Source of the DNA: Bacteroidota bacterium
GTDB lineage: Bacteria; Bacteroidota; Bacteroidia; Palsa-948
NCBI GenBank assembly: GCA_016213405.1
Contig: JACRAM010000078.1
Coordinates: forward strand, 1-58,962
Direction of reading: 5' to 3'
Length of the DNA: 58,962 nt
Part shown: positions 1 to 58,962 of the stretch, piece after piece
Layout: every line of letters begins with the position of its first letter
Position numbering within the stretch: position 1 is the first letter of the stretch
Translations under genes and position numbers: made by a program
Notes under the pieces: model-generated
Databases searched by the model: none
Seen by the model: only the letters and a program-made list of their open reading frames with translations
Told to the model about the DNA's origin: nothing

Positions 1-21
1 ACCTATCTCAATTCCTCTGCG

Positions 22-113
22 GTTCTCTGCGTAAATCTCCGCGCTCTCTGCGGTTACTGTATTTTTTAACAGCCTTTACCGCAGAGTTCGCAAAGAAACA
101 GCCCGCAGAGAAC
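22..113. repeat. Nested inverted repeat, CTCTGCGGT family
   Basis: GTTCTCTGCG at 22-31 pairs with CGCAGAGAAC at 104-113. CTCTGCGGT at 46-54 pairs with ACCGCAGAG at 78-86, and CTGT at 57-60 pairs with ACAG at 69-72. The stretch could fold into one long interrupted hairpin. No reading frame is seen in 1-253, so this looks like a small non-autonomous intergenic element. Confidence 0.6.
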
Positions 114-253
114 GCTGAGAAGTGCAAAATGTCGTACACCCCGAAATACAGTAGGAGAAAATGGAAAATAGTTAATTCGTATTTTTGTTAATACGGAAAT
201 CAAACCCAACATTATAATTACGGTTTACAGAACTTCTAAAATCAGCAAATACT

Positions 254-448
254 ATGAAGGTTAAATACGATAAAAAGGTAGATGTGCTTTACATTTCTTT
301 CAGCAAGAATAAAATCAAAGAAAGCGATGAAGGCAAGCCAGGAGTTATCATTGATTATGATAAAAACGGCTCCATTGTTGGAATTGAAATCCTTGATGCT
401 TCACACAAAATGCCGAATCCGAGAAAAGTTGAATACGAAGTGGCGTAA
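254..448 (+). CDS. DUF2283 family protein
   Basis: A 64-residue protein of the DUF2283 family. It is recognised by the opening YDKKVDVLYISF, the central GVIIDYDKNGSIVGIEILDAS, and the small all-beta size typical of the family. The molecular function of DUF2283 is not established; members are often near toxin-antitoxin or mobile loci. No partner gene is adjacent here. A possible -7 box TATTTTTG lies at 180-187, 66 bases before the ATG. It is followed by a repeat-rich stretch rather than an operon partner. Confidence 0.85.
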   Translation: MKVKYDKKVDVLYISFSKNKIKESDEGKPGVIIDYDKNGSIVGIEILDASHKMPNPRKVEYEVA

Positions 449-458
449 ATAAAAAATC

Positions 459-584
459 TTCGGCAGAAACCGGGCGATGTGCAGCCGCCACGGAGTTTTG
501 CCTTTACCCCGTTGGATAAGAATCCAATCCTACGGGGTTTATGCTGAGTGTGAAGATTTAGCAGAAGAAATCCCTTCTGCCGAA
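459..584. repeat. Small element with 10-bp terminal inverted repeats
   Basis: TTCGGCAGAA at 459-468 is repeated inverted as TTCTGCCGAA at 575-584. Between them is a second hairpin: ACCCCGTTGGAT at 506-517 folds with ATCCAA (522-527) and CGGGGT (533-538). This layout resembles a miniature element. It starts 10 bases after the DUF2283 stop codon and could also act as a transcript end. No coding capacity was recognised. Confidence 0.6.
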
Positions 585-587
585 TGA

Positions 588-734
588 TTCTTCGCAAGGG
601 AACAGCTATTCTTCGCTCTGGAAGAACGGTTCTTCAGAAGGGAATAGTGATTCTTCGAATGGGAAGAACGGTTCTTCGGAAGAGAATAGCCATTCTTCGC
701 TGCGGAAGAATGATTATTCGGAAGGGAAGAGCTT
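588..734. repeat. Seven tandem 21-bp repeats
   Basis: Seven consecutive 21-base units, each opening with TTCTTCG or a close variant, start at 588, 609, 630, 651, 672, 693 and 714. Units 2 and 4 end in GGAAGAACGG, so each junction with the next unit forms a GAAGAAC/GTTCTTC palindrome. Because 21 is a multiple of three the array stays open in several frames and would encode a seven-residue repeat if translated. I do not call a gene because the open frame runs into the opposite-strand gene that ends at 741. Confidence 0.85.
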
Positions 735-740
735 TATTTA

Positions 741-1124
741 TTAAGGAGTTTGCGGCTTTTCGGGTCCTCTGCCTGCTTCGAGCGACATGCTATCACGTTT
801 GTTGCGCAGGATTTTAGAAAGTTTATGGTCTTTGCCCAAATGCCCAACCAGAGATTCCACTAACTCGCTTGAAATTTTGTAATAGCCCTCAAGTTTTTCA
901 TTGGCTTCCAGCACGGCTTTCTGCTTCAGGGCTTCGAGGTCGGTAATTTTTCCTTCAGCGCCTTCGTAGGTTTTTGCTTTTTCTTCGAGGATTTTAATGT
1001 TGCCATCAATGTCGAAGGTTACTCCCGGCTTTGCTTCTTTGATTTGTTTTTGAATCCCGGGGTCTTTCATCTCATCCTTCATCCATTCGGAGAAGGCGAG
1101 TTTTTGTGCTTCTGTTAGTGCCAT
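741..1124 (-). CDS. Hypothetical protein, largely helical
   Basis: A 127-residue protein of unknown function. It has no signal peptide. It opens with a charged amphipathic stretch (ALTEAQKLAFSEWMKDEM). The middle, about residues 55-105, is rich in Lys, Glu, Ala and Leu and is predicted to be helical or coiled coil. The tail is Pro-rich. No catalytic motif or known domain was recognised. The gene stands alone, with its 3' end only 7 bases from the 21-bp tandem array. That it is a real gene is inferred from its length, composition and clean start. Confidence 0.6.
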   Translation of the reverse strand: MALTEAQKLAFSEWMKDEMKDPGIQKQIKEAKPGVTFDIDGNIKILEEKAKTYEGAEGKITDLEALKQKAVLEANEKLEGYYKISSELVESLVGHLGKDHKLSKILRNKRDSMSLEAGRGPEKPQTP

Positions 1125-1365
1125 GACTTTTAAGTTTAATTGTTTTTATTTTTTAATTTCCTACAGTATAACTTATATCGTGCCAAACTTTTTTTTCTAC
1201 AACGATTGGTGGAAAAGAAATATTGTATGGTGATTGGAAAAACATCTGTCTTTTAGACCAGCGAGCAGATTTTATAGATGAATGATGGAATAATTTCGGC
1301 AGGGGAATGAAATAAGTAACAACATTGCTCATTATTTTTTAACTTTATGGTATAATTCTTTTCGA

Positions 1366-2847
1366 ATGAAAACAAAATTATTCGTCAACGGAAGAATCCT
1401 CGCGCCAGCGGAACTCTCCGCATTCTTGCTTCTTACTTCTTACTTCTTACTTCTCACTTCCCTTCCCGCTCAAACCATTGCAGCGGGAGGAGATCAAGGG
1501 TCTCATTCCCTTGCCATTTGCAGCGATAGCACAGTAAGGGCTTGGGGAAACAATTTCTTTGGTGAGCTTGGGAATGGAAACAACACAGCCAGCAATGTTC
1601 CCGTTTCCGTAAGTTCTCTCTCAGGCATCACCGCCATTGCAGGAGGATTGTATCATTCCCTTGCCCTGAAAAATGACAGCACGGTTTGGGCTTGGGGATA
1701 CAATATAGATGGTCAACTCGGAAATGGAACCAATACCGACAGCAATATTCCCGTGCAGGTGAGCGGACTTTCAGGCATCACTGCCATTGCAGCAGGAGGG
1801 TATCATTCCTTTGCCCTAAAAAATAATGGAACGGTATGGGCTTGGGGATACAATTTCGATGGTCAACTTGGCAATGGAAACAATACAGCCAGCAATGTTC
1901 CTGTTTCCGTAAGTTCTCTCACAGGCATCATTGCTATTGCAGGAGGAACTGGTCATTCCCTTGCGCTGAAAAATGGCGGCACTGTATGGGCTTGGGGAGG
2001 CAATGGTGCTGGTCAACTTGGAAATGGAACCAACACCGATAGCAATGTTCCAGTGCAAGTGAGTTCTCTCACAGGCATCACCGCTATTGTGGCTGGTGGG
2101 TATCATTCACTTGCCCTGAAAAATGACAGCACTGTATGGGCTTGGGGAGGCAATGTTGCTGGTCAACTTGGAAATGGAAACAACACAGCCAGCAATGTTC
2201 CTGTTTCCGTAAGTTCTCTCACAGGCATCACCGCCCTTGCAGGAGGATATTATCATTCCCTTGCCCTGAAAAATGATAGCATGGTTTGGGCTTGGGGAGA
2301 CAATGGTGCTGGTCAACTTGGGAATGGAAACAACACAGCCAGCAATGTTCCTGTTTCCGTAAGTTCTCTCACAGGCATCACCGCCATTGCAGGAGGAGGG
2401 TATCATTCCCTTGCGCTGATGAATGGCGGTACGGTTTGGGCTTGGGGATACAATATAGATGGTCAACTCGGAAATGGAAACAACACCGATAGTAATGTTC
2501 CCGTGCAGGTAACAGGGCTGTGCCCGGTGCTAAATGCAATCAATGAAATTACAGAACAACTATTTGTTACAGTTTCTCCCAACCCCACCAGCGGGCTGTT
2601 TAATGTGCAGACCCGCCTGCCGGACGGGCAGGTGAGCGGATTAGCAAACCCGCCTGCGGCATGGGCAGGTATGCAGATGAACAGCATAGAAGTTTATAAT
2701 GTGTTTGGAGAAATGGTTTTGGATTTACCAATTAACCAATTAACCAATCAACTAATTAACCTTTCCTTTCAACCCGAAGGAATATATTTTGTAAAGATTG
2801 AAACAGCGCAAGGCATGGTGAGCAGAAAAGTTGTGCTGATGAAGTGA
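1366..2847 (+). CDS. Secreted RCC1-repeat beta-propeller with T9SS sorting domain
   Basis: A 493-residue exported protein. Residues 1-35 form a signal peptide ending near LPAQ. From residue 47 there are seven RCC1 units of exactly 50 residues, each carrying a WAWG-GQLGNG core. That count makes one complete seven-bladed propeller, a fold used for protein or ligand binding. The tail from about residue 405 carries SPNPTSGLF and EGIYFVKI, typical of a T9SS type A sorting domain, so the product is probably attached to the cell surface or released. The signal peptide and the sorting domain contain peptides encoded by repeat DNA (about 1425-1462, 2612-2669 and 2728-2761). The ligand is unknown. Confidence 0.88.
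   Translation: MKTKLFVNGRILAPAELSAFLLLTSYFLLLTSLPAQTIAAGGDQGSHSLAICSDSTVRAWGNNFFGELGNGNNTASNVPVSVSSLSGITAIAGGLYHSLALKNDSTVWAWGYNIDGQLGNGTNTDSNIPVQVSGLSGITAIAAGGYHSFALKNNGTVWAWGYNFDGQLGNGNNTASNVPVSVSSLTGIIAIAGGTGHSLALKNGGTVWAWGGNGAGQLGNGTNTDSNVPVQVSSLTGITAIVAGGYHSLALKNDSTVWAWGGNVAGQLGNGNNTASNVPVSVSSLTGITALAGGYYHSLALKNDSMVWAWGDNGAGQLGNGNNTASNVPVSVSSLTGITAIAGGGYHSLALMNGGTVWAWGYNIDGQLGNGNNTDSNVPVQVTGLCPVLNAINEITEQLFVTVSPNPTSGLFNVQTRLPDGQVSGLANPPAAWAGMQMNSIEVYNVFGEMVLDLPINQLTNQLINLSFQPEGIYFVKIETAQGMVSRKVVLMK
1504..2520 (+). repeat. Seven 150-bp tandem units encoding RCC1 blades
   Basis: The seven propeller blades are repeated at DNA level with a strict 150-base period; His-Ser codons start the units at 1504 and every 150 bases to 2404. 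Adjacent units share long runs of identical bases, including synonymous positions. This suggests recent duplication or gene conversion between blades. Confidence 0.85.
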
Positions 2848-2867
2848 GGATGTTTCTATACATAAAA

Positions 2868-3024
2868 CGGGATAAATTAGTACATTCTACAAGTGGTACA
2901 GATAACAAAACCATACAGATTTACGGAAATACAAATTGATACAAATCTGTATGGATTTGTATTTCTGTACATCTGTAACAATCTGTTATCTGTACCATAT
3001 ATGAAAATGTCACAATTTATCCCG
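2868..3024. repeat. 157-bp imperfect palindromic element
   Basis: CGGGATAAATT at 2868-2878 is matched by its complement AATTTATCCCG at 3014-3024. TGGTACAGATAACA at 2894-2907 is matched by TGTTATCTGTACCA at 2984-2997, and the centre (ACAGAT, ACAAATC and similar) also folds. Almost the whole intergenic region after the RCC1 gene is therefore one large hairpin, like a miniature inverted-repeat element. It could also block read-through from the convergent DUF1571 gene. Confidence 0.75.
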
Positions 3025-3038
3025 CGCATAGTATAAAC

Positions 3039-3085
3039 TTCAACATTCGACATTCGTTGTTCAATATTCATTATTCAGTTTTCAT
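3039..3085. repeat. Degenerate heptanucleotide tandem repeat
   Basis: This reads as successive seven-base words of the form ACATTCG, ACATTCG, TTGTTCA, ATATTCA, TTATTCA, GTTTTCA. It lies between the palindromic element and the stop codon of the DUF1571 gene. It belongs to the heptamer phrase type seen in several other places in this window. Confidence 0.55.
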
Positions 3086-3952
3086 TCAAAATCCATATCC
3101 TTTATAGTCCTTTGTAAATTCTTCGTCAGGAATTTTTATGTTCACCTGCAAATCGTGGTATTCGTACGATTCAAATAAACCTTTTTCGTCATACACTTTT
3201 ATCACGCGCGGTATGAGCAGTTCTTTGTCAATGTAGAGTATCATTTTGCTGCCGTACACATTGGGCACTTTTATTTTCTGTCCGGCTTTCACATCGTGGT
3301 AATTGCTCACCTTGCCTGAATTTATTTCGAGGAGCATGTAATCGCTCACTTTTAATTTGCGCCCTATCGTTACCAGTGTTTCGCCTTTCAGCACGGTGTA
3401 ATCCACATAGTTAAAAAAGGGATATTCCGCAGTGATAAGGTAACACTCATTAGAATTCCAGGTAAGTGTTCCTCCGTATTTGAAATAATCGTCAAACTTT
3501 TCTCCCACTATGCCGATGGAATTTTTAATAATGCCGGCAAAATAATCAAAGCCGACTTCATAGATGGTGTGATGCTGGTTCTCGCGCATGATGGAACCCA
3601 TGGGGTCAAGGTTCAGATTCATGTACGGAAAGCCATCGGGGTTCACGAGGGCATTATCGTTGTTCTTTCCTTTTATCCATAAAAGTTCAGGTCCTTTCAG
3701 GTAGATATATGCTTTTTTGGGAGAGGCGTTCATTTTAATTTCCGATTCAATAGAAATAAGTTTTCCGTTAAAGCGTTCGTTGCACTTCAGATGAAACTTC
3801 AGCGTTTGTATTTTATCTACCGAAGCAATTGTGTTTTGAAGAATTTCTTTGCAGGAAGGAGAAGAAGGAGAGTAGGCAGTAGGCAGCAGGCAGTAGGCAA
3901 TCAACAACAAAATACTTGATACGTTATACTTAATACCGGATTTAAAAATCAT
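3086..3952 (-). CDS. DUF1571 outer-membrane lipoprotein-sorting-like protein with embedded LysM
   Basis: A 288-residue exported protein. A hydrophobic leader (residues 10-28) is followed by a beta-rich DUF1571-like region from about residue 35, which carries motifs such as LKFHLKCNERFNGK and LYIDKELLIPRVIKVYD. This fold is related to LolA/LolB-type lipoprotein carriers. Residues 184-231 form a LysM module (DYTVLKGETLVTIGRKL to GQKIKVP) placed inside the DUF1571 region, suggesting peptidoglycan binding. The hydrophobic core of the leader is encoded by a heptamer repeat (3870-3900). The gene is monocistronic and divergent from kdsB. Its exact function is not known. Confidence 0.75.
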   Translation of the reverse strand: MIFKSGIKYNVSSILLLIAYCLLPTAYSPSSPSCKEILQNTIASVDKIQTLKFHLKCNERFNGKLISIESEIKMNASPKKAYIYLKGPELLWIKGKNNDNALVNPDGFPYMNLNLDPMGSIMRENQHHTIYEVGFDYFAGIIKNSIGIVGEKFDDYFKYGGTLTWNSNECYLITAEYPFFNYVDYTVLKGETLVTIGRKLKVSDYMLLEINSGKVSNYHDVKAGQKIKVPNVYGSKMILYIDKELLIPRVIKVYDEKGLFESYEYHDLQVNIKIPDEEFTKDYKGYGF

Positions 3953-4002
3953 CTCACGAAACTACGAAAAAACAATCTTAACCTTATTTCCCTATTTCCC
4001 TA

Positions 4003-4010
4003 TACCTTTG
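4003..4010 (+). promoter_or_regulatory. -7 box of kdsB promoter
   Basis: TACCTTTG matches the Bacteroidota -7 consensus TAnnTTTG and ends four bases before the kdsB ATG, so transcription would start at or next to the start codon. No clear TTTG -33 box is seen. Confidence 0.45.
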
Positions 4011-4014
4011 CCCC

Positions 4015-4782
4015 ATGAGAATTTTAGGAATCATCCCCGCCCGCTACGCCTCCACGCGTTTCCCCGGCAAACCGCTTGCTGATGTAAACGGCAAACCGAT
4101 GATTCAGCGCGTGTATGAGCAGGCGAAGAAATGCAAATCGCTTGCTGAAGTGGTGGTGGCTACCGATGACAAACGCATAGAATCCGCTGTAAAAAAGTTT
4201 AAAGGAAAAGTGGTGATGACTTCTGACAAACACGAAAGCGGAACAGACCGGTGTTATGAAGTGCTTCAGAAATTTTTCCCCCTTAAAAAGGGGGGCAGGG
4301 GGGATTCTTTTGACGCTGTCATCAACATTCAGGGCGATGAACCCTTCATTCATCCCGAACAGATTTCAAAAGTAGCGAATTGTTTTAAGGATAAAAATGT
4401 CCAGATTGCAACACTCGCTATGAAGTTAACAAGCATTCACGAACTCACCAATCACAACACCATAAAACTTATTGTCAGTAAAAAGAAGGAAGCGATTTAT
4501 TTCAGCCGGACTGCCATTCCTTATTACAGAGGAGAAGATTTTACCGAATGGCTGAAGATGCACACCTATTACAAACACATAGGTATTTACGGCTACCGCG
4601 CGGATGTGTTGGCGGAAGTCACCAAACTGGAACGCTCCTCTCTTGAAATTGCCGAGTCGCTGGAGCAATTGCGCTGGCTGGAAAATGGTTATCGTATTGC
4701 AGTTGAGTTTACCGAACACGAATCACATTCCATTGACACGCCAGAGGATTTGAAGAACGCTTTAAAGAAATTCTCAAAATGA
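4015..4782 (+). CDS. kdsB: 3-deoxy-manno-octulosonate cytidylyltransferase (CMP-KDO synthetase)
   Basis: This enzyme activates KDO with CTP to give CMP-KDO for lipid A-core assembly in the cytoplasm. At 255 residues it is slightly above the usual 245-250. Family motifs include IIPARYASTRFPGKPL (residues 6-21), ATDD near 50 and INIQGDEPFI near 103-112. Residues about 88-98 (LKKGGRGD) interrupt the normal sequence just before the INIQGDEP motif. They are encoded by a GC-rich palindromic repeat at 4273-4306, so they look like a repeat-derived loop. The stop overlaps the next gene by four bases (ATGA). Confidence 0.95.
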   Translation: MRILGIIPARYASTRFPGKPLADVNGKPMIQRVYEQAKKCKSLAEVVVATDDKRIESAVKKFKGKVVMTSDKHESGTDRCYEVLQKFFPLKKGGRGDSFDAVINIQGDEPFIHPEQISKVANCFKDKNVQIATLAMKLTSIHELTNHNTIKLIVSKKKEAIYFSRTAIPYYRGEDFTEWLKMHTYYKHIGIYGYRADVLAEVTKLERSSLEIAESLEQLRWLENGYRIAVEFTEHESHSIDTPEDLKNALKKFSK

Positions 4783-5273
4783 AACGGCTGTTTCTTTCTG
4801 CTTTTTATTCTTTACTTATTATTTGCTTTTTTTCTTTGCAAGGTTGTTCCTGGGTTTGCAGGTTTTACATTGCAAACACCACTAACGAAACTATTACAGT
4901 TGAAATGAAACTAATGGATTCACCTGCAAGTTTTCCAATTTTTCATTACCCGAAATATTATTACGGGAAACTGGAGAAGTATGATTTAAAGAAAAGCGGC
5001 AAGGTGAATCTTGAAAAAGCCCCTATAGAAGTGAAGGCAGACACGCTTGAAAAGTTTTCTCATTTCCGGTTTGAAATTCCGCCACACAGCGCCATTGAAA
5101 TAGGACAATTACAAAACGATCATTACGAAAAGCACGACCAGTATTTTATCAACGGAAGAACATTCAACCTTGAACGACTTTTGATTTCTGAAAAGAAGAT
5201 TGATATTGTGCCTGCCACGTTTGACAACTACTTTCACAAGGGGAAATTCGGTGAAATTTATTTTGTACTTTAG
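4779..5273 (+). CDS. Hypothetical lipoprotein
   Basis: A 164-residue putative lipoprotein. The hydrophobic leader ends in SLQGCS (Cys at about residue 23), a signal peptidase II site. The mature part is beta-rich with no recognised domain. The ATG overlaps the kdsB stop, so the two genes are co-translated. The next gene starts only 8 bases downstream, giving a kdsB - lipoprotein - SPOR gene operon. The function is unknown; an envelope role is inferred from the lipid anchor and neighbours. Confidence 0.7.
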   Translation: MKRLFLSAFYSLLIICFFSLQGCSWVCRFYIANTTNETITVEMKLMDSPASFPIFHYPKYYYGKLEKYDLKKSGKVNLEKAPIEVKADTLEKFSHFRFEIPPHSAIEIGQLQNDHYEKHDQYFINGRTFNLERLLISEKKIDIVPATFDNYFHKGKFGEIYFVL

Positions 5274-5281
5274 CTATTGCC

Positions 5282-6340
5282 ATGCCGATTGAAAAATACA
5301 TCAGTGAACTTCTCTTCGAGCACGATTGCGTAATCATTCCTGATTTCGGAGGATTTGTGTGCAATTATTCTTCTGCGAACATTCATTCCTCCAAGCACCG
5401 GTTTTCTCCTCCTTTCAAAAAGATTTCCTTCAACCGAAACCTGAAAAACAACGATGGCTTGCTTGCCAATCAGGCTGCACAGGCGGAAAATATTTCTTAT
5501 TCGGATTCAAACCGCGCCATTTCAGAATATGTTGAGAAGATGAATAATGAATTAAGCGTGAATAAACGTTTTGATTTGCAACGCATCGGCACATTTTATC
5601 TTAGAGAAGAAAACACCTTGCTTTTTGAACAGGATGAAACCACAAATTATCTTTCTGACTCTTTCGGGCTAGGCACGTTCTATTCTCCCGCCATCAAGCG
5701 CGAATCAATTGAGCGGAAGATTGAAAGAAAGCTAAAAGACAAAATAGTTGTTCCATCAAAAGAACAGAAAGAAACGGTTATCAGAAAAAGAAGTCCTGTG
5801 GCGCGCTACATGGCTGTTGCTGCCTCGCTGCTGATTGCTGTTTCATTACTTTTTGTTTTTCTGAAAACAGATTTGCTGAAGAATGCCAGCTTCGCCAACC
5901 TGAATCCTTTTGCTGAAAAATCTGTTGCTCTTTATCAACCTGCTGCTGGCGAATTGCCTGATAGGGATGATTCAAAGGATAATGTGAGCAATCTGCTTGC
6001 TTCGGGCAGAAATGATACAACGCGTTATCTGAACGTCATGATTGGCGGAAACATTCCGATTGTGGTGAGTTTGCAGGATGATAAAACGGCTGTTGTTAAA
6101 ACAAAATCAATCAAGCATTTTTCCCGCGGATATTTTCACATCATTGGCGGAGCTTTTGCCGTTCCTGAAAATGCCGAGAAATTTTACAATAAACTTTTGA
6201 AACAAGGATATGACGCAACCATTATTGATAAGAAACTTCGTTTTGTTTCTTATGGCGGATTCTCTACACGTAAAGAAGCCCTTCAGGCACTTGAGAAGAT
6301 CCGTGCAGTTCAGAGTGATGCCTGGTTGATGAGAAATTAA
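5282..6340 (+). CDS. HU-CCDC81 and SPOR domain protein
   Basis: A 352-residue, single-pass membrane protein. Residues 1-140 match the paired HU-CCDC81 bacterial domains (CVIIPDFGGFVCNY, RFDLQRIGTFYL). Residues 177-194 form one membrane helix. The C-terminus from about residue 277 is a SPOR domain (GGAFAVPENAEKFYNKLLK, then AVQSDAWL). SPOR domains bind denuded glycan strands at division septa. The HU-like domain would lie in the cytoplasm and SPOR in the periplasm. This pairing is characteristic of Bacteroidota and suggests a division or envelope role, but the exact job is unproven. Confidence 0.85.
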   Translation: MPIEKYISELLFEHDCVIIPDFGGFVCNYSSANIHSSKHRFSPPFKKISFNRNLKNNDGLLANQAAQAENISYSDSNRAISEYVEKMNNELSVNKRFDLQRIGTFYLREENTLLFEQDETTNYLSDSFGLGTFYSPAIKRESIERKIERKLKDKIVVPSKEQKETVIRKRSPVARYMAVAASLLIAVSLLFVFLKTDLLKNASFANLNPFAEKSVALYQPAAGELPDRDDSKDNVSNLLASGRNDTTRYLNVMIGGNIPIVVSLQDDKTAVVKTKSIKHFSRGYFHIIGGAFAVPENAEKFYNKLLKQGYDATIIDKKLRFVSYGGFSTRKEALQALEKIRAVQSDAWLMRN

Positions 6341-6342
6341 AA

Positions 6343-6378
6343 GCCCATCCCTATCCCTTCCCCAAGGGAAGGGGAAAA
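6343..6378. repeat. GC-rich palindrome CCCTTCCCC/GGGAAGGGG
   Basis: CCCTTCCC at 6355-6363 pairs with GGGAAGGGG at 6366-6374. The element sits three bases after the SPOR gene stop and is followed by AAAAAC. The same palindrome with the same flank (AAGCCCATCCC) recurs inverted at the hisG-hisD junction (34206-34240). It may double as a partial terminator. Confidence 0.65.
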
Positions 6379-6386
6379 ACCAATAA

Positions 6387-7253
6387 ATGAGAAATGCAAA
6401 AAATATTTTTTCTTCTCTCTCCCTTTGGGGGAGAGTTGGAGTGGGGCTTCTTTTTTTGTTTGCTTCCTGCAAACCACCGCTTCCGGTTTATTTTGATAAA
6501 CCCATCGGCATTCAGGTGCAGGGATTTGACACTGTTATTGCCGGAAATTATCTTCCGCTGGATGATGTGATCGACAAAGGGAAAAAAGAGTTTTCGGATA
6601 AATACGAGGTGCGATACGATAAAATAATTCCGAAGGATACCGGATTTTCTGTGGAAGTGAACGGCAAGGATATGAATTACGATGAGGTGAAAGATATTCT
6701 TGGCGTTAAAAAAGATTCAGGAACCATAGAGCTGAACCCAAAGGACTGCGACAGTATTTTTCATTCCGTCTGCGCCTTCAACGAATTGATTTCCTCAAAA
6801 CTGGGTTCCGGCATTGATAAGATGGGACCTGTCAAACCTGTTTCGGGAATTGTAAAGATTACTTACGACAGAATATTTTTTATTGGCATTGATTCCACCG
6901 GAAAAAATATGCGCGATACGCTTTTGCATCTGAGCGCCAGGGTTCTTCTCACTAAGTATGCCGGAAAGTATTTTATCAATTTTAAAACTCCTTTTGGCTG
7001 GGAAATCATGCAGATGGATATCTGGGAAGATAAATTCCTGAGCGCCCGCCCTTTTTATTTTACCGATTACAATAATTGCCCTAAGTCGGTGGCAGAACTT
7101 ACTGCATCCACAAAAAATATCTATCCAAACTTAAAACCAGTTTTCAATTCAGAAAAAAAGGTGATTGGCTTTACAGCTATTCTTAATTCGAAATTGTTTG
7201 TGGAGAAACTCAAAAAATCTGAAGAAGTGGTGCTGCTGTTGAAAGTAAAATAA
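6387..7253 (+). CDS. Hypothetical lipoprotein
   Basis: A 288-residue putative lipoprotein of unknown function. The leader ends at LFLFASCK, a lipobox with Cys at about residue 28. Part of the leader (SLSLWGRVGVG) is encoded by a GC-rich palindromic repeat at 6411-6450, so the hydrophobic core of the signal peptide derives from repeat DNA. The mature region shows no recognised domain. It follows the SPOR gene with a 46-base gap filled by a related palindrome, and is convergent with hemJ. Confidence 0.65.
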   Translation: MRNAKNIFSSLSLWGRVGVGLLFLFASCKPPLPVYFDKPIGIQVQGFDTVIAGNYLPLDDVIDKGKKEFSDKYEVRYDKIIPKDTGFSVEVNGKDMNYDEVKDILGVKKDSGTIELNPKDCDSIFHSVCAFNELISSKLGSGIDKMGPVKPVSGIVKITYDRIFFIGIDSTGKNMRDTLLHLSARVLLTKYAGKYFINFKTPFGWEIMQMDIWEDKFLSARPFYFTDYNNCPKSVAELTASTKNIYPNLKPVFNSEKKVIGFTAILNSKLFVEKLKKSEEVVLLLKVK

Positions 7254-7294
7254 AAACCCCACTCTTATTTCCCAAAAAGGGAAAAGAAAAAACG

Positions 7295-7882
7295 TTATAT
7301 ATTTTTTTCCTTCCTTTCAGAAAGGCCGGAATGGACTTTTTCTTCCCTGCTTTTCTTATACATCCTGATAGCAAGGAATATGGTTCCGCTGAAAAGCAGC
7401 AAACCTATTATTCCCCACACATAACTCAATGTATCTTTCATCACCACTATAAATGCAATGGCAACCAGAAATAAGGTGGCGACTTCATTCCACAACCTTA
7501 GTTTGAAAGAAGAATACTTTATTTTGTCTTTTTGAAATTGCAGGAACATGATATGACATTGTATGTGATAAAGTACAAGTCCCAGAATAAAAGCAAGTTT
7601 CAGAATAAACCATGGGGAAGCCATGTAGAAAGCAAAATTCACTACCACCATCCATGTTCCGAAAATATAAGCGCCAATCAGGCCGGGCCAGGCGATTGCA
7701 TACCACAATCTTTTTTCCATCAGTTTATATTGCCGCTGAAGAATATCTTTTTCAGACAATGTTTTTTTCTCTGCTTCGGCATGATAAATAAAAAGGCGCA
7801 CGATGTAAAACAATCCTGCAAACCAAATGACGATAAAAATAATGTGAAGCGCTAACAGGTAGGGATTGGCATAGGCAATCAT
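7295..7882 (-). CDS. hemJ: HemJ-type protoporphyrinogen IX oxidase (CopD-like membrane protein)
   Basis: A 195-residue integral membrane protein with about five hydrophobic segments. The first carries the family's conserved His (LALHIIFIVIWFAGLFYIVR, His13). A conserved Lys follows in PWFILKLAFI near residue 93, and a later RLWNEVATL segment is also typical. HemJ oxidises protoporphyrinogen IX to protoporphyrin IX in heme synthesis. Many genomes label it CopD family or UPF0093. No other heme gene lies in the window. It is divergent from the thioesterase gene and shares its promoter region. Confidence 0.8.
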   Translation of the reverse strand: MIAYANPYLLALHIIFIVIWFAGLFYIVRLFIYHAEAEKKTLSEKDILQRQYKLMEKRLWYAIAWPGLIGAYIFGTWMVVVNFAFYMASPWFILKLAFILGLVLYHIQCHIMFLQFQKDKIKYSSFKLRLWNEVATLFLVAIAFIVVMKDTLSYVWGIIGLLLFSGTIFLAIRMYKKSREEKVHSGLSERKEKNI

Positions 7883-7885
7883 GTG

Positions 7886-7911
7886 CCAAAGATAAGTATT
7901 TCTATCTTTGG
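7886..7911. promoter_or_regulatory. Divergent overlapping -7 boxes forming a palindrome
   Basis: CCAAAGATA at 7886-7894 and TATCTTTGG at 7903-7911 are exact inverted copies separated by 8 bases. On the plus strand TATCTTTG (7903-7910) is a -7 box 14 bases before the thioesterase ATG. On the minus strand TATCTTTG (7894-7887) is a -7 box 4 bases before the hemJ ATG. The two genes are thus driven back to back, and polymerases should exclude each other. Confidence 0.6.
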
Positions 7912-7924
7912 AAAAAGTAATACT

Positions 7925-8440
7925 ATGGTTAAAGCAAAAACTCCCCGTGAAAGTATCTGCCTCACAACCGAACAGGTATTGCCCAACGATACCAATCCGC
8001 TCAATACATTATTCGGTGGGCGATTGATGCAGTGGATGGATATTACTGCAGGCATTGCGGCACACCGCCACTGCGGAAAAGTCTGTGTAACGGCTTCTGT
8101 AAATCATGTTTCATTTGATAAACCTGTGAAACTTGGAGATGTGGTTACGCTGGAAGGAAAAGTGTCTCGCACGTTTAACACCTCTATTGAAGTTTTTGTA
8201 GATGTATGGGTGGAAAATCCAACTGGCGGTGGAAAGAAAAAATGCAACGAGGCGATTCTGACTTTTGTAGCGGTTGATCTGGCAGGGAAGCCCGTTCCTG
8301 TACTTCCTGTTGTTCCTGAAACCGAAGAAGAAAAAACCAGATTCGATGGCGCTTTGCGCAGAAGGCAACTGGCTTTGATACTTGCCGGAAGAATGAAAGC
8401 CGATGATGCTACAGAACTAAAAGCATTGTTTGGGAAATAA
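7925..8440 (+). CDS. Acyl-CoA thioesterase, hotdog fold
   Basis: A 171-residue hotdog-fold thioesterase that hydrolyses acyl-CoA to free acid and CoA. Family signatures are PNDTNPLNTLFGGRLMQWMD, the helix AGIAAHRHCGK and the later SVNHVSFDKPVKLGDVVTLEG. The ATG at 7925 is preferred over the in-frame GTG at 7883. It directly precedes the conserved region, while the upstream stretch contains the promoter. It is monocistronic; the substrate chain length cannot be read from sequence. Confidence 0.88.
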   Translation: MVKAKTPRESICLTTEQVLPNDTNPLNTLFGGRLMQWMDITAGIAAHRHCGKVCVTASVNHVSFDKPVKLGDVVTLEGKVSRTFNTSIEVFVDVWVENPTGGGKKKCNEAILTFVAVDLAGKPVPVLPVVPETEEEKTRFDGALRRRQLALILAGRMKADDATELKALFGK

Positions 8441-8456
8441 GGTTAAGGGCATCTCG

Positions 8457-8632
8457 AATAACGAACATTTGAACATTTGAATAACGAATGAAGAAGTAAG
8501 GAAACATCGGATTTGTTCTGTATTGTGCATTTTACTTCGCTATTCGTTGTTCTATTGTTCAATTATTCTATTGTTCATGAGTTTTTAGAGGTTCCCTTAA
8601 GGGAAAAGGTTGAGGTTGAGGGCGGATCCTCC
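8457..8632. repeat. Two inverted repeats between convergent genes
   Basis: From about 8457 to 8575 the short words GAACATTTGAA, AACGAATGAAGAAGTAA recur inverted as TTACTTCGCTATTCGTT and TTCTATTGTTCAA. From 8592 a second inverted repeat built on CCCTTAAGGGAAAAGG and GGTTGAGG runs into the 3' end of the glycosyltransferase gene. No gene is seen here; the folds may end both convergent transcripts. Confidence 0.55.
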
Positions 8633-8638
8633 TTAACC

Positions 8639-9646
8639 TCAACCTTCATCCTTACCCTTTTCCTTTAGGGCATGAATAATCTCTTCTTCATCTATTTCAT
8701 TCATGCACCTGAAATGCTTTTTCGGGCATTTTGAAAACCCAAGTTTAGAGCAAGGTCTGCAGTTCAAATTTGTAATTTGTAATTTGTAATTTGTAATTTG
8801 CGTTTCGCCATAATAAGGATACATTCCAAATTCAGGAATAGTATTTCCCCAAATAGAAACAATTTCTTTTTTGAAAGCAGCAGCAATGTGCATGAGCCCG
8901 GTGTCGTGTGTGATTATTTTTCTTGCCTGTTTTACGAGTGATGCGGATTGATTGAGAGTATATTTTCCACACGCATTGAAGACCAGATGTGAGTATTGAG
9001 TATTGAGTATTGAGACAATCCAATTTGCTTTCTCAGCATCTTCTTTTCCTCCAAGTAAAATAACCGGCTGATTAATCTTTTGAATTATGGAAACAATTTT
9101 TTCTATCGGCAACTGTTTGGTAAAAAATTTTGCACCGATGACAAATCCGATATATCCGTTCTGAAATTCTGCCGGAAGAGTTTTAATTTCCACTTCATCT
9201 TTTTTGGGAATGAAATAATCCAGCCCTTTGCCGTCATTCTCAACTCCTAACGGTTTTACAGTTTCAAAATACCTGTCAACAATGTGTATATTCGGAAGTT
9301 TATTGATGCGAAGATTCACCATCAGCCATTTTTCAATGTTTAATTTTGAAAATGATTTTGATTGTTTTCCGAGCATGGATTTAATCTGTGCTGAACGAAG
9401 ATTGTGATGCAGGTCAACTACAAAATCATAATTCTCTTTTTTAAGTTCCTTTGAAACCTCTGCAACATTTTTATCAATCGAATAAATTTTATCTACATAA
9501 GGATTGTCCTCCAGAATTGAAGTGAATTGCCTTTTGGTGATGTAATGCACCTCTGCCTCTTTCACCTGCTGTTTTACACATCGGATTATTGGAGAGGTGA
9601 GAACAATATCGCCAATGGAAGAAAAACGTATGATTAGAATCTTCAT
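8639..9646 (-). CDS. Glycosyltransferase family 9 (heptosyltransferase-like)
   Basis: A 335-residue GT9 enzyme that probably transfers a heptose or related sugar to LPS core. The start is taken at 9646 (MKILIIRFSSIGDIVLTSP), the canonical GT9 N-terminus; the in-frame extension to 9697 runs into a terminator. Other motifs are VDLHHNLRS, THDTGLMHIAAA and the Cys-rich tail CRPCSKLGFSKCPKKHF. Two heptamer arrays lie inside the gene: GAGTATT repeats at 8991-9014 (encoding LNTQYS) and AATTTGT repeats at 8766-8800 (encoding TNYKLQITN). The last codons, ALKEKGKDEG, come from the repeat that continues downstream. With kdsB and gmhA it points to an LPS-producing cell. Confidence 0.88.
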   Translation of the reverse strand: MKILIIRFSSIGDIVLTSPIIRCVKQQVKEAEVHYITKRQFTSILEDNPYVDKIYSIDKNVAEVSKELKKENYDFVVDLHHNLRSAQIKSMLGKQSKSFSKLNIEKWLMVNLRINKLPNIHIVDRYFETVKPLGVENDGKGLDYFIPKKDEVEIKTLPAEFQNGYIGFVIGAKFFTKQLPIEKIVSIIQKINQPVILLGGKEDAEKANWIVSILNTQYSHLVFNACGKYTLNQSASLVKQARKIITHDTGLMHIAAAFKKEIVSIWGNTIPEFGMYPYYGETQITNYKLQITNLNCRPCSKLGFSKCPKKHFRCMNEIDEEEIIHALKEKGKDEG

Positions 9647-9663
9647 AAACAAAAGTAAAACAA

Positions 9664-9694
9664 AAAACCCCGTCCGTTTACCGAACAGGGTTTT
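9664..9694 (-). terminator. Rho-independent terminator after the lipoprotein pair
   Basis: AAAACCC at 9664-9670 pairs with GGGTTTT at 9688-9694, with further pairing inside. Read on the minus strand the stem is followed by a T-rich tract. It closes the transcript of the lipoprotein genes ending at 9716. Confidence 0.75.
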
Positions 9695-9715
9695 CAAATT
9701 AAGTATGCCTCTTAA

Positions 9716-10102
9716 CTATTTTGCAGATAATTTATCAATTGTGTTGCTTCCCGTATCCTGCGTCCACAAATCTTTGCTGGTAAGGCGCAAAATTTTGGCA
9801 GATGCTGAACCCGAAAAACCTCCTATGGTATAGGTTACTTCTATGCTTTCTTTGTCACCGGAAAACTTCCAAGTATAACCTGAAACAATAGCGCCATTTG
9901 AATATACAGTACCATCCTTTTTATATTCAATAGTACCGCAATTAGTGCTGCAACTGGGATCCATCCATTCTCTGCAAATTCTTGCAGTTTTTGATTTTAA
10001 ACTAATTTTTGGACCGTCATCATACTTGCCACATGAAGAGAAAGAAAGCACCGCAGTAATCGCAATTACTGTCGCCAAACTAAGTTTTAAAAGTGTTTTC
10101 AT
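9716..10102 (-). CDS. Lipoprotein, lipocalin-like, paralogue of upstream gene
   Basis: A 128-residue putative lipoprotein with lipobox LSFSSCGK (Cys24). The mature part is beta-rich like Bacteroidota lipocalin-like lipoproteins. Its early motif PKISLKSKTARICREW closely parallels PTISLHSRKGRLVNDW in the upstream gene, so the pair are probably diverged duplicates. Only 21 bases separate it from the upstream gene, and a terminator follows. Its ligand and function are unknown. Confidence 0.7.
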   Translation of the reverse strand: MKTLLKLSLATVIAITAVLSFSSCGKYDDGPKISLKSKTARICREWMDPSCSTNCGTIEYKKDGTVYSNGAIVSGYTWKFSGDKESIEVTYTIGGFSGSASAKILRLTSKDLWTQDTGSNTIDKLSAK

Positions 10103-10123
10103 TGTTGTGTTTTTATGAAAAAA

Positions 10124-10747
10124 TTATTTTCCACTAATCCAAGTATATTCTCCTTTATTAGAAGATGATGTAGAAGTGCCACCTGATGTTGTAAGTTTTG
10201 TACCTTCCCATATAACAATCAATTCTTTACTCTTCAGTTCATCAATGTTCCAAATCGCTGTAGGTCCACTATCTCCAGTATAAGAATAAGTATCAGTTGA
10301 AGAACCAAATAAATCTGTTTCTGTAAGAGTTTTAAAAACAACCTGAGATTTATTTTTTAACTCACCCACTTTTCCTGTCCAGTTCCATGTTCCTGTTGAA
10401 GTAATTTTAGAAATAAAAGTAGGTGTACCTGTCCATGTTATGGATTGATCCGATTTCCATGTTCCGTCCTTTAGTATACTCATAGTATAGCTTCCTGTAC
10501 CAATACTTGTTGAAGAGGTACCTCCAGAAGTATAAGTTTCTGTTACAGACGTACCGGACCAAGTGATCAAGTCAGTTGTTGTGCCAGAAATATTAGTTTC
10601 TGTGCCAGCTGAAAGGGTCCAGTCGTTTACTAATCTTCCTTTACGTGAGTGCAGAGAAATCGTGGGGTCATTTGCTCCTTTTTTACATCCGTAAAATCCA
10701 GTACCCGTAAGAATAAGGGCAGATAAAATTAAAATTGTCTTTTTCAT
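10124..10747 (-). CDS. Lipoprotein, Ser/Thr-rich, lipocalin-like
   Basis: A 207-residue putative lipoprotein with lipobox TGTGFYGCKK (Cys21). It has a Ser/Thr/Gly-rich beta region containing repeated Trp-bracketed strands (WSGTS, WTGTP, WNWTGK). It is the first gene of a two-gene operon with the paralogue at 9716. A TATCTTTG -7 box lies 36 bases upstream. Function is unknown; the shared DPTISLHSRKGRL motif suggests a common binding fold. Confidence 0.7.
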   Translation of the reverse strand: MKKTILILSALILTGTGFYGCKKGANDPTISLHSRKGRLVNDWTLSAGTETNISGTTTDLITWSGTSVTETYTSGGTSSTSIGTGSYTMSILKDGTWKSDQSITWTGTPTFISKITSTGTWNWTGKVGELKNKSQVVFKTLTETDLFGSSTDTYSYTGDSGPTAIWNIDELKSKELIVIWEGTKLTTSGGTSTSSSNKGEYTWISGK

Positions 10748-10783
10748 GTTGAGATTTTTTAGTTATGTTTTTTAAAAGTTTGG

Positions 10784-10813
10784 CAAAGATATAAATATTT
10801 TGGTAATAGCAAT
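10784..10813 (-). promoter_or_regulatory. Promoter of the lipoprotein operon
   Basis: On the minus strand TATCTTTG (10791-10784) matches the -7 consensus. ATTG (10813-10810) lies 18 bases upstream as a weak -33 box. Confidence 0.5.
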
Positions 10814-10823
10814 TGCAAATATT

Positions 10824-12362
10824 TTATCCTCCCCATCCATCCCTGTCGAGGGAACGGTATTGTATTGCTTCTGCAAGATGCTGGTTTTGAATAGTTTCAG
10901 AGGAATCTAAATCTGCAATAGTTCTTGCTACTTTCAGGATTCTGTCATAAGCTCGTGCAGATAAACCCAATTTTTCCATGGCGTTCTTAAGAAGTGTTTG
11001 CCCTGCTTCATCTATTTTGCAGATAGAACGCAGAACATTTGCGCTCATCTGCGCGTTGCAATAAGTACCGGAGTTATTCTCAAAGCGTTTGGATTGAATT
11101 TTTCTTGCACTAATCACACGCTCGCGGATTTTTTCACTCGGCTCTGCTTTTCTTTCGCTGGAAAGTTCGCTGAAAGCAACGGGAGTAACTTCAATGTGAA
11201 TATCAATCCTGTCGAGAAGTGGTCCCGAAATTTTGTTGAGATATTTCTGTACGATGCCCGGAGCGCACACACATTCTTTTTCCGGATGATTGTAATAGCC
11301 GCATGGACAAGGATTCATTGCTGAAACCAGCATGAAACTGGCAGGATATTCCACAGAAAATTTAGCACGGGAAATTGTTACTGTTCTGTCTTCCAGCGGC
11401 TGGCGCATTACTTCTAAAACATTTCTTGAAAATTCAGGAAGCTCATCCAGAAATAAAACTCCGTGATGTGCCAGAGAAATTTCTCCCGGCTGGGGAAAAC
11501 TTCCTCCGCCAACCAAAGCGACATCAGAAATTGTGTGATGCGGAGAACGGAAAGGGCGAGATGTAACCAGCGATGCGCCCTTTGTCATTTTTCCTGCCAC
11601 GGAGTGAATCTTAGTTGTCTCTAATGCTTCTTCGATGGTGAGGGGAGGAAGAATGGTCGGCAATCTTTTTGCAATCATTGTTTTCCCGGCACCGGGAGGA
11701 CCAATCATGATTACATTATGTCCGCCTGCTGCTGCAATTTCCAAAGCGCGCTTGATGTTTTCCTGCCCTTTTACATCGACAAAATCCAAATCAGACATTC
11801 CAAGACGGGAATAAAATTCTTCGGCAATATTTATTTTCGTTTGCTCAAGAGTTTTTTCTCCGTTGAAAAAATCAATTACATCTTTAATGTTTTCTACTCC
11901 ATACACTTCTAAATCTCCTACGGCAGCGGCTTCCTTCGCGTTTTGTTTGGGAAGAATAATTCCCTTGAATCCTTTTTCTTTTGCTTCGATGGCAATCGGC
12001 AGAACACCTTTTATCGGACGGACTTCTCCATCAAGAGATAATTCCCCCATGATGATATAATCCGCTAATTGTTCACTTTTGATTTTATCATCAGCGGCAA
12101 GAATTCCGATGGCAGTTGTCAAATCATAAGCAGACCCTTCTTTTTTAATATCGGCAGGAGCCATGTTGATGGTAACGCCTTTGCCTGGAATTTTGTGCCC
12201 GATATTTTTCAAAGCGGCACCGATTCGGTGCTGACTTTCTTTCACCGCGTTGTCGGGCAGACCAACCATGAAGAAAAATACTCCTCCTGAAATATTTGTT
12301 TCGATAGTGACAAGCGTAGCTTTTATCCCGTGAACGGCACAACCAAAAGTTTTGACGAGCAT
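10824..12362 (-). CDS. comM: YifB/ComM family magnesium chelatase-like AAA+ ATPase
   Basis: A 512-residue AAA+ protein. An N-terminal ChlI-like domain opens with [21 protein letters not shown] without the last residue and contains [11 protein letters not shown]. The AAA core has Walker [16 protein letters not shown] at about residue 219, Walker [10 protein letters not shown], and the [12 protein letters not shown] Cys motif. The C-terminal Mg_chelatase_C domain ends the protein. ComM is a hexameric helicase that promotes branch migration during natural transformation in Vibrio; that role here is inferred from family. It lies 99 bases downstream of gmhA, with a repeat between them. Confidence 0.93.
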
Positions 12363-12376
12363 TTTATTTTTGATTT

Positions 12377-12456
12377 GTCATTTCGAGCTGAGCGAGAAAT
12401 CTCATCATGTGAAGCAGAAAGTTATCAGGGGATTCCTCCCATGTGTTCGGAATGAC
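12377..12456. repeat. 80-bp element with GTCATTYCGA ends
   Basis: GTCATTTCGA at 12377-12386 and TCGGAATGAC at 12447-12456 are inverted copies differing at one base. It fills the gmhA-comM gap. The same terminal sequence bounds the element at 50218-50272. Confidence 0.65.
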
Positions 12457-12461
12457 AGTTA

Positions 12462-13034
12462 TTAAATATTTTCTTCAACAAAATGAATTAAAGAATGAAT
12501 CACCTTGATATGAATTTCCTGAGCACGGTCTGCATATTTTGAATACGGAGCGCGGATTTCAATATCGCAAAGCGAAGCCATTTTACCACCATCTTTTCCT
12601 GTGAGTCCGATGACTTTCATTCCTTTTTTCTTGGCGGAAGCAATTGCGTTGAGAACATTTTTAGAATTTCCGCTGGTGCTGATGGCAAGAAGAACATCAC
12701 CTCTGTTGCCGACTGCTTCAATGAATTTCGAAAAAACAAAATCATATCCGTAATCATTTGCCACACAGGAAATATGAGAAGGGTCAGAAATCGAAATTGC
12801 AGGAAGCGCTTTTCTGTTCTCGCGGAATCTGCCTGAAAGTTCTTCTGCAAAATGCATAGCGTCACACATAGATCCTCCATTTCCGCAAGAAATAACTTTG
12901 TTTCCTTTTATGAAAGAGTCAACAAAAAGCTTTCCGGTTTTTTCAATCGCGGAGAAATTTTTAGGATTGGAAACAAACTTTGCGAGAATGTCGGTGGCTT
13001 CTGCAAAATTCTGGTGGATGATGTTTTGTTTCAC
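12462..13034 (-). CDS. gmhA: Sedoheptulose-7-phosphate isomerase / SIS domain protein
   Basis: A 190-residue SIS-domain enzyme of the GmhA type, which converts sedoheptulose 7-phosphate to D-glycero-D-manno-heptose 7-phosphate for LPS core heptose. Signatures are [20 protein letters not shown], the active-site region [16 protein letters not shown] and the phosphate-binding [14 protein letters not shown]. The length is normal for GmhA. It fits functionally with kdsB and the GT9 enzyme elsewhere in the window. No other heptose gene is adjacent. Confidence 0.93.
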
Positions 13035-13050
13035 TTTATTACTGTTGTTT

Positions 13051-13120
13051 GACTCCGAAGGAGTCGAATATTAATAGTACGCAAATTTTCTATTCACATA
13101 CTACCCCTTCGGGGTCGAAC
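13051..13120. repeat. Pair of REP-like palindromes
   Basis: GACTCCGAAGGAGTC at 13051-13065 is a palindrome with a three-base centre, followed by GAATATTAATAG. ACCCCTTCGGGGT at 13103-13115 is a second one with the opposite-facing flank TCGAACGTC. They fill the serS-gmhA gap and look like a head-to-head REP pair. Confidence 0.65.
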
Positions 13121-13128
13121 GTCTTTTA

Positions 13129-14400
13129 TCACGCAATTATTTCAAATCCTGTATACGGCACAAGTGCTTTCGGAATTTTTATTCCTTTATCAGTTTGGTT
13201 ATTTTCTAAAAGTGTTGCAACAATTCTCGGCAAAGCTAGTGCGCTTCCGTTCAATGTATGTGCGAGCTGAGGCTTTCCGTTTCCTTCTCTGAAACGAATC
13301 TTAGAGCGATTGCTCTGAAAACTTTCAAAGTTTGAAACCGAACTTACTTCCAGCCATTTTTGCTGAGCAGCAGAATAAGTTTCAAAATCATAAGTAAGAG
13401 CTGAAGCAAAACTCATATCCCCTCCGCAAAGTTTCAAAATTCTATAGGGAAGTTCCAATTGTTTCAGAATTCCTGCGACATAGTTTCTCATTTCTTCCAG
13501 TGTATCGTATGATTTATCGGGATGAGCAATCTGAACTATTTCCACTTTATCAAACTGGTGCAAACGATTTAATCCACGCACATCTTTTCCGTAAGAGCCC
13601 GCCTCTCTGCGAAAGCACGGAGTGTATCCGCAATTTTTTATTGGCAGATCTTCAATTTTCTGAATCGTGTCGCGGTAAATATTCGTGATGGGAACTTCAG
13701 CAGTCGGAATTAAATACAAATTATCAATCGTAACATGATACATCTGTCCTTCTTTGTCTGGAATCTGCCCTGTTCCGAAACCGCTGGCTTCATTCACCAT
13801 TATGGGCGGTTCAATTTCCAGATAGCCTGCACTGGTTGCCTTATCGAGAAAGAAATTAATCAGTGCTCGCTGAAGTTTCGCGCCTTTGCCTTTATATACA
13901 GGAAAGCCCGCACCTGTAAGTTTCACGCCTAACTCAAAATCAATCAAGTCATATTGCTGTGCAAGTTCCCAGTGAGGTTTTGCGTTCGCAGGAAGTTTCG
14001 GAATTTCTCCTTCTGAAAAAACATTCTCATTATCGGCTGGAGTTTTTCCCTTGGGAACTTTTGCGCTGGGAACATTTGGAAGCAGAACTAGAACTTTATT
14101 CAATTCTTCTTCAGTAGAAGTTAATGTTGTTTCAAATTTTTTGATTTTTTCTTTTTCTTCTGCGTAAACACGTCTCAAATTGTCGGCTTCCTCTTGCAAT
14201 CCATTCCTAAAAAAAGTTCCGATTCGTCTTGAATTTTCATTTGCTTCAGCATTTCTGGAATCTATTTCTGTCTGAAGAAATCTTCTTTCACTATCAAGTG
14301 AAAGAATTTTCTCAACGTGTTCTCTCGCGTCAAAATTCTTGACAGCCAAACGAGTGATGACATCGTCTTTATTTTCGCGTATGTAATTTAACTGAAGCAT
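13129..14400 (-). CDS. serS: Seryl-tRNA synthetase
   Basis: A 423-residue class II synthetase that charges tRNA-Ser. The first ~110 residues form the antiparallel coiled-coil tRNA-binding arm. Motif 2 is seen as FRREAGSYGKDVRGLNRLHQ and motif 3 as NGSALALPRIVATLLENNQ. The length is standard for the family. A -7 box TACATTTG ends 8 bases before the ATG, so it is probably transcribed on its own. Confidence 0.97.
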   Translation of the reverse strand: MLQLNYIRENKDDVITRLAVKNFDAREHVEKILSLDSERRFLQTEIDSRNAEANENSRRIGTFFRNGLQEEADNLRRVYAEEKEKIKKFETTLTSTEEELNKVLVLLPNVPSAKVPKGKTPADNENVFSEGEIPKLPANAKPHWELAQQYDLIDFELGVKLTGAGFPVYKGKGAKLQRALINFFLDKATSAGYLEIEPPIMVNEASGFGTGQIPDKEGQMYHVTIDNLYLIPTAEVPITNIYRDTIQKIEDLPIKNCGYTPCFRREAGSYGKDVRGLNRLHQFDKVEIVQIAHPDKSYDTLEEMRNYVAGILKQLELPYRILKLCGGDMSFASALTYDFETYSAAQQKWLEVSSVSNFESFQSNRSKIRFREGNGKPQLAHTLNGSALALPRIVATLLENNQTDKGIKIPKALVPYTGFEIIA

Positions 14401-14408
14401 AAGTGGTG

Positions 14409-14416
14409 CAAATGTA
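14409..14416 (-). promoter_or_regulatory. -7 box of serS promoter
   Basis: TACATTTG on the minus strand fits TAnnTTTG and lies 8 bases from the serS ATG, implying a very short or absent leader. No convincing TTTG -33 box is present. Confidence 0.45.
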
Positions 14417-14430
14417 AATTCTTTAGGTAT

Positions 14431-14492
14431 ATCCTGACGGAAATCCCTCGGATTTCATCAGGATGCTGACCTGAACTTTGTTCAGCGTCAGC
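14431..14492. repeat. Two adjacent hairpins between rpmA terminator and serS
   Basis: ATCCTGA at 14431-14437 pairs with TCAGGAT at 14458-14464, with inner GAAATCC/GGATTTC. GCTGAC at 14465-14470 pairs with GTCAGC at 14487-14492, with inner GAAC/GTTC. Both are compact intergenic palindromes of the REP type. Confidence 0.6.
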
Positions 14493-14493
14493 A

Positions 14494-14532
14494 TAAATAA
14501 AAAATCTCCTGACTAATTAAAGACAGGAGATT
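14494..14532 (-). terminator. Terminator of the rplU-rpmA operon
   Basis: On the minus strand a nine-base stem (AATCTCCTG at 14503-14511 with CAGGAGATT at 14524-14532) is followed directly by TTTTTTATTTAT. It lies 18 bases after the rpmA stop. Confidence 0.85.
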
Positions 14533-14550
14533 AAGTAATTTTTTCAGACC

Positions 14551-14814
14551 TTATTTTGCCGGAGCCGGTTCAACCGATACAAATGAGCGGTCGTTTGCTT
14601 TGCGCTTAAAACGCACAATTCCATCCGCAGTAGCGAACAGCGTGTGGTCTTTTCCGATGCCTACATTTAAACCCGGATGATGTTGTGTTCCGCGCTGACG
14701 CAGAATAATGTTTCCTGATTTGGCAAACTGTCCGCCAAAAAGTTTAATGCCGAGGCGCTTACTGTGCGACTCGCGGTTATTCTTTGTTTTACCTTCACCT
14801 GCTTTATGTGCCAT
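14551..14814 (-). CDS. rpmA: 50S ribosomal protein L27
   Basis: An 87-residue L27 protein located near the peptidyl-transferase centre of the large subunit. It shows the family opening [20 protein letters not shown], the LGIKLFGGQ segment and [13 protein letters not shown]. The tail PAPAK is Pro/Ala-rich. It follows rplU by 41 bases, the usual rplU-rpmA order, and ends at a strong terminator. Confidence 0.97.
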
Positions 14815-14855
14815 GACAAATAAGTTTTAAAGTTAAAAGTTATAAAGTCAAAAGT

Positions 14856-15167
14856 TTAGGATTTGATATCCTGAATTTCAATTTTAGTTAAGTACTGACG
14901 GTGCCCGTTCATCTTCGCGTAGCCCTTGCGTCTTTTCTTTTTGAAGACAAGAACTTTATCAGCTTTAAGATGTTCAACAATCTTTGCACTGATAGAAGCG
15001 CCTTTCACGTTAGGCATTCCCACATCCACTTTTCCTTCATTATCTACAAGGAGAACTTTGTCAAAATTGACTGAATCGCCTTCGTTTCCTTCGAGGCGGT
15101 GAACGAAGATCTGTTGGTTCTTCTGAACCTTGAATTGCTGACCAGCAATATCTACTATAGCGTACAT
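14856..15167 (-). CDS. rplU: 50S ribosomal protein L21
   Basis: A 103-residue L21 protein that binds 23S rRNA. It is identified by MYAIVDIAGQQFKVQKNQ, the central VLLVDNEGKVDVGMPNV, and the basic KKRRKGYAKMNGHRQ tail. It is the first gene of the rplU-rpmA operon. A -7-like TATCTTCG lies on the minus strand at 15200-15193, 25 bases upstream of the ATG. Confidence 0.97.
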   Translation of the reverse strand: MYAIVDIAGQQFKVQKNQQIFVHRLEGNEGDSVNFDKVLLVDNEGKVDVGMPNVKGASISAKIVEHLKADKVLVFKKKRRKGYAKMNGHRQYLTKIEIQDIKS

Positions 15168-15263
15168 TTTCTTATTGTTTTAAAAGGGAGGCGAAGATAA
15201 TAATATTTCTTAAACTGATTACGCTGATTTCAAGGAGAAGATTACTCCGATTTTAGGTTAGAA

Positions 15264-15331
15264 TGGAAGCATGGAATATTGGAACGATGCGTCAAATACA
15301 ACATTCCATTCTTCCAATCTTCCATCATTCC
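15264..15331. repeat. GGAATGATGGAAG phrase repeat, inverted
   Basis: Short words of the form TGGAAT, TTGGAA and their complements (ATTCCATTCTTCCAATC) make an imperfect inverted repeat upstream of rplU. On the minus strand 15331-15301 reads GGAATGATGGAAGATTGG, nearly identical to the plus strand at 45088. The repeat overlaps the last codons of the beta-barrel gene. Confidence 0.55.
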
Positions 15332-15975
15332 TTTTTCTTTATCAGGTTAAGATTAAAGCCCAAGCCGAAGGAGAATTTGAGTTCGTTCAGGGAAAGCGGA
15401 GCAGGAGGTAAAGCTATTGGAAATGCAGAGTCATCTGCAATATTTTTTCCGGTGACATATCTTACTTCTCCGAATAGATGAAACCATTTTTGAAAAAAGA
15501 AATTAAAGCCGATAGCAGATGAAAATAAAGGATTTGCAGTTGCGCGTCCATTAATCTCTATTTCACCTGGACACGGTGTTGTGAAACATTCAATAACTCC
15601 TGAGTAGGATTTCCTTTTTGAAATAGCAATGCCCGGTTCAATAGCAATGTATGGGTCAAAATGATTTTTTGTTTTAAAGTGATAAGAAGCGCCAGAAAAA
15701 ATTGAATGATTGAATTCAAAGGGAGCAAAATCATTTCCGTCTTTTGCCTGAAGAAAATAATAACTGTCTCCCCGCAGAGAAACATTATCCGCAACATAAT
15801 ACTCCAATCCACCATGAAGCGAAATCGTTGAAGCATTCTCTTTCAATAAAATTCCTGGAGAAATTGTTCCTTGTGCGCGAAATAATCCTTTTCGGATGTA
15901 TTGTGTTTTTTCATCCTGAGAAAATGATATTTTGAATGTGCTCAGAACAATAAGGAGAAAAAATATTTTTTTCAT
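15325..15975 (-). CDS. Outer-membrane beta-barrel protein
   Basis: A 216-residue exported protein with signal peptide cleaved after ISFSQ (about residue 20). The rest is alternating beta strands rich in aromatic residues, and it ends in a typical barrel strand (FSFGLGFNLNLI). It is the second of two small barrels separated by only three bases, so it is co-transcribed with the gene at 15979. No specific function is recognised. Confidence 0.7.
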   Translation of the reverse strand: MKKIFFLLIVLSTFKISFSQDEKTQYIRKGLFRAQGTISPGILLKENASTISLHGGLEYYVADNVSLRGDSYYFLQAKDGNDFAPFEFNHSIFSGASYHFKTKNHFDPYIAIEPGIAISKRKSYSGVIECFTTPCPGEIEINGRATANPLFSSAIGFNFFFQKWFHLFGEVRYVTGKNIADDSAFPIALPPAPLSLNELKFSFGLGFNLNLIKKKE

Positions 15976-15978
15976 TTT

Positions 15979-16641
15979 CTATTTAGATTTTTTGTTCCAC
16001 AGATCCGCTATATAAACATTCAGGCTGAGATTGATGAGAAGATGTCCTTCCAGCCCTAAGTCTTCTTTCGTAATTAGAATGTCTTTTTTACCTGTGATTT
16101 CGTTATCGAAAACATGCGTATTAATATCCTGACCTAAATGAAGCATGTATTGTGCTGTTAGTGATACATCAAAATTATCTGCAAGATGATAATGCATACC
16201 TAATCCGCTTTGAACGGCAGAGCTGAATCTTTTTTGCGGAACATTATATGCAGAATAAATTCCTCCGTTCTTTTTTACATCTGTCCAGTCAAAACAATGT
16301 CCTGCTAAAATATAAGGAGTGAGTTTGCCTTTTTTGATTTGATTGTTGAAAGGATAATAAAGCACCGACCAGCCGATATGGTAATCGGTTCTCTTTGCAA
16401 GTCCGCCAATATCGGTGGTGATGTAATCAGCAAACCAATCTGTATTCAAACGGCTTCCAAGTTTGATGCGGAATTGCCCGCCAACGCCCATTCCGTTTGC
16501 ATTGTCATCGTTGAAGGTGCTGAAAGTGCTGCGCATTCCGAACTGGAGTTTTCCTGATTCTTTTGAAAGATCTGAGACTTTCTGAGCATATGAGAAGAAG
16601 GAAGCAAGGATGAATGTGCTGAGAGAAATAATTGTTTTCAT
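15979..16641 (-). CDS. Outer-membrane beta-barrel protein
   Basis: A 220-residue exported protein with signal peptide ending FFSYAQ (about residue 20) and an eight-to-ten-strand barrel pattern (LQFGMRSTFSTFN, FRIKLGSRLNTDWFADY). It precedes a second barrel gene by three bases. It lies 37 bases after the sugar reductase gene, so one long transcript is possible. Its role is unknown. Confidence 0.7.
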   Translation of the reverse strand: MKTIISLSTFILASFFSYAQKVSDLSKESGKLQFGMRSTFSTFNDDNANGMGVGGQFRIKLGSRLNTDWFADYITTDIGGLAKRTDYHIGWSVLYYPFNNQIKKGKLTPYILAGHCFDWTDVKKNGGIYSAYNVPQKRFSSAVQSGLGMHYHLADNFDVSLTAQYMLHLGQDINTHVFDNEITGKKDILITKEDLGLEGHLLINLSLNVYIADLWNKKSK

Positions 16642-16678
16642 GGGGGTGATTTTATTTCTAAACGAGCATAGGAATTGT

Positions 16679-17623
16679 TTATTGCTTTAGTTGTTTATCT
16701 ACAATTTTTAAGCCATCAAGGAACGAACGAGGAGTATATCCCAATATTTTTTTTGCTTTATCAATTACAAATCCGGTATGTGATGGGCGTTTTGCCGGCT
16801 GGTTAAGTTGTTCGGATGTGACAGAATTCATATAGGATTTATCCAGTTTCCAGAAATCTGCAATTATGTTGGCTAGTTCAAGAATGTTGTAAGTTTTTTC
16901 TCCCGATACGTGAAAGATTCCTTCGGCTTTTTTCATCGCAGCCATTATGCATGCCTGAGCCAAATCTTCCGAAAGTGTTGGAGCACGGAACTGGTCATTG
17001 ATGACATTTATTTTTTTCTTCTGTTCCAGATTATTTTTCACCCACAAAACCAAATTACTTCTTGTGTTTCCGTCCACAACGCCATACACAATAATAGTTC
17101 TGAGAATCGCCCATTTTAATTTACTTGCCGTGACAATTTTTTCTCCTTCCAGTTTTGAGAGTGCATAATAATGAAGCGGATTTGGTTTGTCGTTCTCATC
17201 GTATGCGCTTCCTTTCATGCCGTCAAAAATAAAATCGGTGGAGATGTGGATTAAATGAGTTCCAAGTTTTTCAAGCACTTCAACTATATATTTCATCGCG
17301 GTCACATTTGCCAGCCAGCATTCTTCGCGCTTGGTTTCGCAGGCGTCAACATTGGTCATCGCTGCGGTGTTGATGGTTACATCGGGCTTGTGTTTCGAAA
17401 AAATATTTTCTACTTCTGATTTATTTGTGATGTCCAGTGATTCATAAGCATAGCCGTCTTTCCGGTGGAGGCGATTTTCTCCTTTTCCGCAGGCAATAAT
17501 CTGAACTTCAGATTTTATTTTTTTTCTGATTTCATCGGGAAGAAGACACAGAGAATCGCCCAGAAGACCATAAATTATTTTCTGACCAAGAAGTCCGTTA
17601 GAACCGGTGACAAGAATTTTCAT
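16679..17623 (-). CDS. SDR family sugar-nucleotide reductase (RmlD-like)
   Basis: A 314-residue NAD(P)-dependent reductase of the extended SDR/RmlD type. The Rossmann motif is VTGSNGLLGQKI (about residues 5-16), a mid-domain motif is TAAMTNVDACE, and the catalytic Tyr-Lys pair is YYALSKLEGEK. RmlD reduces dTDP-4-dehydrorhamnose to dTDP-rhamnose; related enzymes act on other nucleotide sugars, and no other rml gene is here to settle the substrate. Its start overlaps the end of the K+ channel gene by one base. Confidence 0.85.
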   Translation of the reverse strand: MKILVTGSNGLLGQKIIYGLLGDSLCLLPDEIRKKIKSEVQIIACGKGENRLHRKDGYAYESLDITNKSEVENIFSKHKPDVTINTAAMTNVDACETKREECWLANVTAMKYIVEVLEKLGTHLIHISTDFIFDGMKGSAYDENDKPNPLHYYALSKLEGEKIVTASKLKWAILRTIIVYGVVDGNTRSNLVLWVKNNLEQKKKINVINDQFRAPTLSEDLAQACIMAAMKKAEGIFHVSGEKTYNILELANIIADFWKLDKSYMNSVTSEQLNQPAKRPSHTGFVIDKAKKILGYTPRSFLDGLKIVDKQLKQ

Positions 17624-18630
17624 CAGGAAAATATTTCTCTCAGCGTGTTTATTTGTTCGCTGGTGCCAAGCACAAAAAGTTTTGCGTTGGGAATTAGTTT
17701 TGTTTCGGGAGATGGGTTGATAACGAATTCGCCCATCGGGGTTTTAAAGCCGATGATGTTGGCTCCGCTTCGGTTGCGTACATCCAGTTCGCTGATGGTT
17801 TTATTTTGCAAATCGTCAGGAAGCTTTTCGAACGTAATTTCTTCGAGGTTGATGTCAACGCCAACACCCGTGACGTAATCAATAAATTCCACCACATCGG
17901 GTTTCATTACGAGCGAAGCCATGTGCGCGCCACCCACCATATCGGGCATGATGACGTGATCGGCTCCGGCTATTTTTAATTTCTTATCGGAGTTTTCATC
18001 TGAAGCGCGGGAAATAATATTCAGTTTCGGATTTAACGTGCGTGCGGAAAGCACGATGAACAAATTATCCGCGTCAACCGGAAGTGTGGTGACCAGCGCG
18101 CGCGCGCGTTTTATTCCGGACTGTAAAAGAATTTCATCCTGTGTGGCGTCACCTTTCAAAACAAGATGAGGATATTTTTCGGTCATGGATTGTACAGGTT
18201 CCTCTTTCTGTTCAATCACAACGAAACGCTGCCCGTGATTTCTCAGCACACGCGAAGCCTGCTTGCCGTTTCTTCCGTAACCGCAAATGATGATATGATT
18301 TTCTAATTCTTCGAGTTGGTTTGTCAAGCGTTTCGTTTTAAAATATTCGCGGAACTCACCATCGGCAATATAACGCGTGATGGAAGTAATCGCGTAGGCA
18401 AAAGTACCAAAACTCATGATGATGAGAAATGCGGTGAACAACCTTCCTGCGTCAGAAAGCGGATGTACTTCCCCGAAGCCAACCGTTGCCACCGTGATGA
18501 TGGTCATGTAAAACGCTTCGATGAAAGAATATTTTTCGATGAGGATGAATCCAAAAATCCCCGTGATAATGATGATGAACAGAATTCCAAGCGGAATATA
18601 GAGGCGGGAGAATTGGCGGAAGTGATTCAT
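17623..18630 (-). CDS. Potassium channel with RCK (TrkA-N and TrkA-C) domains
   Basis: A 335-residue two-helix channel subunit. A first membrane helix (residues 10-32) is followed by the pore loop with selectivity filter TVGFGE (usual TVGYGD) and a second helix near 65-85. A TrkA-N Rossmann domain (HIIICGYGRNGKQASRVL) binds nucleotide or ion and gates the pore. A C-terminal TrkA-C domain ends the protein. The Phe in the filter occurs in some K+ channels. It sits in a compact minus-strand cluster with PspC and DUF2851 upstream. Confidence 0.9.
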   Translation of the reverse strand: MNHFRQFSRLYIPLGILFIIIITGIFGFILIEKYSFIEAFYMTIITVATVGFGEVHPLSDAGRLFTAFLIIMSFGTFAYAITSITRYIADGEFREYFKTKRLTNQLEELENHIIICGYGRNGKQASRVLRNHGQRFVVIEQKEEPVQSMTEKYPHLVLKGDATQDEILLQSGIKRARALVTTLPVDADNLFIVLSARTLNPKLNIISRASDENSDKKLKIAGADHVIMPDMVGGAHMASLVMKPDVVEFIDYVTGVGVDINLEEITFEKLPDDLQNKTISELDVRNRSGANIIGFKTPMGEFVINPSPETKLIPNAKLFVLGTSEQINTLREIFS

Positions 18631-18695
18631 TTACGAATAACAAATTTGTACGAATATGCGAATGAATGAAAAATATAAATGCGTATACGAAGATT

Positions 18696-18926
18696 TCATA
18701 AATCCCAGACGGAAGGACGCTTATGTTTTTTCGGCTTAAAATAATTTTTGTTTTCAAGGATAAATGCCATAACGAAATAAACAATGATGGGGGAGCCGAA
18801 CGTAAAAAAGGAAACATAAATAAAATACAAGCGAATGGTGGTAGCTTTAATTCCCATCTTATCTCCGAGCCACGAGCAAACACCAAAGAGGGGAGTTTCA
18901 ATAAATTTTCGGAAGCCGTTGAGCAT
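18696..18926 (-). CDS. PspC domain membrane protein
   Basis: A 76-residue PspC-domain protein. The N-terminal FGVCSWLGDKMGI motif is followed by a long hydrophobic stretch (YFIYVSFFTFGSPIIVYFVM) and a basic tail. PspC proteins belong to membrane-stress responses; in Bacteroidota they are often solitary as here. It starts 19 bases after the DUF2851 gene. Confidence 0.85.
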   Translation of the reverse strand: MLNGFRKFIETPLFGVCSWLGDKMGIKATTIRLYFIYVSFFTFGSPIIVYFVMAFILENKNYFKPKKHKRPSVWDL

Positions 18927-18945
18927 AAGACAAAGTTAGGTAAAA

Positions 18946-20238
18946 TTATTTCAGCAGCGTATTTCCAACCGAACATTCCAAACATTTTTTCTTTGAACAG
19001 TATTCATTTTTTAGTTGGAGTAATGCCTGAGTTTCGTAAGATGATTTGGCGGAAACTCCGATGAATTTCCATTTTCCGATGATGGAATTATTTTCAGGAG
19101 AAAGTTTTTCTAAGAAGGACAAAGCATTGTCGCAGAATTTTTCCTGACCTTTTTCTTTTCCGTAAACAAAAAGAAATGGAACAATTGTGTTGATGATGAT
19201 TGTATTGATGGAGCCGGAGCCGAGTTTCTTTTTTCTCTTAGTAGAATGTTTATCGAAGCGGTAATGAGTTTGCCAGTATTCACTGGTTTCGGTGTTGAGT
19301 AGATTAATAATCTGCTTTACAGTTGCGGCTTCTAAGATTCTTGAAAAGAGGTGTGAGGATTTATAAATCAGATTCGCGAATTGTGAAATACGAATTGTTG
19401 GAAAGTTGGGAGGGTGAAGCCGCATAAATTTCCATAGGGATGGCTCAATAGGTTTTAGTTTAAACTTACTCTTGAGAAACTTATATTCTTTTTGCAACTC
19501 TAAATAATATTCGTCATGCGCCCTCTCCCCATTGGGGAGAGATGGAGAGGGGTCCAGCATCCCAGATGTTCCAAAAAGCAATGCTTCTATCTGTCCTAAA
19601 TTATTTTTATGTTTTGCCAGAATAGAAACAGGCAATTGCTTTGCAAGCAATTCAAACGGCTCTGAATTGATTTTCTGTCCGAAATTGCGGGCGAGCATTT
19701 GATACAAAATTTCTTCCCAGTTGTTTTTGTTTTGTTTAAGCGAATCGGTGATGGCTTTTGATTTTCTTTCCAACCGTTCGACAAGCAACCGATCAATCCA
19801 GTTGTTGAGCGTGAATTTATCTACAGATGAAATCTGTTTCTCGCAGGGAATCCAGTCTTTGCTGGATTTGAATTGCAAATATTTTCCGTAAACATCTTGA
19901 GGAATTCTTTTCTTGAGTTCCAGTGTTGGAATTTCTTCTCCGCTTTTTCGGAAAAGTTTTTCATCCGCTTCATGCACCACATGAAGAATGATATTATCGT
20001 ATGCTTTGTCGGTGGTGTGCTTGTGCTTGTGCCAGTCGGAAGCGCTGGCGTGAATCTCCACATTGCCTGCCCATTCGGTTGCGCCAATTTTAATTCTCGC
20101 ATTAAAAAAATCAGGGCCCGAATCTGAATTATGTTCTCCGATTTTCAGGATTTTAATTTCTTCTCCCGAAGTGGTTTGCAAATCTTTATTATCAAACAAA
20201 CGGAACTTCCAGATATGCCAGAGGAATTCTTCTTGCAT
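18946..20238 (-). CDS. DUF2851 family protein
   Basis: A 430-residue DUF2851 protein, common in Bacteroidota and of unknown function. It is recognised by the N-terminal EEFLWHIWKFRLFD, the GNVEIHASASDWHKHKH motif and the four-Cys tail ending CSKKKCLECSVGN. The His-rich and Cys-rich motifs suggest metal binding. In mid-protein DPSPSLPNGERAHD is encoded by a GC-rich palindrome at 19519-19552 and looks like a repeat-derived insertion. It is the probable first gene of a minus-strand operon with PspC. Confidence 0.85.
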   Translation of the reverse strand: MQEEFLWHIWKFRLFDNKDLQTTSGEEIKILKIGEHNSDSGPDFFNARIKIGATEWAGNVEIHASASDWHKHKHTTDKAYDNIILHVVHEADEKLFRKSGEEIPTLELKKRIPQDVYGKYLQFKSSKDWIPCEKQISSVDKFTLNNWIDRLLVERLERKSKAITDSLKQNKNNWEEILYQMLARNFGQKINSEPFELLAKQLPVSILAKHKNNLGQIEALLFGTSGMLDPSPSLPNGERAHDEYYLELQKEYKFLKSKFKLKPIEPSLWKFMRLHPPNFPTIRISQFANLIYKSSHLFSRILEAATVKQIINLLNTETSEYWQTHYRFDKHSTKRKKKLGSGSINTIIINTIVPFLFVYGKEKGQEKFCDNALSFLEKLSPENNSIIGKWKFIGVSAKSSYETQALLQLKNEYCSKKKCLECSVGNTLLK

Positions 20239-20274
20239 GGTTCGGATAATCTTTTGCGAGTTGGCGTTCGTTTT

Positions 20275-20937
20275 TTATTTTAGTCCGGCAGTAAAGCCGT
20301 ACATATCGATGATTTTTGCTTTCGGATAATTCGTCCTTGTCTTTTGTCCAGTTGTAAAGTCAGTCGTAAATGTGTCTTTGGATAATTTGTCTATTGTCAC
20401 GCGATTTGCTTCGTAAAATTGTCGAATGAAAGTCAACGATTTTGTATTTACTTTCCTAAAGCCACATTGCCCTTTGGAAATTTGTCTGAAGGTGTCGCAG
20501 AAGTAACTGTCGAAAGCTGGAATAAATCCAAATACACCAAGTAATATTTTTGTTATTAATGTCAGGTCTTGGTTGTTGCTTTGAATTAGGTGCCCTTTAA
20601 TGTCGTTGTATATTTTAATTATTGTCTGAATGTTTTGTTCGCTGTAGTTATTCACATCAATTGACCAAGCGAATTTATCTACCGTTGCGATGTACTCAAT
20701 TGTTGGTTGAAAATGTCGGACGCTTTTTTGTAAGAGGAAACTTGATCCCCTAAACATTCCCCAACTTGCTAAATAAAAGCCAAGTGTTAGGCAACTTTTT
20801 TCAGTGTCTTTTGTTAAACTGTTTGGCGTTGCTGTTCGAAAATAGTTGTAGCAATAGTCAAACGATGTATAACGATCCTCTGGATTTGACTTAGATATAA
20901 ATTTGTTAACATTTTTATATATGTCTGTCCGTTTCAT
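20275..20937 (-). CDS. Hypothetical protein, cytoplasmic, unknown family
   Basis: A 220-residue protein with no signal peptide or clear membrane helix. Visible motifs include FDYCYNYFRT, LGFYLASWGMFRGSSFLLQK and the C-terminal NYPKAKIIDMYGF. I do not recognise an assigned domain. From memory, similar standalone proteins occur sporadically in distant bacteria, which would suggest horizontal spread; this could not be checked here. It lies between DUF2851 and pyrF without overlap to either. The protein is richer in Thr, Ser and Asn than its neighbours. Confidence 0.6.
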   Translation of the reverse strand: MKRTDIYKNVNKFISKSNPEDRYTSFDYCYNYFRTATPNSLTKDTEKSCLTLGFYLASWGMFRGSSFLLQKSVRHFQPTIEYIATVDKFAWSIDVNNYSEQNIQTIIKIYNDIKGHLIQSNNQDLTLITKILLGVFGFIPAFDSYFCDTFRQISKGQCGFRKVNTKSLTFIRQFYEANRVTIDKLSKDTFTTDFTTGQKTRTNYPKAKIIDMYGFTAGLK

Positions 20938-20981
20938 GGAATGACGACTAACTAGTGGATACGAATTTACGAAAGGAAATC

Positions 20982-21776
20982 TTATAATAAGGAAGCCATC
21001 TCCTTCTGCATCTTCATCGCTTCTTCTCTTGCTTTCACAGCAAAATCTTCTTTATCGCTTGCGTAAATAATATTTCGGGAAGAGTTCACAAGCAACCCGC
21101 ATTGTTTGTTCATTCCGTATTTGGCAACTTCGCGCAAACTTCCGCCCTGTGCGCCAACGCCCGGCACCAAAAGAAAATGTTCAGGAACAATTTTTCTTAC
21201 ATCAGCAAGCATTTCTGCCCGGGTTGCGCCCACTACATACATCATGTTATCCGCACTTCCCCATTGCTGAGATCTTTTCAGAACGGTTTTATATAATTCA
21301 TTCTCGGTCTGAAAATCATTTGCTCCTTTATTAGAAGTAAGCGCGAGAAGAATCACCCACTTGCCTTCATACTGCAAAAAAGGAGTAACGGAATCTTCAC
21401 CCATATATGGAGCAACGGTAATCGAATCAAAATCCATAGAGCCGAAAAATGCCTGAGCGTACATGGAGGAAGTATTTCCAATATCTCCGCGCTTTGCGTC
21501 AGCGATGGTGAAAATATCTTTGAACTGTTTTAAATAGTCAGCGGTTTTCTCCAGTGATTCCCATCCTGCACTTCCGATGGATTCATAAAAGGCAATGTTG
21601 GGTTTGTATGCCACGCACAAATCATGAGTTGCGTCAATAATTTGTTTGTTGAATTCAAAAATCGGGTCGGAGGATTTATGAAGATGCTTAGGAATTTTTT
21701 TCAAATCGGTATCTAATCCAATGCACAGGAATGATTCCTTACTCTGAATATTTTTGTATAATTCTTCTTTTGTCAT
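20982..21776 (-). CDS. pyrF: Orotidine 5'-phosphate decarboxylase
   Basis: A 264-residue OMP decarboxylase that converts OMP to UMP in pyrimidine synthesis. It belongs to the longer type 2 family, with [14 protein letters not shown], the catalytic [18 protein letters not shown], and the phosphate-binding [11 protein letters not shown]. No other pyr gene is nearby. A small four-helix-bundle cassette lies immediately upstream. Confidence 0.95.
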
Positions 21777-21793
21777 GCTTCTGGCTTCTGGTG

Positions 21794-22222
21794 GCTGGCA
21801 ACTGGCAACAGCGAATATACTTAACGATTGAAACTTTGTAAAAATAGGTTTAATTTTTTTCCAAGAGTTTCTAATCGTGCGTGCAACTTATCATACAATT
21901 CTTTATTCTTCAAGGATTCCGTTTCAAATAATGTCTCAAGATGGTCAATGGTTTCGTCATTGGAAGAAATTGCAAAAGTGAGAAATCGGTAATATTCCTG
22001 CTGATAAAATTTTCGTCCGTATCCCTCTACAATATTTGAGCGCACTGATTTTGCACTGCGCCTGATTTGACTTCCTTCTTCAAACATTTCAAATTTCGGA
22101 AGTTCAGTCAAGGTCATTTTATGAATGTCAATGGAAACTTCCTTGGCTATTTGCCAAACCTCAAGATTTTTATAACTCATGTGTTTTGTTGTTTAGCCAG
22201 TTGCAAGAAACCAGTTGCCAGC
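21794..22222. mobile_element. Cassette with 12-bp inverted ends around the four-helix-bundle gene
   Basis: GCTGGCAACTGG at 21794-21805 and its exact complement CCAGTTGCCAGC at 22211-22222 flank the four-helix-bundle gene at about 25-30 bases on each side. The flanks also contain heptamer-like CTGGCAA words. The unit sits between pyrF and prfA. No transposase is inside, so mobility is an inference from symmetry only. Confidence 0.4.
21821..22180 (-). CDS. Four-helix bundle protein (23S rRNA-intervening sequence / S23 family)
   Basis: A 119-residue helical protein of the S23/four-helix-bundle family. Signatures are [18 protein letters not shown], the central [18 protein letters not shown] and [16 protein letters not shown]. 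The family is named for proteins coded in 23S rRNA intervening sequences and is structurally close to the accessory protein Avd of diversity-generating retroelements. Here it is freestanding on the chromosome with no rRNA or retroelement. Its role is unknown. It is flanked by 12-base inverted repeats. Confidence 0.88.
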
Positions 22223-22232
22223 AGCATTTGCC

Positions 22233-23312
22233 TCAAACAGCCGAGCCTTCTTTCAATCTCTCTGCATTCTCTGCTACCTGCAATGCGTTGATCATATCCT
22301 GAATATCTCCCGCCATAAAAGTAGGAAGATTGTGAACGCTCATCCCGATTCTATGATCTGTCACTCTGCTTTGTGCGTAATTATAAGTTCTGATTTTTGC
22401 TGAGCGATCGCCTGTGGAAACCATCGTCTTTCTTTTTTTCGCGATTGCATCCATGTGCTTTTTGTATTCAGCATCATACAATTTTGTGCGGAGCATCTGC
22501 ATTGCTTTCGTTCTATTGTCCAATTGCGAACGACTCTCCTGGCAAGTGATGACGATTCCGCTTGGCTTGTGCGTGAGCATCACTTTCGTTTCAACTTTAT
22601 TTACATTCTGTCCACCCGCACCGCTCGAACGCGCAGTTTGAATTTCTATGTCGGCAGGATTTATCTGCACGTCCACTTCTTCCGCTTCAGGAAGAACCGC
22701 AACCGACACTGCAGAAGTATGAACTCTTCCCTGCTGTTCCGTAGCAGGCACACGCTGAACGCGGTGAACTCCACTCTCAAATTTCAAAGTGCCATATGCA
22801 TTTTCTCCGGTGACTTCAATGATAACTTCTTTGAATCCTCCCAGCGTGCTCGGAGAACTATCCACTGTTTCATACTTAAATCCTTTTTTGTCGAGGAAAC
22901 GTGTGTACATTCTATATAAATCTCCAACGAATAAACCTGCTTCATCGCCTCCCGTTCCTGCGCGAATTTCCACCACAGCATTTTTCGCATCTTCAGGATC
23001 TTTCGGAATCAACAATTGCTGTAGGTATTCCTCCATCTTTTCTTTCTTCGGAGTTAGTTCGTCAATTTCGGTTCTCGCCATGGAAAGAAGTTCTTCATCT
23101 TTTTCTTTTTTGAAAATCTCTTTTGAACTTTCAATATTATCTATGATGTTTTTGTATTCGTGATATGCACTCACCACTTCTTTCAATTCTTTGTATTCGC
23201 GGTTCAGTTTAGCAAACAGTTTCATGTCCGATAGGATCTTCGGATCGGAAAGTTTTCTTTCCAGTTCTTCAAAACGATTTTTAAGGGATGCCAGTCTGTC
23301 AAGGATTTCCAT
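22233..23312 (-). CDS. prfA: Peptide chain release factor 1
   Basis: A 359-residue class I release factor that reads UAA and UAG. It has the helical N-terminal domain, the [18 protein letters not shown] segment, the tripeptide anticodon region with [19 protein letters not shown], and the catalytic GGQ loop in [16 protein letters not shown]. The length is standard. It lies 29 bases downstream of the purM-like gene. Confidence 0.97.
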
Positions 23313-23341
23313 GGTTACTAATAACGTATCTGGTACGAATG

Positions 23342-24514
23342 TTACGAATATTGAAATTCGCCATGCGTACTTTTTATAGTTAATTTATTTTTTTTGTCTA
23401 AGAATTTTTCAACTCTTCCGATGATTTGCGCTTCCACACCGAATGATTTTGAAACAGAGATTATCTGTGAAGCAGTTTTTTCGTCCGTGTAGATTTCCAT
23501 TCTGTGCCCCATATTAAAGACCTGATACATTTCTTTCCAGTCTGTTTTGCTTTCCTGCTGAATTAATTTAAAGAGAGGAGGGGTTTCAAAAAGCTTATCC
23601 TTTATAATATGTACGCCTTTCACAAACTTCAAAACTTTGGTTTGTCCGCCACCAGAGCAATGAATAATGCCATTGATATTTTTTCTGTGCTTTTCTAAAA
23701 CTTTTTTGATGATGGGCGCGTAGGTTCTGGTTGGAGATAAAACCAATTTTCCTGCATCCACTCCATTTACTTCTGTTGAGTCAGTAAGTTTTTTTGTTCC
23801 CGAATAAATAACTTCATTCGGAATTGTATGATCAAAACTCTCTGGGTATTTTTCAGCGTAGATTTTTGAAAACACATCGTGGCGGGCTGAAGTAAGGCCG
23901 TTACTTCCCATTCCTCCGTTGTATTCGTCTTCGTATTTTGCTTTTCCAAAAGAAGAAAGTCCGACAATTACATTCCCCGCTTTTATTTTTTCATCCACTA
24001 CATCCTTGCGTTTCATTTTGCAAGTGACGGTTGAATCGACTATGATTGTGCGAACCACATCGCCCACATCGGCAGTTTCTCCTCCTGTGGAACGGATATT
24101 AATTCCGTGCTTGCGCATCTTTGTTAAAAATTTTTCCACTCCACTTATGATTTCTGAAATTACTTCTCCCGGAATCAAATTTTTATTTCTGCCGATGGTG
24201 GTTGAGATAAGAATATTATCTACCGCCCCTGTGCAAAGCAAATCGTCAATGTTCATCACCAGTGCATCCTGTGCGATTCCTTTCCAAACGGAGATGTCCC
24301 CTGTTTCTTTCCAATATATGTAGGCAAGAGAAGATTTTGTTCCTGCGCCATCGGCATGCATCACTATGCAATGGCTTTTGCTTCCGCTCAAATAATCAGG
24401 AACAATTTTACAAAAGGCATTCGGGAAAATTCCTTTATCAAGTTTCTTAATGGCATTGTGCACATCTTCTTTTGATGCGGAAACTCCTCTTTGATTATAT
24501 CTTGAAATATTCAT
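23342..24514 (-). CDS. purM: Phosphoribosylformylglycinamidine cyclo-ligase (AIR synthase)
   Basis: A 390-residue PurM-family enzyme that closes the imidazole ring of aminoimidazole ribotide using ATP. It shows [17 protein letters not shown], the metal/ATP region [18 protein letters not shown], and [13 protein letters not shown]. This is the Bacteroidota form, somewhat longer than the E. coli enzyme. It heads a cluster with prfA. A terminator of the upstream OmpA-like gene lies just before it. Confidence 0.9.
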
Positions 24515-24528
24515 TTATCAGGAACTAA

Positions 24529-24557
24529 AAACCCCGCACAAAAAATGCACGGGGTTT
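24529..24557 (-). terminator. Terminator after the OmpA/PD40 gene
   Basis: On the minus strand AAACCCCG pairs with CGGGGTTT (24550-24557 with 24529-24536) around an A/T-rich loop, then a T-tract follows. It lies 24 bases after the stop of the OmpA-like gene. Confidence 0.8.
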
Positions 24558-24581
24558 CCAGAAAAAATATTGTAATGGTTT

Positions 24582-26753
24582 TTATTCGTCCCATTCTGTT
24601 TTATCATCGCCTTCACCCCCTTCGGAAGTGCTCTTGGTAACTTTAATTTCAGGTGCAGTTTTAGGACCATCAGTTGTTCCTGATGAAACATAATCTTTTC
24701 TCAGGATGGTGAATACAACCCTTCGGTTTATCTGCATGAGGAATTCGTAATCATCTTTATTTTTTTTCTCAGGGTAATTCTTATCAATCCATTTTTGCGA
24801 GAGAATGGTTTTTGCGGGCACTACTTTTCCGCTGGGGAGAGTTATGTCAGTTTGCAATTCAGAAGGGCGGCTTTCTCCGTATCCTGCAGGAGAAAGTCGG
24901 TTAGGGTCAATTCCTTTTTCGGCAATCAGATAATCTACGCAGGTTTTTGCACGATTAAATGAAAGTGTTTGATTATATTTTGCATCTGAACGATAATCTG
25001 TGTGTGCTGAAAGTTCCACGGTAATGTTTGGACTTTCACTCATGACCTTAACAAGAAACTCGAGAGAATCTTTTGGATTGGATGGATGCGACAAATCATA
25101 CATATCGAGATTGAATAATACAAGAGGCATTCTCATCTCCTTTACGATTTTCTTTAGAACAAAATCCTGACGGAAGTTAGTTGACTCTTTCAATCCAACA
25201 GTTGTGATTTTTGCTTTTGGATTTCCGAGAAGGGCATCAGGAAAGTCCGGAGTTTTGACATCAAGAGCAGATGCGCTCACCACATAAGAGGTGTTTGAAT
25301 TGATATAGCGAGTTTGTCCGTTTGTCTCATACTTGTAATAACCTTTCACGTCCGATTTTAATTCGAAGGACGTATTATCAGAGCCAACAAGTTTTACAGT
25401 TGCTCCGGGAACAGGGAGTTTTGTCAGTTCTTCTGTTACATAACCTTCCAGCATATAAAGCATCGGAGGAAGAATGAAAGAGTAAATATCATCTCCACCT
25501 TTTCCGCCAGCGCGGTTGGAAGTGAAGTATCCACGCTCATGTTCGCTTTCAAAAACAACAGCAAAGTCATCGCCAGCAGAATTGATCGGGTACTGCATAT
25601 TTTCAGGCTTCGTCCACTTATTGGTTCCACTCGCACTTGCTCTGAAAATATCAAAACCACCCATACCGAGATGCCCTGTTGAAGCAAAATACAGAGTTCC
25701 ATCATAGTGAAGAAAAGGGAAAGCTTCGTCTCCATCTGTATTAATATCCGGACCAAGATTCACGGGTTGACCCCATTCTTTTTTCTTGGTATCAAAGAGC
25801 GAGTAGTATAAATCCAAACCTCCGTAACCTGGGTTCAAACTATCTCTTAAGTCAGATGCAAAAATCATAACCTTTTCATCTTTGCTTAAAGCAGGATGCC
25901 CATAACTGAATGAATCAATATTGAATGGAAGAAGTGCTGGTTCATCCCAAGTCTGCCCTCGCTTAACTGTTCCGTAAATCTGGCATTTTGGATGTTTATT
26001 TTTTTCTGTTTTACAAAGTGTAAAATACATATTGCTTCCTTTTTCATCGAGTACACACGCTGCTTCATTATTCTTCGTGCTGATGGGTACTGGCAGTGGA
26101 GTAGGGGTGCTCCATTTTCCGTTCTTGTCGATTTTTGTCATGAAGAGATCCGCATACAACTGACCAACATTGACATCAACCTCACCGGTAGCGCCTTGAC
26201 GCGTAGAAGAGAATAGAAGAGTGGTGTATTTTTTTCTTTCAGCATACATAGGGCAGTAATCCCAGTCTTTGGTATTTATCTGCACCATATTTTCTACTTT
26301 GTATCTGGTGGGATTGTCTTTCCATTTTTGCGCAAGTTCGCATGACTTCGCTCCATTATCTCCTCGTTTGTCGGATGGAACTTCTTTCGCGTATTTTTCA
26401 TATTCGGCTTTTGCTTCAGGATATTTCTCCTGCATTTTCTGCATATCGGCAAGATATAACTGTGCGAGTGTTTTCTCGGAGCACTGTGCCTTGATGGATT
26501 TCTGATAATAAATTTCTGCTTGCTTAATATCATTAATCAAACGATAGCATTCAGCTGTTTTCCAGAGGCACTCGGGTTTTAATTTTTTAGGAGCTTTTTT
26601 GTATGCTGCTTTATACAAATCTATAGCACCATAATACTCAAAAGAGTTGTATTTTTTCTCCGCTTCCTTGTAGAAATTCTTCTGCGCATTTGCGCCTGCG
26701 CAAATAAGAAGTGCGAAAACAAATAAGCTGATTCGTTTATGCATTTTCATCAT
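24582..26753 (-). CDS. PorE-like OmpA family protein (TPR, PD40 propeller, CRD, OmpA)
   Basis: A 723-residue envelope protein. A signal peptide ending ICAGANAQ is followed by TPR-like helices (about residues 25-150), a PD40 propeller (strands such as LLFSSTRQGATGEVDV, ALSKDEKVMIFASD), a carboxypeptidase-regulatory domain (LEGYVTEELTKLPVPGATVK) and a C-terminal OmpA peptidoglycan-binding domain (ITVELSAHTDYRSDAKYNQ, LSFNRAKTCVDYL). This order matches PorE of the T9SS, an assignment inferred from architecture. The start at 26753 is chosen because the longer frame to 26873 crosses the likely promoter at 26844-26851. Confidence 0.85.
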   Translation of the reverse strand: MMKMHKRISLFVFALLICAGANAQKNFYKEAEKKYNSFEYYGAIDLYKAAYKKAPKKLKPECLWKTAECYRLINDIKQAEIYYQKSIKAQCSEKTLAQLYLADMQKMQEKYPEAKAEYEKYAKEVPSDKRGDNGAKSCELAQKWKDNPTRYKVENMVQINTKDWDYCPMYAERKKYTTLLFSSTRQGATGEVDVNVGQLYADLFMTKIDKNGKWSTPTPLPVPISTKNNEAACVLDEKGSNMYFTLCKTEKNKHPKCQIYGTVKRGQTWDEPALLPFNIDSFSYGHPALSKDEKVMIFASDLRDSLNPGYGGLDLYYSLFDTKKKEWGQPVNLGPDINTDGDEAFPFLHYDGTLYFASTGHLGMGGFDIFRASASGTNKWTKPENMQYPINSAGDDFAVVFESEHERGYFTSNRAGGKGGDDIYSFILPPMLYMLEGYVTEELTKLPVPGATVKLVGSDNTSFELKSDVKGYYKYETNGQTRYINSNTSYVVSASALDVKTPDFPDALLGNPKAKITTVGLKESTNFRQDFVLKKIVKEMRMPLVLFNLDMYDLSHPSNPKDSLEFLVKVMSESPNITVELSAHTDYRSDAKYNQTLSFNRAKTCVDYLIAEKGIDPNRLSPAGYGESRPSELQTDITLPSGKVVPAKTILSQKWIDKNYPEKKNKDDYEFLMQINRRVVFTILRKDYVSSGTTDGPKTAPEIKVTKSTSEGGEGDDKTEWDE

Positions 26754-26843
26754 GACAATGTTTTGTTCCGTCAGAAGACGGGTGGGTTCTTGAAAAGAGG
26801 GTGCTAAAATAGTTTTTTTGTTTGAATTAGCAAATTTAGTCGG

Positions 26844-26851
26844 CAAATATA
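26844..26851 (-). promoter_or_regulatory. -7 box of the OmpA/PD40 gene
   Basis: TATATTTG on the minus strand (26851-26844) fits TAnnTTTG and would give a leader of about 85 bases before the chosen start at 26753. No TTTG -33 box at the right spacing is seen. Confidence 0.4.
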
Positions 26852-26898
26852 TGTAATTCACCGATATATACATGTTCTTTGTCGAAACAAAGGAAGGG

Positions 26899-26931
26899 AA
26901 ACCTCATCCTCCTCAGGAAGATGGGGTTTTT
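26899..26931 (-). terminator. Possible terminator of glutamine synthetase gene
   Basis: An imperfect stem (AAACCTCATCCTCCT with AGGAAGATGGGGTTT) follows the glutamine synthetase stop by about 30 bases. The T-tract is weak on the minus strand. Confidence 0.4.
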
Positions 26932-26962
26932 AACTTATGAACGTTGGTCTGTTAAAGCAGAA

Positions 26963-29269
26963 TTAACGGGTAAAGAGCATTTCTCTGTATTTAGGTAAAG
27001 CCCACAATTCATCATCCACAATGAATTCTAATTTATCAGCATGTTCACGAATCTCATCAAAATAAGGTTTCACATATTCGCAATAAGCAGTTGCTTTTTC
27101 ATGAGCATCTTCTAAAGCGTTTGCTTTTTTGCGCGCTTCGATCATTTTGTAAACATTTTTCTGAATGGACGAAACCCGCTCAGAAATTTCACGGATGGTT
27201 TCCATCTGGGATCCAGCGAGAGATGAGAAGCCCCCGACCCCTGAAGGGGAGTTTTGAATTTCATAATCAAGAGAAAACTCTTCTGCACCGGCAAGCACCG
27301 CTTTTTTTGTTTTTGCTTTTTGCGAAACTGTTATTCCGTTTTCTCCCTTTAGGGCCGGGGCTAAGTCCTTCAGCCCTTTCACATTTTCAAGAAGGGTAGT
27401 TTGATATTTTATGGCGGAAGGAATGATTTGTCCTAACGCAATTTCTCCCATCATGCGTGATTCAATCTGAATTTTTTTCATGTACGTTTCCAGATGAATT
27501 TCATAGCGCGCGTATTGTTCGCGTTCGGTCATGATGTTGTTCTGTTCAAACAGCTTCACGAATTCTTTACGCGTGAAAATTTTCAGCGCTTCAGGAGTTG
27601 TTTTGATATTGGAAAGTCCGCGCTTCTTCGCTTCTTTCACCCATTCTTCGCCATAACCGTTTCCTTCAAAGAGGATTTTTTTGGTAGCGATAATATAATC
27701 ACGCAGAACGCGGAAGATGGCTTCATCTTTCTCCACATTTTTCTTTATCAAAGCGTCAACTTCTTTTTTGAACTGATTGAGCTGATTTGCCATAATCGTA
27801 TTCAGAATCGTCATTGCCTGAGAGCAATTTGCCGATGAACCAACAGCGCGGAACTCAAATTTATTTCCGGTGAATGCAAACGGAGAAGTTCTGTTTCTGT
27901 CTGTGTTGTCTAAAAGTATTTCAGGAATTTTTCCGATGTTAAGCTTCAATGCTGTCTTTTCTTCCGGAGTCATTTTTCCTGTCTTCACTTTTTTCTCAAT
28001 GTCTTCTAACACTTTTGTAAGCTGTGTGCCGATGAAGATGGAAACAATTGCGGGAGGAGCTTCGTTCGCGCCTAAGCGGTGGTCGTTTCCTGCTGATGCA
28101 ATTCCTGCTCTGAGTAAATCAGCATTATCGTGCACCGCTTTAATTGTGTTCACAAAAAAAGTAAGGAACTGCAAATTTGTCTTAGGAGTTTTTCCCGGTG
28201 ATAACAAATTTTTTCCTGTATTGGTTGAAAGACTCCAGTTGTTGTGCTTTCCGCTTCCGTTAATTCCCGCAAAAGGTTTTTCGTGCAAGAGGACGCGGAA
28301 GTTGTGTCTGCGCGCAACTTTTTCCATCATGTCCATCAAAAGAAGATTGTGATCAACTGCCAGATTTGCTTCTTCGAAAACAGGAGCGCACTCAAATTGG
28401 TTGGGCGCAACTTCGTTGTGGCGTGTCTTGATGGGGATTCCTAATTTGTAACATTCAATTTCAAAATCGCGGATATACGCAAGCACTCTTTCTGGAATCG
28501 AACCAAAGTAATGGTCTTCGAGTTGCTGACCTTTTGCGCCCTCGTTTCCGAAAAGTGCTCTGCCGGTGAAAGCAATATCGGGACGAGCATTATAAAACGC
28601 AGTGTCGATCAGAAAATATTCCTGTTCCCATCCAAGTGTAGAATTTACTTTCGTTACGTTCTTATCAAAATACTGGCAAACTTCAGTTGCTGATTTATCC
28701 AACGCGTGAATTGCTTTCAACAGCGGAGTTTTATAATCGAGCGATTCGCCTGTGTAAGAAATATAAATGGTAGGAATGCAAAGCGTTTGTCCGATGATGA
28801 ATGCGGGAGAAGTAGGATCCCATGCAGTGTAACCGCGCGCCTCAAAAGTGCTGCGTATTCCTCCGCTCGGAAAAGAAGAAGCATCCGGTTCTTGCTGAAC
28901 CAACTGTTCGCCATCAAAACGCTCGAGTGCTTTTCCATCTTCAATATTTTGTGCGAACGCATCGTGCTTTTCTGCCGTGCTTCCGGTGAGCGGCTGAAAC
29001 CAATGCGTGTAGTGCGAAACACCTTTGCTCATCGCCCATGCTTTCATATTCGAAGCCACATCATCGGCAATGCTGCGGTCAATTTTTGTCCCGAGTTCCA
29101 TGGCGGAGAGAACACTTTTATACGCTTCGTCCGAAAGCCATTTCTTCATCGTCTCTTTATTGAAAACATTTTCTCCGTAAAATTCGGATACGGTTGCTTT
29201 GGGTAGTTCCACGTTTACCGGAACTCTGTTCAGCACTTCTTCCAGCGCCTTGAATCTTTGAATTGCCAT
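26963..29269 (-). CDS. glnN: Glutamine synthetase type III
   Basis: A 768-residue GSIII that makes glutamine from glutamate, ammonia and ATP as a dodecamer. It is recognised by the long N-terminal GSIII domain (SHYTHWFQPLTGSTAEKHDAF), the ATP-grasp region GKHNNWSLSTNTGKNLL, LRAGIASAGNDHRLGANEAP and FRAVGSSANCSQAMT. The family is usually near 730 residues. The excess lies near residues 640-690, where two peptides (ALKGENGI and QNSPSGVGGF) come from GC-rich palindromic repeats at 27229-27256 and 27351-27360. It stands alone downstream of the his operon. Confidence 0.95.
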   Translation of the reverse strand: MAIQRFKALEEVLNRVPVNVELPKATVSEFYGENVFNKETMKKWLSDEAYKSVLSAMELGTKIDRSIADDVASNMKAWAMSKGVSHYTHWFQPLTGSTAEKHDAFAQNIEDGKALERFDGEQLVQQEPDASSFPSGGIRSTFEARGYTAWDPTSPAFIIGQTLCIPTIYISYTGESLDYKTPLLKAIHALDKSATEVCQYFDKNVTKVNSTLGWEQEYFLIDTAFYNARPDIAFTGRALFGNEGAKGQQLEDHYFGSIPERVLAYIRDFEIECYKLGIPIKTRHNEVAPNQFECAPVFEEANLAVDHNLLLMDMMEKVARRHNFRVLLHEKPFAGINGSGKHNNWSLSTNTGKNLLSPGKTPKTNLQFLTFFVNTIKAVHDNADLLRAGIASAGNDHRLGANEAPPAIVSIFIGTQLTKVLEDIEKKVKTGKMTPEEKTALKLNIGKIPEILLDNTDRNRTSPFAFTGNKFEFRAVGSSANCSQAMTILNTIMANQLNQFKKEVDALIKKNVEKDEAIFRVLRDYIIATKKILFEGNGYGEEWVKEAKKRGLSNIKTTPEALKIFTRKEFVKLFEQNNIMTEREQYARYEIHLETYMKKIQIESRMMGEIALGQIIPSAIKYQTTLLENVKGLKDLAPALKGENGITVSQKAKTKKAVLAGAEEFSLDYEIQNSPSGVGGFSSLAGSQMETIREISERVSSIQKNVYKMIEARKKANALEDAHEKATAYCEYVKPYFDEIREHADKLEFIVDDELWALPKYREMLFTR

Positions 29270-29376
29270 GTTTTAGTTGAAAGTTTAAGAGTTTATGTAT
29301 AATAAGTTGATAAATCTGGTGCAAGTATACAGAAAATAGGGGGTATGTAGTAAAAAAGTGTTACTTTTTATTAACG

Positions 29377-29417
29377 AACCCCATGTTTTTGTTAGTCGAA
29401 GACAAAAAAATGTGGTT
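29377..29417. repeat. Inverted repeat between hisA and glutamine synthetase
   Basis: AACCCCATGTTTTTGT at 29377-29392 pairs with ACAAAAAAATGTGGTT at 29402-29417 at 14 of 16 positions around a 9-base loop. It may end his operon transcription, although no T-tract follows on the minus strand. Confidence 0.5.
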
Positions 29418-29458
29418 TTATGAGTATGCCAATAATTATTAAGTGGAGAAGGTGGAAA

Positions 29459-30181
29459 CTAGAAAAGGTAAGGTTTGAGGTCGGATAATATAATAGTTCC
29501 CTCGTAGATTGCTTTGCCGATGATGGCACCTGAACATCCAGCCTGCCGAACCGCTTCAATATTTTCTATCGAAGAGACGCCACCGCTAGCAATTAAATTA
29601 ATGGTGGGAACTTCTTCTTTTATCTTTTTATATAATTCGATTGACGCACCTTGCATCATTCCATCCTTTGAAATATCCGTGCAGAAAATATTTTTTACTC
29701 CTTTTTCTGAATTTGTATTAATGAAATTAATAACAGAAATTTCAGTTTGTTCTGTCCAGCCACTTACGACAATCTTTTCGTTCTTCACATCAGCGCCCAG
29801 AAGGATTTTTTCAGAGCCATATTTTTTTACCCACATAAAAAAAAGCGTAGGATTTTTTATAGCAATGCTTCCGATGGTTGCAATGCTTGCACCGGCATTG
29901 TAAACAGACGTAATATCAACATCTGTTTTTATGCCTCCTCCGAAATCAATAACCAGTTTTGTTTTAGAGGCAATGTTTTCCAAAACTTTCTGATTGACGA
30001 TGGTTCCTTTCTTTGCTCCGTCCAGGTCAACTAAGTGCAAGCGCTTTATCCCTGCATCTTCAAATTGTTTTGCAACTTCTAAAGGACTCTCATTATAAAT
30101 TTTCTTCTGTGAATAGTCTCCTTGCGAAAGGCGGACACATTTGCCTTCTATGATATCTATAGCCGGAATAATCTCAATCAT
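29459..30181 (-). CDS. hisA: 1-(5-phosphoribosyl)-5-[(5-phosphoribosylamino)methylideneamino]imidazole-4-carboxamide isomerase
   Basis: A 240-residue (beta/alpha)8 barrel that isomerises ProFAR to PRFAR in histidine synthesis. It shows IIPAIDIIEGKCVRLSQGDY, HLVDLDGAKKGTI, the phosphate-binding GGIKTDVDI and the C-terminal IASGGVSSIENIEAV. It overlaps hisH by four bases (ATGA). It is the last his gene seen; hisF and hisIE do not follow. Confidence 0.96.
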   Translation of the reverse strand: MIEIIPAIDIIEGKCVRLSQGDYSQKKIYNESPLEVAKQFEDAGIKRLHLVDLDGAKKGTIVNQKVLENIASKTKLVIDFGGGIKTDVDITSVYNAGASIATIGSIAIKNPTLFFMWVKKYGSEKILLGADVKNEKIVVSGWTEQTEISVINFINTNSEKGVKNIFCTDISKDGMMQGASIELYKKIKEEVPTINLIASGGVSSIENIEAVRQAGCSGAIIGKAIYEGTIILSDLKPYLF

Positions 30182-30768
30182 AATTTTAGAAAATTCTCCA
30201 GGAGTTTTTGTCCGGCTTCAGAAGATTTCTCAGGATGAAATTGCACTCCGTAAAAATTATTTTTCTGTAATGCTGAACTGTATTCCAAAATATAATTTGT
30301 TGTTGCAATTGTATGGTTCCCTTTCTCTGCATAATACCCGTGAACGAAATACATGTATTCATTTTCTTTTATTCCTTCAAATACTTTTCCTTTCAAAGAC
30401 AAAACTGTATTCCATCCAATCTGAGGTATTTTTTCTTCCTTTAGAGTTGTGAAAAACTTTTTAACCTCCATTGGAAAAATTCCAAAACAATCTGTATCTC
30501 CTTCTTCAGAATGATTGCACATGAGTTGCATCCCCAAACATATTCCGAGCGTTGGTTGTTTTAAGTTCTTAATCACTTTATCCAGTTTTTTTTCTTTCAG
30601 ATATTGCATTGCCGAACTGGCTTCTCCAACTCCGGGAAAAATTACTTTGTCTGCTGATTGAATTTCCCGAGAATTGTCAGATAAAATTCCTTTGACGCCA
30701 ATTCTTTCCAGCGCAAAAAGAACAGATTGCACATTACCAGCGTTGTATTTTATGATTACAACTTTCAA
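30178..30768 (-). CDS. hisH: Imidazole glycerol phosphate synthase, glutamine amidotransferase subunit
   Basis: A 196-residue class I glutamine amidotransferase that supplies ammonia to HisF. It shows the oxyanion region [13 protein letters not shown], the catalytic Cys in [10 protein letters not shown] and the His-Glu pair in VQFHPEKS. It overlaps hisB and hisA by four bases each. Its partner hisF is not in the window. Confidence 0.96.
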
Positions 30769-31889
30769 AGCAGTCCTTTTGTACTTGGTAATTGCATATT
30801 GTCTTTATCTCTTTTCACTGCCATTTTAACCGCTTTTGCAAATGCCTTGAAGATGGCTTCTATTTTATGGTGCTCATTGGTCCCTTCAGCTTTAATATTC
30901 AGATTGCATTTTGCGGAATCAGAAAATGATTTGAAGAAATGAAAAAACATTTCCGCAGGCATCTCTCCTATTTTTTCCCGCTTGAATTCTGCATTCCATT
31001 CAATCCAGTTGCGACCGCCAAAATCAATAGCAACTTGAGCCAAGCAATCATCCATAGGCAGACAAAATCCGTAGCGCTCAATTCCTCTTTTATCTCCAAG
31101 CGCTTTTGAAAAAGATTCTCCAAGAGCAATTCCCACATCCTCAATCGTGTGGTGTTCGTCAATATGTAAATCTCCTTTGGCAGAAATATTCAAATCTATA
31201 TTTCCGTGCTTTGCAATTTGTTCAAGCATATGGTCGAAAAAAGAAAGCCCGGTAGATATTTTTGCTTTTCCTTTACCATCTAAATCCAATTCAATGTAAA
31301 TGTTAGTTTCATTTGTTTTTCTGATATGAGAAACTTTTCTTGAGGGAAAATGAAAGAATTTGTAAATCTCATTCCAATCCTTTGCATCCAACGCGAGTGC
31401 TTCTTTTAATTCAGCAGGAACTTTCATTTTTCTATTCAGAGCATTACGGATAAGAATTGCTTTTGAACCAAGATTTTTTGCAAGCTTCAGATCGGTAAGC
31501 CGGTCGCCAATGACAAATGAATTTTTTAAGTCATAATCTCCCGTCAGATATTTTTTCAGCATCCCGGTTTGCGGTTTTCTATTGGGAGAATTGTCGTCAT
31601 CAAAAGATTTGTCAATAAAAACTGCCGAGAAATTTACTCCTTCATTTTTTAGTGTTGTCAGCATTTTTCCCTGTACAAGATTGAATGTTTTTTTGGGGTA
31701 TTTTTTTGTGCCAAGCCCGTCCTGGTTGGAAACCATAACAAATTCAAAATCTGATTCCTCCTTGATTTTCCTCAGTGTTGAAATTGCAAAAGGAAGAAAT
31801 TCCAGTTTTTCCAGTGTGTCAATTTGAAATACAACAGGCGGCTCTACGATGATAGTACCGTCTCTGTCTAAGAATAAAACTTTTTTCAT
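30765..31889 (-). CDS. hisB: Bifunctional histidinol-phosphatase / imidazoleglycerol-phosphate dehydratase
   Basis: A 374-residue fusion enzyme catalysing steps 7 and 9 of histidine synthesis. The N-terminal HAD phosphatase (about residues 1-165) has [15 protein letters not shown] and the late motif [17 protein letters not shown]. The C-terminal dehydratase (about 185-374) has [29 protein letters not shown] and [15 protein letters not shown]. It overlaps hisC and hisH by four bases each. Confidence 0.97.
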
Positions 31890-32932
31890 TTGTATTGATT
31901 TAGAACTGCTAACAGTTTTTTATTTTCATCTTTTGTTCCCACAGTGATTCTCAAACAACCTTCGCAAAGAGCAATATTACTTCTGTCGCGCACAATAATC
32001 CCCGTCCCAACTAAATATTTGTAAATCTTTTTCGGCTCGGTAGTTTTTACTAAGAGAAAATTTGCATCGCTGGGAAATATTTTTTGCACGAATGAAAAAT
32101 CAGCAAGTGACTTCGTCAGCTTTTCTCTTTCATTTACAATTTCTTTTATCCAGTTATTCACTTGTTCAATATTATCCAAAGCTTTTATCGCAAGTTGCTG
32201 TGAAGCCTCATTAATATTGTAAGGCGGCTTTATTTTGTTGAACACGGAAATAATTTCTTCGCTCGCGAACGCCATACCGATTCTCAACCCAGCCATTCCC
32301 CATGCTTTGGAAAGTGTTTGCATCACAACGAGATTGGAATATTTATTTAGCTCAGGAGTGAAGCTTTTCTGTTTTGAGAAATTAATGTACGCTTCATCAA
32401 TCACCATAATACCTCTAAAATTATTCAGGATAAATTCTATGTCTTCTCTCTCTAATGAATTACCTGTTGGGTTGTTCGGAGAGCAGAGAAAAATCAGTTT
32501 CGTATTATCGTTCACGACTTCGGAAATTCCTTCAGCATTTAATTGAAATTCTGCTGTGAGCGAAACCTTTTTTATGATAACATCATTGATGTTTGCCGAC
32601 ACTTCAAACATTCCGTACGTTGGCGGAAGGAGAATTACATTGTCTTTACCGGGATTGCAGAAAGCTCGGTAAAGAATGTCAATCACCTCATCACTTCCGT
32701 TGCCGAGAAAAATATTTTTTACAGGTACTCCTTTTATTTTTGAAATCTTTTCTTTCAGTTTTAGTTGATGCGGGTCAGGATAGCGGTTGTAGTTTTTCTC
32801 CAGCGGAGAGCCATGTGCATTTTCGTTCGCATCCAGAAAAACACTTGCTTCTCCCTTGAACTCATCTCTTGCAGAGGAATAAGGAACAAGATTTTTTATG
32901 TTCTCTCGTATTATTTTATTTAAATCAAACAT
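31886..32932 (-). CDS. hisC: Histidinol-phosphate aminotransferase
   Basis: A 348-residue PLP-dependent class II aminotransferase that converts imidazole acetol phosphate to L-histidinol phosphate. It shows [35 protein letters not shown] and the PLP lysine in [15 protein letters not shown]. It overlaps hisD by eight bases and hisB by four, consistent with translational coupling. Confidence 0.96.
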
Positions 32933-34190
32933 TTTTATTCAATCTTATTGTTACAGCATTTTTGTGAGCATTTAATCCTTCTGCATCTGCCATTAGCTCA
33001 ACTGCCTTGCCGATTTTTTTCAATCCCTCTTTCGATAATTTCTGAAAAGTAATTTTCTTCACAAAACTGTCTAATGAAACCCCACTATAAGATTTTGCAT
33101 AACTGTTTGTTGGCAAAGTGTGGTTTGTCCCCGATGCATAATCACCTGCGCTTTCAGGAGAATAATTGCCGATGAAAACAGAGCCTGCATTAATTACTTT
33201 CGTTGCAAGTTTATCAGCATCCTTGCAGGAAACAATCAAATGCTCAGGCGCATATTCATTCAGCAAATCAATTGCCTCTTTTTTATTCTTGACAAGAATT
33301 GCTTTGCTGTTCTGTAGTGCCTTCATTGCAATTTCTTTTCTGGGAAGTTTTTCTAATTGAAGCGATATTTCCTTTTGAACTCCCTGAATTATTTTTTCAG
33401 AATCAGAAACTAAAATCACTTGTGAGTCCGCTCCATGCTCTGCCTGAGAAAGTAAATCAGAAGCTACAAACGCAGGAATACAACTTTCATCCGCCAGCAC
33501 CGCAACTTCGGAAGGACCCGCAGGCATGTCTATGGCGATGCCATCTTTCTGTATTAATTGTTTCGCACAGGTCACGTATTGATTTCCAGGACCAAATATC
33601 TTATTCACTTTCGGAATAGTTTCTGTTCCGTAAGCCATCGCTCCAATCGCTTGTGCTCCTCCTGCTTTGAAAACTTTTTTAATGCCAACCAGCTTTGCTA
33701 CATATAATATAGTATCGTCCGCGGAAGGAGTACAAAGAATAATTTCTTTACATCCGGCAATTCTTGCAGGAATTCCGAGCATTAGTATTGAAGAAAATAA
33801 GGGTGCGCTTCCTCCGGGAATATACAGCCCGACATTTTCTATTGCAACAGATTTCCTCCAGCACTTTACTCCTTTAACCGTTTCAATCACTATTACTTTT
33901 TCCTTTTGTGCGAGGTGAAATTTTTCAATGTTTCTTTTTGCTAACTGAATGGCAGATTTTAATTCTTTGGAAATGGCCTCACCCCATCCCTCTCCGAAGG
34001 AGAGGGGGTTGGGATCAAAATCTACTTTATCAAATTGACGGGAATATTTCTGTAATGCTGAATTTCCATTCTCCTTCACATCATTCAAAATAGTCTGAAT
34101 AGAATTTTCCAGTGCAGAAGAATCCATTGAAGGACGCCTCAGCAATTCCGCCCATTCATTTCGTTTCGGGTATTTAATTATTTGCATCAT
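32925..34190 (-). CDS. hisD: Histidinol dehydrogenase
   Basis: A 421-residue zinc- and NAD-dependent enzyme that oxidises L-histidinol to L-histidine. Signatures are YIPGGSAPLFSSILMLGIPA, GPGNQYVTCAKQL, DMPAGPSEVAVLADE and the late GTNHTLPTN. Start choice is open: ATG at 34190 gives the normal N-terminus (MMQIIKYPKR), while GTG at 34241 overlaps the hisG stop by four bases but adds 17 residues coded by a GC-rich palindrome. Inside the gene PNPLSFGEGWGE is coded by another palindrome (33977-34016). Both suggest repeat insertion into the operon. Confidence 0.95.
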   Translation of the reverse strand: MMQIIKYPKRNEWAELLRRPSMDSSALENSIQTILNDVKENGNSALQKYSRQFDKVDFDPNPLSFGEGWGEAISKELKSAIQLAKRNIEKFHLAQKEKVIVIETVKGVKCWRKSVAIENVGLYIPGGSAPLFSSILMLGIPARIAGCKEIILCTPSADDTILYVAKLVGIKKVFKAGGAQAIGAMAYGTETIPKVNKIFGPGNQYVTCAKQLIQKDGIAIDMPAGPSEVAVLADESCIPAFVASDLLSQAEHGADSQVILVSDSEKIIQGVQKEISLQLEKLPRKEIAMKALQNSKAILVKNKKEAIDLLNEYAPEHLIVSCKDADKLATKVINAGSVFIGNYSPESAGDYASGTNHTLPTNSYAKSYSGVSLDSFVKKITFQKLSKEGLKKIGKAVELMADAEGLNAHKNAVTIRLNKNV

Positions 34191-34205
34191 CTGTTTTTTC
34201 TTTCT

Positions 34206-34240
34206 CCCTTCCCTTGGGGAAGGGTTGGGGATGGGCTTCA
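34206..34240. repeat. GC-rich palindrome at the hisG-hisD junction
   Basis: CCCTTCCC at 34206-34213 pairs with GGGGAAGGG at 34216-34224, followed by TTGGGGATGGGCTTC. This is the same element, in opposite orientation, as at 6343-6378. It separates the otherwise overlapping his genes. Confidence 0.7.
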
Positions 34241-35092
34241 CACTATCATTTTCTCAATCGGTACAACTAAAATTCCCTGTGCTCCATTGTCTTTTAACTG
34301 CTCAATTATTTCCCAGAATTTTTCTTCATCAATTACCGAATGCAAAGAACTCCATCCTTTTTCTGCCAAAGGTAATATGGTAGGGCTTTTCATTCCCGGA
34401 AGGATTTTACAGATAGCATCCAGCTTTTCATTTGGAGCATTGAGCAAAACATATTTATTGTGGCGGGATTTCTTCACAGCTTTAATTCGGAACAATAATT
34501 TTTTCAGTATAGCAGATTTCTCTTTGTCTAATTTTGTTCCTGAAACAAAAACGGCTTCTGATTTCATCACAACTTCCGTTTCTTTGAGACCGTTGGCAAA
34601 CAATGTGCTTCCTGAACTTACCAAATCACAAATCGCATCAGCCAATCCTACGCTGGGCGCAATCTCCACCGAACCGCTCACCGTTTCAATCTTCGCCTCC
34701 ACTTTTTTCTTCTTCAGATATTTTGAAAGAATGACAGGATAGCTCGTTGCAATTTTTTTTCCACGAAGTTCTTTGATGGATTTGTATTCCGCATTCTTCG
34801 GAACAGCAATGGACAAACGGCATTTTCCAAAACCGAGTTTCTCCACCACTTTCAGTTTTTTGTTGGTCTCGTAAATAATATTTTCGCCTACAATTCCCGC
34901 ATCGGCAACACCGTCTTCTACGTATTGTGGAATATCGTCATCGCGCAAAAACAAAACTTCCAGCGGAAAATTATATGCTTCTGAACGGAGTTTGTTCAGT
35001 CCGTTACTGAGCTCAATGCCTGACTCACGAAGTATCTTAATTGAATCTTCGTAAAGACGTCCTGATTTTTGAATTGCAATTTTTAGTTTCAT
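34238..35092 (-). CDS. hisG: ATP phosphoribosyltransferase, long form
   Basis: A 284-residue first enzyme of histidine synthesis, joining ATP and PRPP. At this length it is the long form with a C-terminal ACT-like regulatory domain, so feedback inhibition by histidine is expected. It shows LKIAIQKSGRLYEDSIKIL, VEDGVADAGIVGENII, the PRPP-binding ICDLVSSGSTLFANGL, and the tail GAQGILVVPIEKMIV. It is the first structural gene after the leader and attenuator. Confidence 0.96.
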   Translation of the reverse strand: MKLKIAIQKSGRLYEDSIKILRESGIELSNGLNKLRSEAYNFPLEVLFLRDDDIPQYVEDGVADAGIVGENIIYETNKKLKVVEKLGFGKCRLSIAVPKNAEYKSIKELRGKKIATSYPVILSKYLKKKKVEAKIETVSGSVEIAPSVGLADAICDLVSSGSTLFANGLKETEVVMKSEAVFVSGTKLDKEKSAILKKLLFRIKAVKKSRHNKYVLLNAPNEKLDAICKILPGMKSPTILPLAEKGWSSLHSVIDEEKFWEIIEQLKDNGAQGILVVPIEKMIV

Positions 35093-35116
35093 ATTTTAAA
35101 GGTATTAAAAACAAAA

Positions 35117-35192
35117 AGGGCTTACCTATTCGGCAAGCCCTAGATTTGATTTATTGTTTTTACACAAAACCTCATCGGCTCGCCTGTGCGAG
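35117..35192 (-). promoter_or_regulatory. his operon attenuator (pause, antiterminator and terminator hairpins)
   Basis: Three mutually exclusive folds can be read on the minus strand. Regions 1 and 2: CTCGC (35192-35188) pairs with GCGAG (35183-35179). Regions 2 and 3: GCGAGCC (35183-35177) can pair with GGCTTGC (35139-35133) with one G-U, as antiterminator. Regions 3 and 4: AGGGCTTGCC (35141-35132) pairs with GGTAAGCCCT (35126-35117), followed by TTTTGTTTTTAA, as terminator. The His codons of the leader end just before region 1. A ribosome stalled for lack of His-tRNA would hide region 1 and favour 2:3. One reaching the stop codon would cover region 2 and favour termination. Confidence 0.85.
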
Positions 35193-35225
35193 AGAATGAT
35201 GATGGTTATGTGATTGAATTTTCAT
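35172..35225 (-). CDS. hisL: His operon leader peptide
   Basis: A 17-residue open frame reading MKIQSHNHHHSLAQASR, with four His in five positions (residues 6, 8, 9, 10) and a TGA stop at 35174-35172. It lies between a promoter and an attenuator directly upstream of hisG, exactly where a leader peptide is expected. The promoter -7 box ends 8 bases before the ATG, so the peptide is read from a nearly leaderless transcript. It is too short to be found by size-filtered gene calling. Confidence 0.85.
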   Translation of the reverse strand: MKIQSHNHHHSLAQASR

Positions 35226-35233
35226 TTGATGGG

Positions 35234-35263
35234 CAAAGGTAAAAAAGTTTTTTAAAGTACAAG
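35234..35263 (-). promoter_or_regulatory. Promoter of the his operon
   Basis: On the minus strand TACCTTTG (35241-35234) matches the -7 consensus. CTTG (35263-35260) lies 18 bases upstream as a -33 box, inside the 3' end of the ABC-F gene. Transcription should start around 35229-35226, next to the leader ATG. Confidence 0.6.
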
Positions 35264-37183
35264 TCTCCCCTGCAACTCCTCCCACTTCTTCATTTCCTCT
35301 TCCAGTTGTTTTTTCAGTTTCTCGTAGTTGGCAAAAGTTTCCTTGTTATTTACAATTTCAGCGTACGCTTCGGGGTGCATCAGCTTTTCATCAATCACTT
35401 TTATTTCTGCTTCCAGTTTTTCAATTCTTCGCTCATGTTTTGAAATCTGGCTTTGAAGTTCCTTGAGAACTTTTTCCTTTTGTTTCTTTTCCCAGTTGTC
35501 TTGCTTTGGCTCCTCTTCCTCGCTTTTGATTTTTGACTTATCACTTTTGACTTCTTGTTCTATCTGCCTGAACGAACCTACTTTCCTGTCACGCAGATAT
35601 TCATTCACATCTCCGAAATGTTGTTTCACATTTCCTCCGCGGAATTCAAACACACGGTTGGTGAGCCCCTGCAGAAAATCCCGGTCGTGCGAAACGAGAA
35701 TCAATGTTCCGTCATACTGCATCAGCGCCTGCTTGAGCACATCCTTGGAACGCATGTCCAGATGGTTTGTCGGCTCATCCAGTACTAATAAAGAATGCGG
35801 TTGCAGTAAAAGTTTGCACATCGCCAATCTTCCTTTCTCTCCACCGCTCAGCACATGCACTTTTTTCTGCACATCATCTCCGCTGAAAAGAAACGAGCCG
35901 AGAATGGCGCGTAAGTTTTTCCGGCTGTCGCCTTTTGCCGATTCATCAATGGTTTCAAAAACTGTTTTATCTCCGTTCAGAATTTCCGCCTGGTTCTGCG
36001 CGTAATAACCAACCTCAACCGACTCGCCTACTTTCAGCATGCCGTCAAATTTTTCTTCTCCCACTATTAAACGGCTCATCGTGGTTTTGCCTTCCCCGTT
36101 TCTGCCCACAAATGCTATCCGGTCTTTCCGCTCTATCCTGAAATTCACATGAGAGAAAATAACTTTTTCTCCGTATTGTTTCTTCACATCTTCTGCCACA
36201 ACCACCATTCGGCTGGAACGCGGTGCCGGAGGAAATTTAAATTTGATACTTGACATATCATCTTCATCCACTTCCACAATTTCCAGTTTGTCAAGTTTTT
36301 TTATCAGCGACTGTGCGAATGCCGCTTTGTCTTTCTTCGCGCGGAATTTATTAATAAGCACTTTGGTTTTGTCAATGTACTTCTGCTGGTTCTTCGCAGC
36401 GGAAATCTGCGACTCCTTTCTCTCTTTTCTCAGCATCACATATTTGGAATAATTCGCTTTGTAATCATAAATCCTTCCCATCGTGATTTCAATCGTGCGC
36501 TTGGTGATATTATCTAAAAACGCTTTGTCGTGCGACACCATCACCACTGCGCCAAAATAATTTTTCAGAAAATCTTCAAGCCACTGAATAGATTCAATGT
36601 CGAGGTGATTCGTAGGTTCGTCCAGCAAAAGCAGATCGGGTTTCATCAGCAGAAGTTTCGCAATCTCCACCCTCATTCTCCATCCACCGCTGAACTCATC
36701 CATCATGCGGTTGAAATCCGTGCGCTCAAATCCCAACCCGAGCAGCGTGGTTTCAATATCCGCGTGAAGAGAATATCCTCCAAGCGCATTTAACCGCTCG
36801 CTATACTCATGCAGATCATGAATCAGCTGCATGTAGGCATCCGATTCATAGTCGGTGCGCGTGGCAATCTGCTCGTTCACATGCACAATTTTTTTCTCCA
36901 GCGCCTGCACTTCAGAAAAAGCCGAAGCCGTTTCATCAAACACAGTTTTGCCGAGGTTGGGCGACATATCCTGCGGAAGATATCCGATGGTAAAATTATT
37001 CGGCTTGGTCACTTCTCCGCTGTCGCATCCTTGTTCGCCCGCAATGATTTTCAGCAGCGTGGATTTTCCTGCACCGTTCCTTCCCGCCAGACCAATACGG
37101 TCCTGCTTGTTGATGAGAAAAGAAATATCCTCAAACAGCGTGCGTCCGCCAAAATGAACCGTTATGTCGTTTACCGATACCAT
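35252..37183 (-). CDS. ABC-F family ATPase
   Basis: A 643-residue soluble protein with two ABC domains and no membrane segments. Domain 1 has Walker A GLAGRNGAGKSTLLK and signature FSGGWRMRVEIAKLLL. A charged linker follows (about residues 240-310). Domain 2 has GRNGEGKTTMSRL, LSGGEKGRLAMCKLLL and LVLDEPTNHLDM. The C-terminus (about 560-643) is a coiled coil. ABC-F proteins bind the ribosomal E site and relieve stalled translation; some give antibiotic resistance, and the subtype is not settled here. A TATCTTTG -7 box lies 11 bases upstream. Confidence 0.93.
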   Translation of the reverse strand: MVSVNDITVHFGGRTLFEDISFLINKQDRIGLAGRNGAGKSTLLKIIAGEQGCDSGEVTKPNNFTIGYLPQDMSPNLGKTVFDETASAFSEVQALEKKIVHVNEQIATRTDYESDAYMQLIHDLHEYSERLNALGGYSLHADIETTLLGLGFERTDFNRMMDEFSGGWRMRVEIAKLLLMKPDLLLLDEPTNHLDIESIQWLEDFLKNYFGAVVMVSHDKAFLDNITKRTIEITMGRIYDYKANYSKYVMLRKERKESQISAAKNQQKYIDKTKVLINKFRAKKDKAAFAQSLIKKLDKLEIVEVDEDDMSSIKFKFPPAPRSSRMVVVAEDVKKQYGEKVIFSHVNFRIERKDRIAFVGRNGEGKTTMSRLIVGEEKFDGMLKVGESVEVGYYAQNQAEILNGDKTVFETIDESAKGDSRKNLRAILGSFLFSGDDVQKKVHVLSGGEKGRLAMCKLLLQPHSLLVLDEPTNHLDMRSKDVLKQALMQYDGTLILVSHDRDFLQGLTNRVFEFRGGNVKQHFGDVNEYLRDRKVGSFRQIEQEVKSDKSKIKSEEEEPKQDNWEKKQKEKVLKELQSQISKHERRIEKLEAEIKVIDEKLMHPEAYAEIVNNKETFANYEKLKKQLEEEMKKWEELQGRLVL

Positions 37184-37194
37184 AAAAAAGAGCG

Positions 37195-37202
37195 CAAAGA
37201 TA
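37195..37202 (-). promoter_or_regulatory. -7 box of ABC-F gene
   Basis: TATCTTTG on the minus strand (37202-37195), 11 bases before the ATG. No clear -33 TTTG is present. Confidence 0.5.
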
Positions 37203-37213
37203 ATTTAATGTAC

Positions 37214-37234
37214 GAGGGGGAAACTGTCCCCCTC
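37214..37234. terminator. Hairpin between TonB receptor and ABC-F genes
   Basis: GAGGGGG at 37214-37220 pairs perfectly with CCCCCTC at 37228-37234. It lies 44 bases after the TonB receptor stop and upstream of the ABC-F promoter. No T-tract follows, so termination is tentative. It resembles the GC-rich palindromes found elsewhere in the window. Confidence 0.45.
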
Positions 37235-37277
37235 TTGGAGTGGGTGAAGAGGGATGAGGGCGCGCCCAAAGAATAAT

Positions 37278-39722
37278 TTAAAAGTCAAAAGAAAGGCGCA
37301 AGGCGAATGTGCGCGGAGATTCTATTTTAAGAGGGCGCAATGAATAGCTTTTATTAAGTGCATTATTAACTATAAATGCCGCTTTAAATTTTTTGGTTAT
37401 ATCCATTCCGATGCGGGCATCCACTACCACCGTGCCGTTATCATTTGCCTTTCTGTATTTTTCAATTCCGCTGTGCATTTGCGGTTCAAACAGGTAAAAT
37501 ACTCTATCAATATTTTGCACAAAACTATAGTAACGGCAACTGCCTCCGATAAAAAATGCTTTATAACCTAATTGCATATCTATTTTTGCAATGTGCTGAA
37601 AACGGTATTTCAAAACACTATTTTTAGAATCGGTGCTGCTGGAATCATACGACAAGAGTTGCGGCTTAAGATGATTACTATCGGTGGCAAACACTTCGCC
37701 TGGATTAACGGCTTGAGGAAGCACATAGGTATAACCAGCCAAAATACTGAGCTTAAAATCTTTTGCCATCTTTCCTTCACCGGCAAGGGATAGTTCTGCC
37801 CCGCGCACACGGGTAGCGCCTGTATTCAGATATATAAATCCGTTGTCATCAATAGTGTCGCCCCACTCCAGATGGGTGCCCCATGTGCCGAAAGTAAATT
37901 CAATGGTGTTTTTATATTCCTGCCAGAATGCCGCTGCGTCAATATATCCGACAAAATTATTTATTTTAAATCCCTGCTTCAAACCAATTTCTGTATTCCA
38001 GCTTGTTTCGGGTTTTAATATGGGATTAGGGTAAATAGCTATTCCTCCGATGTCTGAACGAATATATTTTTCGGTAATCGTAGGGAAACGATACCCTTGT
38101 CCGTAGGAATAGCGCAAAAAGGTTGCTTCTGCTAATTTTAAATTTAATCCCGAACGGAAAATAGGTTTCCAAACTGATTTTTCGTCATTCATTTTAAAAG
38201 ATTCGCTTCTGAAACCGGCTGATACATTTAAGAAATCCCACAGTTTTTTATCTAACTGTGTATAAATCCCATAGTTTTCAAGATGGTTCTTCGGTAATAT
38301 TCCTTTGTAAGCTAATCCTGATTTAGAATTTGTTTGGTTTCTGATTATTCCACCGGTGATGTTTAAATCGCCAAGAGATTTTATTTGTTTTATAAATTGA
38401 TATTCAGTATACGTTACATCCGTTTCTATGGTTTGGTCGGGCATTACATTCTTGGTAGAAAAATAACGGGTGCGCAAACCGTATTTGAATCCTCCCTCTG
38501 TATAATAATTAAGAAATGGCTCCACATAATAAATGGTTTGATTCTGCAATGTCATTGTATTCGGAAATGCTCTGTAAAGCCCGGAAGTATCGTTATCCCA
38601 AATCAAAGACAAATTATTTTGTGATTTCATTAAATTACCATTGACACCAAAATTCAATCGGGGAATTTTTTTGGGGCGGTAACGAAAATTACAATTCATC
38701 CGCCTTGTTTTTTCTCCCACTTCACTATCTCTGATAGTGGTATCACTGGACCATGAACGATAACCAGGGGGACCGATAAAACCGTGGTCATAAATATCCA
38801 TACCGCCAATAACCAGGTCGGTTTGCTCAATTTTTTCGGCATACAAAAAACTTGTTCCATAAAAAGTGGCAGAGCCTTTCCACCATTTAGCGCTGTCAAT
38901 GGAAGGAGCATCATAGATGCCGGAATAGGCAGATACTTTAACTACCGGGTCTTCTTTGGGATAAGCCGTGCGGATATTTATACTTCCGCTTAATGCCGAA
39001 GAGCCATAGGTTACGGAAGATGCTCCTTTGATGATTTCTATTTGCTCCACATTTTCAAGCGGAATAAAATTCCATTCAGGGCGGCCTCCATCTCCCGCCA
39101 TGGCAGGCAATCCGTCAATCAAAATAGCTACACGGCTTCCGATACCAAAATTAAATCCGCTGCCGCCACGAATCTGCGGTTCGCCATCTAAAATATTTAA
39201 ACCGGGCGCCTGCTCTAATACTCCTTTGACATTGGTTGAATTTTTATTTTCAATCAGATTTGATTTTATTACTTCCATTGAAACTGTTATCTCTTCCAGT
39301 TTTCTCTCATATTTTCCGGCAGAAACAACCATGGTTTCCAGTTGTGTGGAGGCAGATTCTAAAATAAAATTATGTTCTGCCGCTTTCAATGAATCGCTGA
39401 TAACAACCATGGTATCTGATCTCATCCCGATGATTGAACAGATAACTGTATGCTTGCCAGGATTTAAATGTAGTTCATAATTTCCATTAATATCGCTGGC
39501 AACTCCGTGTGATTTATCTCCCGAAGAAAAAATAATTGCACCAATTATCGGTTCTTTATCTGAAACATCTGATACAACTCCTTTTAGAATTCCGTAACTC
39601 TGAGCGTGAAGGGAGGTGAGAAGTGACCCGCCTGCCAACAATATTGTCAAGAGAAGTCGGGCAGGGAAGTGAGAAGTGAGAAGTAAAAAGGTGAATAAAT
39701 AATATATATTTTTCAATCTCAT
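37278..39722 (-). CDS. TonB-dependent outer-membrane receptor
   Basis: An 814-residue receptor. The start at 39722 (MRLKNIYYLF) gives a leader ending SLHAQS; the longer frame to 39785 reads through an intergenic hairpin. A carboxypeptidase-regulatory domain (ILKGVVSDVSDKEPIIGAII) is followed by a plug (VLEQAPGLNILDGEPQIRGG, IEIIKGASSVTYGSSALSG) and a 22-strand barrel ending LRLSFDF. The substrate is not known; the overall form resembles iron-siderophore or vitamin receptors. The leader contains GC-rich and heptamer repeat-derived peptides (39613-39690). It follows a T9SS cargo gene and probably shares its transcript. Confidence 0.92.
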   Translation of the reverse strand: MRLKNIYYLFTFLLLTSHFPARLLLTILLAGGSLLTSLHAQSYGILKGVVSDVSDKEPIIGAIIFSSGDKSHGVASDINGNYELHLNPGKHTVICSIIGMRSDTMVVISDSLKAAEHNFILESASTQLETMVVSAGKYERKLEEITVSMEVIKSNLIENKNSTNVKGVLEQAPGLNILDGEPQIRGGSGFNFGIGSRVAILIDGLPAMAGDGGRPEWNFIPLENVEQIEIIKGASSVTYGSSALSGSINIRTAYPKEDPVVKVSAYSGIYDAPSIDSAKWWKGSATFYGTSFLYAEKIEQTDLVIGGMDIYDHGFIGPPGYRSWSSDTTIRDSEVGEKTRRMNCNFRYRPKKIPRLNFGVNGNLMKSQNNLSLIWDNDTSGLYRAFPNTMTLQNQTIYYVEPFLNYYTEGGFKYGLRTRYFSTKNVMPDQTIETDVTYTEYQFIKQIKSLGDLNITGGIIRNQTNSKSGLAYKGILPKNHLENYGIYTQLDKKLWDFLNVSAGFRSESFKMNDEKSVWKPIFRSGLNLKLAEATFLRYSYGQGYRFPTITEKYIRSDIGGIAIYPNPILKPETSWNTEIGLKQGFKINNFVGYIDAAAFWQEYKNTIEFTFGTWGTHLEWGDTIDDNGFIYLNTGATRVRGAELSLAGEGKMAKDFKLSILAGYTYVLPQAVNPGEVFATDSNHLKPQLLSYDSSSTDSKNSVLKYRFQHIAKIDMQLGYKAFFIGGSCRYYSFVQNIDRVFYLFEPQMHSGIEKYRKANDNGTVVVDARIGMDITKKFKAAFIVNNALNKSYSLRPLKIESPRTFALRLSFDF

Positions 39723-39744
39723 AAGTGTGGAAGCCGTGAAATAT

Positions 39745-39797
39745 TGGCAGAACGGAATGTCAGGCGTTTTCAAAACCCCCAACATTCCGTTCTGCCA
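39745..39797. repeat. Perfect 16-bp inverted repeat between T9SS cargo and TonB receptor
   Basis: TGGCAGAACGGAATGT at 39745-39760 is exactly complementary to ACATTCCGTTCTGCCA at 39782-39797. The 21-base spacer contains GTTTTCAAAAC and further partial pairing, so the whole may form one long hairpin. It lies 11 bases after the stop of one gene and 22 before the next start. It may be a transcript processing or attenuation site or a REP-like element. Confidence 0.75.
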
Positions 39798-39808
39798 CTA
39801 AGTGCATA

Positions 39809-40723
39809 TTATTTTTGAATAATAAGTTTGCCGGATTTAATTACTGTATTGCTTTCATCCGATACAGAATAAAAATACAGCCCGTCAGGAAGAGTATTTA
39901 CATTCACCACATGCGTTGCCTTTCCTATGTTTTCTTCTGCAACTTTTCTTCCGGTTACATCATACAACATAAAAAGCGCCTTTGAGTTCAATTCGTTTTT
40001 GATTACAAAATGGTCAACTGCAGGATTAGGTCCTATTGTTAACTCAAACTGTTCTTGTTCGGCTACAGCCGTTGAAGGATTAATAACCAATGCTAAATCA
40101 TCAACAAAAAGAGTGCTTCCGATACTCGCAACAAGTCCATCATTATTACTTGAAGATAACAGCCACATGGAATTAGCAACCGGATTTGTGGAGGCAGTGT
40201 AAACCAATGGAGCGGAAAACCATGTGTAAGCACCCACAGTAGTAGTAGGCGTAGCAAAGCCGCCTCTTGCAATAGTGTCTGCATTGTTGGCTGCTGATCC
40301 AAATAAAAGAAATTGTATATACCCATTTTCTCCGCCCTGAGGAGTGTATTTGTACCATCCGGTAATGCTGTCAGGTCTTAACGTATAAGGAATGCCACCT
40401 GTAAGCGCACCGGTGATTGAAGCAGGAAGCGTACCTGTAGTAGCAAAGCCGGGAACTAATACATTAAAAGGTGCGCCAATTTGTTTAGTAATCAATTTTA
40501 TGGCATAGGTTCCACTATGCTTGTCCACACCGCTTGCTTTAATGCAAGTGAAAGTTCCAAGTATGTTGGTCTGCGCATTTGCCGTATTCCAATTATCAGG
40601 CTGCTCATAACTGGGAAAACCTTGGGTTGTCCATGCTTCAAATCCCGGATTGGGCGTTGCCTGAGCCCAAAGACCTGTGATAGAAACTGAAAAGATTGAA
40701 ATGAGGGTAAAGATTTTTTTCAT
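39809..40723 (-). CDS. Secreted PCMD-like protein with T9SS type A sorting domain
   Basis: A 304-residue exported protein. The signal peptide ends GLWAQ (about residue 21). The mature part opens NPGFEAWTTQGFPSYEQPDNW, less its last residue, typical of PCMD-like carbohydrate-related surface proteins, and continues as a beta sandwich. The C-terminus carries IGPNPAVDHFVIKNE, VTGRKVAEENI and LPDGLYFYSV, a T9SS type A sorting domain. It is the first gene of a likely two-gene unit with the TonB receptor, suggesting a surface capture partner for the same ligand. Confidence 0.8.
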   Translation of the reverse strand: MKKIFTLISIFSVSITGLWAQATPNPGFEAWTTQGFPSYEQPDNWNTANAQTNILGTFTCIKASGVDKHSGTYAIKLITKQIGAPFNVLVPGFATTGTLPASITGALTGGIPYTLRPDSITGWYKYTPQGGENGYIQFLLFGSAANNADTIARGGFATPTTTVGAYTWFSAPLVYTASTNPVANSMWLLSSSNNDGLVASIGSTLFVDDLALVINPSTAVAEQEQFELTIGPNPAVDHFVIKNELNSKALFMLYDVTGRKVAEENIGKATHVVNVNTLPDGLYFYSVSDESNTVIKSGKLIIQK

Positions 40724-40956
40724 TTGAATTATTATTAGTTGTTGTTACGTTCTTCAATTTTCATTGTAAAGAAACAAAATTCTCTTAATGCCACAAGTTA
40801 TATTGCAGTATATATTAGAAACCTAATTGGCTCTTTTAACCGTTAGCCAATGAGTTGAATTGTAAAACAACCATCCTTCCTATAAGAGAAATCTTATTTG
40901 GCAGAGACTCACAGCAAGTAAATTACGCCATAATTTAGTTGTCTATATCAAGATTC

Positions 40957-40985
40957 TTTGATTACCATTCAAAGTAGTATGTTTG
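40957..40985 (+). promoter_or_regulatory. Promoter of rsmG
   Basis: TTTG at 40957-40960 and TATGTTTG at 40978-40985 are separated by 17 bases and match the Bacteroidota consensus. The ATG of rsmG is 17 bases after the -7 box. The remaining bases of the 40724-40956 gap show only A/T-rich sequence with no gene. Confidence 0.65.
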
Positions 40986-41002
40986 CCATACACCATCGTT
41001 AA

Positions 41003-41644
41003 ATGAATAATCCGCAAATAATTCATAGCTATTTTCCGAATCTTTCTGAGAAGCAAAAAGAACAGTTTGCAAAACTTGGAGGATTGTATGCAGATTGGAA
41101 TTCAAAAATTAATGTCATCTCCCGAAAAGATATTGATAATTTTTACGAGCGGCATGTGCTTCATTCGCTGGGTATAGCCAAAGTAATTTCATTCAAACCT
41201 AAAACAAAAATTTTAGATGCCGGAACCGGAGGTGGTTTTCCGGGAATTCCGCTGGCAATATTATTTCCCGAATGCGAATTTCACCTGGTTGATTCTATAG
41301 GCAAAAAAATAAAAGTGGTGAATGCTGTTACAGAAAGTTTAGAATTAAAAAACGTAAAAGGAATCTGGAGCCGGGTGGAAGAACTGAAAGAGAAATATCA
41401 TTTTGTTGTGAGCCGTGCCGTGGCTGAACTTTCTGAATTTCAGAAATGGGTGAAAGGCAAATGCCTTTCAGAGAGTTTCAATGAATTGAAGAATGGAATT
41501 CTGTATTTAAAAGGAGGAGAAATTGAAGAGGAAAAGAAAAGGATTAAGGTTGAGGTTAAGGAATTTAATTTGAAAAATTATTTTTCCGAAGAATTTTTTG
41601 AAACTAAAAAAGCAGTTTACATCTCAGCGAATCTTATTCCTTGA
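41003..41644 (+). CDS. rsmG: 16S rRNA (guanine(527)-N(7))-methyltransferase
   Basis: A 213-residue SAM-dependent methyltransferase (GidB) that modifies G527 of 16S rRNA. Signatures are the N-terminal WNSKINVISRKDIDNFYERH, the SAM-binding LDAGTGGGFPGIPLAILFP and VVSRAVAELSEF. Near the end RIKVEVKEF is coded by AAGGTTGAGGTTAAGG (41546-41561). The same 16-mer occurs inverted at 8631-8646, so it looks like a repeat-derived insertion. The last 11 bases overlap the convergent downstream gene. Confidence 0.95.
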   Translation: MNNPQIIHSYFPNLSEKQKEQFAKLGGLYADWNSKINVISRKDIDNFYERHVLHSLGIAKVISFKPKTKILDAGTGGGFPGIPLAILFPECEFHLVDSIGKKIKVVNAVTESLELKNVKGIWSRVEELKEKYHFVVSRAVAELSEFQKWVKGKCLSESFNELKNGILYLKGGEIEEEKKRIKVEVKEFNLKNYFSEEFFETKKAVYISANLIP

Positions 41645-42164
41645 AATTATCCAGCAGTTTAAGTTCTTCTTTTATTTTATCGTTCCATTTTTTCACTGCG
41701 ATCATAACAACGCCTTCACCGGTTTCATCTCTGTAATCGTTGGTTTCTTCTGTTATGTTTTCTGCCTCAGTATTGTATTTTTCCCGAAACTCCGCTTCAG
41801 GATTTAAACCGAATTTTGTTTCGCTGAATTCTTTGCGAAGTTTTCTCGCATGAACTTCGTAGATGTCAAACAATACCTGGTAATACAATAATTCATCTGC
41901 AGTTTTCGAAGCCGGTGCAATCCAGGATTTCTTTTTATCCCACACCGCGGCAATTTTAAATTTAGTTTTCTTCAGCGGGTTTGGTTTTTCATAATTTGCC
42001 TGAAGCAGGCAAAATGCTTCTCCGCTCATTCCTTTTTTTTCTTTGCCCTTAAAATCTTCCCATGAAAGAGGTTTGGTTTCTTGCCAATGAATGGTATCGT
42101 TCAAATTTTTTGATTGAGAAAAGATTACAGAAGGGAATAACAACAGGAGGAAAAGGTTTTTCAT
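41634..42164 (-). CDS. DUF922-like exported protein with degenerate zinc motif
   Basis: A 176-residue exported protein with signal peptide ending VIFSQ. The fold resembles DUF922 putative zinc proteases: IHWQETKPLSWEDFKGKE at the start and DIYEVHARKLRKEF in the middle. Active members have HEQxHFDI before that helix; here the segment reads LLYYQVLFDI, so the metal-binding His residues appear lost. It starts 10 bases upstream of nothing obvious but ends overlapping rsmG, and lies 10 bases after the ABC exporter's stop side. The inactive-protease idea is inference. Confidence 0.6.
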   Translation of the reverse strand: MKNLFLLLLFPSVIFSQSKNLNDTIHWQETKPLSWEDFKGKEKKGMSGEAFCLLQANYEKPNPLKKTKFKIAAVWDKKKSWIAPASKTADELLYYQVLFDIYEVHARKLRKEFSETKFGLNPEAEFREKYNTEAENITEETNDYRDETGEGVVMIAVKKWNDKIKEELKLLDNFKE

Positions 42165-42174
42165 AAACTGTTTT

Positions 42175-43983
42175 TTAATTCAACTCAAACTGCAATTTAC
42201 TCAAACTCCTGTAAAGTCCGTCTGTAATGGCAATGAGTTCTTCATGCGTGCCGCTTTCTTTCACTTCGCCTTTGTCGATCACAATTATTTTATCGGCTTT
42301 GCGGATGGTGCTTAGGCGGTGAGCAATTACAAGGGAAGTTCTGCCTTCCATCAGTTTGTCTAATGCTTCCTGCACAAGGCGTTCGCTTTCGCTGTCAAGT
42401 GAAGAAGTGGCTTCGTCTAATAATAGTATGGAAGGATTTTTCAAAACTGCTCGCGCGATGGCGATGCGCTGCCTTTGACCTCCGGATAATTGAACTCCTC
42501 TCTCTCCTACTTTTGTTTCAAATTTATCGGGAAAACTTTCAATAAAATCCAGCGCGTTTGCTTTTCGTGCCGCATCTTTTATTTCTTCTAATGTGGCGTT
42601 TGATTTTCCATAGGCGATATTTTCTTTTATGCTTCCTCCGAACAATAAAACATCCTGCGGAACAATTGCCATTTGAGAGCGAAGTTCGGTGAGTGAATAC
42701 TCCTGGACGTTTTTTCCATCAATAATTATTTTTCCTTTATCGGGATTATAAAAACGCAAAATCAAATTAGTGATGGTAGATTTTCCTGCACCGCTGGGTC
42801 CGACAATCGCAATGGTTTCTCCTTTATTCGCTTTGAAGGAAATATTTTTGAGGACAGCAAAATCTTTGCGTGACGGATAAGAGAAAGAAATATTTTCAAA
42901 GGAAACTTCTCCGTTAAATCTTTTGGAGGAACTGGTTGCCTGACTGTTCATCTCGATGTCCTCAATAGGTTCGTCCAGCAAATCAAAAACCCTTTCTGTT
43001 GCTCCAACAGCTCTTTGAATCTGTGCGTATTGTTCGGGCAAACCGCCAATGGATGCCGCCACCATCACCGTGTAAAACAGGAAAGACACCATAGCTTCCG
43101 GCTGAATCAGTCCTTCCACTTTCATTTTCACCACATAATAGATGAGATAAACTATTCCGCCTCCGAGGCAAAATATGATGAACGAAAAAAATGAACCTCT
43201 TGCCAATCCGCCTTTGATTGCCTGCTTTACAATTCTTAATGTTGTACTTCTATACCGTTCGTTTTCGTGTTTCTCATTGGTAAATGCTTTTACATTGGCT
43301 ATTCCCTGTAAGGTTTCTCCCACAATGATATTTGAATCAGCCACACTGTCCTGTACACCTTTGGAAATCTTTCTAATCTTTCTTCCAAAGAAAACTGCCA
43401 GAAGGGCAAGTACAGGAATAATGGCAAGCATCATCAATGCCAGTCGCCAGGAAGTAAAACATATTATGCCGATTCCGCCTACAATTATCATGCTCTGGCG
43501 GATGAATTCCGCAATGCTGGTTGTGAACGTATCCTGTATCTGAGAAATATCAGCGCTCACGCGGCTGTTCAATTCAGAAACCTGCCTGCTTGAAAAAAAA
43601 CTCATTGGCATACGAATAAGGCGGTTATACGTTGCCTGCCTTAAGGTTGCGAGCATATTTTCCGTCACGTTTACAAAAAGTACCACACGGAAAAATGAAA
43701 ACACCGCCTGGAAAGCGAAGAGTATAAGAAGCTGGAATCCTACTTTATTTGCAATCTGAAGAAGTTGTTCGTTTGAAGTCCCGGTTCTTCCGATCAGACC
43801 CATCATGTCACCCATCAGTTTAGGAAAAATGAGTCCTGTGCTTCCTGTTCCGATAAGGAAAAGCATTCCGACAACAAACTTCCATTTGTGCGGACCTATG
43901 AATTTGAAAATGCGGGTTGCCCTGCGAAGTGATTCTTTGTTGAGTTTCGCTTTGGGGAGTTCTTCTTTTTTAGCTGTCGCCAT
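42175..43983 (-). CDS. ABC exporter (MsbA-like), fused permease and ATPase
   Basis: A 602-residue half-transporter. Residues about 30-320 hold six membrane helices of a type I exporter, and about 350-602 the ATPase with Walker A VGPSGAGKSTITNL, signature QLSGGQRQRIAIARA and Walker B ILLLDEATSSLDSE. MsbA homologues flip lipid A; other exporters share this layout, so the substrate is open. A DUF922-like gene begins 10 bases downstream in the same direction, suggesting an operon. A -7 box TACATTTG lies 8 bases before the ATG. Confidence 0.9.
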   Translation of the reverse strand: MATAKKEELPKAKLNKESLRRATRIFKFIGPHKWKFVVGMLFLIGTGSTGLIFPKLMGDMMGLIGRTGTSNEQLLQIANKVGFQLLILFAFQAVFSFFRVVLFVNVTENMLATLRQATYNRLIRMPMSFFSSRQVSELNSRVSADISQIQDTFTTSIAEFIRQSMIIVGGIGIICFTSWRLALMMLAIIPVLALLAVFFGRKIRKISKGVQDSVADSNIIVGETLQGIANVKAFTNEKHENERYRSTTLRIVKQAIKGGLARGSFFSFIIFCLGGGIVYLIYYVVKMKVEGLIQPEAMVSFLFYTVMVAASIGGLPEQYAQIQRAVGATERVFDLLDEPIEDIEMNSQATSSSKRFNGEVSFENISFSYPSRKDFAVLKNISFKANKGETIAIVGPSGAGKSTITNLILRFYNPDKGKIIIDGKNVQEYSLTELRSQMAIVPQDVLLFGGSIKENIAYGKSNATLEEIKDAARKANALDFIESFPDKFETKVGERGVQLSGGQRQRIAIARAVLKNPSILLLDEATSSLDSESERLVQEALDKLMEGRTSLVIAHRLSTIRKADKIIVIDKGEVKESGTHEELIAITDGLYRSLSKLQFELN

Positions 43984-43991
43984 AAGGGTGG

Positions 43992-43999
43992 CAAATGTA
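43992..43999 (-). promoter_or_regulatory. -7 box of ABC exporter gene
   Basis: TACATTTG on the minus strand (43999-43992), 8 bases upstream of the start codon, implying a near-leaderless message. Confidence 0.45.
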
Positions 44000-44031
44000 T
44001 TTGAAAAAAGGCACTAGTTGAAAAACATTTT

Positions 44032-44039
44032 TATCTTTG
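44032..44039 (+). promoter_or_regulatory. -7 box of rpmH promoter
   Basis: TATCTTTG followed by CGTCCC is a strong -7 match. It would drive rpmH with a leader of about 100 bases containing CTGATTACAC/GTGTAATCA words that can fold (44055-44135). That leader may have a regulatory role. Confidence 0.5.
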
Positions 44040-44148
44040 CGTCCCTTTAACAAAACTGATTACACCGATAATAATAATCGATTACACTGATAATGCATTT
44101 ATCTGTGTAATCAAAACTAAATCAGTGCAATCCAAAATGTAATTAGAT

Positions 44149-44307
44149 ATGAAACGCACATTTCAGCCCTCACAAAGAAAACGCAGGAACAAGCACGGAT
44201 TTCGCACGCGCATGTCAACTCCTAACGGGCGCAGAACTATCAGAGCGCGAAGAAGAAGAGGCAGAAAGGCCCTCACTGTTTCAAGCGAGAAAAGGCATAA
44301 ACGCTAA
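44149..44307 (+). CDS. rpmH: 50S ribosomal protein L34
   Basis: A 52-residue, strongly basic L34 protein. It opens [19 protein letters not shown], then [20 protein letters not shown], the family hallmark. The stop is TAA at 44305-44307. It is followed 42 bases later by DUF177 and then rpmF. It is shorter than 60 residues and easily missed by length-filtered gene finding. Confidence 0.97.
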
Positions 44308-44349
44308 TCATTGTGATAATTTTTTTCACGATTCTTATCCTTAATCCAA

Positions 44350-44868
44350 GTGAAAAAACTCAGCAATCCATATTTAATTCCCTTCGCAGGTTTAAAAAGC
44401 GGAGAGCATAATTTCGATTATGTAATTGACGATACTTTTTTCAAAGAGCGGGAATATTCTGAAGTGCAGCATGCAAAGATTAAAACGAGCATAACGCTCA
44501 GCAAGGAAATAAATCTTTTAGTATTTGATATTAAAATGGAAGGAACCATCAACGTAATGTGCGATAGATGCGGAGATTATTTTGATTTGCCTGTATGGGG
44601 AGAAAATAAACTTGTGGTGAGTTTGACTAACGATAAATTTGAAAACGAAGCGGATATTCTTGCCATACCGATTGATTCATCTGAAATTGACATATCCCAA
44701 TATCTTTACGAATATGTTTCTATGTTGCTTCCGCAAAGAAGAATTCACACGGATAAGAGCGGGTGCAATCCTGAAGCGCTGAAGATATTGAACAAACTTT
44801 CTGAGAAAAAAGGAGAAGAAAATATTGACCCAAGATGGGAAGCTTTAAAAAATATTAAACAGAACTAA
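44350..44868 (+). CDS. DUF177 (YceD) family protein
   Basis: A 172-residue YceD-type protein, starting at GTG. It shows the Cys pair in VMCDRCGDYFDLP and the late LPQRRIHTDKSGCNPEAL. In bacteria and plastids DUF177 proteins act in 23S rRNA accumulation and large-subunit assembly. The gene is nearly always before rpmF, as here (29-base gap). Confidence 0.9.
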   Translation: MKKLSNPYLIPFAGLKSGEHNFDYVIDDTFFKEREYSEVQHAKIKTSITLSKEINLLVFDIKMEGTINVMCDRCGDYFDLPVWGENKLVVSLTNDKFENEADILAIPIDSSEIDISQYLYEYVSMLLPQRRIHTDKSGCNPEALKILNKLSEKKGEENIDPRWEALKNIKQN

Positions 44869-44897
44869 TAATTCATAATTTCTAATTTCTATCTACC

Positions 44898-45083
44898 ATG
44901 CCAAATCCAAAACGAAGACACTCAAAAAGCCGCAGCCGCAAACGCAGAACACATTACAAAGCAATTGCTCCAACACTTACAAACTGTTCTAACTGCGGAG
45001 CTCCCATCCTCATGCACCGCGTGTGTCAGGACTGTGGTTACTATCGCGGAAAACAAGTGATTGAGAAAACAATCGCAGCATAA
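44898..45083 (+). CDS. rpmF: 50S ribosomal protein L32
   Basis: A 61-residue L32 protein with the MPNPKRRHSKSRSRKRR start. Its four-Cys zinc ribbon is Cys30-SN-Cys33 and Cys43-QD-Cys46, so this is the zinc-binding form. It sits in the conserved DUF177-rpmF-plsX-fabH order linking ribosome and lipid synthesis. Confidence 0.97.
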   Translation: MPNPKRRHSKSRSRKRRTHYKAIAPTLTNCSNCGAPILMHRVCQDCGYYRGKQVIEKTIAA

Positions 45084-45086
45084 AAA

Positions 45087-45169
45087 TGGAATGATGGAAG
45101 ACTGGAAGTATGGAAGAATAGGGATGTTCCCAACCTTCTAATTTTCAAACTTTCCATTCTTCAGCTTTT
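45087..45169. repeat. GGAATGATGGAAG phrase repeat between rpmF and plsX
   Basis: Words such as TGGAATGATGGAAGACTGG on the left half and CCTTCTAATTTTC, CTTTCCATTCTTC on the right half make a degenerate inverted repeat. The left half closely matches the minus strand at 15331-15301. Confidence 0.55.
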
Positions 45170-45173
45170 CACT

Positions 45174-46118
45174 ATGAGAATCGGACTCGATGTAATGGGC
45201 GGTGACCACGCACCCAAAGCGATGATTGCAGGCGCTGTGCTTGCGATAAAAGAATTTCACCGAGGCGTTACGCTTGTTTTGATTGGCGACAAGAAAAGAA
45301 TTCACGAAGAGTTAAAAAAGTTTGACATTCCTTCCGACAAATATGAAATTGTTCATGCGCCCGATGTAATCGGCATGGGAGAATCTCCCATCAGGGCATT
45401 TACGCAAAAACCACATTCAAGCATTGCCATCGGCTATCATCTGCTGATGGAGAAAAAAATTTCCGCCTTTGCCAGCGCGGGAAATACAGGCGCGATGCTC
45501 GTTGGCGCGATGTATTCCATCAAAACCATTCCTGGCGTGATTCGCCCTTGCCTCACTTCCATTCTCCCGAAAGAAAGCGGAAAAGTTGGTGTGCTGCTGG
45601 ATGTTGGTGCGAACGCGGATTGCAAGCCGGATGTGCTTTATCAGTTTGGAATTCTCGGTTCGCTTTATGCAGAACATGTGTATGGTTTGAAAAATCCGAA
45701 AGTCGGGCTGATGAATCTTGGAGAAGAAGCAGGAAAAGGAAATTTAGTTTCACAAGCGACTTATGATATAATGAAAACTACCAAACAGTTTCACTTTATC
45801 GGAAATGTGGAAGGAAATGATTTGTTCAACGCAAAAGCAGATGTGGTGGTATGCGAAGGATTTGTTGGCAATGTCATCATCAAACAGGCGGAATCAATCT
45901 TTGAAATTATGAGCAAGCGCCATTTGCTCGATTCATTTTTTCATCGCTTCAACTATGAAATTTACGGAGGCAGTTCCATTCTTGGTGTGAATGGAGCAGT
46001 GGTAGTCGGTCACGGCAAATCAAACGAAGTGGCAATAAAGAACATGGTTGTGCTCGCGAAAAATGTTGCTGAGACAAAACTTTCTGAAAAAATAAGAAAC
46101 GCATTTGAATATGTTTAA
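45174..46118 (+). CDS. plsX: Phosphate acyltransferase
   Basis: A 314-residue PlsX that makes acyl-phosphate from acyl-ACP for phospholipid synthesis. Signatures are MRIGLDVMGGDHAPKAM, the ASAGNTGAMLVGAMYS segment and DVVVCEGFVGNVIIK. It is followed 79 bases later by fabH, its usual partner. Confidence 0.97.
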   Translation: MRIGLDVMGGDHAPKAMIAGAVLAIKEFHRGVTLVLIGDKKRIHEELKKFDIPSDKYEIVHAPDVIGMGESPIRAFTQKPHSSIAIGYHLLMEKKISAFASAGNTGAMLVGAMYSIKTIPGVIRPCLTSILPKESGKVGVLLDVGANADCKPDVLYQFGILGSLYAEHVYGLKNPKVGLMNLGEEAGKGNLVSQATYDIMKTTKQFHFIGNVEGNDLFNAKADVVVCEGFVGNVIIKQAESIFEIMSKRHLLDSFFHRFNYEIYGGSSILGVNGAVVVGHGKSNEVAIKNMVVLAKNVAETKLSEKIRNAFEYV

Positions 46119-46121
46119 TGC

Positions 46122-46149
46122 CTCACCACAGACCTCGCCTCAAGGTGAG
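46122..46149. repeat. Inverted repeat between plsX and fabH
   Basis: CTCACC at 46122-46127 pairs with GGTGAG at 46144-46149, with CCTC/AAGG inside. It begins three bases after the plsX stop. It is a small palindrome and could weakly affect read-through. Confidence 0.45.
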
Positions 46150-46197
46150 TGGAAAAAAACTAACTTAGCTCCCAACATTAAACCTTAAATTTCAAAC

Positions 46198-47193
46198 TTG
46201 AAATTGCAAGCTTGTATAACTGCTGTTCACGGATATGTTCCGGATTATGTTCTTTCCAACGAGGTGCTGGAAACCATGGTGGATACTAACAGCGAATGGA
46301 TTGAAACAAGAACGGGCGTTAAGGAAAGAAGAATCCTAACCGGCAAAGGACTCGGCACCTCCGATATGGCAGTGGAAGCCATAAAATGCTTGCTGAAGAA
46401 AAAAAATATTACTCCCGAAGAAATCGACATGATAATTGTAGGTACGGTTACGCCCGATCACATTTTTCCTTCCACGTCAAATATTATCTGCGATAAATTG
46501 GGCGCTAAAAATGCCTGGGGCTATGATATTTCTGCTGCTTGTTCAGGATTTCTTTTCTCTCTCGAAACGGGAAGACAGTTCATCGAAACAGGTAAATACA
46601 AAAAAGTAATTGTTGTGGGCACAGATAAAATGTCTGCGATTGTAGATTACTCGGATCGCGCAACCTGTATAATTTTTGGCGATGGTGCCGGTGCTGTTCT
46701 TCTCGAACCCAACACAGAGGGTTTCGGAATTGTTGATTCTATTCTTCGCGTGGACGGGAGCGGGAAAAAATATCTTTTCCAGCAGGGAGGAGGTTCCGTT
46801 CAGCCGCCAACCTTGCGTTCTGTTGCCAACCGCGAACATTTTATTTATCAGGAAGGGCAGGCGGTTTTCAAATTCGCAGTGAAAGGAATGGCTGACGTTT
46901 CTGCGGAAATCATGGAAAGAAATAATCTGAAAGGTGATGATGTGGCATGGCTTGTTCCGCATCAGGCGAATAAAAGAATCATTGACGCCACTGCAAACCG
47001 AATGGGAGTCAGCTCAGAAAAAGTAATGCTCAACATTCATCGTTACGGCAACACCACATCAGGAACAATTCCTCTTTGCCTGTGGGATTACGAAAAACAA
47101 ATGCGCAAAGGAGACAACATCATTCTTTCTGCATTCGGAGGAGGTTTCACCTGGGGCGCTATATATATGAAGTGGGCGTACGACACAAAATAA
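46198..47193 (+). CDS. fabH: Beta-ketoacyl-ACP synthase III
   Basis: A 331-residue condensing enzyme that starts fatty acid synthesis from an acyl-CoA and malonyl-ACP. The triad is visible: Cys115 in DISAACSGFLFS, His in WLVPHQANKRI (about 254) and Asn in RYGNTTSGT (about 284). The start is a TTG codon at 46198, giving MKLQACITAVHGYVPDYVL; the first ATG in frame would delete this conserved end. The seven-base gap to recO suggests a shared transcript. Confidence 0.96.
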   Translation: MKLQACITAVHGYVPDYVLSNEVLETMVDTNSEWIETRTGVKERRILTGKGLGTSDMAVEAIKCLLKKKNITPEEIDMIIVGTVTPDHIFPSTSNIICDKLGAKNAWGYDISAACSGFLFSLETGRQFIETGKYKKVIVVGTDKMSAIVDYSDRATCIIFGDGAGAVLLEPNTEGFGIVDSILRVDGSGKKYLFQQGGGSVQPPTLRSVANREHFIYQEGQAVFKFAVKGMADVSAEIMERNNLKGDDVAWLVPHQANKRIIDATANRMGVSSEKVMLNIHRYGNTTSGTIPLCLWDYEKQMRKGDNIILSAFGGGFTWGAIYMKWAYDTK

Positions 47194-47199
47194 TTTCCG

Positions 47200-47925
47200 A
47201 TGCTTCACAAAACACGAGGCATTGTTCTCCGCACCGTTGATTATTCTGATACCAGCATCATTACAAAAATTTACACCGAACAATTCGGCATTCAGAGTTA
47301 TTTAATAAAAGGAGCGAAAAGAAAAAAAGCTTCAGTAAAATCAAACTTATTTCAGCCGCTTTCTCTTTTGGAACTTGTAGTTTATAAAAAAGAAAGCAAA
47401 CAGTTGCAAACTCTGAAAGAAGCAAAGCCTGAAATTCATTTTATTTCCATTCCTGGCAAACCTGCGAAAACCTCTATTTTATTTTTTTTGAATGACGTGT
47501 TGTTGAAATGTCTTCACGAAGAAGAAAACAATTCTGAATTATTTTCCTTTCTTCATGAAACTATTCAAACACTCGATTTGGCAGAAAATAGTTTCAGTAA
47601 TCTTCATTTGATTTTTCTTGTCCGACTTTCGCGCTTTCTTGGATTTTATCCACAAGGGAATTTTTCTGACATGAACTCTTTTTTTGATTTGCGGGAAGGA
47701 AAGTTCATCAGCACAGAATCGCCTCATCATGATTATCTTACAAAAGACAACAGCAAGCTCTTGAGCAAACTTATTCTAAGCAACTATTATTCGATGGAGA
47801 ATTTGATTTTATCAGGAAAAGAAAGAAAGTCCCTGCTTGATATTCTTCTTAGATTTTATGAGTTACACCTATCGCACATGGGACGCATTTCATCTCATAA
47901 GGTGCTGGAACAGATTTTTGTCTGA
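47200..47925 (+). CDS. recO: DNA repair protein RecO
   Basis: A 241-residue recombination mediator that loads RecA with RecR. It is recognised by the N-terminal OB fold KTRGIVLRTVDYSDTSIIT, the LIKGAKRKKASVK region and the helical C-terminal domain (FLVRLSRFLGFYPQ). The Cys zinc cluster of some RecO proteins is absent, as in many Bacteroidota. It lies directly after fabH. Confidence 0.93.
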   Translation: MLHKTRGIVLRTVDYSDTSIITKIYTEQFGIQSYLIKGAKRKKASVKSNLFQPLSLLELVVYKKESKQLQTLKEAKPEIHFISIPGKPAKTSILFFLNDVLLKCLHEEENNSELFSFLHETIQTLDLAENSFSNLHLIFLVRLSRFLGFYPQGNFSDMNSFFDLREGKFISTESPHHDYLTKDNSKLLSKLILSNYYSMENLILSGKERKSLLDILLRFYELHLSHMGRISSHKVLEQIFV

Positions 47926-47933
47926 AACTTTAT

Positions 47934-47941
47934 TACTTTTG
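47934..47941 (+). promoter_or_regulatory. -7 box of cupredoxin gene
   Basis: TACTTTTG fits TAnnTTTG, 28 bases before the ATG. TTTG at 47917-47920 is only 13 bases upstream, so the -33 element is uncertain. Confidence 0.4.
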
Positions 47942-47969
47942 TAGACATAAATTTTTTAAACCCCCATCT

Positions 47970-48557
47970 ATGAAAAAAGTTTACATCATTATTACATTTT
48001 TGTTAGTTACAATTTACGTTCATGCACAATCTGTTATTGTAATTACTGCAGCAAATTTTCAATTTACTCCTTCCGCCATTACAGCAACTTGCGGGGACAC
48101 GATTAAATGGCAGTGGATAAGCGGCTCTCACACCACTACTTCAATATCCGTTCCTGCGGGAGCAAGTTCATGGAATCAACCGCTTACAAGCGTAGCAACG
48201 ACTTATTCTATGGTAGTGACTGTTCCCGGAAACTACAGCTACCAATGCACACCACATGCTCCCAACATGGCGGGAACCATTATAGTTGTTTGCACAAACA
48301 GCGTTGCTTCTGTTAACAACGGTTTTTCTTCTTCGGTTTACCCGAATCCATTTTCAAGTAAACTCTTTGTTGAATTTTCAGATGCAGATTTGATTTTTAT
48401 CTACAATGTTGTAGGAGAAAAAATTAAAACCATTACCTTATCAAAAGGACAAACCAAAGCGGAACTTAACGCTACTGACCTAAGAGAAGGAATTTATTTT
48501 TGTTGTATACTCAAAGAAGGAGTTGTTATTGAAACGAGAAAGATTGTAAAGAATTGA
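47970..48557 (+). CDS. Secreted cupredoxin with T9SS type A sorting domain
   Basis: A 195-residue exported copper protein. Signal peptide ends VHAQ (residue 20). Residues 25-108 are a plastocyanin-like domain with all four copper ligands of a type 1 site: His54 (GSHTTT), Cys93, His96 and Met100 (YQCTPHAPNMAG). Residues from about 118 form a T9SS sorting domain (VYPNPFSSKLFVEF, REGIYFCCIL). An electron-transfer role at the cell surface is likely; the partner is unknown. Confidence 0.88.
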   Translation: MKKVYIIITFLLVTIYVHAQSVIVITAANFQFTPSAITATCGDTIKWQWISGSHTTTSISVPAGASSWNQPLTSVATTYSMVVTVPGNYSYQCTPHAPNMAGTIIVVCTNSVASVNNGFSSSVYPNPFSSKLFVEFSDADLIFIYNVVGEKIKTITLSKGQTKAELNATDLREGIYFCCILKEGVVIETRKIVKN

Positions 48558-48569
48558 TTGCCTTCCCAC

Positions 48570-49634
48570 CTAACTCCTCTCCTCAAGGAGAGGAGAAATA
48601 GGTTTTACTCCTATTCCCGGCAAATCATTAAGGATAATTTTTCCTTCGGAGAATTTTATTCCGTCAAAATAATCTTCTTTGATAAGGAGTGGTCCGTCAA
48701 GGTCAATCCAATCAACAAGCGGAGCGATTTGCGCTGCAGCAGAAACTGCACAGGAAGTTTCAGACATGCAGCCGAGCATGATTTTCATTCCGTATTTTCT
48801 TGCCTGCAAAATCATTTTGCGCGCTTCATTCATACCGGTGCATTTCATCAGCTTAATATTTATACCGCTATAAATTCCCTTTGTCCTTTCTAAATCAGAA
48901 AGTCTTTTTACAGCTTCATCCGCAATAATGGGAACGGGGGAATTTTCTGTGAGCCAGGCGATATCGTCAATTTGTTCTTTCGGCATGGGCTGTTCGCAAA
49001 AAAGACATTTTCTGTCTGCGAGCCAGTGAATAATGTCCAGCGCAAAATGTTTATCTGTCCATCCTTCATTAGCGTCAACAAAAAATTCTTTTTTAGTATG
49101 TTTTTGAATTTCTTCTATGATTTTTTTATCGTCAGAGGAGCCGAGTTTTACTTTAAGAAGTTTATATTTCTTCGCCTCCTCTATTCTTTCCCGAATTCCT
49201 TTCGGGTTGTCAATAGGGATAGTATACGCTGTGAAAAGATTTTTATTTATATCTACTCCGAAGATTTCATGACAGGGTTTGTTCAGAAATTTTCCAAGTA
49301 AATCATGAAGAGCAATGTCAACAGATGCTTTGGCGGCATTGTTTCCTTTTTCAATCTTATCAACTTCAGCAAGAATCATTTCAATGTCATTCAGATTAGA
49401 CAATTTTTGCTCAGAAGGAACACATTCTGAAAAATGTTTTTCTACTTTCCCTAAAAATTTCAAAACCGTTTCAAGAGTTTCTCCTATATAGGGAGGCACG
49501 GATGCTTCTCCATATCCTGAAAATCCTTTATGTTCCAATCGTGTAAATACAACAGGAGTGGAATCCCTGCTTCCGTGTGCGATGGAAAACGGGCGTTTGA
49601 ATTTTAATATATGAGGAACAAAAGAAAGTTTCAC
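48570..49634 (-). CDS. Dipeptide epimerase (L-Ala-D/L-Glu epimerase family)
   Basis: A 354-residue enolase-superfamily enzyme that epimerises the second residue of dipeptides such as L-Ala-D-Glu from peptidoglycan. It shows HILKFKRPFSIAHGSRD, the Lys pair LLKVKLGSSDDKK, metal ligands in FVDANEGWT, FCEQPMPKEQ and IADEAVKRL, and the second Lys in GINIKLMKCTGM. The GTG at 49634 is chosen because it gives the canonical VKLSFVPH start; GTG at 49664 is an alternative. The last residues (ISPLLEERS) come from a GC-rich palindrome. Confidence 0.85.
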   Translation of the reverse strand: MKLSFVPHILKFKRPFSIAHGSRDSTPVVFTRLEHKGFSGYGEASVPPYIGETLETVLKFLGKVEKHFSECVPSEQKLSNLNDIEMILAEVDKIEKGNNAAKASVDIALHDLLGKFLNKPCHEIFGVDINKNLFTAYTIPIDNPKGIRERIEEAKKYKLLKVKLGSSDDKKIIEEIQKHTKKEFFVDANEGWTDKHFALDIIHWLADRKCLFCEQPMPKEQIDDIAWLTENSPVPIIADEAVKRLSDLERTKGIYSGINIKLMKCTGMNEARKMILQARKYGMKIMLGCMSETSCAVSAAAQIAPLVDWIDLDGPLLIKEDYFDGIKFSEGKIILNDLPGIGVKPISPLLEERS

Positions 49635-49685
49635 TACGAAATAAAATTGTAAGTTTGCCTTCACAAAACAACAACAAAAACAGAT

Positions 49686-50213
49686 ATGAAGAAAATATTT
49701 TTATTCATCACGGGCGCATCTATCCTTGCCGCTGCTGGATGCGGAAACGGAAAAAAAGATGACAATGCAAATGTTGGAGTACCGCAAGGCATGGTTGCCG
49801 CTGACTTAAGTTCAACAGGATTGTCCATTCTTATTAATGTTCCTGACTCAACAATCGGACCGCTTGAAATCATGGAGAATTCACAAGGTGGTGCAGATGT
49901 GAAAGTGGGCAAGAATTTTAAGATGACCATCACAGAAGGTGCTGGCGATTTTGCCATGAAGAAAAACGATATCACCCATGATGACATAAGAAAATTTGTA
50001 AAATACCTGGTTGAAGACCCGAATGCACTCGTGTGGGAATGGCAAATTGAAGGTATGGAACCCGAGTTTCATTTTTATACAGTGGTAAAAGCAGGAGAGA
50101 AATCTTTTGAAGTGCACGATGTGGAGGGAGAAATTTTTTCCGAAAAAGCCGCTACGGATATGCTCAATGCCGCAAAAAGCATACGCATGAAAGCACCCAA
50201 AGCAGAATCGTGA
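49686..50213 (+). CDS. Hypothetical lipoprotein
   Basis: A 175-residue putative lipoprotein with lipobox ILAAAGCGN (Cys19). The mature part is mixed alpha/beta with no recognised domain. It is divergent from the epimerase gene. A TAAGTTTG -7 box lies at 49650-49657, 28 bases upstream, and a strong hairpin lies downstream, so it is monocistronic. Function is unknown. Confidence 0.65.
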   Translation: MKKIFLFITGASILAAAGCGNGKKDDNANVGVPQGMVAADLSSTGLSILINVPDSTIGPLEIMENSQGGADVKVGKNFKMTITEGAGDFAMKKNDITHDDIRKFVKYLVEDPNALVWEWQIEGMEPEFHFYTVVKAGEKSFEVHDVEGEIFSEKAATDMLNAAKSIRMKAPKAES

Positions 50214-50217
50214 ATAA

Positions 50218-50272
50218 GTCATTCCGAACTTGTTTCGCAATCTTTTAGATGCTGAAACAAGTTCAGTATGAC
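50218..50272. repeat. Element with GTCAT ends and CGAACTTGTTTC arms
   Basis: GTCATTCCGAACTTGTTTC at 50218-50236 pairs with GAAACAAGTTCAGTATGAC at 50254-50272 at 17 of 19 positions. It begins four bases after the lipoprotein stop. It shares the GTCATTYCGA end with 12377-12456. Confidence 0.75.
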
Positions 50273-50285
50273 AAAAAATAAGAAA

Positions 50286-50310
50286 GGCGGTCGCGAAATT
50301 TCGGACCGCC
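50286..50310 (+). terminator. Bidirectional terminator
   Basis: GGCGGTC at 50286-50292 pairs with GACCGCC at 50304-50310, with inner CGAAATTTCG. A TTTTCTTT tract follows on the plus strand and a T-rich tract on the minus strand. It serves the lipoprotein gene and may also stop the convergent porin transcript. Confidence 0.8.
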
Positions 50311-50332
50311 TTTTCTTTGACCAAACAAACAA

Positions 50333-50366
50333 CCTGCGTCCCGATAACTGTCGGAACCACTGCAGG
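50333..50366 (-). repeat. Palindrome CCTGC/GCAGG with inner CCGATAACTGTCGG
   Basis: CCTGC at 50333-50337 pairs with GCAGG at 50362-50366, and CCGA at 341-344 of this block pairs with TCGG at 351-354. It lies just after the porin gene stop and may act with the neighbouring terminator. Confidence 0.5.
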
Positions 50367-50377
50367 AATTTTTCAAT

Positions 50378-51820
50378 TTAGAATTTAAATCCCAATGTCA
50401 TCAACACGCTTGAACTTGTTGATTCGTTCACCGAAGGGCTGGTGATAGTGGCATCATAGAAATAATAATTATCTCTTGATTGCGAAAGAACATAAGCAAA
50501 ATCAAGAAAGAAGTTTTCTTCTCGGAAACCAATTCCCGCTGAATAATCAATGCGCGAACCATCGTTGCCTACACCTTTTTTGAACGGACTGGTGTAGTAG
50601 GCAACACCTCCTCGGATGCTCAGCGGAGCTAGTTTCCATTCTGTTCCGAAACGGATGTTGCTGCCTTCCATATATTTTTCACGGATGGCTTTGTTTTCAT
50701 TGATGTATTTATATTTATCGGAACGGAGCGTTGCTGAAGGATAGTCCACAAACTCATAGTCTGCGCCAATCAACCCGATTTTTTTAATCACGAATCCAAT
50801 GCTTCCGATGGTGCGCATGGGAGTTACAAGAGAATAATCATACAATCCCGTTGGTGATTCGGCAGTATAAGAACCAGAAGTGAAATTTGTTTTCATATCG
50901 CTGCTCCAGTCATCGTGCATTTCAAAATAAGATGGGGAATGAAGCGCGCCTCCTATACGAACCCAATCAATGGGTTTGTAAATCATTCCGAACTTGAAAT
51001 TAAAACCAACGCCTGTTGTGCGAGAATCCTGATTCAGTTCAAAAGATTGAAACCCATTCAACGCAGTGCTATCGCCTTTTTCCATGTAAGTAGATTGTTC
51101 CTGATAGCGGATATGCGGAATTCCAATCGTTGCGCCAAGAAAAAGTTTGTCACTATAATTTCCTCCAAGCGTGAAAATTGTTTCGCCCATGGAACCGCTT
51201 GTAGTAACTGCTTTGCTCTGCTCTTCTCCGCTGCTTCCCTGAAAGTGGTGCCAATAATTTCCAAGAGTATCTCCCCATATGGCATTTGAATTCAGCGCCA
51301 GCTGCGTTCCGAACTGATCCATAGCACTGGTATCACCGCCAACACCCATTGCATCAGATACATAAAGGTCAAGCAATGAGTTGTTGGAATTTTTTCCGGT
51401 CATTGAAATCCGGTTGTTGAAATTGTTCAACCGGTTGTACCCGAACCCGAACATCACTCCTTTCCATGCATTTTTTGTTTCAGGTTCATAATAAGCAAGA
51501 ACAATTCCGGCATTGCTGAAGTTCACATTGTATTTGTAATCATCCAGTGAATTGCCTTTGAAGTCGGAAGTTGTTTTTTGGTTGAAGAACGAGGGCGTGA
51601 AAGTAAATTCGCTTCTTCTATAAATTGCGATGCCAGCCGGATTAATAGACAGCACTGAAAAATCTCCGCCCAATGCTCCGAAAGCGCCCGCCATGGATGT
51701 GAAGCGTGCTGTTCCTCCGTATTGATGCTGGGAATATCTCAGCGCGTCAATTTCGTTCTGGGAAAAACTGAGTGCTGATAACAACACCCCTCCCACGGCA
51801 AGCATGAATTTATTTTTCAT
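50378..51820 (-). CDS. OmpP1/FadL-family outer-membrane porin
   Basis: A 480-residue barrel. Signal peptide ends ALSFSQ (about residue 21). The N-terminal motif SMAGAFGALGGDFSVLSINP with PAGIAIYRRSEFTF is the FadL/OmpP1 hallmark, and the protein ends in a barrel strand (SSSVLMTLGFKF). FadL proteins pass hydrophobic compounds across the outer membrane; the substrate here is unknown. It begins 35 bases after the Tyr/Gly-rich lipoprotein gene and is likely co-transcribed with it. Confidence 0.8.
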   Translation of the reverse strand: MKNKFMLAVGGVLLSALSFSQNEIDALRYSQHQYGGTARFTSMAGAFGALGGDFSVLSINPAGIAIYRRSEFTFTPSFFNQKTTSDFKGNSLDDYKYNVNFSNAGIVLAYYEPETKNAWKGVMFGFGYNRLNNFNNRISMTGKNSNNSLLDLYVSDAMGVGGDTSAMDQFGTQLALNSNAIWGDTLGNYWHHFQGSSGEEQSKAVTTSGSMGETIFTLGGNYSDKLFLGATIGIPHIRYQEQSTYMEKGDSTALNGFQSFELNQDSRTTGVGFNFKFGMIYKPIDWVRIGGALHSPSYFEMHDDWSSDMKTNFTSGSYTAESPTGLYDYSLVTPMRTIGSIGFVIKKIGLIGADYEFVDYPSATLRSDKYKYINENKAIREKYMEGSNIRFGTEWKLAPLSIRGGVAYYTSPFKKGVGNDGSRIDYSAGIGFREENFFLDFAYVLSQSRDNYYFYDATITSPSVNESTSSSVLMTLGFKF

Positions 51821-51855
51821 ATGCTTAGTTTTTTTGATTTCTGTATTAAGAACTT

Positions 51856-53583
51856 TTATCTGTGTTTGAATCCGCCTGATGAACCACCTGATGGTTTTGA
51901 AGAGCCGCCAGAACTATGGCTGCTGCTGCCACCACCACTGCTTCCGCCTGAAGATTTTGGAGCGCTGAAGTTTTTCGGAGCATCATAGCTTTTAGGCGTG
52001 CTGTAGTTGTTGTTCTTTGGAGTATCATAGTTCTTTGGAGTGCTATAGTTTTTAGGGGTGTCATAAGTCTTTGGGGTGTCATAACTTTTCGGAGCATCGT
52101 ATGACTTGGGTGTATCATAATTCTTGGGTGCATCATATGATTTCGGAGTGTCGTAGCTCTTTGGCACATCATAACTCTTCGGTGTATCATACGATTTAGG
52201 AGTATCATAATTCTTAGGCGTATCGTACGATTTTGGAGTGTCATAATTCTTTGGTGCATCATAACTCTTTGGCGTGCTGTAGGTGTTTGGGTTCATGGGG
52301 CGCGGATCGCTGGTAGAAGAGTTTCCTGAAGTATTGCCTTTCCCGCCAGTTGTTGTATTTGTCGGAACAGGAAGGTTGTTTAAGTTAGAGTTGTTGATTG
52401 AAGTTCCTGAATTATGCCCAACGGTTCCGCCACTTACTGCCGTAGGCAATGTGTTGCTATAGGAATCAGGATTACTATGCCCGACCACTCCACCGCTAAC
52501 TGCTGTGGGTAAAGTATTCGCATTCGGATTTCCTGAAACAGAAGCTCCATTATGTCCAACTGTTCCACCGCTTACTGCTGTAGGGAAAGTGTTAGGGTTA
52601 GGATTTTCTGTAACAGAAGAATTGTGACCAACCGTTCCTCCGCTTATTGCAGTAGGATTAACATTTGGATTCATAGGGCGCGGAGGAGACATTCCACCGG
52701 TAGTTGTAGGATAATGCACGGGCGTGAATCCTGTTTCCATAGCTATTGCGTTCTCAAATTTTATTCCGTGCGGAGTGGTTGCATTTCCATTTGAATAGGT
52801 GTTGCTTGTATGCGGACCATAATAATATCCGCTGTTGTCGTAACTGTTGTAGTAATAATTGTTCGCCTGTCCATTATAGTATCCGTCATTGTAGCCGTTC
52901 CAGTAACCATCCCAGTAGCCGTTGTTGTATCCGTTATTGTATCCCCAGCCATAACCATGACCATAGCCCCAGCCGTTTCCGCACCAGCCGCCATCATTAT
53001 AACCCCAGCCGTGGTTCCATCCCCAGCCGCAACCGCCATATCCCCATCCGCCACCGTAATTCCATCCATTGTAACAATAGGATTGAGGATAATAGTTGTA
53101 AGAATAATAGCTGGGTCCCCACCATGGATAGCCGAGATAAACACTCAGTCCCCACTGAAAAGGATTTCCGGAATACCAGTAAGAGTTAGTATAATAATTA
53201 TCGTAATAACCATAATTGGAAACAGGGTGATAAAATCTTCTCATGCGTGTTGCATATTCGTAATCATAATAATCATCTGAATTAAAATCGCTGTCGTAAT
53301 ATTTGTTGGTGATGTAGGTGTTGCCCTTTTCATCCTGTTCCACAGCCGTGCTGTTGGGCTGCCTTTCTTCCTGAGAAGTATATTGATTGGGATCCGAAGT
53401 TTTTTGTTCGGGAGGTGCAACAACAGTAGTTGTGTTTTTGTTTTCACTTACCGTTTGTGTTTGCACGGGTTTATCCTTTGCAGATGCATACACATCATCG
53501 CTGTAAGTGCTTGCAGTTTGCTGCATGGAAGAACAGCTGCTTAAAAGAGCTGTTGCAACGAAGAGATTGATTAAAGTTTTCAT
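51856..53583 (-). CDS. Tyr/Gly-rich lipoprotein with YDTPK hexapeptide repeats
   Basis: A 575-residue envelope protein built of low-complexity segments. A lipobox LLSSCSS (Cys17) is followed by a charged linker, then about residues 120-260 rich in Tyr, Gly, Asn and Trp. Next come four imperfect copies of a 25-residue unit centred on PTAVSGGTVGHN, then about 18 copies of the hexapeptide YDTPK(S/N), and a Ser/Gly tail. No catalytic domain is seen. The make-up suggests an extended, possibly surface or matrix-like protein. It has a strong promoter and precedes the FadL-like gene. Confidence 0.75.
   Translation of the reverse strand: MKTLINLFVATALLSSCSSMQQTASTYSDDVYASAKDKPVQTQTVSENKNTTTVVAPPEQKTSDPNQYTSQEERQPNSTAVEQDEKGNTYITNKYYDSDFNSDDYYDYEYATRMRRFYHPVSNYGYYDNYYTNSYWYSGNPFQWGLSVYLGYPWWGPSYYSYNYYPQSYCYNGWNYGGGWGYGGCGWGWNHGWGYNDGGWCGNGWGYGHGYGWGYNNGYNNGYWDGYWNGYNDGYYNGQANNYYYNSYDNSGYYYGPHTSNTYSNGNATTPHGIKFENAIAMETGFTPVHYPTTTGGMSPPRPMNPNVNPTAISGGTVGHNSSVTENPNPNTFPTAVSGGTVGHNGASVSGNPNANTLPTAVSGGVVGHSNPDSYSNTLPTAVSGGTVGHNSGTSINNSNLNNLPVPTNTTTGGKGNTSGNSSTSDPRPMNPNTYSTPKSYDAPKNYDTPKSYDTPKNYDTPKSYDTPKSYDVPKSYDTPKSYDAPKNYDTPKSYDAPKSYDTPKTYDTPKNYSTPKNYDTPKNNNYSTPKSYDAPKNFSAPKSSGGSSGGGSSSHSSGGSSKPSGGSSGGFKHR
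51958..52284 (-). repeat. 18-bp tandem repeats encoding YDTPK(S/N)
   Basis: About 18 tandem 18-base units code for Tyr-Asp-Thr/Ala-Pro-Lys-Ser/Asn. Synonymous differences between units show that they are not all fresh copies, yet the period is strict except for one Asn-Asn insertion. Confidence 0.85.
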
Positions 53584-53615
53584 GATTCTTATTTTTTTAG
53601 TTTTGCGTCTGATTA

Positions 53616-53646
53616 CAAAGATACTTTATGATTTGGATTTTACAAA
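53616..53646 (-). promoter_or_regulatory. Consensus promoter of the repeat lipoprotein operon
   Basis: On the minus strand TTTG (53646-53643) and TATCTTTG (53623-53616) are separated by exactly 19 bases, the ideal Bacteroidota arrangement. It lies 32 bases upstream of the lipoprotein ATG. Confidence 0.75.
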
Positions 53647-53686
53647 CATCGTACCACAATTGTTAATTTCTGTTAATAAGCAATAA

Positions 53687-55162
53687 ATGGCTAAAGATTT
53701 ACCAAAAAGAAGCGAAAACTACTCCGAATGGTACAACCAGATCGTTATTAAAGCTGACCTGGCGGAGCATTCTGCCGTAAGGGGCTGCATGGTCATCAAG
53801 CCATACGGGTATGCAATTTGGGAAAAGATGCAGGCAGCACTTGATAAAATGTTCAAGGATACCGGACATGTGAATGCTTACTTTCCGTTGTTTGTTCCTA
53901 AAAGTTTTCTTGAAAAGGAAGAAGGCCATGCCGAAGGGTTTGCCAAAGAATGTGCGGTGGTTACGCATTATCGTTTGAAAGCAGACCCGGATCATAAAGG
54001 AAAACTGATTGTTGATAAAGACGCAAAACTGGAAGAAGAATTAATTGTGCGTCCCACTTCGGAAGCAATTATCTGGAATACGTATAAAGGATGGATTCAA
54101 TCCTACAGAGATTTGCCGCTACTGATAAATCAATGGGCGAATATTGTGCGGTGGGAAATGCGCACACGTTTGTTTTTGCGCACTACTGAATTTCTCTGGC
54201 AGGAAGGTCACACCGCACATGCCACAAGGGAAGAAGCAATCGTTGAAACAGAAAAAATGCTGGGGGTGTATGCTTTCTTCGCAGAAAATTTTTTAGCGCT
54301 TCCGGTTTTGAAAGGAGCGAAAACAGCGAATGAAAGATTCGCGGGCGCGCTGGAAACGTATTGCATTGAAGCGCTCATGCAGGATGGCAAAGCATTGCAG
54401 GCAGGCACTTCTCACTTTCTCGGTCAGAATTTTGCAAAAGCATTTGATGTAAAGTTCTCCAGCAAGGAAGGAAAACTAGATTATGTATGGGCAACTTCAT
54501 GGGGAGTTACCACACGGCTGATTGGCGCGCTTGTGATGGCGCATTCGGATGATGAAGGATTGGTGCTTCCTCCGAAACTTGCACCGATACAAGTGGCTAT
54601 CATTCCGATTTATAAAACAGAAGAAGAACTGAAAATGATTTCAGAAAAAGTATTGCAGATAAAAAAAGAACTTTTGGCAAAAGGGATTTCAGTGAAGTAT
54701 GACGACAGCGACAAGCGTTCGCCCGGCTGGAAGTTTGCGGAATATGAATTCAAAGGTGTGCCTGTAAGGATTGCGATTGGTCCGCGCGATATGCAGAACG
54801 GAACGGTTGAAGTGGCGCGCAGGGACACACGCGAGAAAATGGTGTTGCAGCAAACCGATCTTGTAAATAAAGTAGAACATTTGCTTGAAAATATTCAGAG
54901 CAATCTTTATCAGAAAGCGATTTCGTTCCGCGAGCAGAATACCATCAGCGTGGATACGTATGATGAATTTAAAAAAGCGGTGGAGAAAGGCGGATTCATT
55001 CTCGCGCACTGGGACGGCACTTCTGAAACCGAAGAAAAAATAAAAGAAGAAACCAAAGCCACCATCCGCTGCATTCCGCTTAACAATAAACAGGAAAGCG
55101 GCAAGTGTATTCTAACGGGAAAGCCATCATCACAAAGAGTGGTGTTTGCGGTGGCGTATTAA
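53687..55162 (+). CDS. proS: Prolyl-tRNA synthetase (ProS type 3)
   Basis: A 491-residue class II synthetase that charges tRNA-Pro. It is the shorter archaeal/eukaryal-like form without the editing insertion. Motifs include [54 protein letters not shown] and [14 protein letters not shown]. The C-terminal zinc-like domain ends [21 protein letters not shown]. It is divergent from the repeat lipoprotein gene and followed by a 21-base tandem repeat. Confidence 0.96.
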
Positions 55163-55170
55163 AACAGGTT

Positions 55171-55250
55171 TGGGTTAGCCGTACTAATCATTGGGTTAGC
55201 CATTCTAACATCTGGGTTAAGCATCCGAAACAGTGGGTGTTTAAGGGGGA
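55171..55250 (+). repeat. 21-bp tandem repeats beginning TGGGTTAGCC
   Basis: Units starting TGGGTTA or TGGGTG begin at 55171, 55192, 55213 and 55234 with a 21-base period, right after the proS stop. Like the array at 588-734, the period equals seven codons. The rest of the 55251-55450 gap holds TGTTGAA words and CCTATACC/TTATACCC phrases, with no gene seen. Confidence 0.7.
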
Positions 55251-55450
55251 TGTCAAAGAGAGGGGCAAGGGAGATGTTTTTTCATGTAAAATCAACTGTT
55301 GAACACACGAAATCCCTTCCTTGTTGAAGACTCTAAATATCCTGTTGAAGCATGGTCATCCCCTATACCTTTATACCCTTATACCCCTATACCTTTGAAG
55401 ATGCTGCACCATTCGTATCATTTGTATATTAGTATCGCTAAATCAGAAAC

Positions 55451-56239
55451 ATGAGCAAATTAAAAATAGCAGATAAGATTTTTACTTCCCGCCTGTTCAC
55501 CGGCACCGGCAAGTTCGGTTCAAGCGCATTGATGGAAGAAGCCCTGCTCGCTTCCGGCTCAGAACTTGTTACGGTGGCGCTCAAGCGAATAGATACTTCA
55601 AAAGTTTCTAAAACTTTTGAAGTATACGAGGATGATATTCTGAAACATCTTTCTCATCCGCAATTCAATCTTCTGCCTAACACATCAGGAGTGCGTACTG
55701 CCCGCGAAGCAATTTTTGCCGCTCAGATGGCTCGCGAAGCATTAGAAACAAACTGGCTCAAATTAGAAATCCATCCAGACCCGAAATATTTATTGCCCGA
55801 CCCTATTGAAACTCTCAAAGCCGCAGAAGAATTAGTGAAACTCGGATTTATTGTTCTTCCTTATTGCAATGCAGATGCTGTGCTTTGCAAACGACTGGAA
55901 GAAGCCGGATGCGCTGCCGTGATGCCGCTCGGCTCTCCCATCGGAAGCAACAACGGCTTGCAGACAAAAGCAATGCTCGAAATAATTATTGCTCAAAGTA
56001 AAATTCCTGTAGTGATAGATGCCGGCATCGGAGCGCCTTCTCACGCTGCCGAAGCAATGGAAATGGGAGCAAGCGCTGTGTTGGTGAACACCGCCATTGC
56101 CGTTGCAAACGATCCCGTGCAAATGGGAATCGCTTTCAAACTTGCTGTAGAAGCCGGGAGAATGGCTTATGAATCAAAAATGGGAAACAGAAAAAAAACT
56201 GCAGAGGCAAGCAGTCCGCTTACCGCTTTTCTGGATTAA
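55451..56239 (+). CDS. thiG: Thiazole synthase
   Basis: A 262-residue barrel enzyme that forms the thiazole phosphate of thiamine. It shows [20 protein letters not shown], the Schiff-base Lys104 in [24 protein letters not shown] and [20 protein letters not shown]. After VALKRID the sequence [11 protein letters not shown] (about residues 49-59) interrupts the normal EDDILKHL region. It is coded entirely by a perfect palindrome (55593-55625) of the type that flanks the neighbouring transposase. No thiS, thiF, thiH, thiC or thiE is adjacent. Confidence 0.95.
55593..55625. repeat. REP palindrome inside thiG
   Basis: ATACTTCAAAAGTTT (55593-55607) and AAACTTTTGAAGTAT (55611-55625) are exact inverted copies with a three-base loop. 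The 33-base unit keeps the thiG frame open. The arm matches the palindrome after the RAYT gene at 13 or more bases. Confidence 0.9.
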
Positions 56240-56243
56240 CCAC

Positions 56244-56278
56244 CAAACTACAAAAGTTTTCAAAACTTTTGTAGTTTG
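56244..56278. repeat. REP palindrome upstream of RAYT
   Basis: CAAACTACAAAAGTTTT (56244-56260) and AAAACTTTTGTAGTTTG (56262-56278) are exact inverted copies around one central C. It starts four bases after the thiG stop and 23 bases before the RAYT ATG. It shares the CAAAAGTT/AACTTTTG core with the other two copies. Confidence 0.9.
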
Positions 56279-56300
56279 TGCCTGCAAGCATACTTTAAAA

Positions 56301-56858
56301 ATGGAAGAAGAAAAATTTTACCATATTTTTAACAGGGGAAATAATCGAGAAAATATTTTTAAAGAAGAAGACAACTATTATTATTTCCTAAAACAATATG
56401 AAAAATATCTTTTAAATACTGTTGATACGTATGCGTATTGTTTAATGCCCAATCATTTTCATTTGCTGGTACAAATAAAAAAAATCGAAAACAAAACCTC
56501 AAAAGCTTTATCACGCCTAACTCCGGCAGAAAAGGCATTTAAAGATTTCTTCATCTCGTATGCTAAGAGTATAAATAAAAAATACGGACGCACAGGAAGT
56601 TTGTTTCAGTATAAGTTCAAGAGAAAAGAAATCAAGGACGAAATGTATTTAAAGAAGTTGATTTTATATATTCATCAGAATCCCGTAGCGGCTGGTTTTT
56701 GCGAACAGCTGCATGAATGGAAATTTTCCTCCTTTCATGCTCTTTTATCCGACTCTCCTACAAAACTCATGCGAAAAGAAGTTATAGATTGGTTCGAAGA
56801 CAAAGAAAATTTTATTTATTGTCATAAAAAATTAGTAGAGGTATATGAAGATTATTAA
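56301..56858 (+). CDS. REP-associated tyrosine transposase (RAYT, Y1_Tnp / IS200-like)
   Basis: A 185-residue single-strand DNA transposase of the HUH Y1 type. The metal-binding HUH motif is His52-Phe-His54 in MPNHFHLLVQI. The likely catalytic Tyr is Tyr87 in DFFISYAKSINKKYGRTGS, followed by the typical LFQYKFKRKEI and YIHQNPVAAGF. The ATG at 56301 is chosen because it begins the conserved FYHIFNRGNN; the in-frame extension to 56169 lies in thiG and the palindrome. It is bracketed by two palindromes, the hallmark of RAYT-REP systems. All key residues are intact. Confidence 0.92.
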   Translation: MEEEKFYHIFNRGNNRENIFKEEDNYYYFLKQYEKYLLNTVDTYAYCLMPNHFHLLVQIKKIENKTSKALSRLTPAEKAFKDFFISYAKSINKKYGRTGSLFQYKFKRKEIKDEMYLKKLILYIHQNPVAAGFCEQLHEWKFSSFHALLSDSPTKLMRKEVIDWFEDKENFIYCHKKLVEVYEDY

Positions 56859-56877
56859 AACACTTCAAAAGAAACAT

Positions 56878-56912
56878 CATACTTCAAAAGTTCTTAAAAC
56901 TTTTGAAGTATG
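56878..56912. repeat. REP palindrome downstream of RAYT
   Basis: CATACTTCAAAAGTT (56878-56892) and AACTTTTGAAGTATG (56898-56912) are exact inverted copies with a five-base loop. A half-copy, CACTTCAAAAG, lies at 56861-56871. The last three bases are the ATG of the next gene. Confidence 0.9.
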
Positions 56913-57545
56913 AAAATTCAGAGTTTCGCCTTTAATCCCTTTGAAGAAAATACATATATATTGTTTGACGAAACAAAAGAGTGCGTCATCATTGACCCCG
57001 GCTGCAGCAATCCATCCGAGCAGCAAGAGATTGCTCAGTTTATCAAAGATGAAAATCTGAAACCCGTAAAACTCCTCAACACCCATTGCCATGTTGACCA
57101 TGTGTTAGGAAATGCGTTCATCGCGAAAAAATATAATCTTCAGCTTGAAATTCATAAAGGAGATTTAGAAATACTTCATTCTCTTCCGCAGGTGTCGCAT
57201 CTCTACGGATTGAATGCGGATGAATCCGTTGAGCCCTCTGTTTTTCTGAACGAAGGAGACAAAATAAAATTCGGAAATTCAGTTCTTGATATTCTTTTTA
57301 TTCCCGGACATTCCCCGGGAAGTATCTGCTTTGTTTCACACACTGATAAATTCATCATCGGTGGTGATGTGCTTTTCTACGGAAGCATCGGCAGAACAGA
57401 TTTGCCGGGCGGTGACCACGAAGCGCTCATCTCAAATATAAAAACAAAACTTTTTTTGCTTGACGATGACTTTACTGTTTTCACAGGGCATGGCAACGAA
57501 ACTACTATTGGCTTTGAGAAGAAGAACAATCCTTTTTTAATTTAG
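56910..57545 (+). CDS. Metallo-beta-lactamase fold hydrolase (glyoxalase II-like)
   Basis: A 211-residue MBL-fold hydrolase. Zinc ligands are in HCHVDH (His59, His61, Asp63, His64), IPGHSPGSICF, GGDVLFYGSIGRTD and the late FTGHGNETTIG. It belongs to the YcbL/glyoxalase II-like group, which hydrolyses thioesters such as S-lactoylglutathione or related thiols; substrate unproven. Its ATG is the outer edge of the REP palindrome, so initiation could be affected by that hairpin. Confidence 0.9.
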   Translation: MKIQSFAFNPFEENTYILFDETKECVIIDPGCSNPSEQQEIAQFIKDENLKPVKLLNTHCHVDHVLGNAFIAKKYNLQLEIHKGDLEILHSLPQVSHLYGLNADESVEPSVFLNEGDKIKFGNSVLDILFIPGHSPGSICFVSHTDKFIIGGDVLFYGSIGRTDLPGGDHEALISNIKTKLFLLDDDFTVFTGHGNETTIGFEKKNNPFLI

Positions 57546-57552
57546 CAGTCTC

Positions 57553-58962
57553 ATGCGCTTTTTTCTGAAAACAATATTCCCGCTGCTTTTTCTTTGCGTT
57601 CAGTTTTCCTATTCACAAAACAGCAAAACCGACAGCTTGGAAAAACTTCTTCTTTCCGAAAAACAGGATACGCATTGCCTTTCTCTCATGAATGAACTTT
57701 GCAGGGCGTATAAAAATATCGGCAAAACCGACAGTGCAAAAAATTATGCGAATAAAATAATTTCTCTCGCTGAACAATTGAGCTCGAAGAAATATAAATC
57801 TATCGGACTTCAGAATCTCGGGCTTATACATTATGAAAACGGTGAGTATGAAAAAGCAATTCGGGTTTACCTGGATGCGCTCAAAATAAAAGAAGAAACA
57901 AAAGATACTACAGGAATTGCATTTGTATTGAATAATATCGGATTGGTGTATCAGGCGCAGAACAAATTGAAAGACGCACTGGATTATTATCAGAAATCAA
58001 AATCAATCATCGAACAATCTGAAAATAAAAACTACGAAAGCTTGCGGGGATTGAGCAACACCTATAATAATATCGGCTTGATAAATTATTATCAATATCA
58101 TTTTGATACAGCTATCGTTTGTTTGCAAAAGGGGCTGGAGCTCAGGCAAGAAATAAATGATCAGCAAAAAATTGCCGAGTCATACACCAATATCGGCAAT
58201 GTTTATTTTATGAATAAGGAGTATAGGAAAGCCATTCAGTATTATTCCGAATCATTAAACATGGTGGAAAAACTTGGTAATAAAAGAAATATTGCCTTCC
58301 TGAATCTCAATCTCAGCGAGTTGTATGATTCTATAGGAAATTTTTCGGAAGGATTCAGGCTCCTTGATACGGCTCTAGCATTATCTCAGGAAATAAATGC
58401 AAAAGAACTTATGAAAGAATGTTATGCGCGCCTTGCTTCCATGTATTCGCAGAAAGAAGATTATAAAAACGCCTATGAGTTTCATAAAAAATATTCTGAT
58501 ATAAAAGACACCATCCTGAACGAGGAGTCCTCCAAACAGATAGCCGAAATGCAAACCAAATACGAAACCGAAAAGAAAGAACAGCAGATTACACTTCTGA
58601 ACAAAGACAAAGAATTACAGGATGCTCAGTTAAACAGACAGAAAATAATAATCTGGTCAGTTGCTGGAGGATTGTTGGTTGTGCTGATACTTTCAGTTTT
58701 TATTTTTCGTGAAAGAAGAAAATCAGAAAAGCTTTTGTTGAATATTCTACCGGTGGAAACTGCAAGAGAACTTAAAGTGAATGGTAAAGCAACAGCAAGA
58801 CATTATGAAAGCGTAACCGTCATGTTCACCGACTTTAAAGGATTCACAACAATTGCGGAGAAATTATCGGCTGAAGAATTAGTAAGCGAACTGGATTTTC
58901 TTTTCAAAAAGTTTGATGAGATTATTTCTAAATACAACATAGAAAAAATAAAAACTATCGGA
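57553..58962 (+). CDS. TPR-containing class III adenylate/guanylate cyclase (3' end beyond window)
   Basis: A partial sensor cyclase with 470 residues in the window and no stop. Signal peptide MRFFLKTIFPLLFLCVQFSY is followed by about six TPR units (NLGLIHYENGEYEKAI, NNIGLVYQAQNKLKDAL, TNIGNVYFMNKEYRKAI), a coiled coil, one membrane helix (IIIWSVAGGLLVVLILSVFI) and the start of a class III cyclase domain (VTVMFTDFKGFTTIAEKLSA). The Asp in FTDFKGFT is the first metal ligand. The TPRs would lie in the periplasm and the cyclase in the cytoplasm. Confidence 0.88.
   Translation, partial: MRFFLKTIFPLLFLCVQFSYSQNSKTDSLEKLLLSEKQDTHCLSLMNELCRAYKNIGKTDSAKNYANKIISLAEQLSSKKYKSIGLQNLGLIHYENGEYEKAIRVYLDALKIKEETKDTTGIAFVLNNIGLVYQAQNKLKDALDYYQKSKSIIEQSENKNYESLRGLSNTYNNIGLINYYQYHFDTAIVCLQKGLELRQEINDQQKIAESYTNIGNVYFMNKEYRKAIQYYSESLNMVEKLGNKRNIAFLNLNLSELYDSIGNFSEGFRLLDTALALSQEINAKELMKECYARLASMYSQKEDYKNAYEFHKKYSDIKDTILNEESSKQIAEMQTKYETEKKEQQITLLNKDKELQDAQLNRQKIIIWSVAGGLLVVLILSVFIFRERRKSEKLLLNILPVETARELKVNGKATARHYESVTVMFTDFKGFTTIAEKLSAEELVSELDFLFKKFDEIISKYNIEKIKTIG

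Follow-up and report, generated by a model that had tools for sequence, protein, structure and literature searches.

The 34-nt palindromic insert carried in frame by kdsB in this Bacteroidota genome is likely to be the solo, non-autonomous end of a mobile element linked to DUF559 genes, translated and tolerated in a surface loop of the enzyme. It is read in this way because it matches one end of an intergenic DUF559 unit in the same genome (C116) at 29 of 35 positions and the left end of a DUF559 unit nested in tsaD at 30 of 38. The repeat family, its in-frame insertion, the empty sites of congeners, the association of DUF559 genes with palindromes, and the occurrence of empty, solo, and full states at one site are shown; no movement was observed, and that DUF559 performs it is inferred. 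All data are draft metagenome assemblies, although genomes assembled independently show the same sites. The window is the whole stretch of DNA analyzed, 58,962 nt in length, and the host gene and the parts of its insert lie in it as follows.

4015..4782, plus strand: kdsB, the host gene, encoding a CMP-Kdo synthetase of 255 amino acids (NCBIfam, PDB match, and predicted fold)
4273..4306, plus strand: solo palindromic element (hairpin and G-run tail), in frame in kdsB, encoding FFPLKKGGRGD
4278..4294, plus strand: hairpin of the element, CCCCCTT-AAA-AAGGGGG, read from the sequence
4295..4306, plus strand: tail of the element, GCAGGGGGGATT, common to the copies in dxr, ligA, the flippase gene, and u25

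The open reading frame at 4015-4782 was identified as KdsB by NCBIfam (NF003952, 1.4e-99), and both the PDB sequence match and the AlphaFold fold agree with this assignment. It is the single full-length kdsB match in a 95%-complete genome, the runner-up being a 64-residue fragment that scores 34 bits. The palindrome and its tail at 4273-4306 (TTTTTCCCCCTTAAAAAGGGGGGCAGGGGGGATT) lie in frame within this gene and represent a net gain of 24 nt, or 8 amino acids, relative to three congener orthologues (L011, L015, and L016), with a fourth (L014) differing by one more residue. The congeners are uncultured “Bacteroidetes bacterium” assemblies whose isolate names suggest groundwater and palsa. The insert is present in this genome (G000) and absent from four of the six congeners (G001, G003, G004, and G005); G002 carries a decayed copy at the identical codon position (TTCCCCCTTAAAAAAGGAGGCAAGAGGGTTGTT), and G006 carries a short remnant. 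On the kdsB gene tree, this distribution requires several losses or repeated hits, and the ancestral state remains undecided. A second, independent GC-rich palindrome, YLTPSPLFRGREVGGE, is found in the kdsB of G004 (L016), 20 residues beyond the first site.

The insert peptide is absent from all PDB KdsBs compared, in which the length of the loop varies by a few residues, and from the KdsBs of Mucilaginibacter and Flavobacteriales included in the alignment. The initial annotation had claimed that the peptide breaks a region that is continuous in other KdsBs, a claim that the same residues in distant taxa without the repeat would have refuted. The claim held: the insert is missing from all PDB KdsBs and from four of the six congeners, and in the KdsB alignment, the residues were seen only in close relatives carrying the repeat. 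In the AlphaFold model, insert residues 91 to 96 are the sole stretch with a pLDDT below 50, within an otherwise normal KdsB fold, and they are placed between helix 76-87 and strand 101-104, the strand that precedes the QGDEP motif. A predicted low-confidence loop between secondary structures is compatible with exposure, which was not computed. The DNA hairpin is no more stable than composition-matched shuffles (z = −0.59), and the evidence for an element therefore comes from its repetition and not from its folding energy.

Pattern searches of genomes revealed that the repeat is dispersed. The pattern CCCCCTT-N-AAGGGGGNNNGGGGG occurs nine times in the 3.65-Mb genome, compared with one occurrence of the reversed pattern used as a control, and a slightly different spacing gives nine copies against none. 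The claim of the initial annotation that the palindrome is a dispersed repeat lying in frame inside an essential gene thus held on the nine genome copies, and the search showed that other genes carry the repeat as well. What the annotation had missed was the connection with DUF559 genes and the existence of complete nested elements. Across the seven genomes of the genus there are 23 exact copies and no reversed ones. Nineteen of these 23 are in frame within genes recognized by Pfam or by congener homologues, with hosts that include kdsB, dxr, glyA, ligA, murB, a flippase gene, lon, and rnhB (RNase HII), as well as genes for a cysteine-desulfurase-like aminotransferase, RNase R, gamma-glutamyltranspeptidase, and others. 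Two of the remaining four copies (L008 and L125) touch DUF559 genes.

The repeat is translated in more than one frame and on both strands, giving PLKKGGRG in KdsB, SPPSKGGQGG in LigA, and PPAPLYKGE in Dxr. In congeners, the dxr and glyA sites are cleanly empty (36 nt and 30 nt, respectively), and the orthologues of ligA, kdsB, and the flippase gene are shorter. The GlyA insert amounts to exactly 10 amino acids relative to PDB 2dkj and the LigA insert to 8 relative to PDB 2owo; the Dxr insert overlaps a loop that is occupied by other sequence in Escherichia coli Dxr. At the ligA site, G000, G004, and G005 carry the kdsB-type (C5/G5) unit, and G002 (L067) carries a different palindrome, GGTCGGGATTTGAAATCCCGACC. 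The possibility that six open reading frames are a built-in property of the unit was rejected, with four frames open in the kdsB copy, two in the murB copy, and all six in 6% of random 32-mers. The cysteine-desulfurase-like gene at L117 encodes the insert-like peptides SPFEGGQGG and PPLEGAGGG, which flank conserved motifs.

The pattern was found in 25 of 395 Bacteroidota genomes, spread over many families, and the reversed pattern in none; beyond the genus most copies are intergenic. At the level of the phylum, 15 of 28 repeat loci hold a gene for DUF559, a Vsr-like endonuclease domain, versus none of 78 control loci. The controls (230 kb) had been fetched for other reasons and come mostly from the genus of the window, and the 28 loci derive from about 24 genomes, so the contrast, although strong, rests on imperfectly matched sets. 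The kdsB-type unit itself flanks DUF559 genes at C116 and C125 in this genome and at C37 in G003. Perfect GC-rich hairpins were counted within 250 nt upstream of stand-alone DUF559 genes, and the same count was made downstream: 32 of 44 genes have one upstream, compared with 17 of 224 control open reading frames (p = 2e-19), and 22 of 44 have one downstream, compared with 17 of 184 (p = 7e-9). The two flanks of one gene have longer words in common than shuffled pairs do (7.9 versus 5.4, standard deviation 0.28). The palindrome family varies from one DUF559 gene to another, as illustrated by TCCCCCTT..AAGGGGGA, CCCTTCTCC..GGAGAAGGG, CCTGCCTGCCGGCAGGCAGG, and CCCTCTCC..GGAGAGGG. For one of these families, this genome contains 57 palindromic sites, compared with none for the reversed pattern, and 8 of the 15 sites inspected fall in open frames spanning 180 codons or more.

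DUF559 units are also found nested inside genes, many of the DUF559 hits falling in long reading frames. According to Pfam, DUF559 interrupts the domains of TsaD, MutS (MutS_III), RecJ (DHH), acetyl-CoA synthetase (AMP-binding), RecG helicase, LeuRS, MetH, and Sua5/TsaC; it also lies within TsaB and is N-terminal to the pseudouridine-synthase domain of an RluC-like protein. Whole palindrome-bounded units are in frame in tsaD, mutS, recJ, recG, acs, leuS, metH, tsaB, and tsaC, forming inserts of about 150 to 174 amino acids that consist of DUF559 and the ends, with inverted palindromes at both junctions. The left end is the reverse complement of the right end at 28 of 28 nt in the PP2C unit (L166) and at 31 of 35 in mutS; for tsaB, acs, tsaD, and recG, the inversion scores of the end pairs overlap those of shuffles or barely exceed them. 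Polarity differs between the two settings, with the hairpin on the outside of intergenic units and the tail on the outside of nested ones.

Congeners carry the host genes of the nested units without the DUF559 unit. The acs site, located after VFQY(N/H), presents three states, all in frame: it is empty in G000, G001, G002, and G003, is occupied by a bare palindrome in G004 and G006 (16 and 12 codons, respectively), and holds a full DUF559 unit of 169 amino acids in G005. Similarly, tsaD contains a full unit in G005 and a shrunken remnant of 26 amino acids in G004, which resembles both ends joined together, possibly following an internal deletion. Target-site duplications were sought at the insertion junctions and none could be defined, because the host loops vary in length. 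Identity between DUF559 copies from different host genes does not exceed 67%, and for this reason no recent jump was caught. At the mutS site, DUF559 units occur in G002 and G004, and an unrelated insertion of 33 amino acids occurs in G000 (L260).

Residues D56, E67, G70, H73, and D82 of DUF559 are invariant in all 69 copies, and D69 is conserved in 68. Among solved structures, the endonuclease-like protein 3hrl is the closest (E = 1.7e-18). This relative's structure, together with the conserved acidic and histidine residues, assigns DUF559 to the Vsr/DUF559 endonuclease fold; nuclease activity is inferred.

In the mechanism that we propose, the full element would consist of a terminal unit, a DUF559 endonuclease-like gene, and a second terminal unit, each unit being a pyrimidine-rich/purine-rich hairpin followed by a tail with a C or G run. 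The DUF559 protein would cut at or near the hairpin units and thereby drive their copying, acting in trans on solo units, and genes would be entered by bare and full units alike. Where a gene is single-copy and indispensable, an insertion would survive only if it is in frame and in a surface loop, with the insert translated as a flexible extra loop of an enzyme that stays functional. Nesting inside essential genes may in turn shield the element from deletion. The role of DUF559 as mobilizer is inferred and, on present evidence, is as easily doubted as believed. That the DUF559 fusion proteins are active, and that residence in essential genes is protective, are likewise inferences.

The most serious rival is that the palindromes are mobile but are moved by something else, the DUF559 genes being passengers that landed between or beside them. 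This remains possible: the repeat occurs seven times in G082, where DUF559 gave no hit, and the genome contains eight Y1-transposase-like genes. Against it, DUF559 genes have matched palindromes on both sides, the family differing from one gene to the next, and six of seven plasmid DUF559 genes from Cyanobacteria, Deinococcus, and Alphaproteobacteria have a palindrome on at least one side. A more specific version, in which the unit is an ordinary REP element mobilized by a RAYT (Y1) transposase, would fit a dispersed palindrome of 30 to 40 nt in a genome with Y1 genes, one of them in the window. It is nevertheless unlikely, as none of the eight Y1 genes has a C5/G5 unit nearby, those inspected have other palindromes, and the unit has no GTAG or CGTC tag and is located inside genes. 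With no unit close to any Y1 gene, RAYT was ruled against as its mobilizer.

Two further explanations concern the kdsB insert more directly. It could be a local loop indel, arising by slippage or random growth, in a KdsB loop that does vary by a few residues; this is practically excluded by the near-identical 30-nt copies in unrelated genes with clean empty sites and by the zero or one hit to the reversed pattern. It could also be removed after transcription, by translational bypass or by splicing of the intein kind. Essential genes can harbor elements of both sorts, and no result obtained here supports removal. Every insert length compared keeps the frame, whereas bypassed elements need not be multiples of three; furthermore, Pfam found no Hint (intein) family in the nested DUF559 proteins, and the nested inserts are explained by DUF559 and its ends, making removal very improbable.

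The solo-end reading of the kdsB insert places the units close to several known systems. The Rickettsia palindromic elements (RPE) and the Wolbachia WPE described by Ogata, Claverie, and coworkers (PMC3767692, PMC10969869, PMC2229807) are likewise dispersed palindromes, of several families, in frame in unrelated housekeeping genes, and the RPE peptides are translated at solvent-exposed places, with which the predicted loop of the KdsB insert is compatible. Of the RPE criteria, in-frame insertion in pre-existing protein genes is met, whereas the length of about 100 to 150 bp (PMC3767692) is not, the present units being three to four times shorter (about 30 to 45 nt). They differ also in being C/G-rich, in occurring in Bacteroidota, and in their link to an endonuclease-like gene, which is itself found nested in frame in host genes. 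Like REP/REPIN sequences with their RAYT transposases (PMC3116915, PMC3733652), they are short palindromes on both sides of a single-domain enzyme gene, and solo copies are numerous and belong to several families in each genome. Here, however, the enzyme is the Vsr-like DUF559 rather than a Y1 HUH transposase, and its gene is found in frame inside essential genes. The main REP superfamilies are defined by a GTAG or CGTC tag (PMC3733652), and the element at 4273-4306 contains no such tag. Intragenic REPs have already been reported, including one in a DNA ligase (PMC3733652), so in-frame palindromes as such are not new; REPs are mainly extragenic, a description that does not fit the copies in the genus, 19 of 23 of which are in frame in genes, but does fit the mostly extragenic ones outside it.

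Vsr-fold homing endonucleases and inteins also place a nuclease domain in frame within conserved genes. The units described here differ from them in having no splicing domain and in that the palindromes bracketing the nuclease also occur alone at many nonallelic sites. The small dispersed repeats of Nostoc are named in PMC3116915; these are very small dispersed palindromic repeats, like the present units. No link between DUF559 and palindromes or mobility was found in the open-licence literature searched, and a prior description elsewhere is possible.

The spread of protein-coding palindromes such as RPEs is unexplained, and a candidate enzyme lying between palindrome copies, together with empty, solo, and full states at one site, makes the question testable. 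The repeats and the repeat-nuclease-repeat units in housekeeping genes would be a kind of mobile DNA tolerated by host proteins and, it appears, little described so far. If correct, this reading provides a common domain, so far without known function, with a role, explains the recurrent PPxPLxKGGxGG-type peptides of annotated proteins, and means that a nuclease domain lives inside MutS, RecJ, TsaD, and other housekeeping proteins without splicing. A bolder reading, against which we lean slightly, is that DUF559 genes, together with the palindromes cognate to each, constitute a class of mobile element that is widespread and as yet has no name. A Vsr-like nuclease would copy short hairpin units, the elements would persist nested in frame in essential genes, intein-like without splicing, and the solo ends would account for many GC-rich in-frame repeats of bacterial proteomes.

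The window contains further palindromes, listed below.

6355..6373, plus strand: palindrome CCCTTCCCCAAGGGAAGGG, preceded by CCCATCCCTAT; by eye, it resembles the ends of the mutS-nested DUF559 unit
6417..6435, plus strand: palindrome CTCTCCCTTTGGGGGAGAG, followed by TTGGAGTGGGG; by eye, it resembles the right end of the recJ-nested DUF559 unit
19523..19541, minus strand: palindrome CTCTCCCCATTGGGGAGAG, in frame within the open reading frame 18946-20238 (minus strand)
33988..34006, minus strand: palindrome CCCTCTCCGAAGGAGAGGG, in frame inside hisD (open reading frame 32925-34241, minus strand)
34206..34224, minus strand: palindrome CCCTTCCCTTGGGGAAGGG, at the 5′ end of the hisD open reading frame
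48574..48595, minus strand: palindrome CTCCTCTCCTCAAGGAGAGGAG, at the 3′ end of a 376-amino-acid open frame

The palindrome at 6417..6435 falls in the signal-peptide region of the open reading frame 6387-7253, and that at 33988..34006 lies in a length-variable loop also found in other HisD proteins. The two hisD palindromes belong to families other than C5/G5. A short tandem repeat of TAGGCAG-type units at 3872-3900, at the start of the open reading frame 3086-3952 (minus strand), encodes YCLLPTAY. Near the C terminus of the RCC1-like open reading frame 1366-2847, a degenerate GCCTGCCGG..GGGCAGG repeat at 2600-2660 (peptide RLPDGQVSGLANPPAAWAGMQ) resembles CCTGCCTGCCGGCAGGCAGG, the palindrome flanking a DUF559 gene of G005 (L184). 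The region 56244-56912 contains a gene for a Y1 transposase (RAYT-like, PF01797) at 56319-56681 (plus strand) with its own palindromes, CAAACTACAAAAGTTTTCAAAACTTTTGTAGTTTG and CATACTTCAAAAGTTCTTAAAACTTTTGAAGTATG, on either side; this locus is a REP-type system separate from the C5/G5 units.
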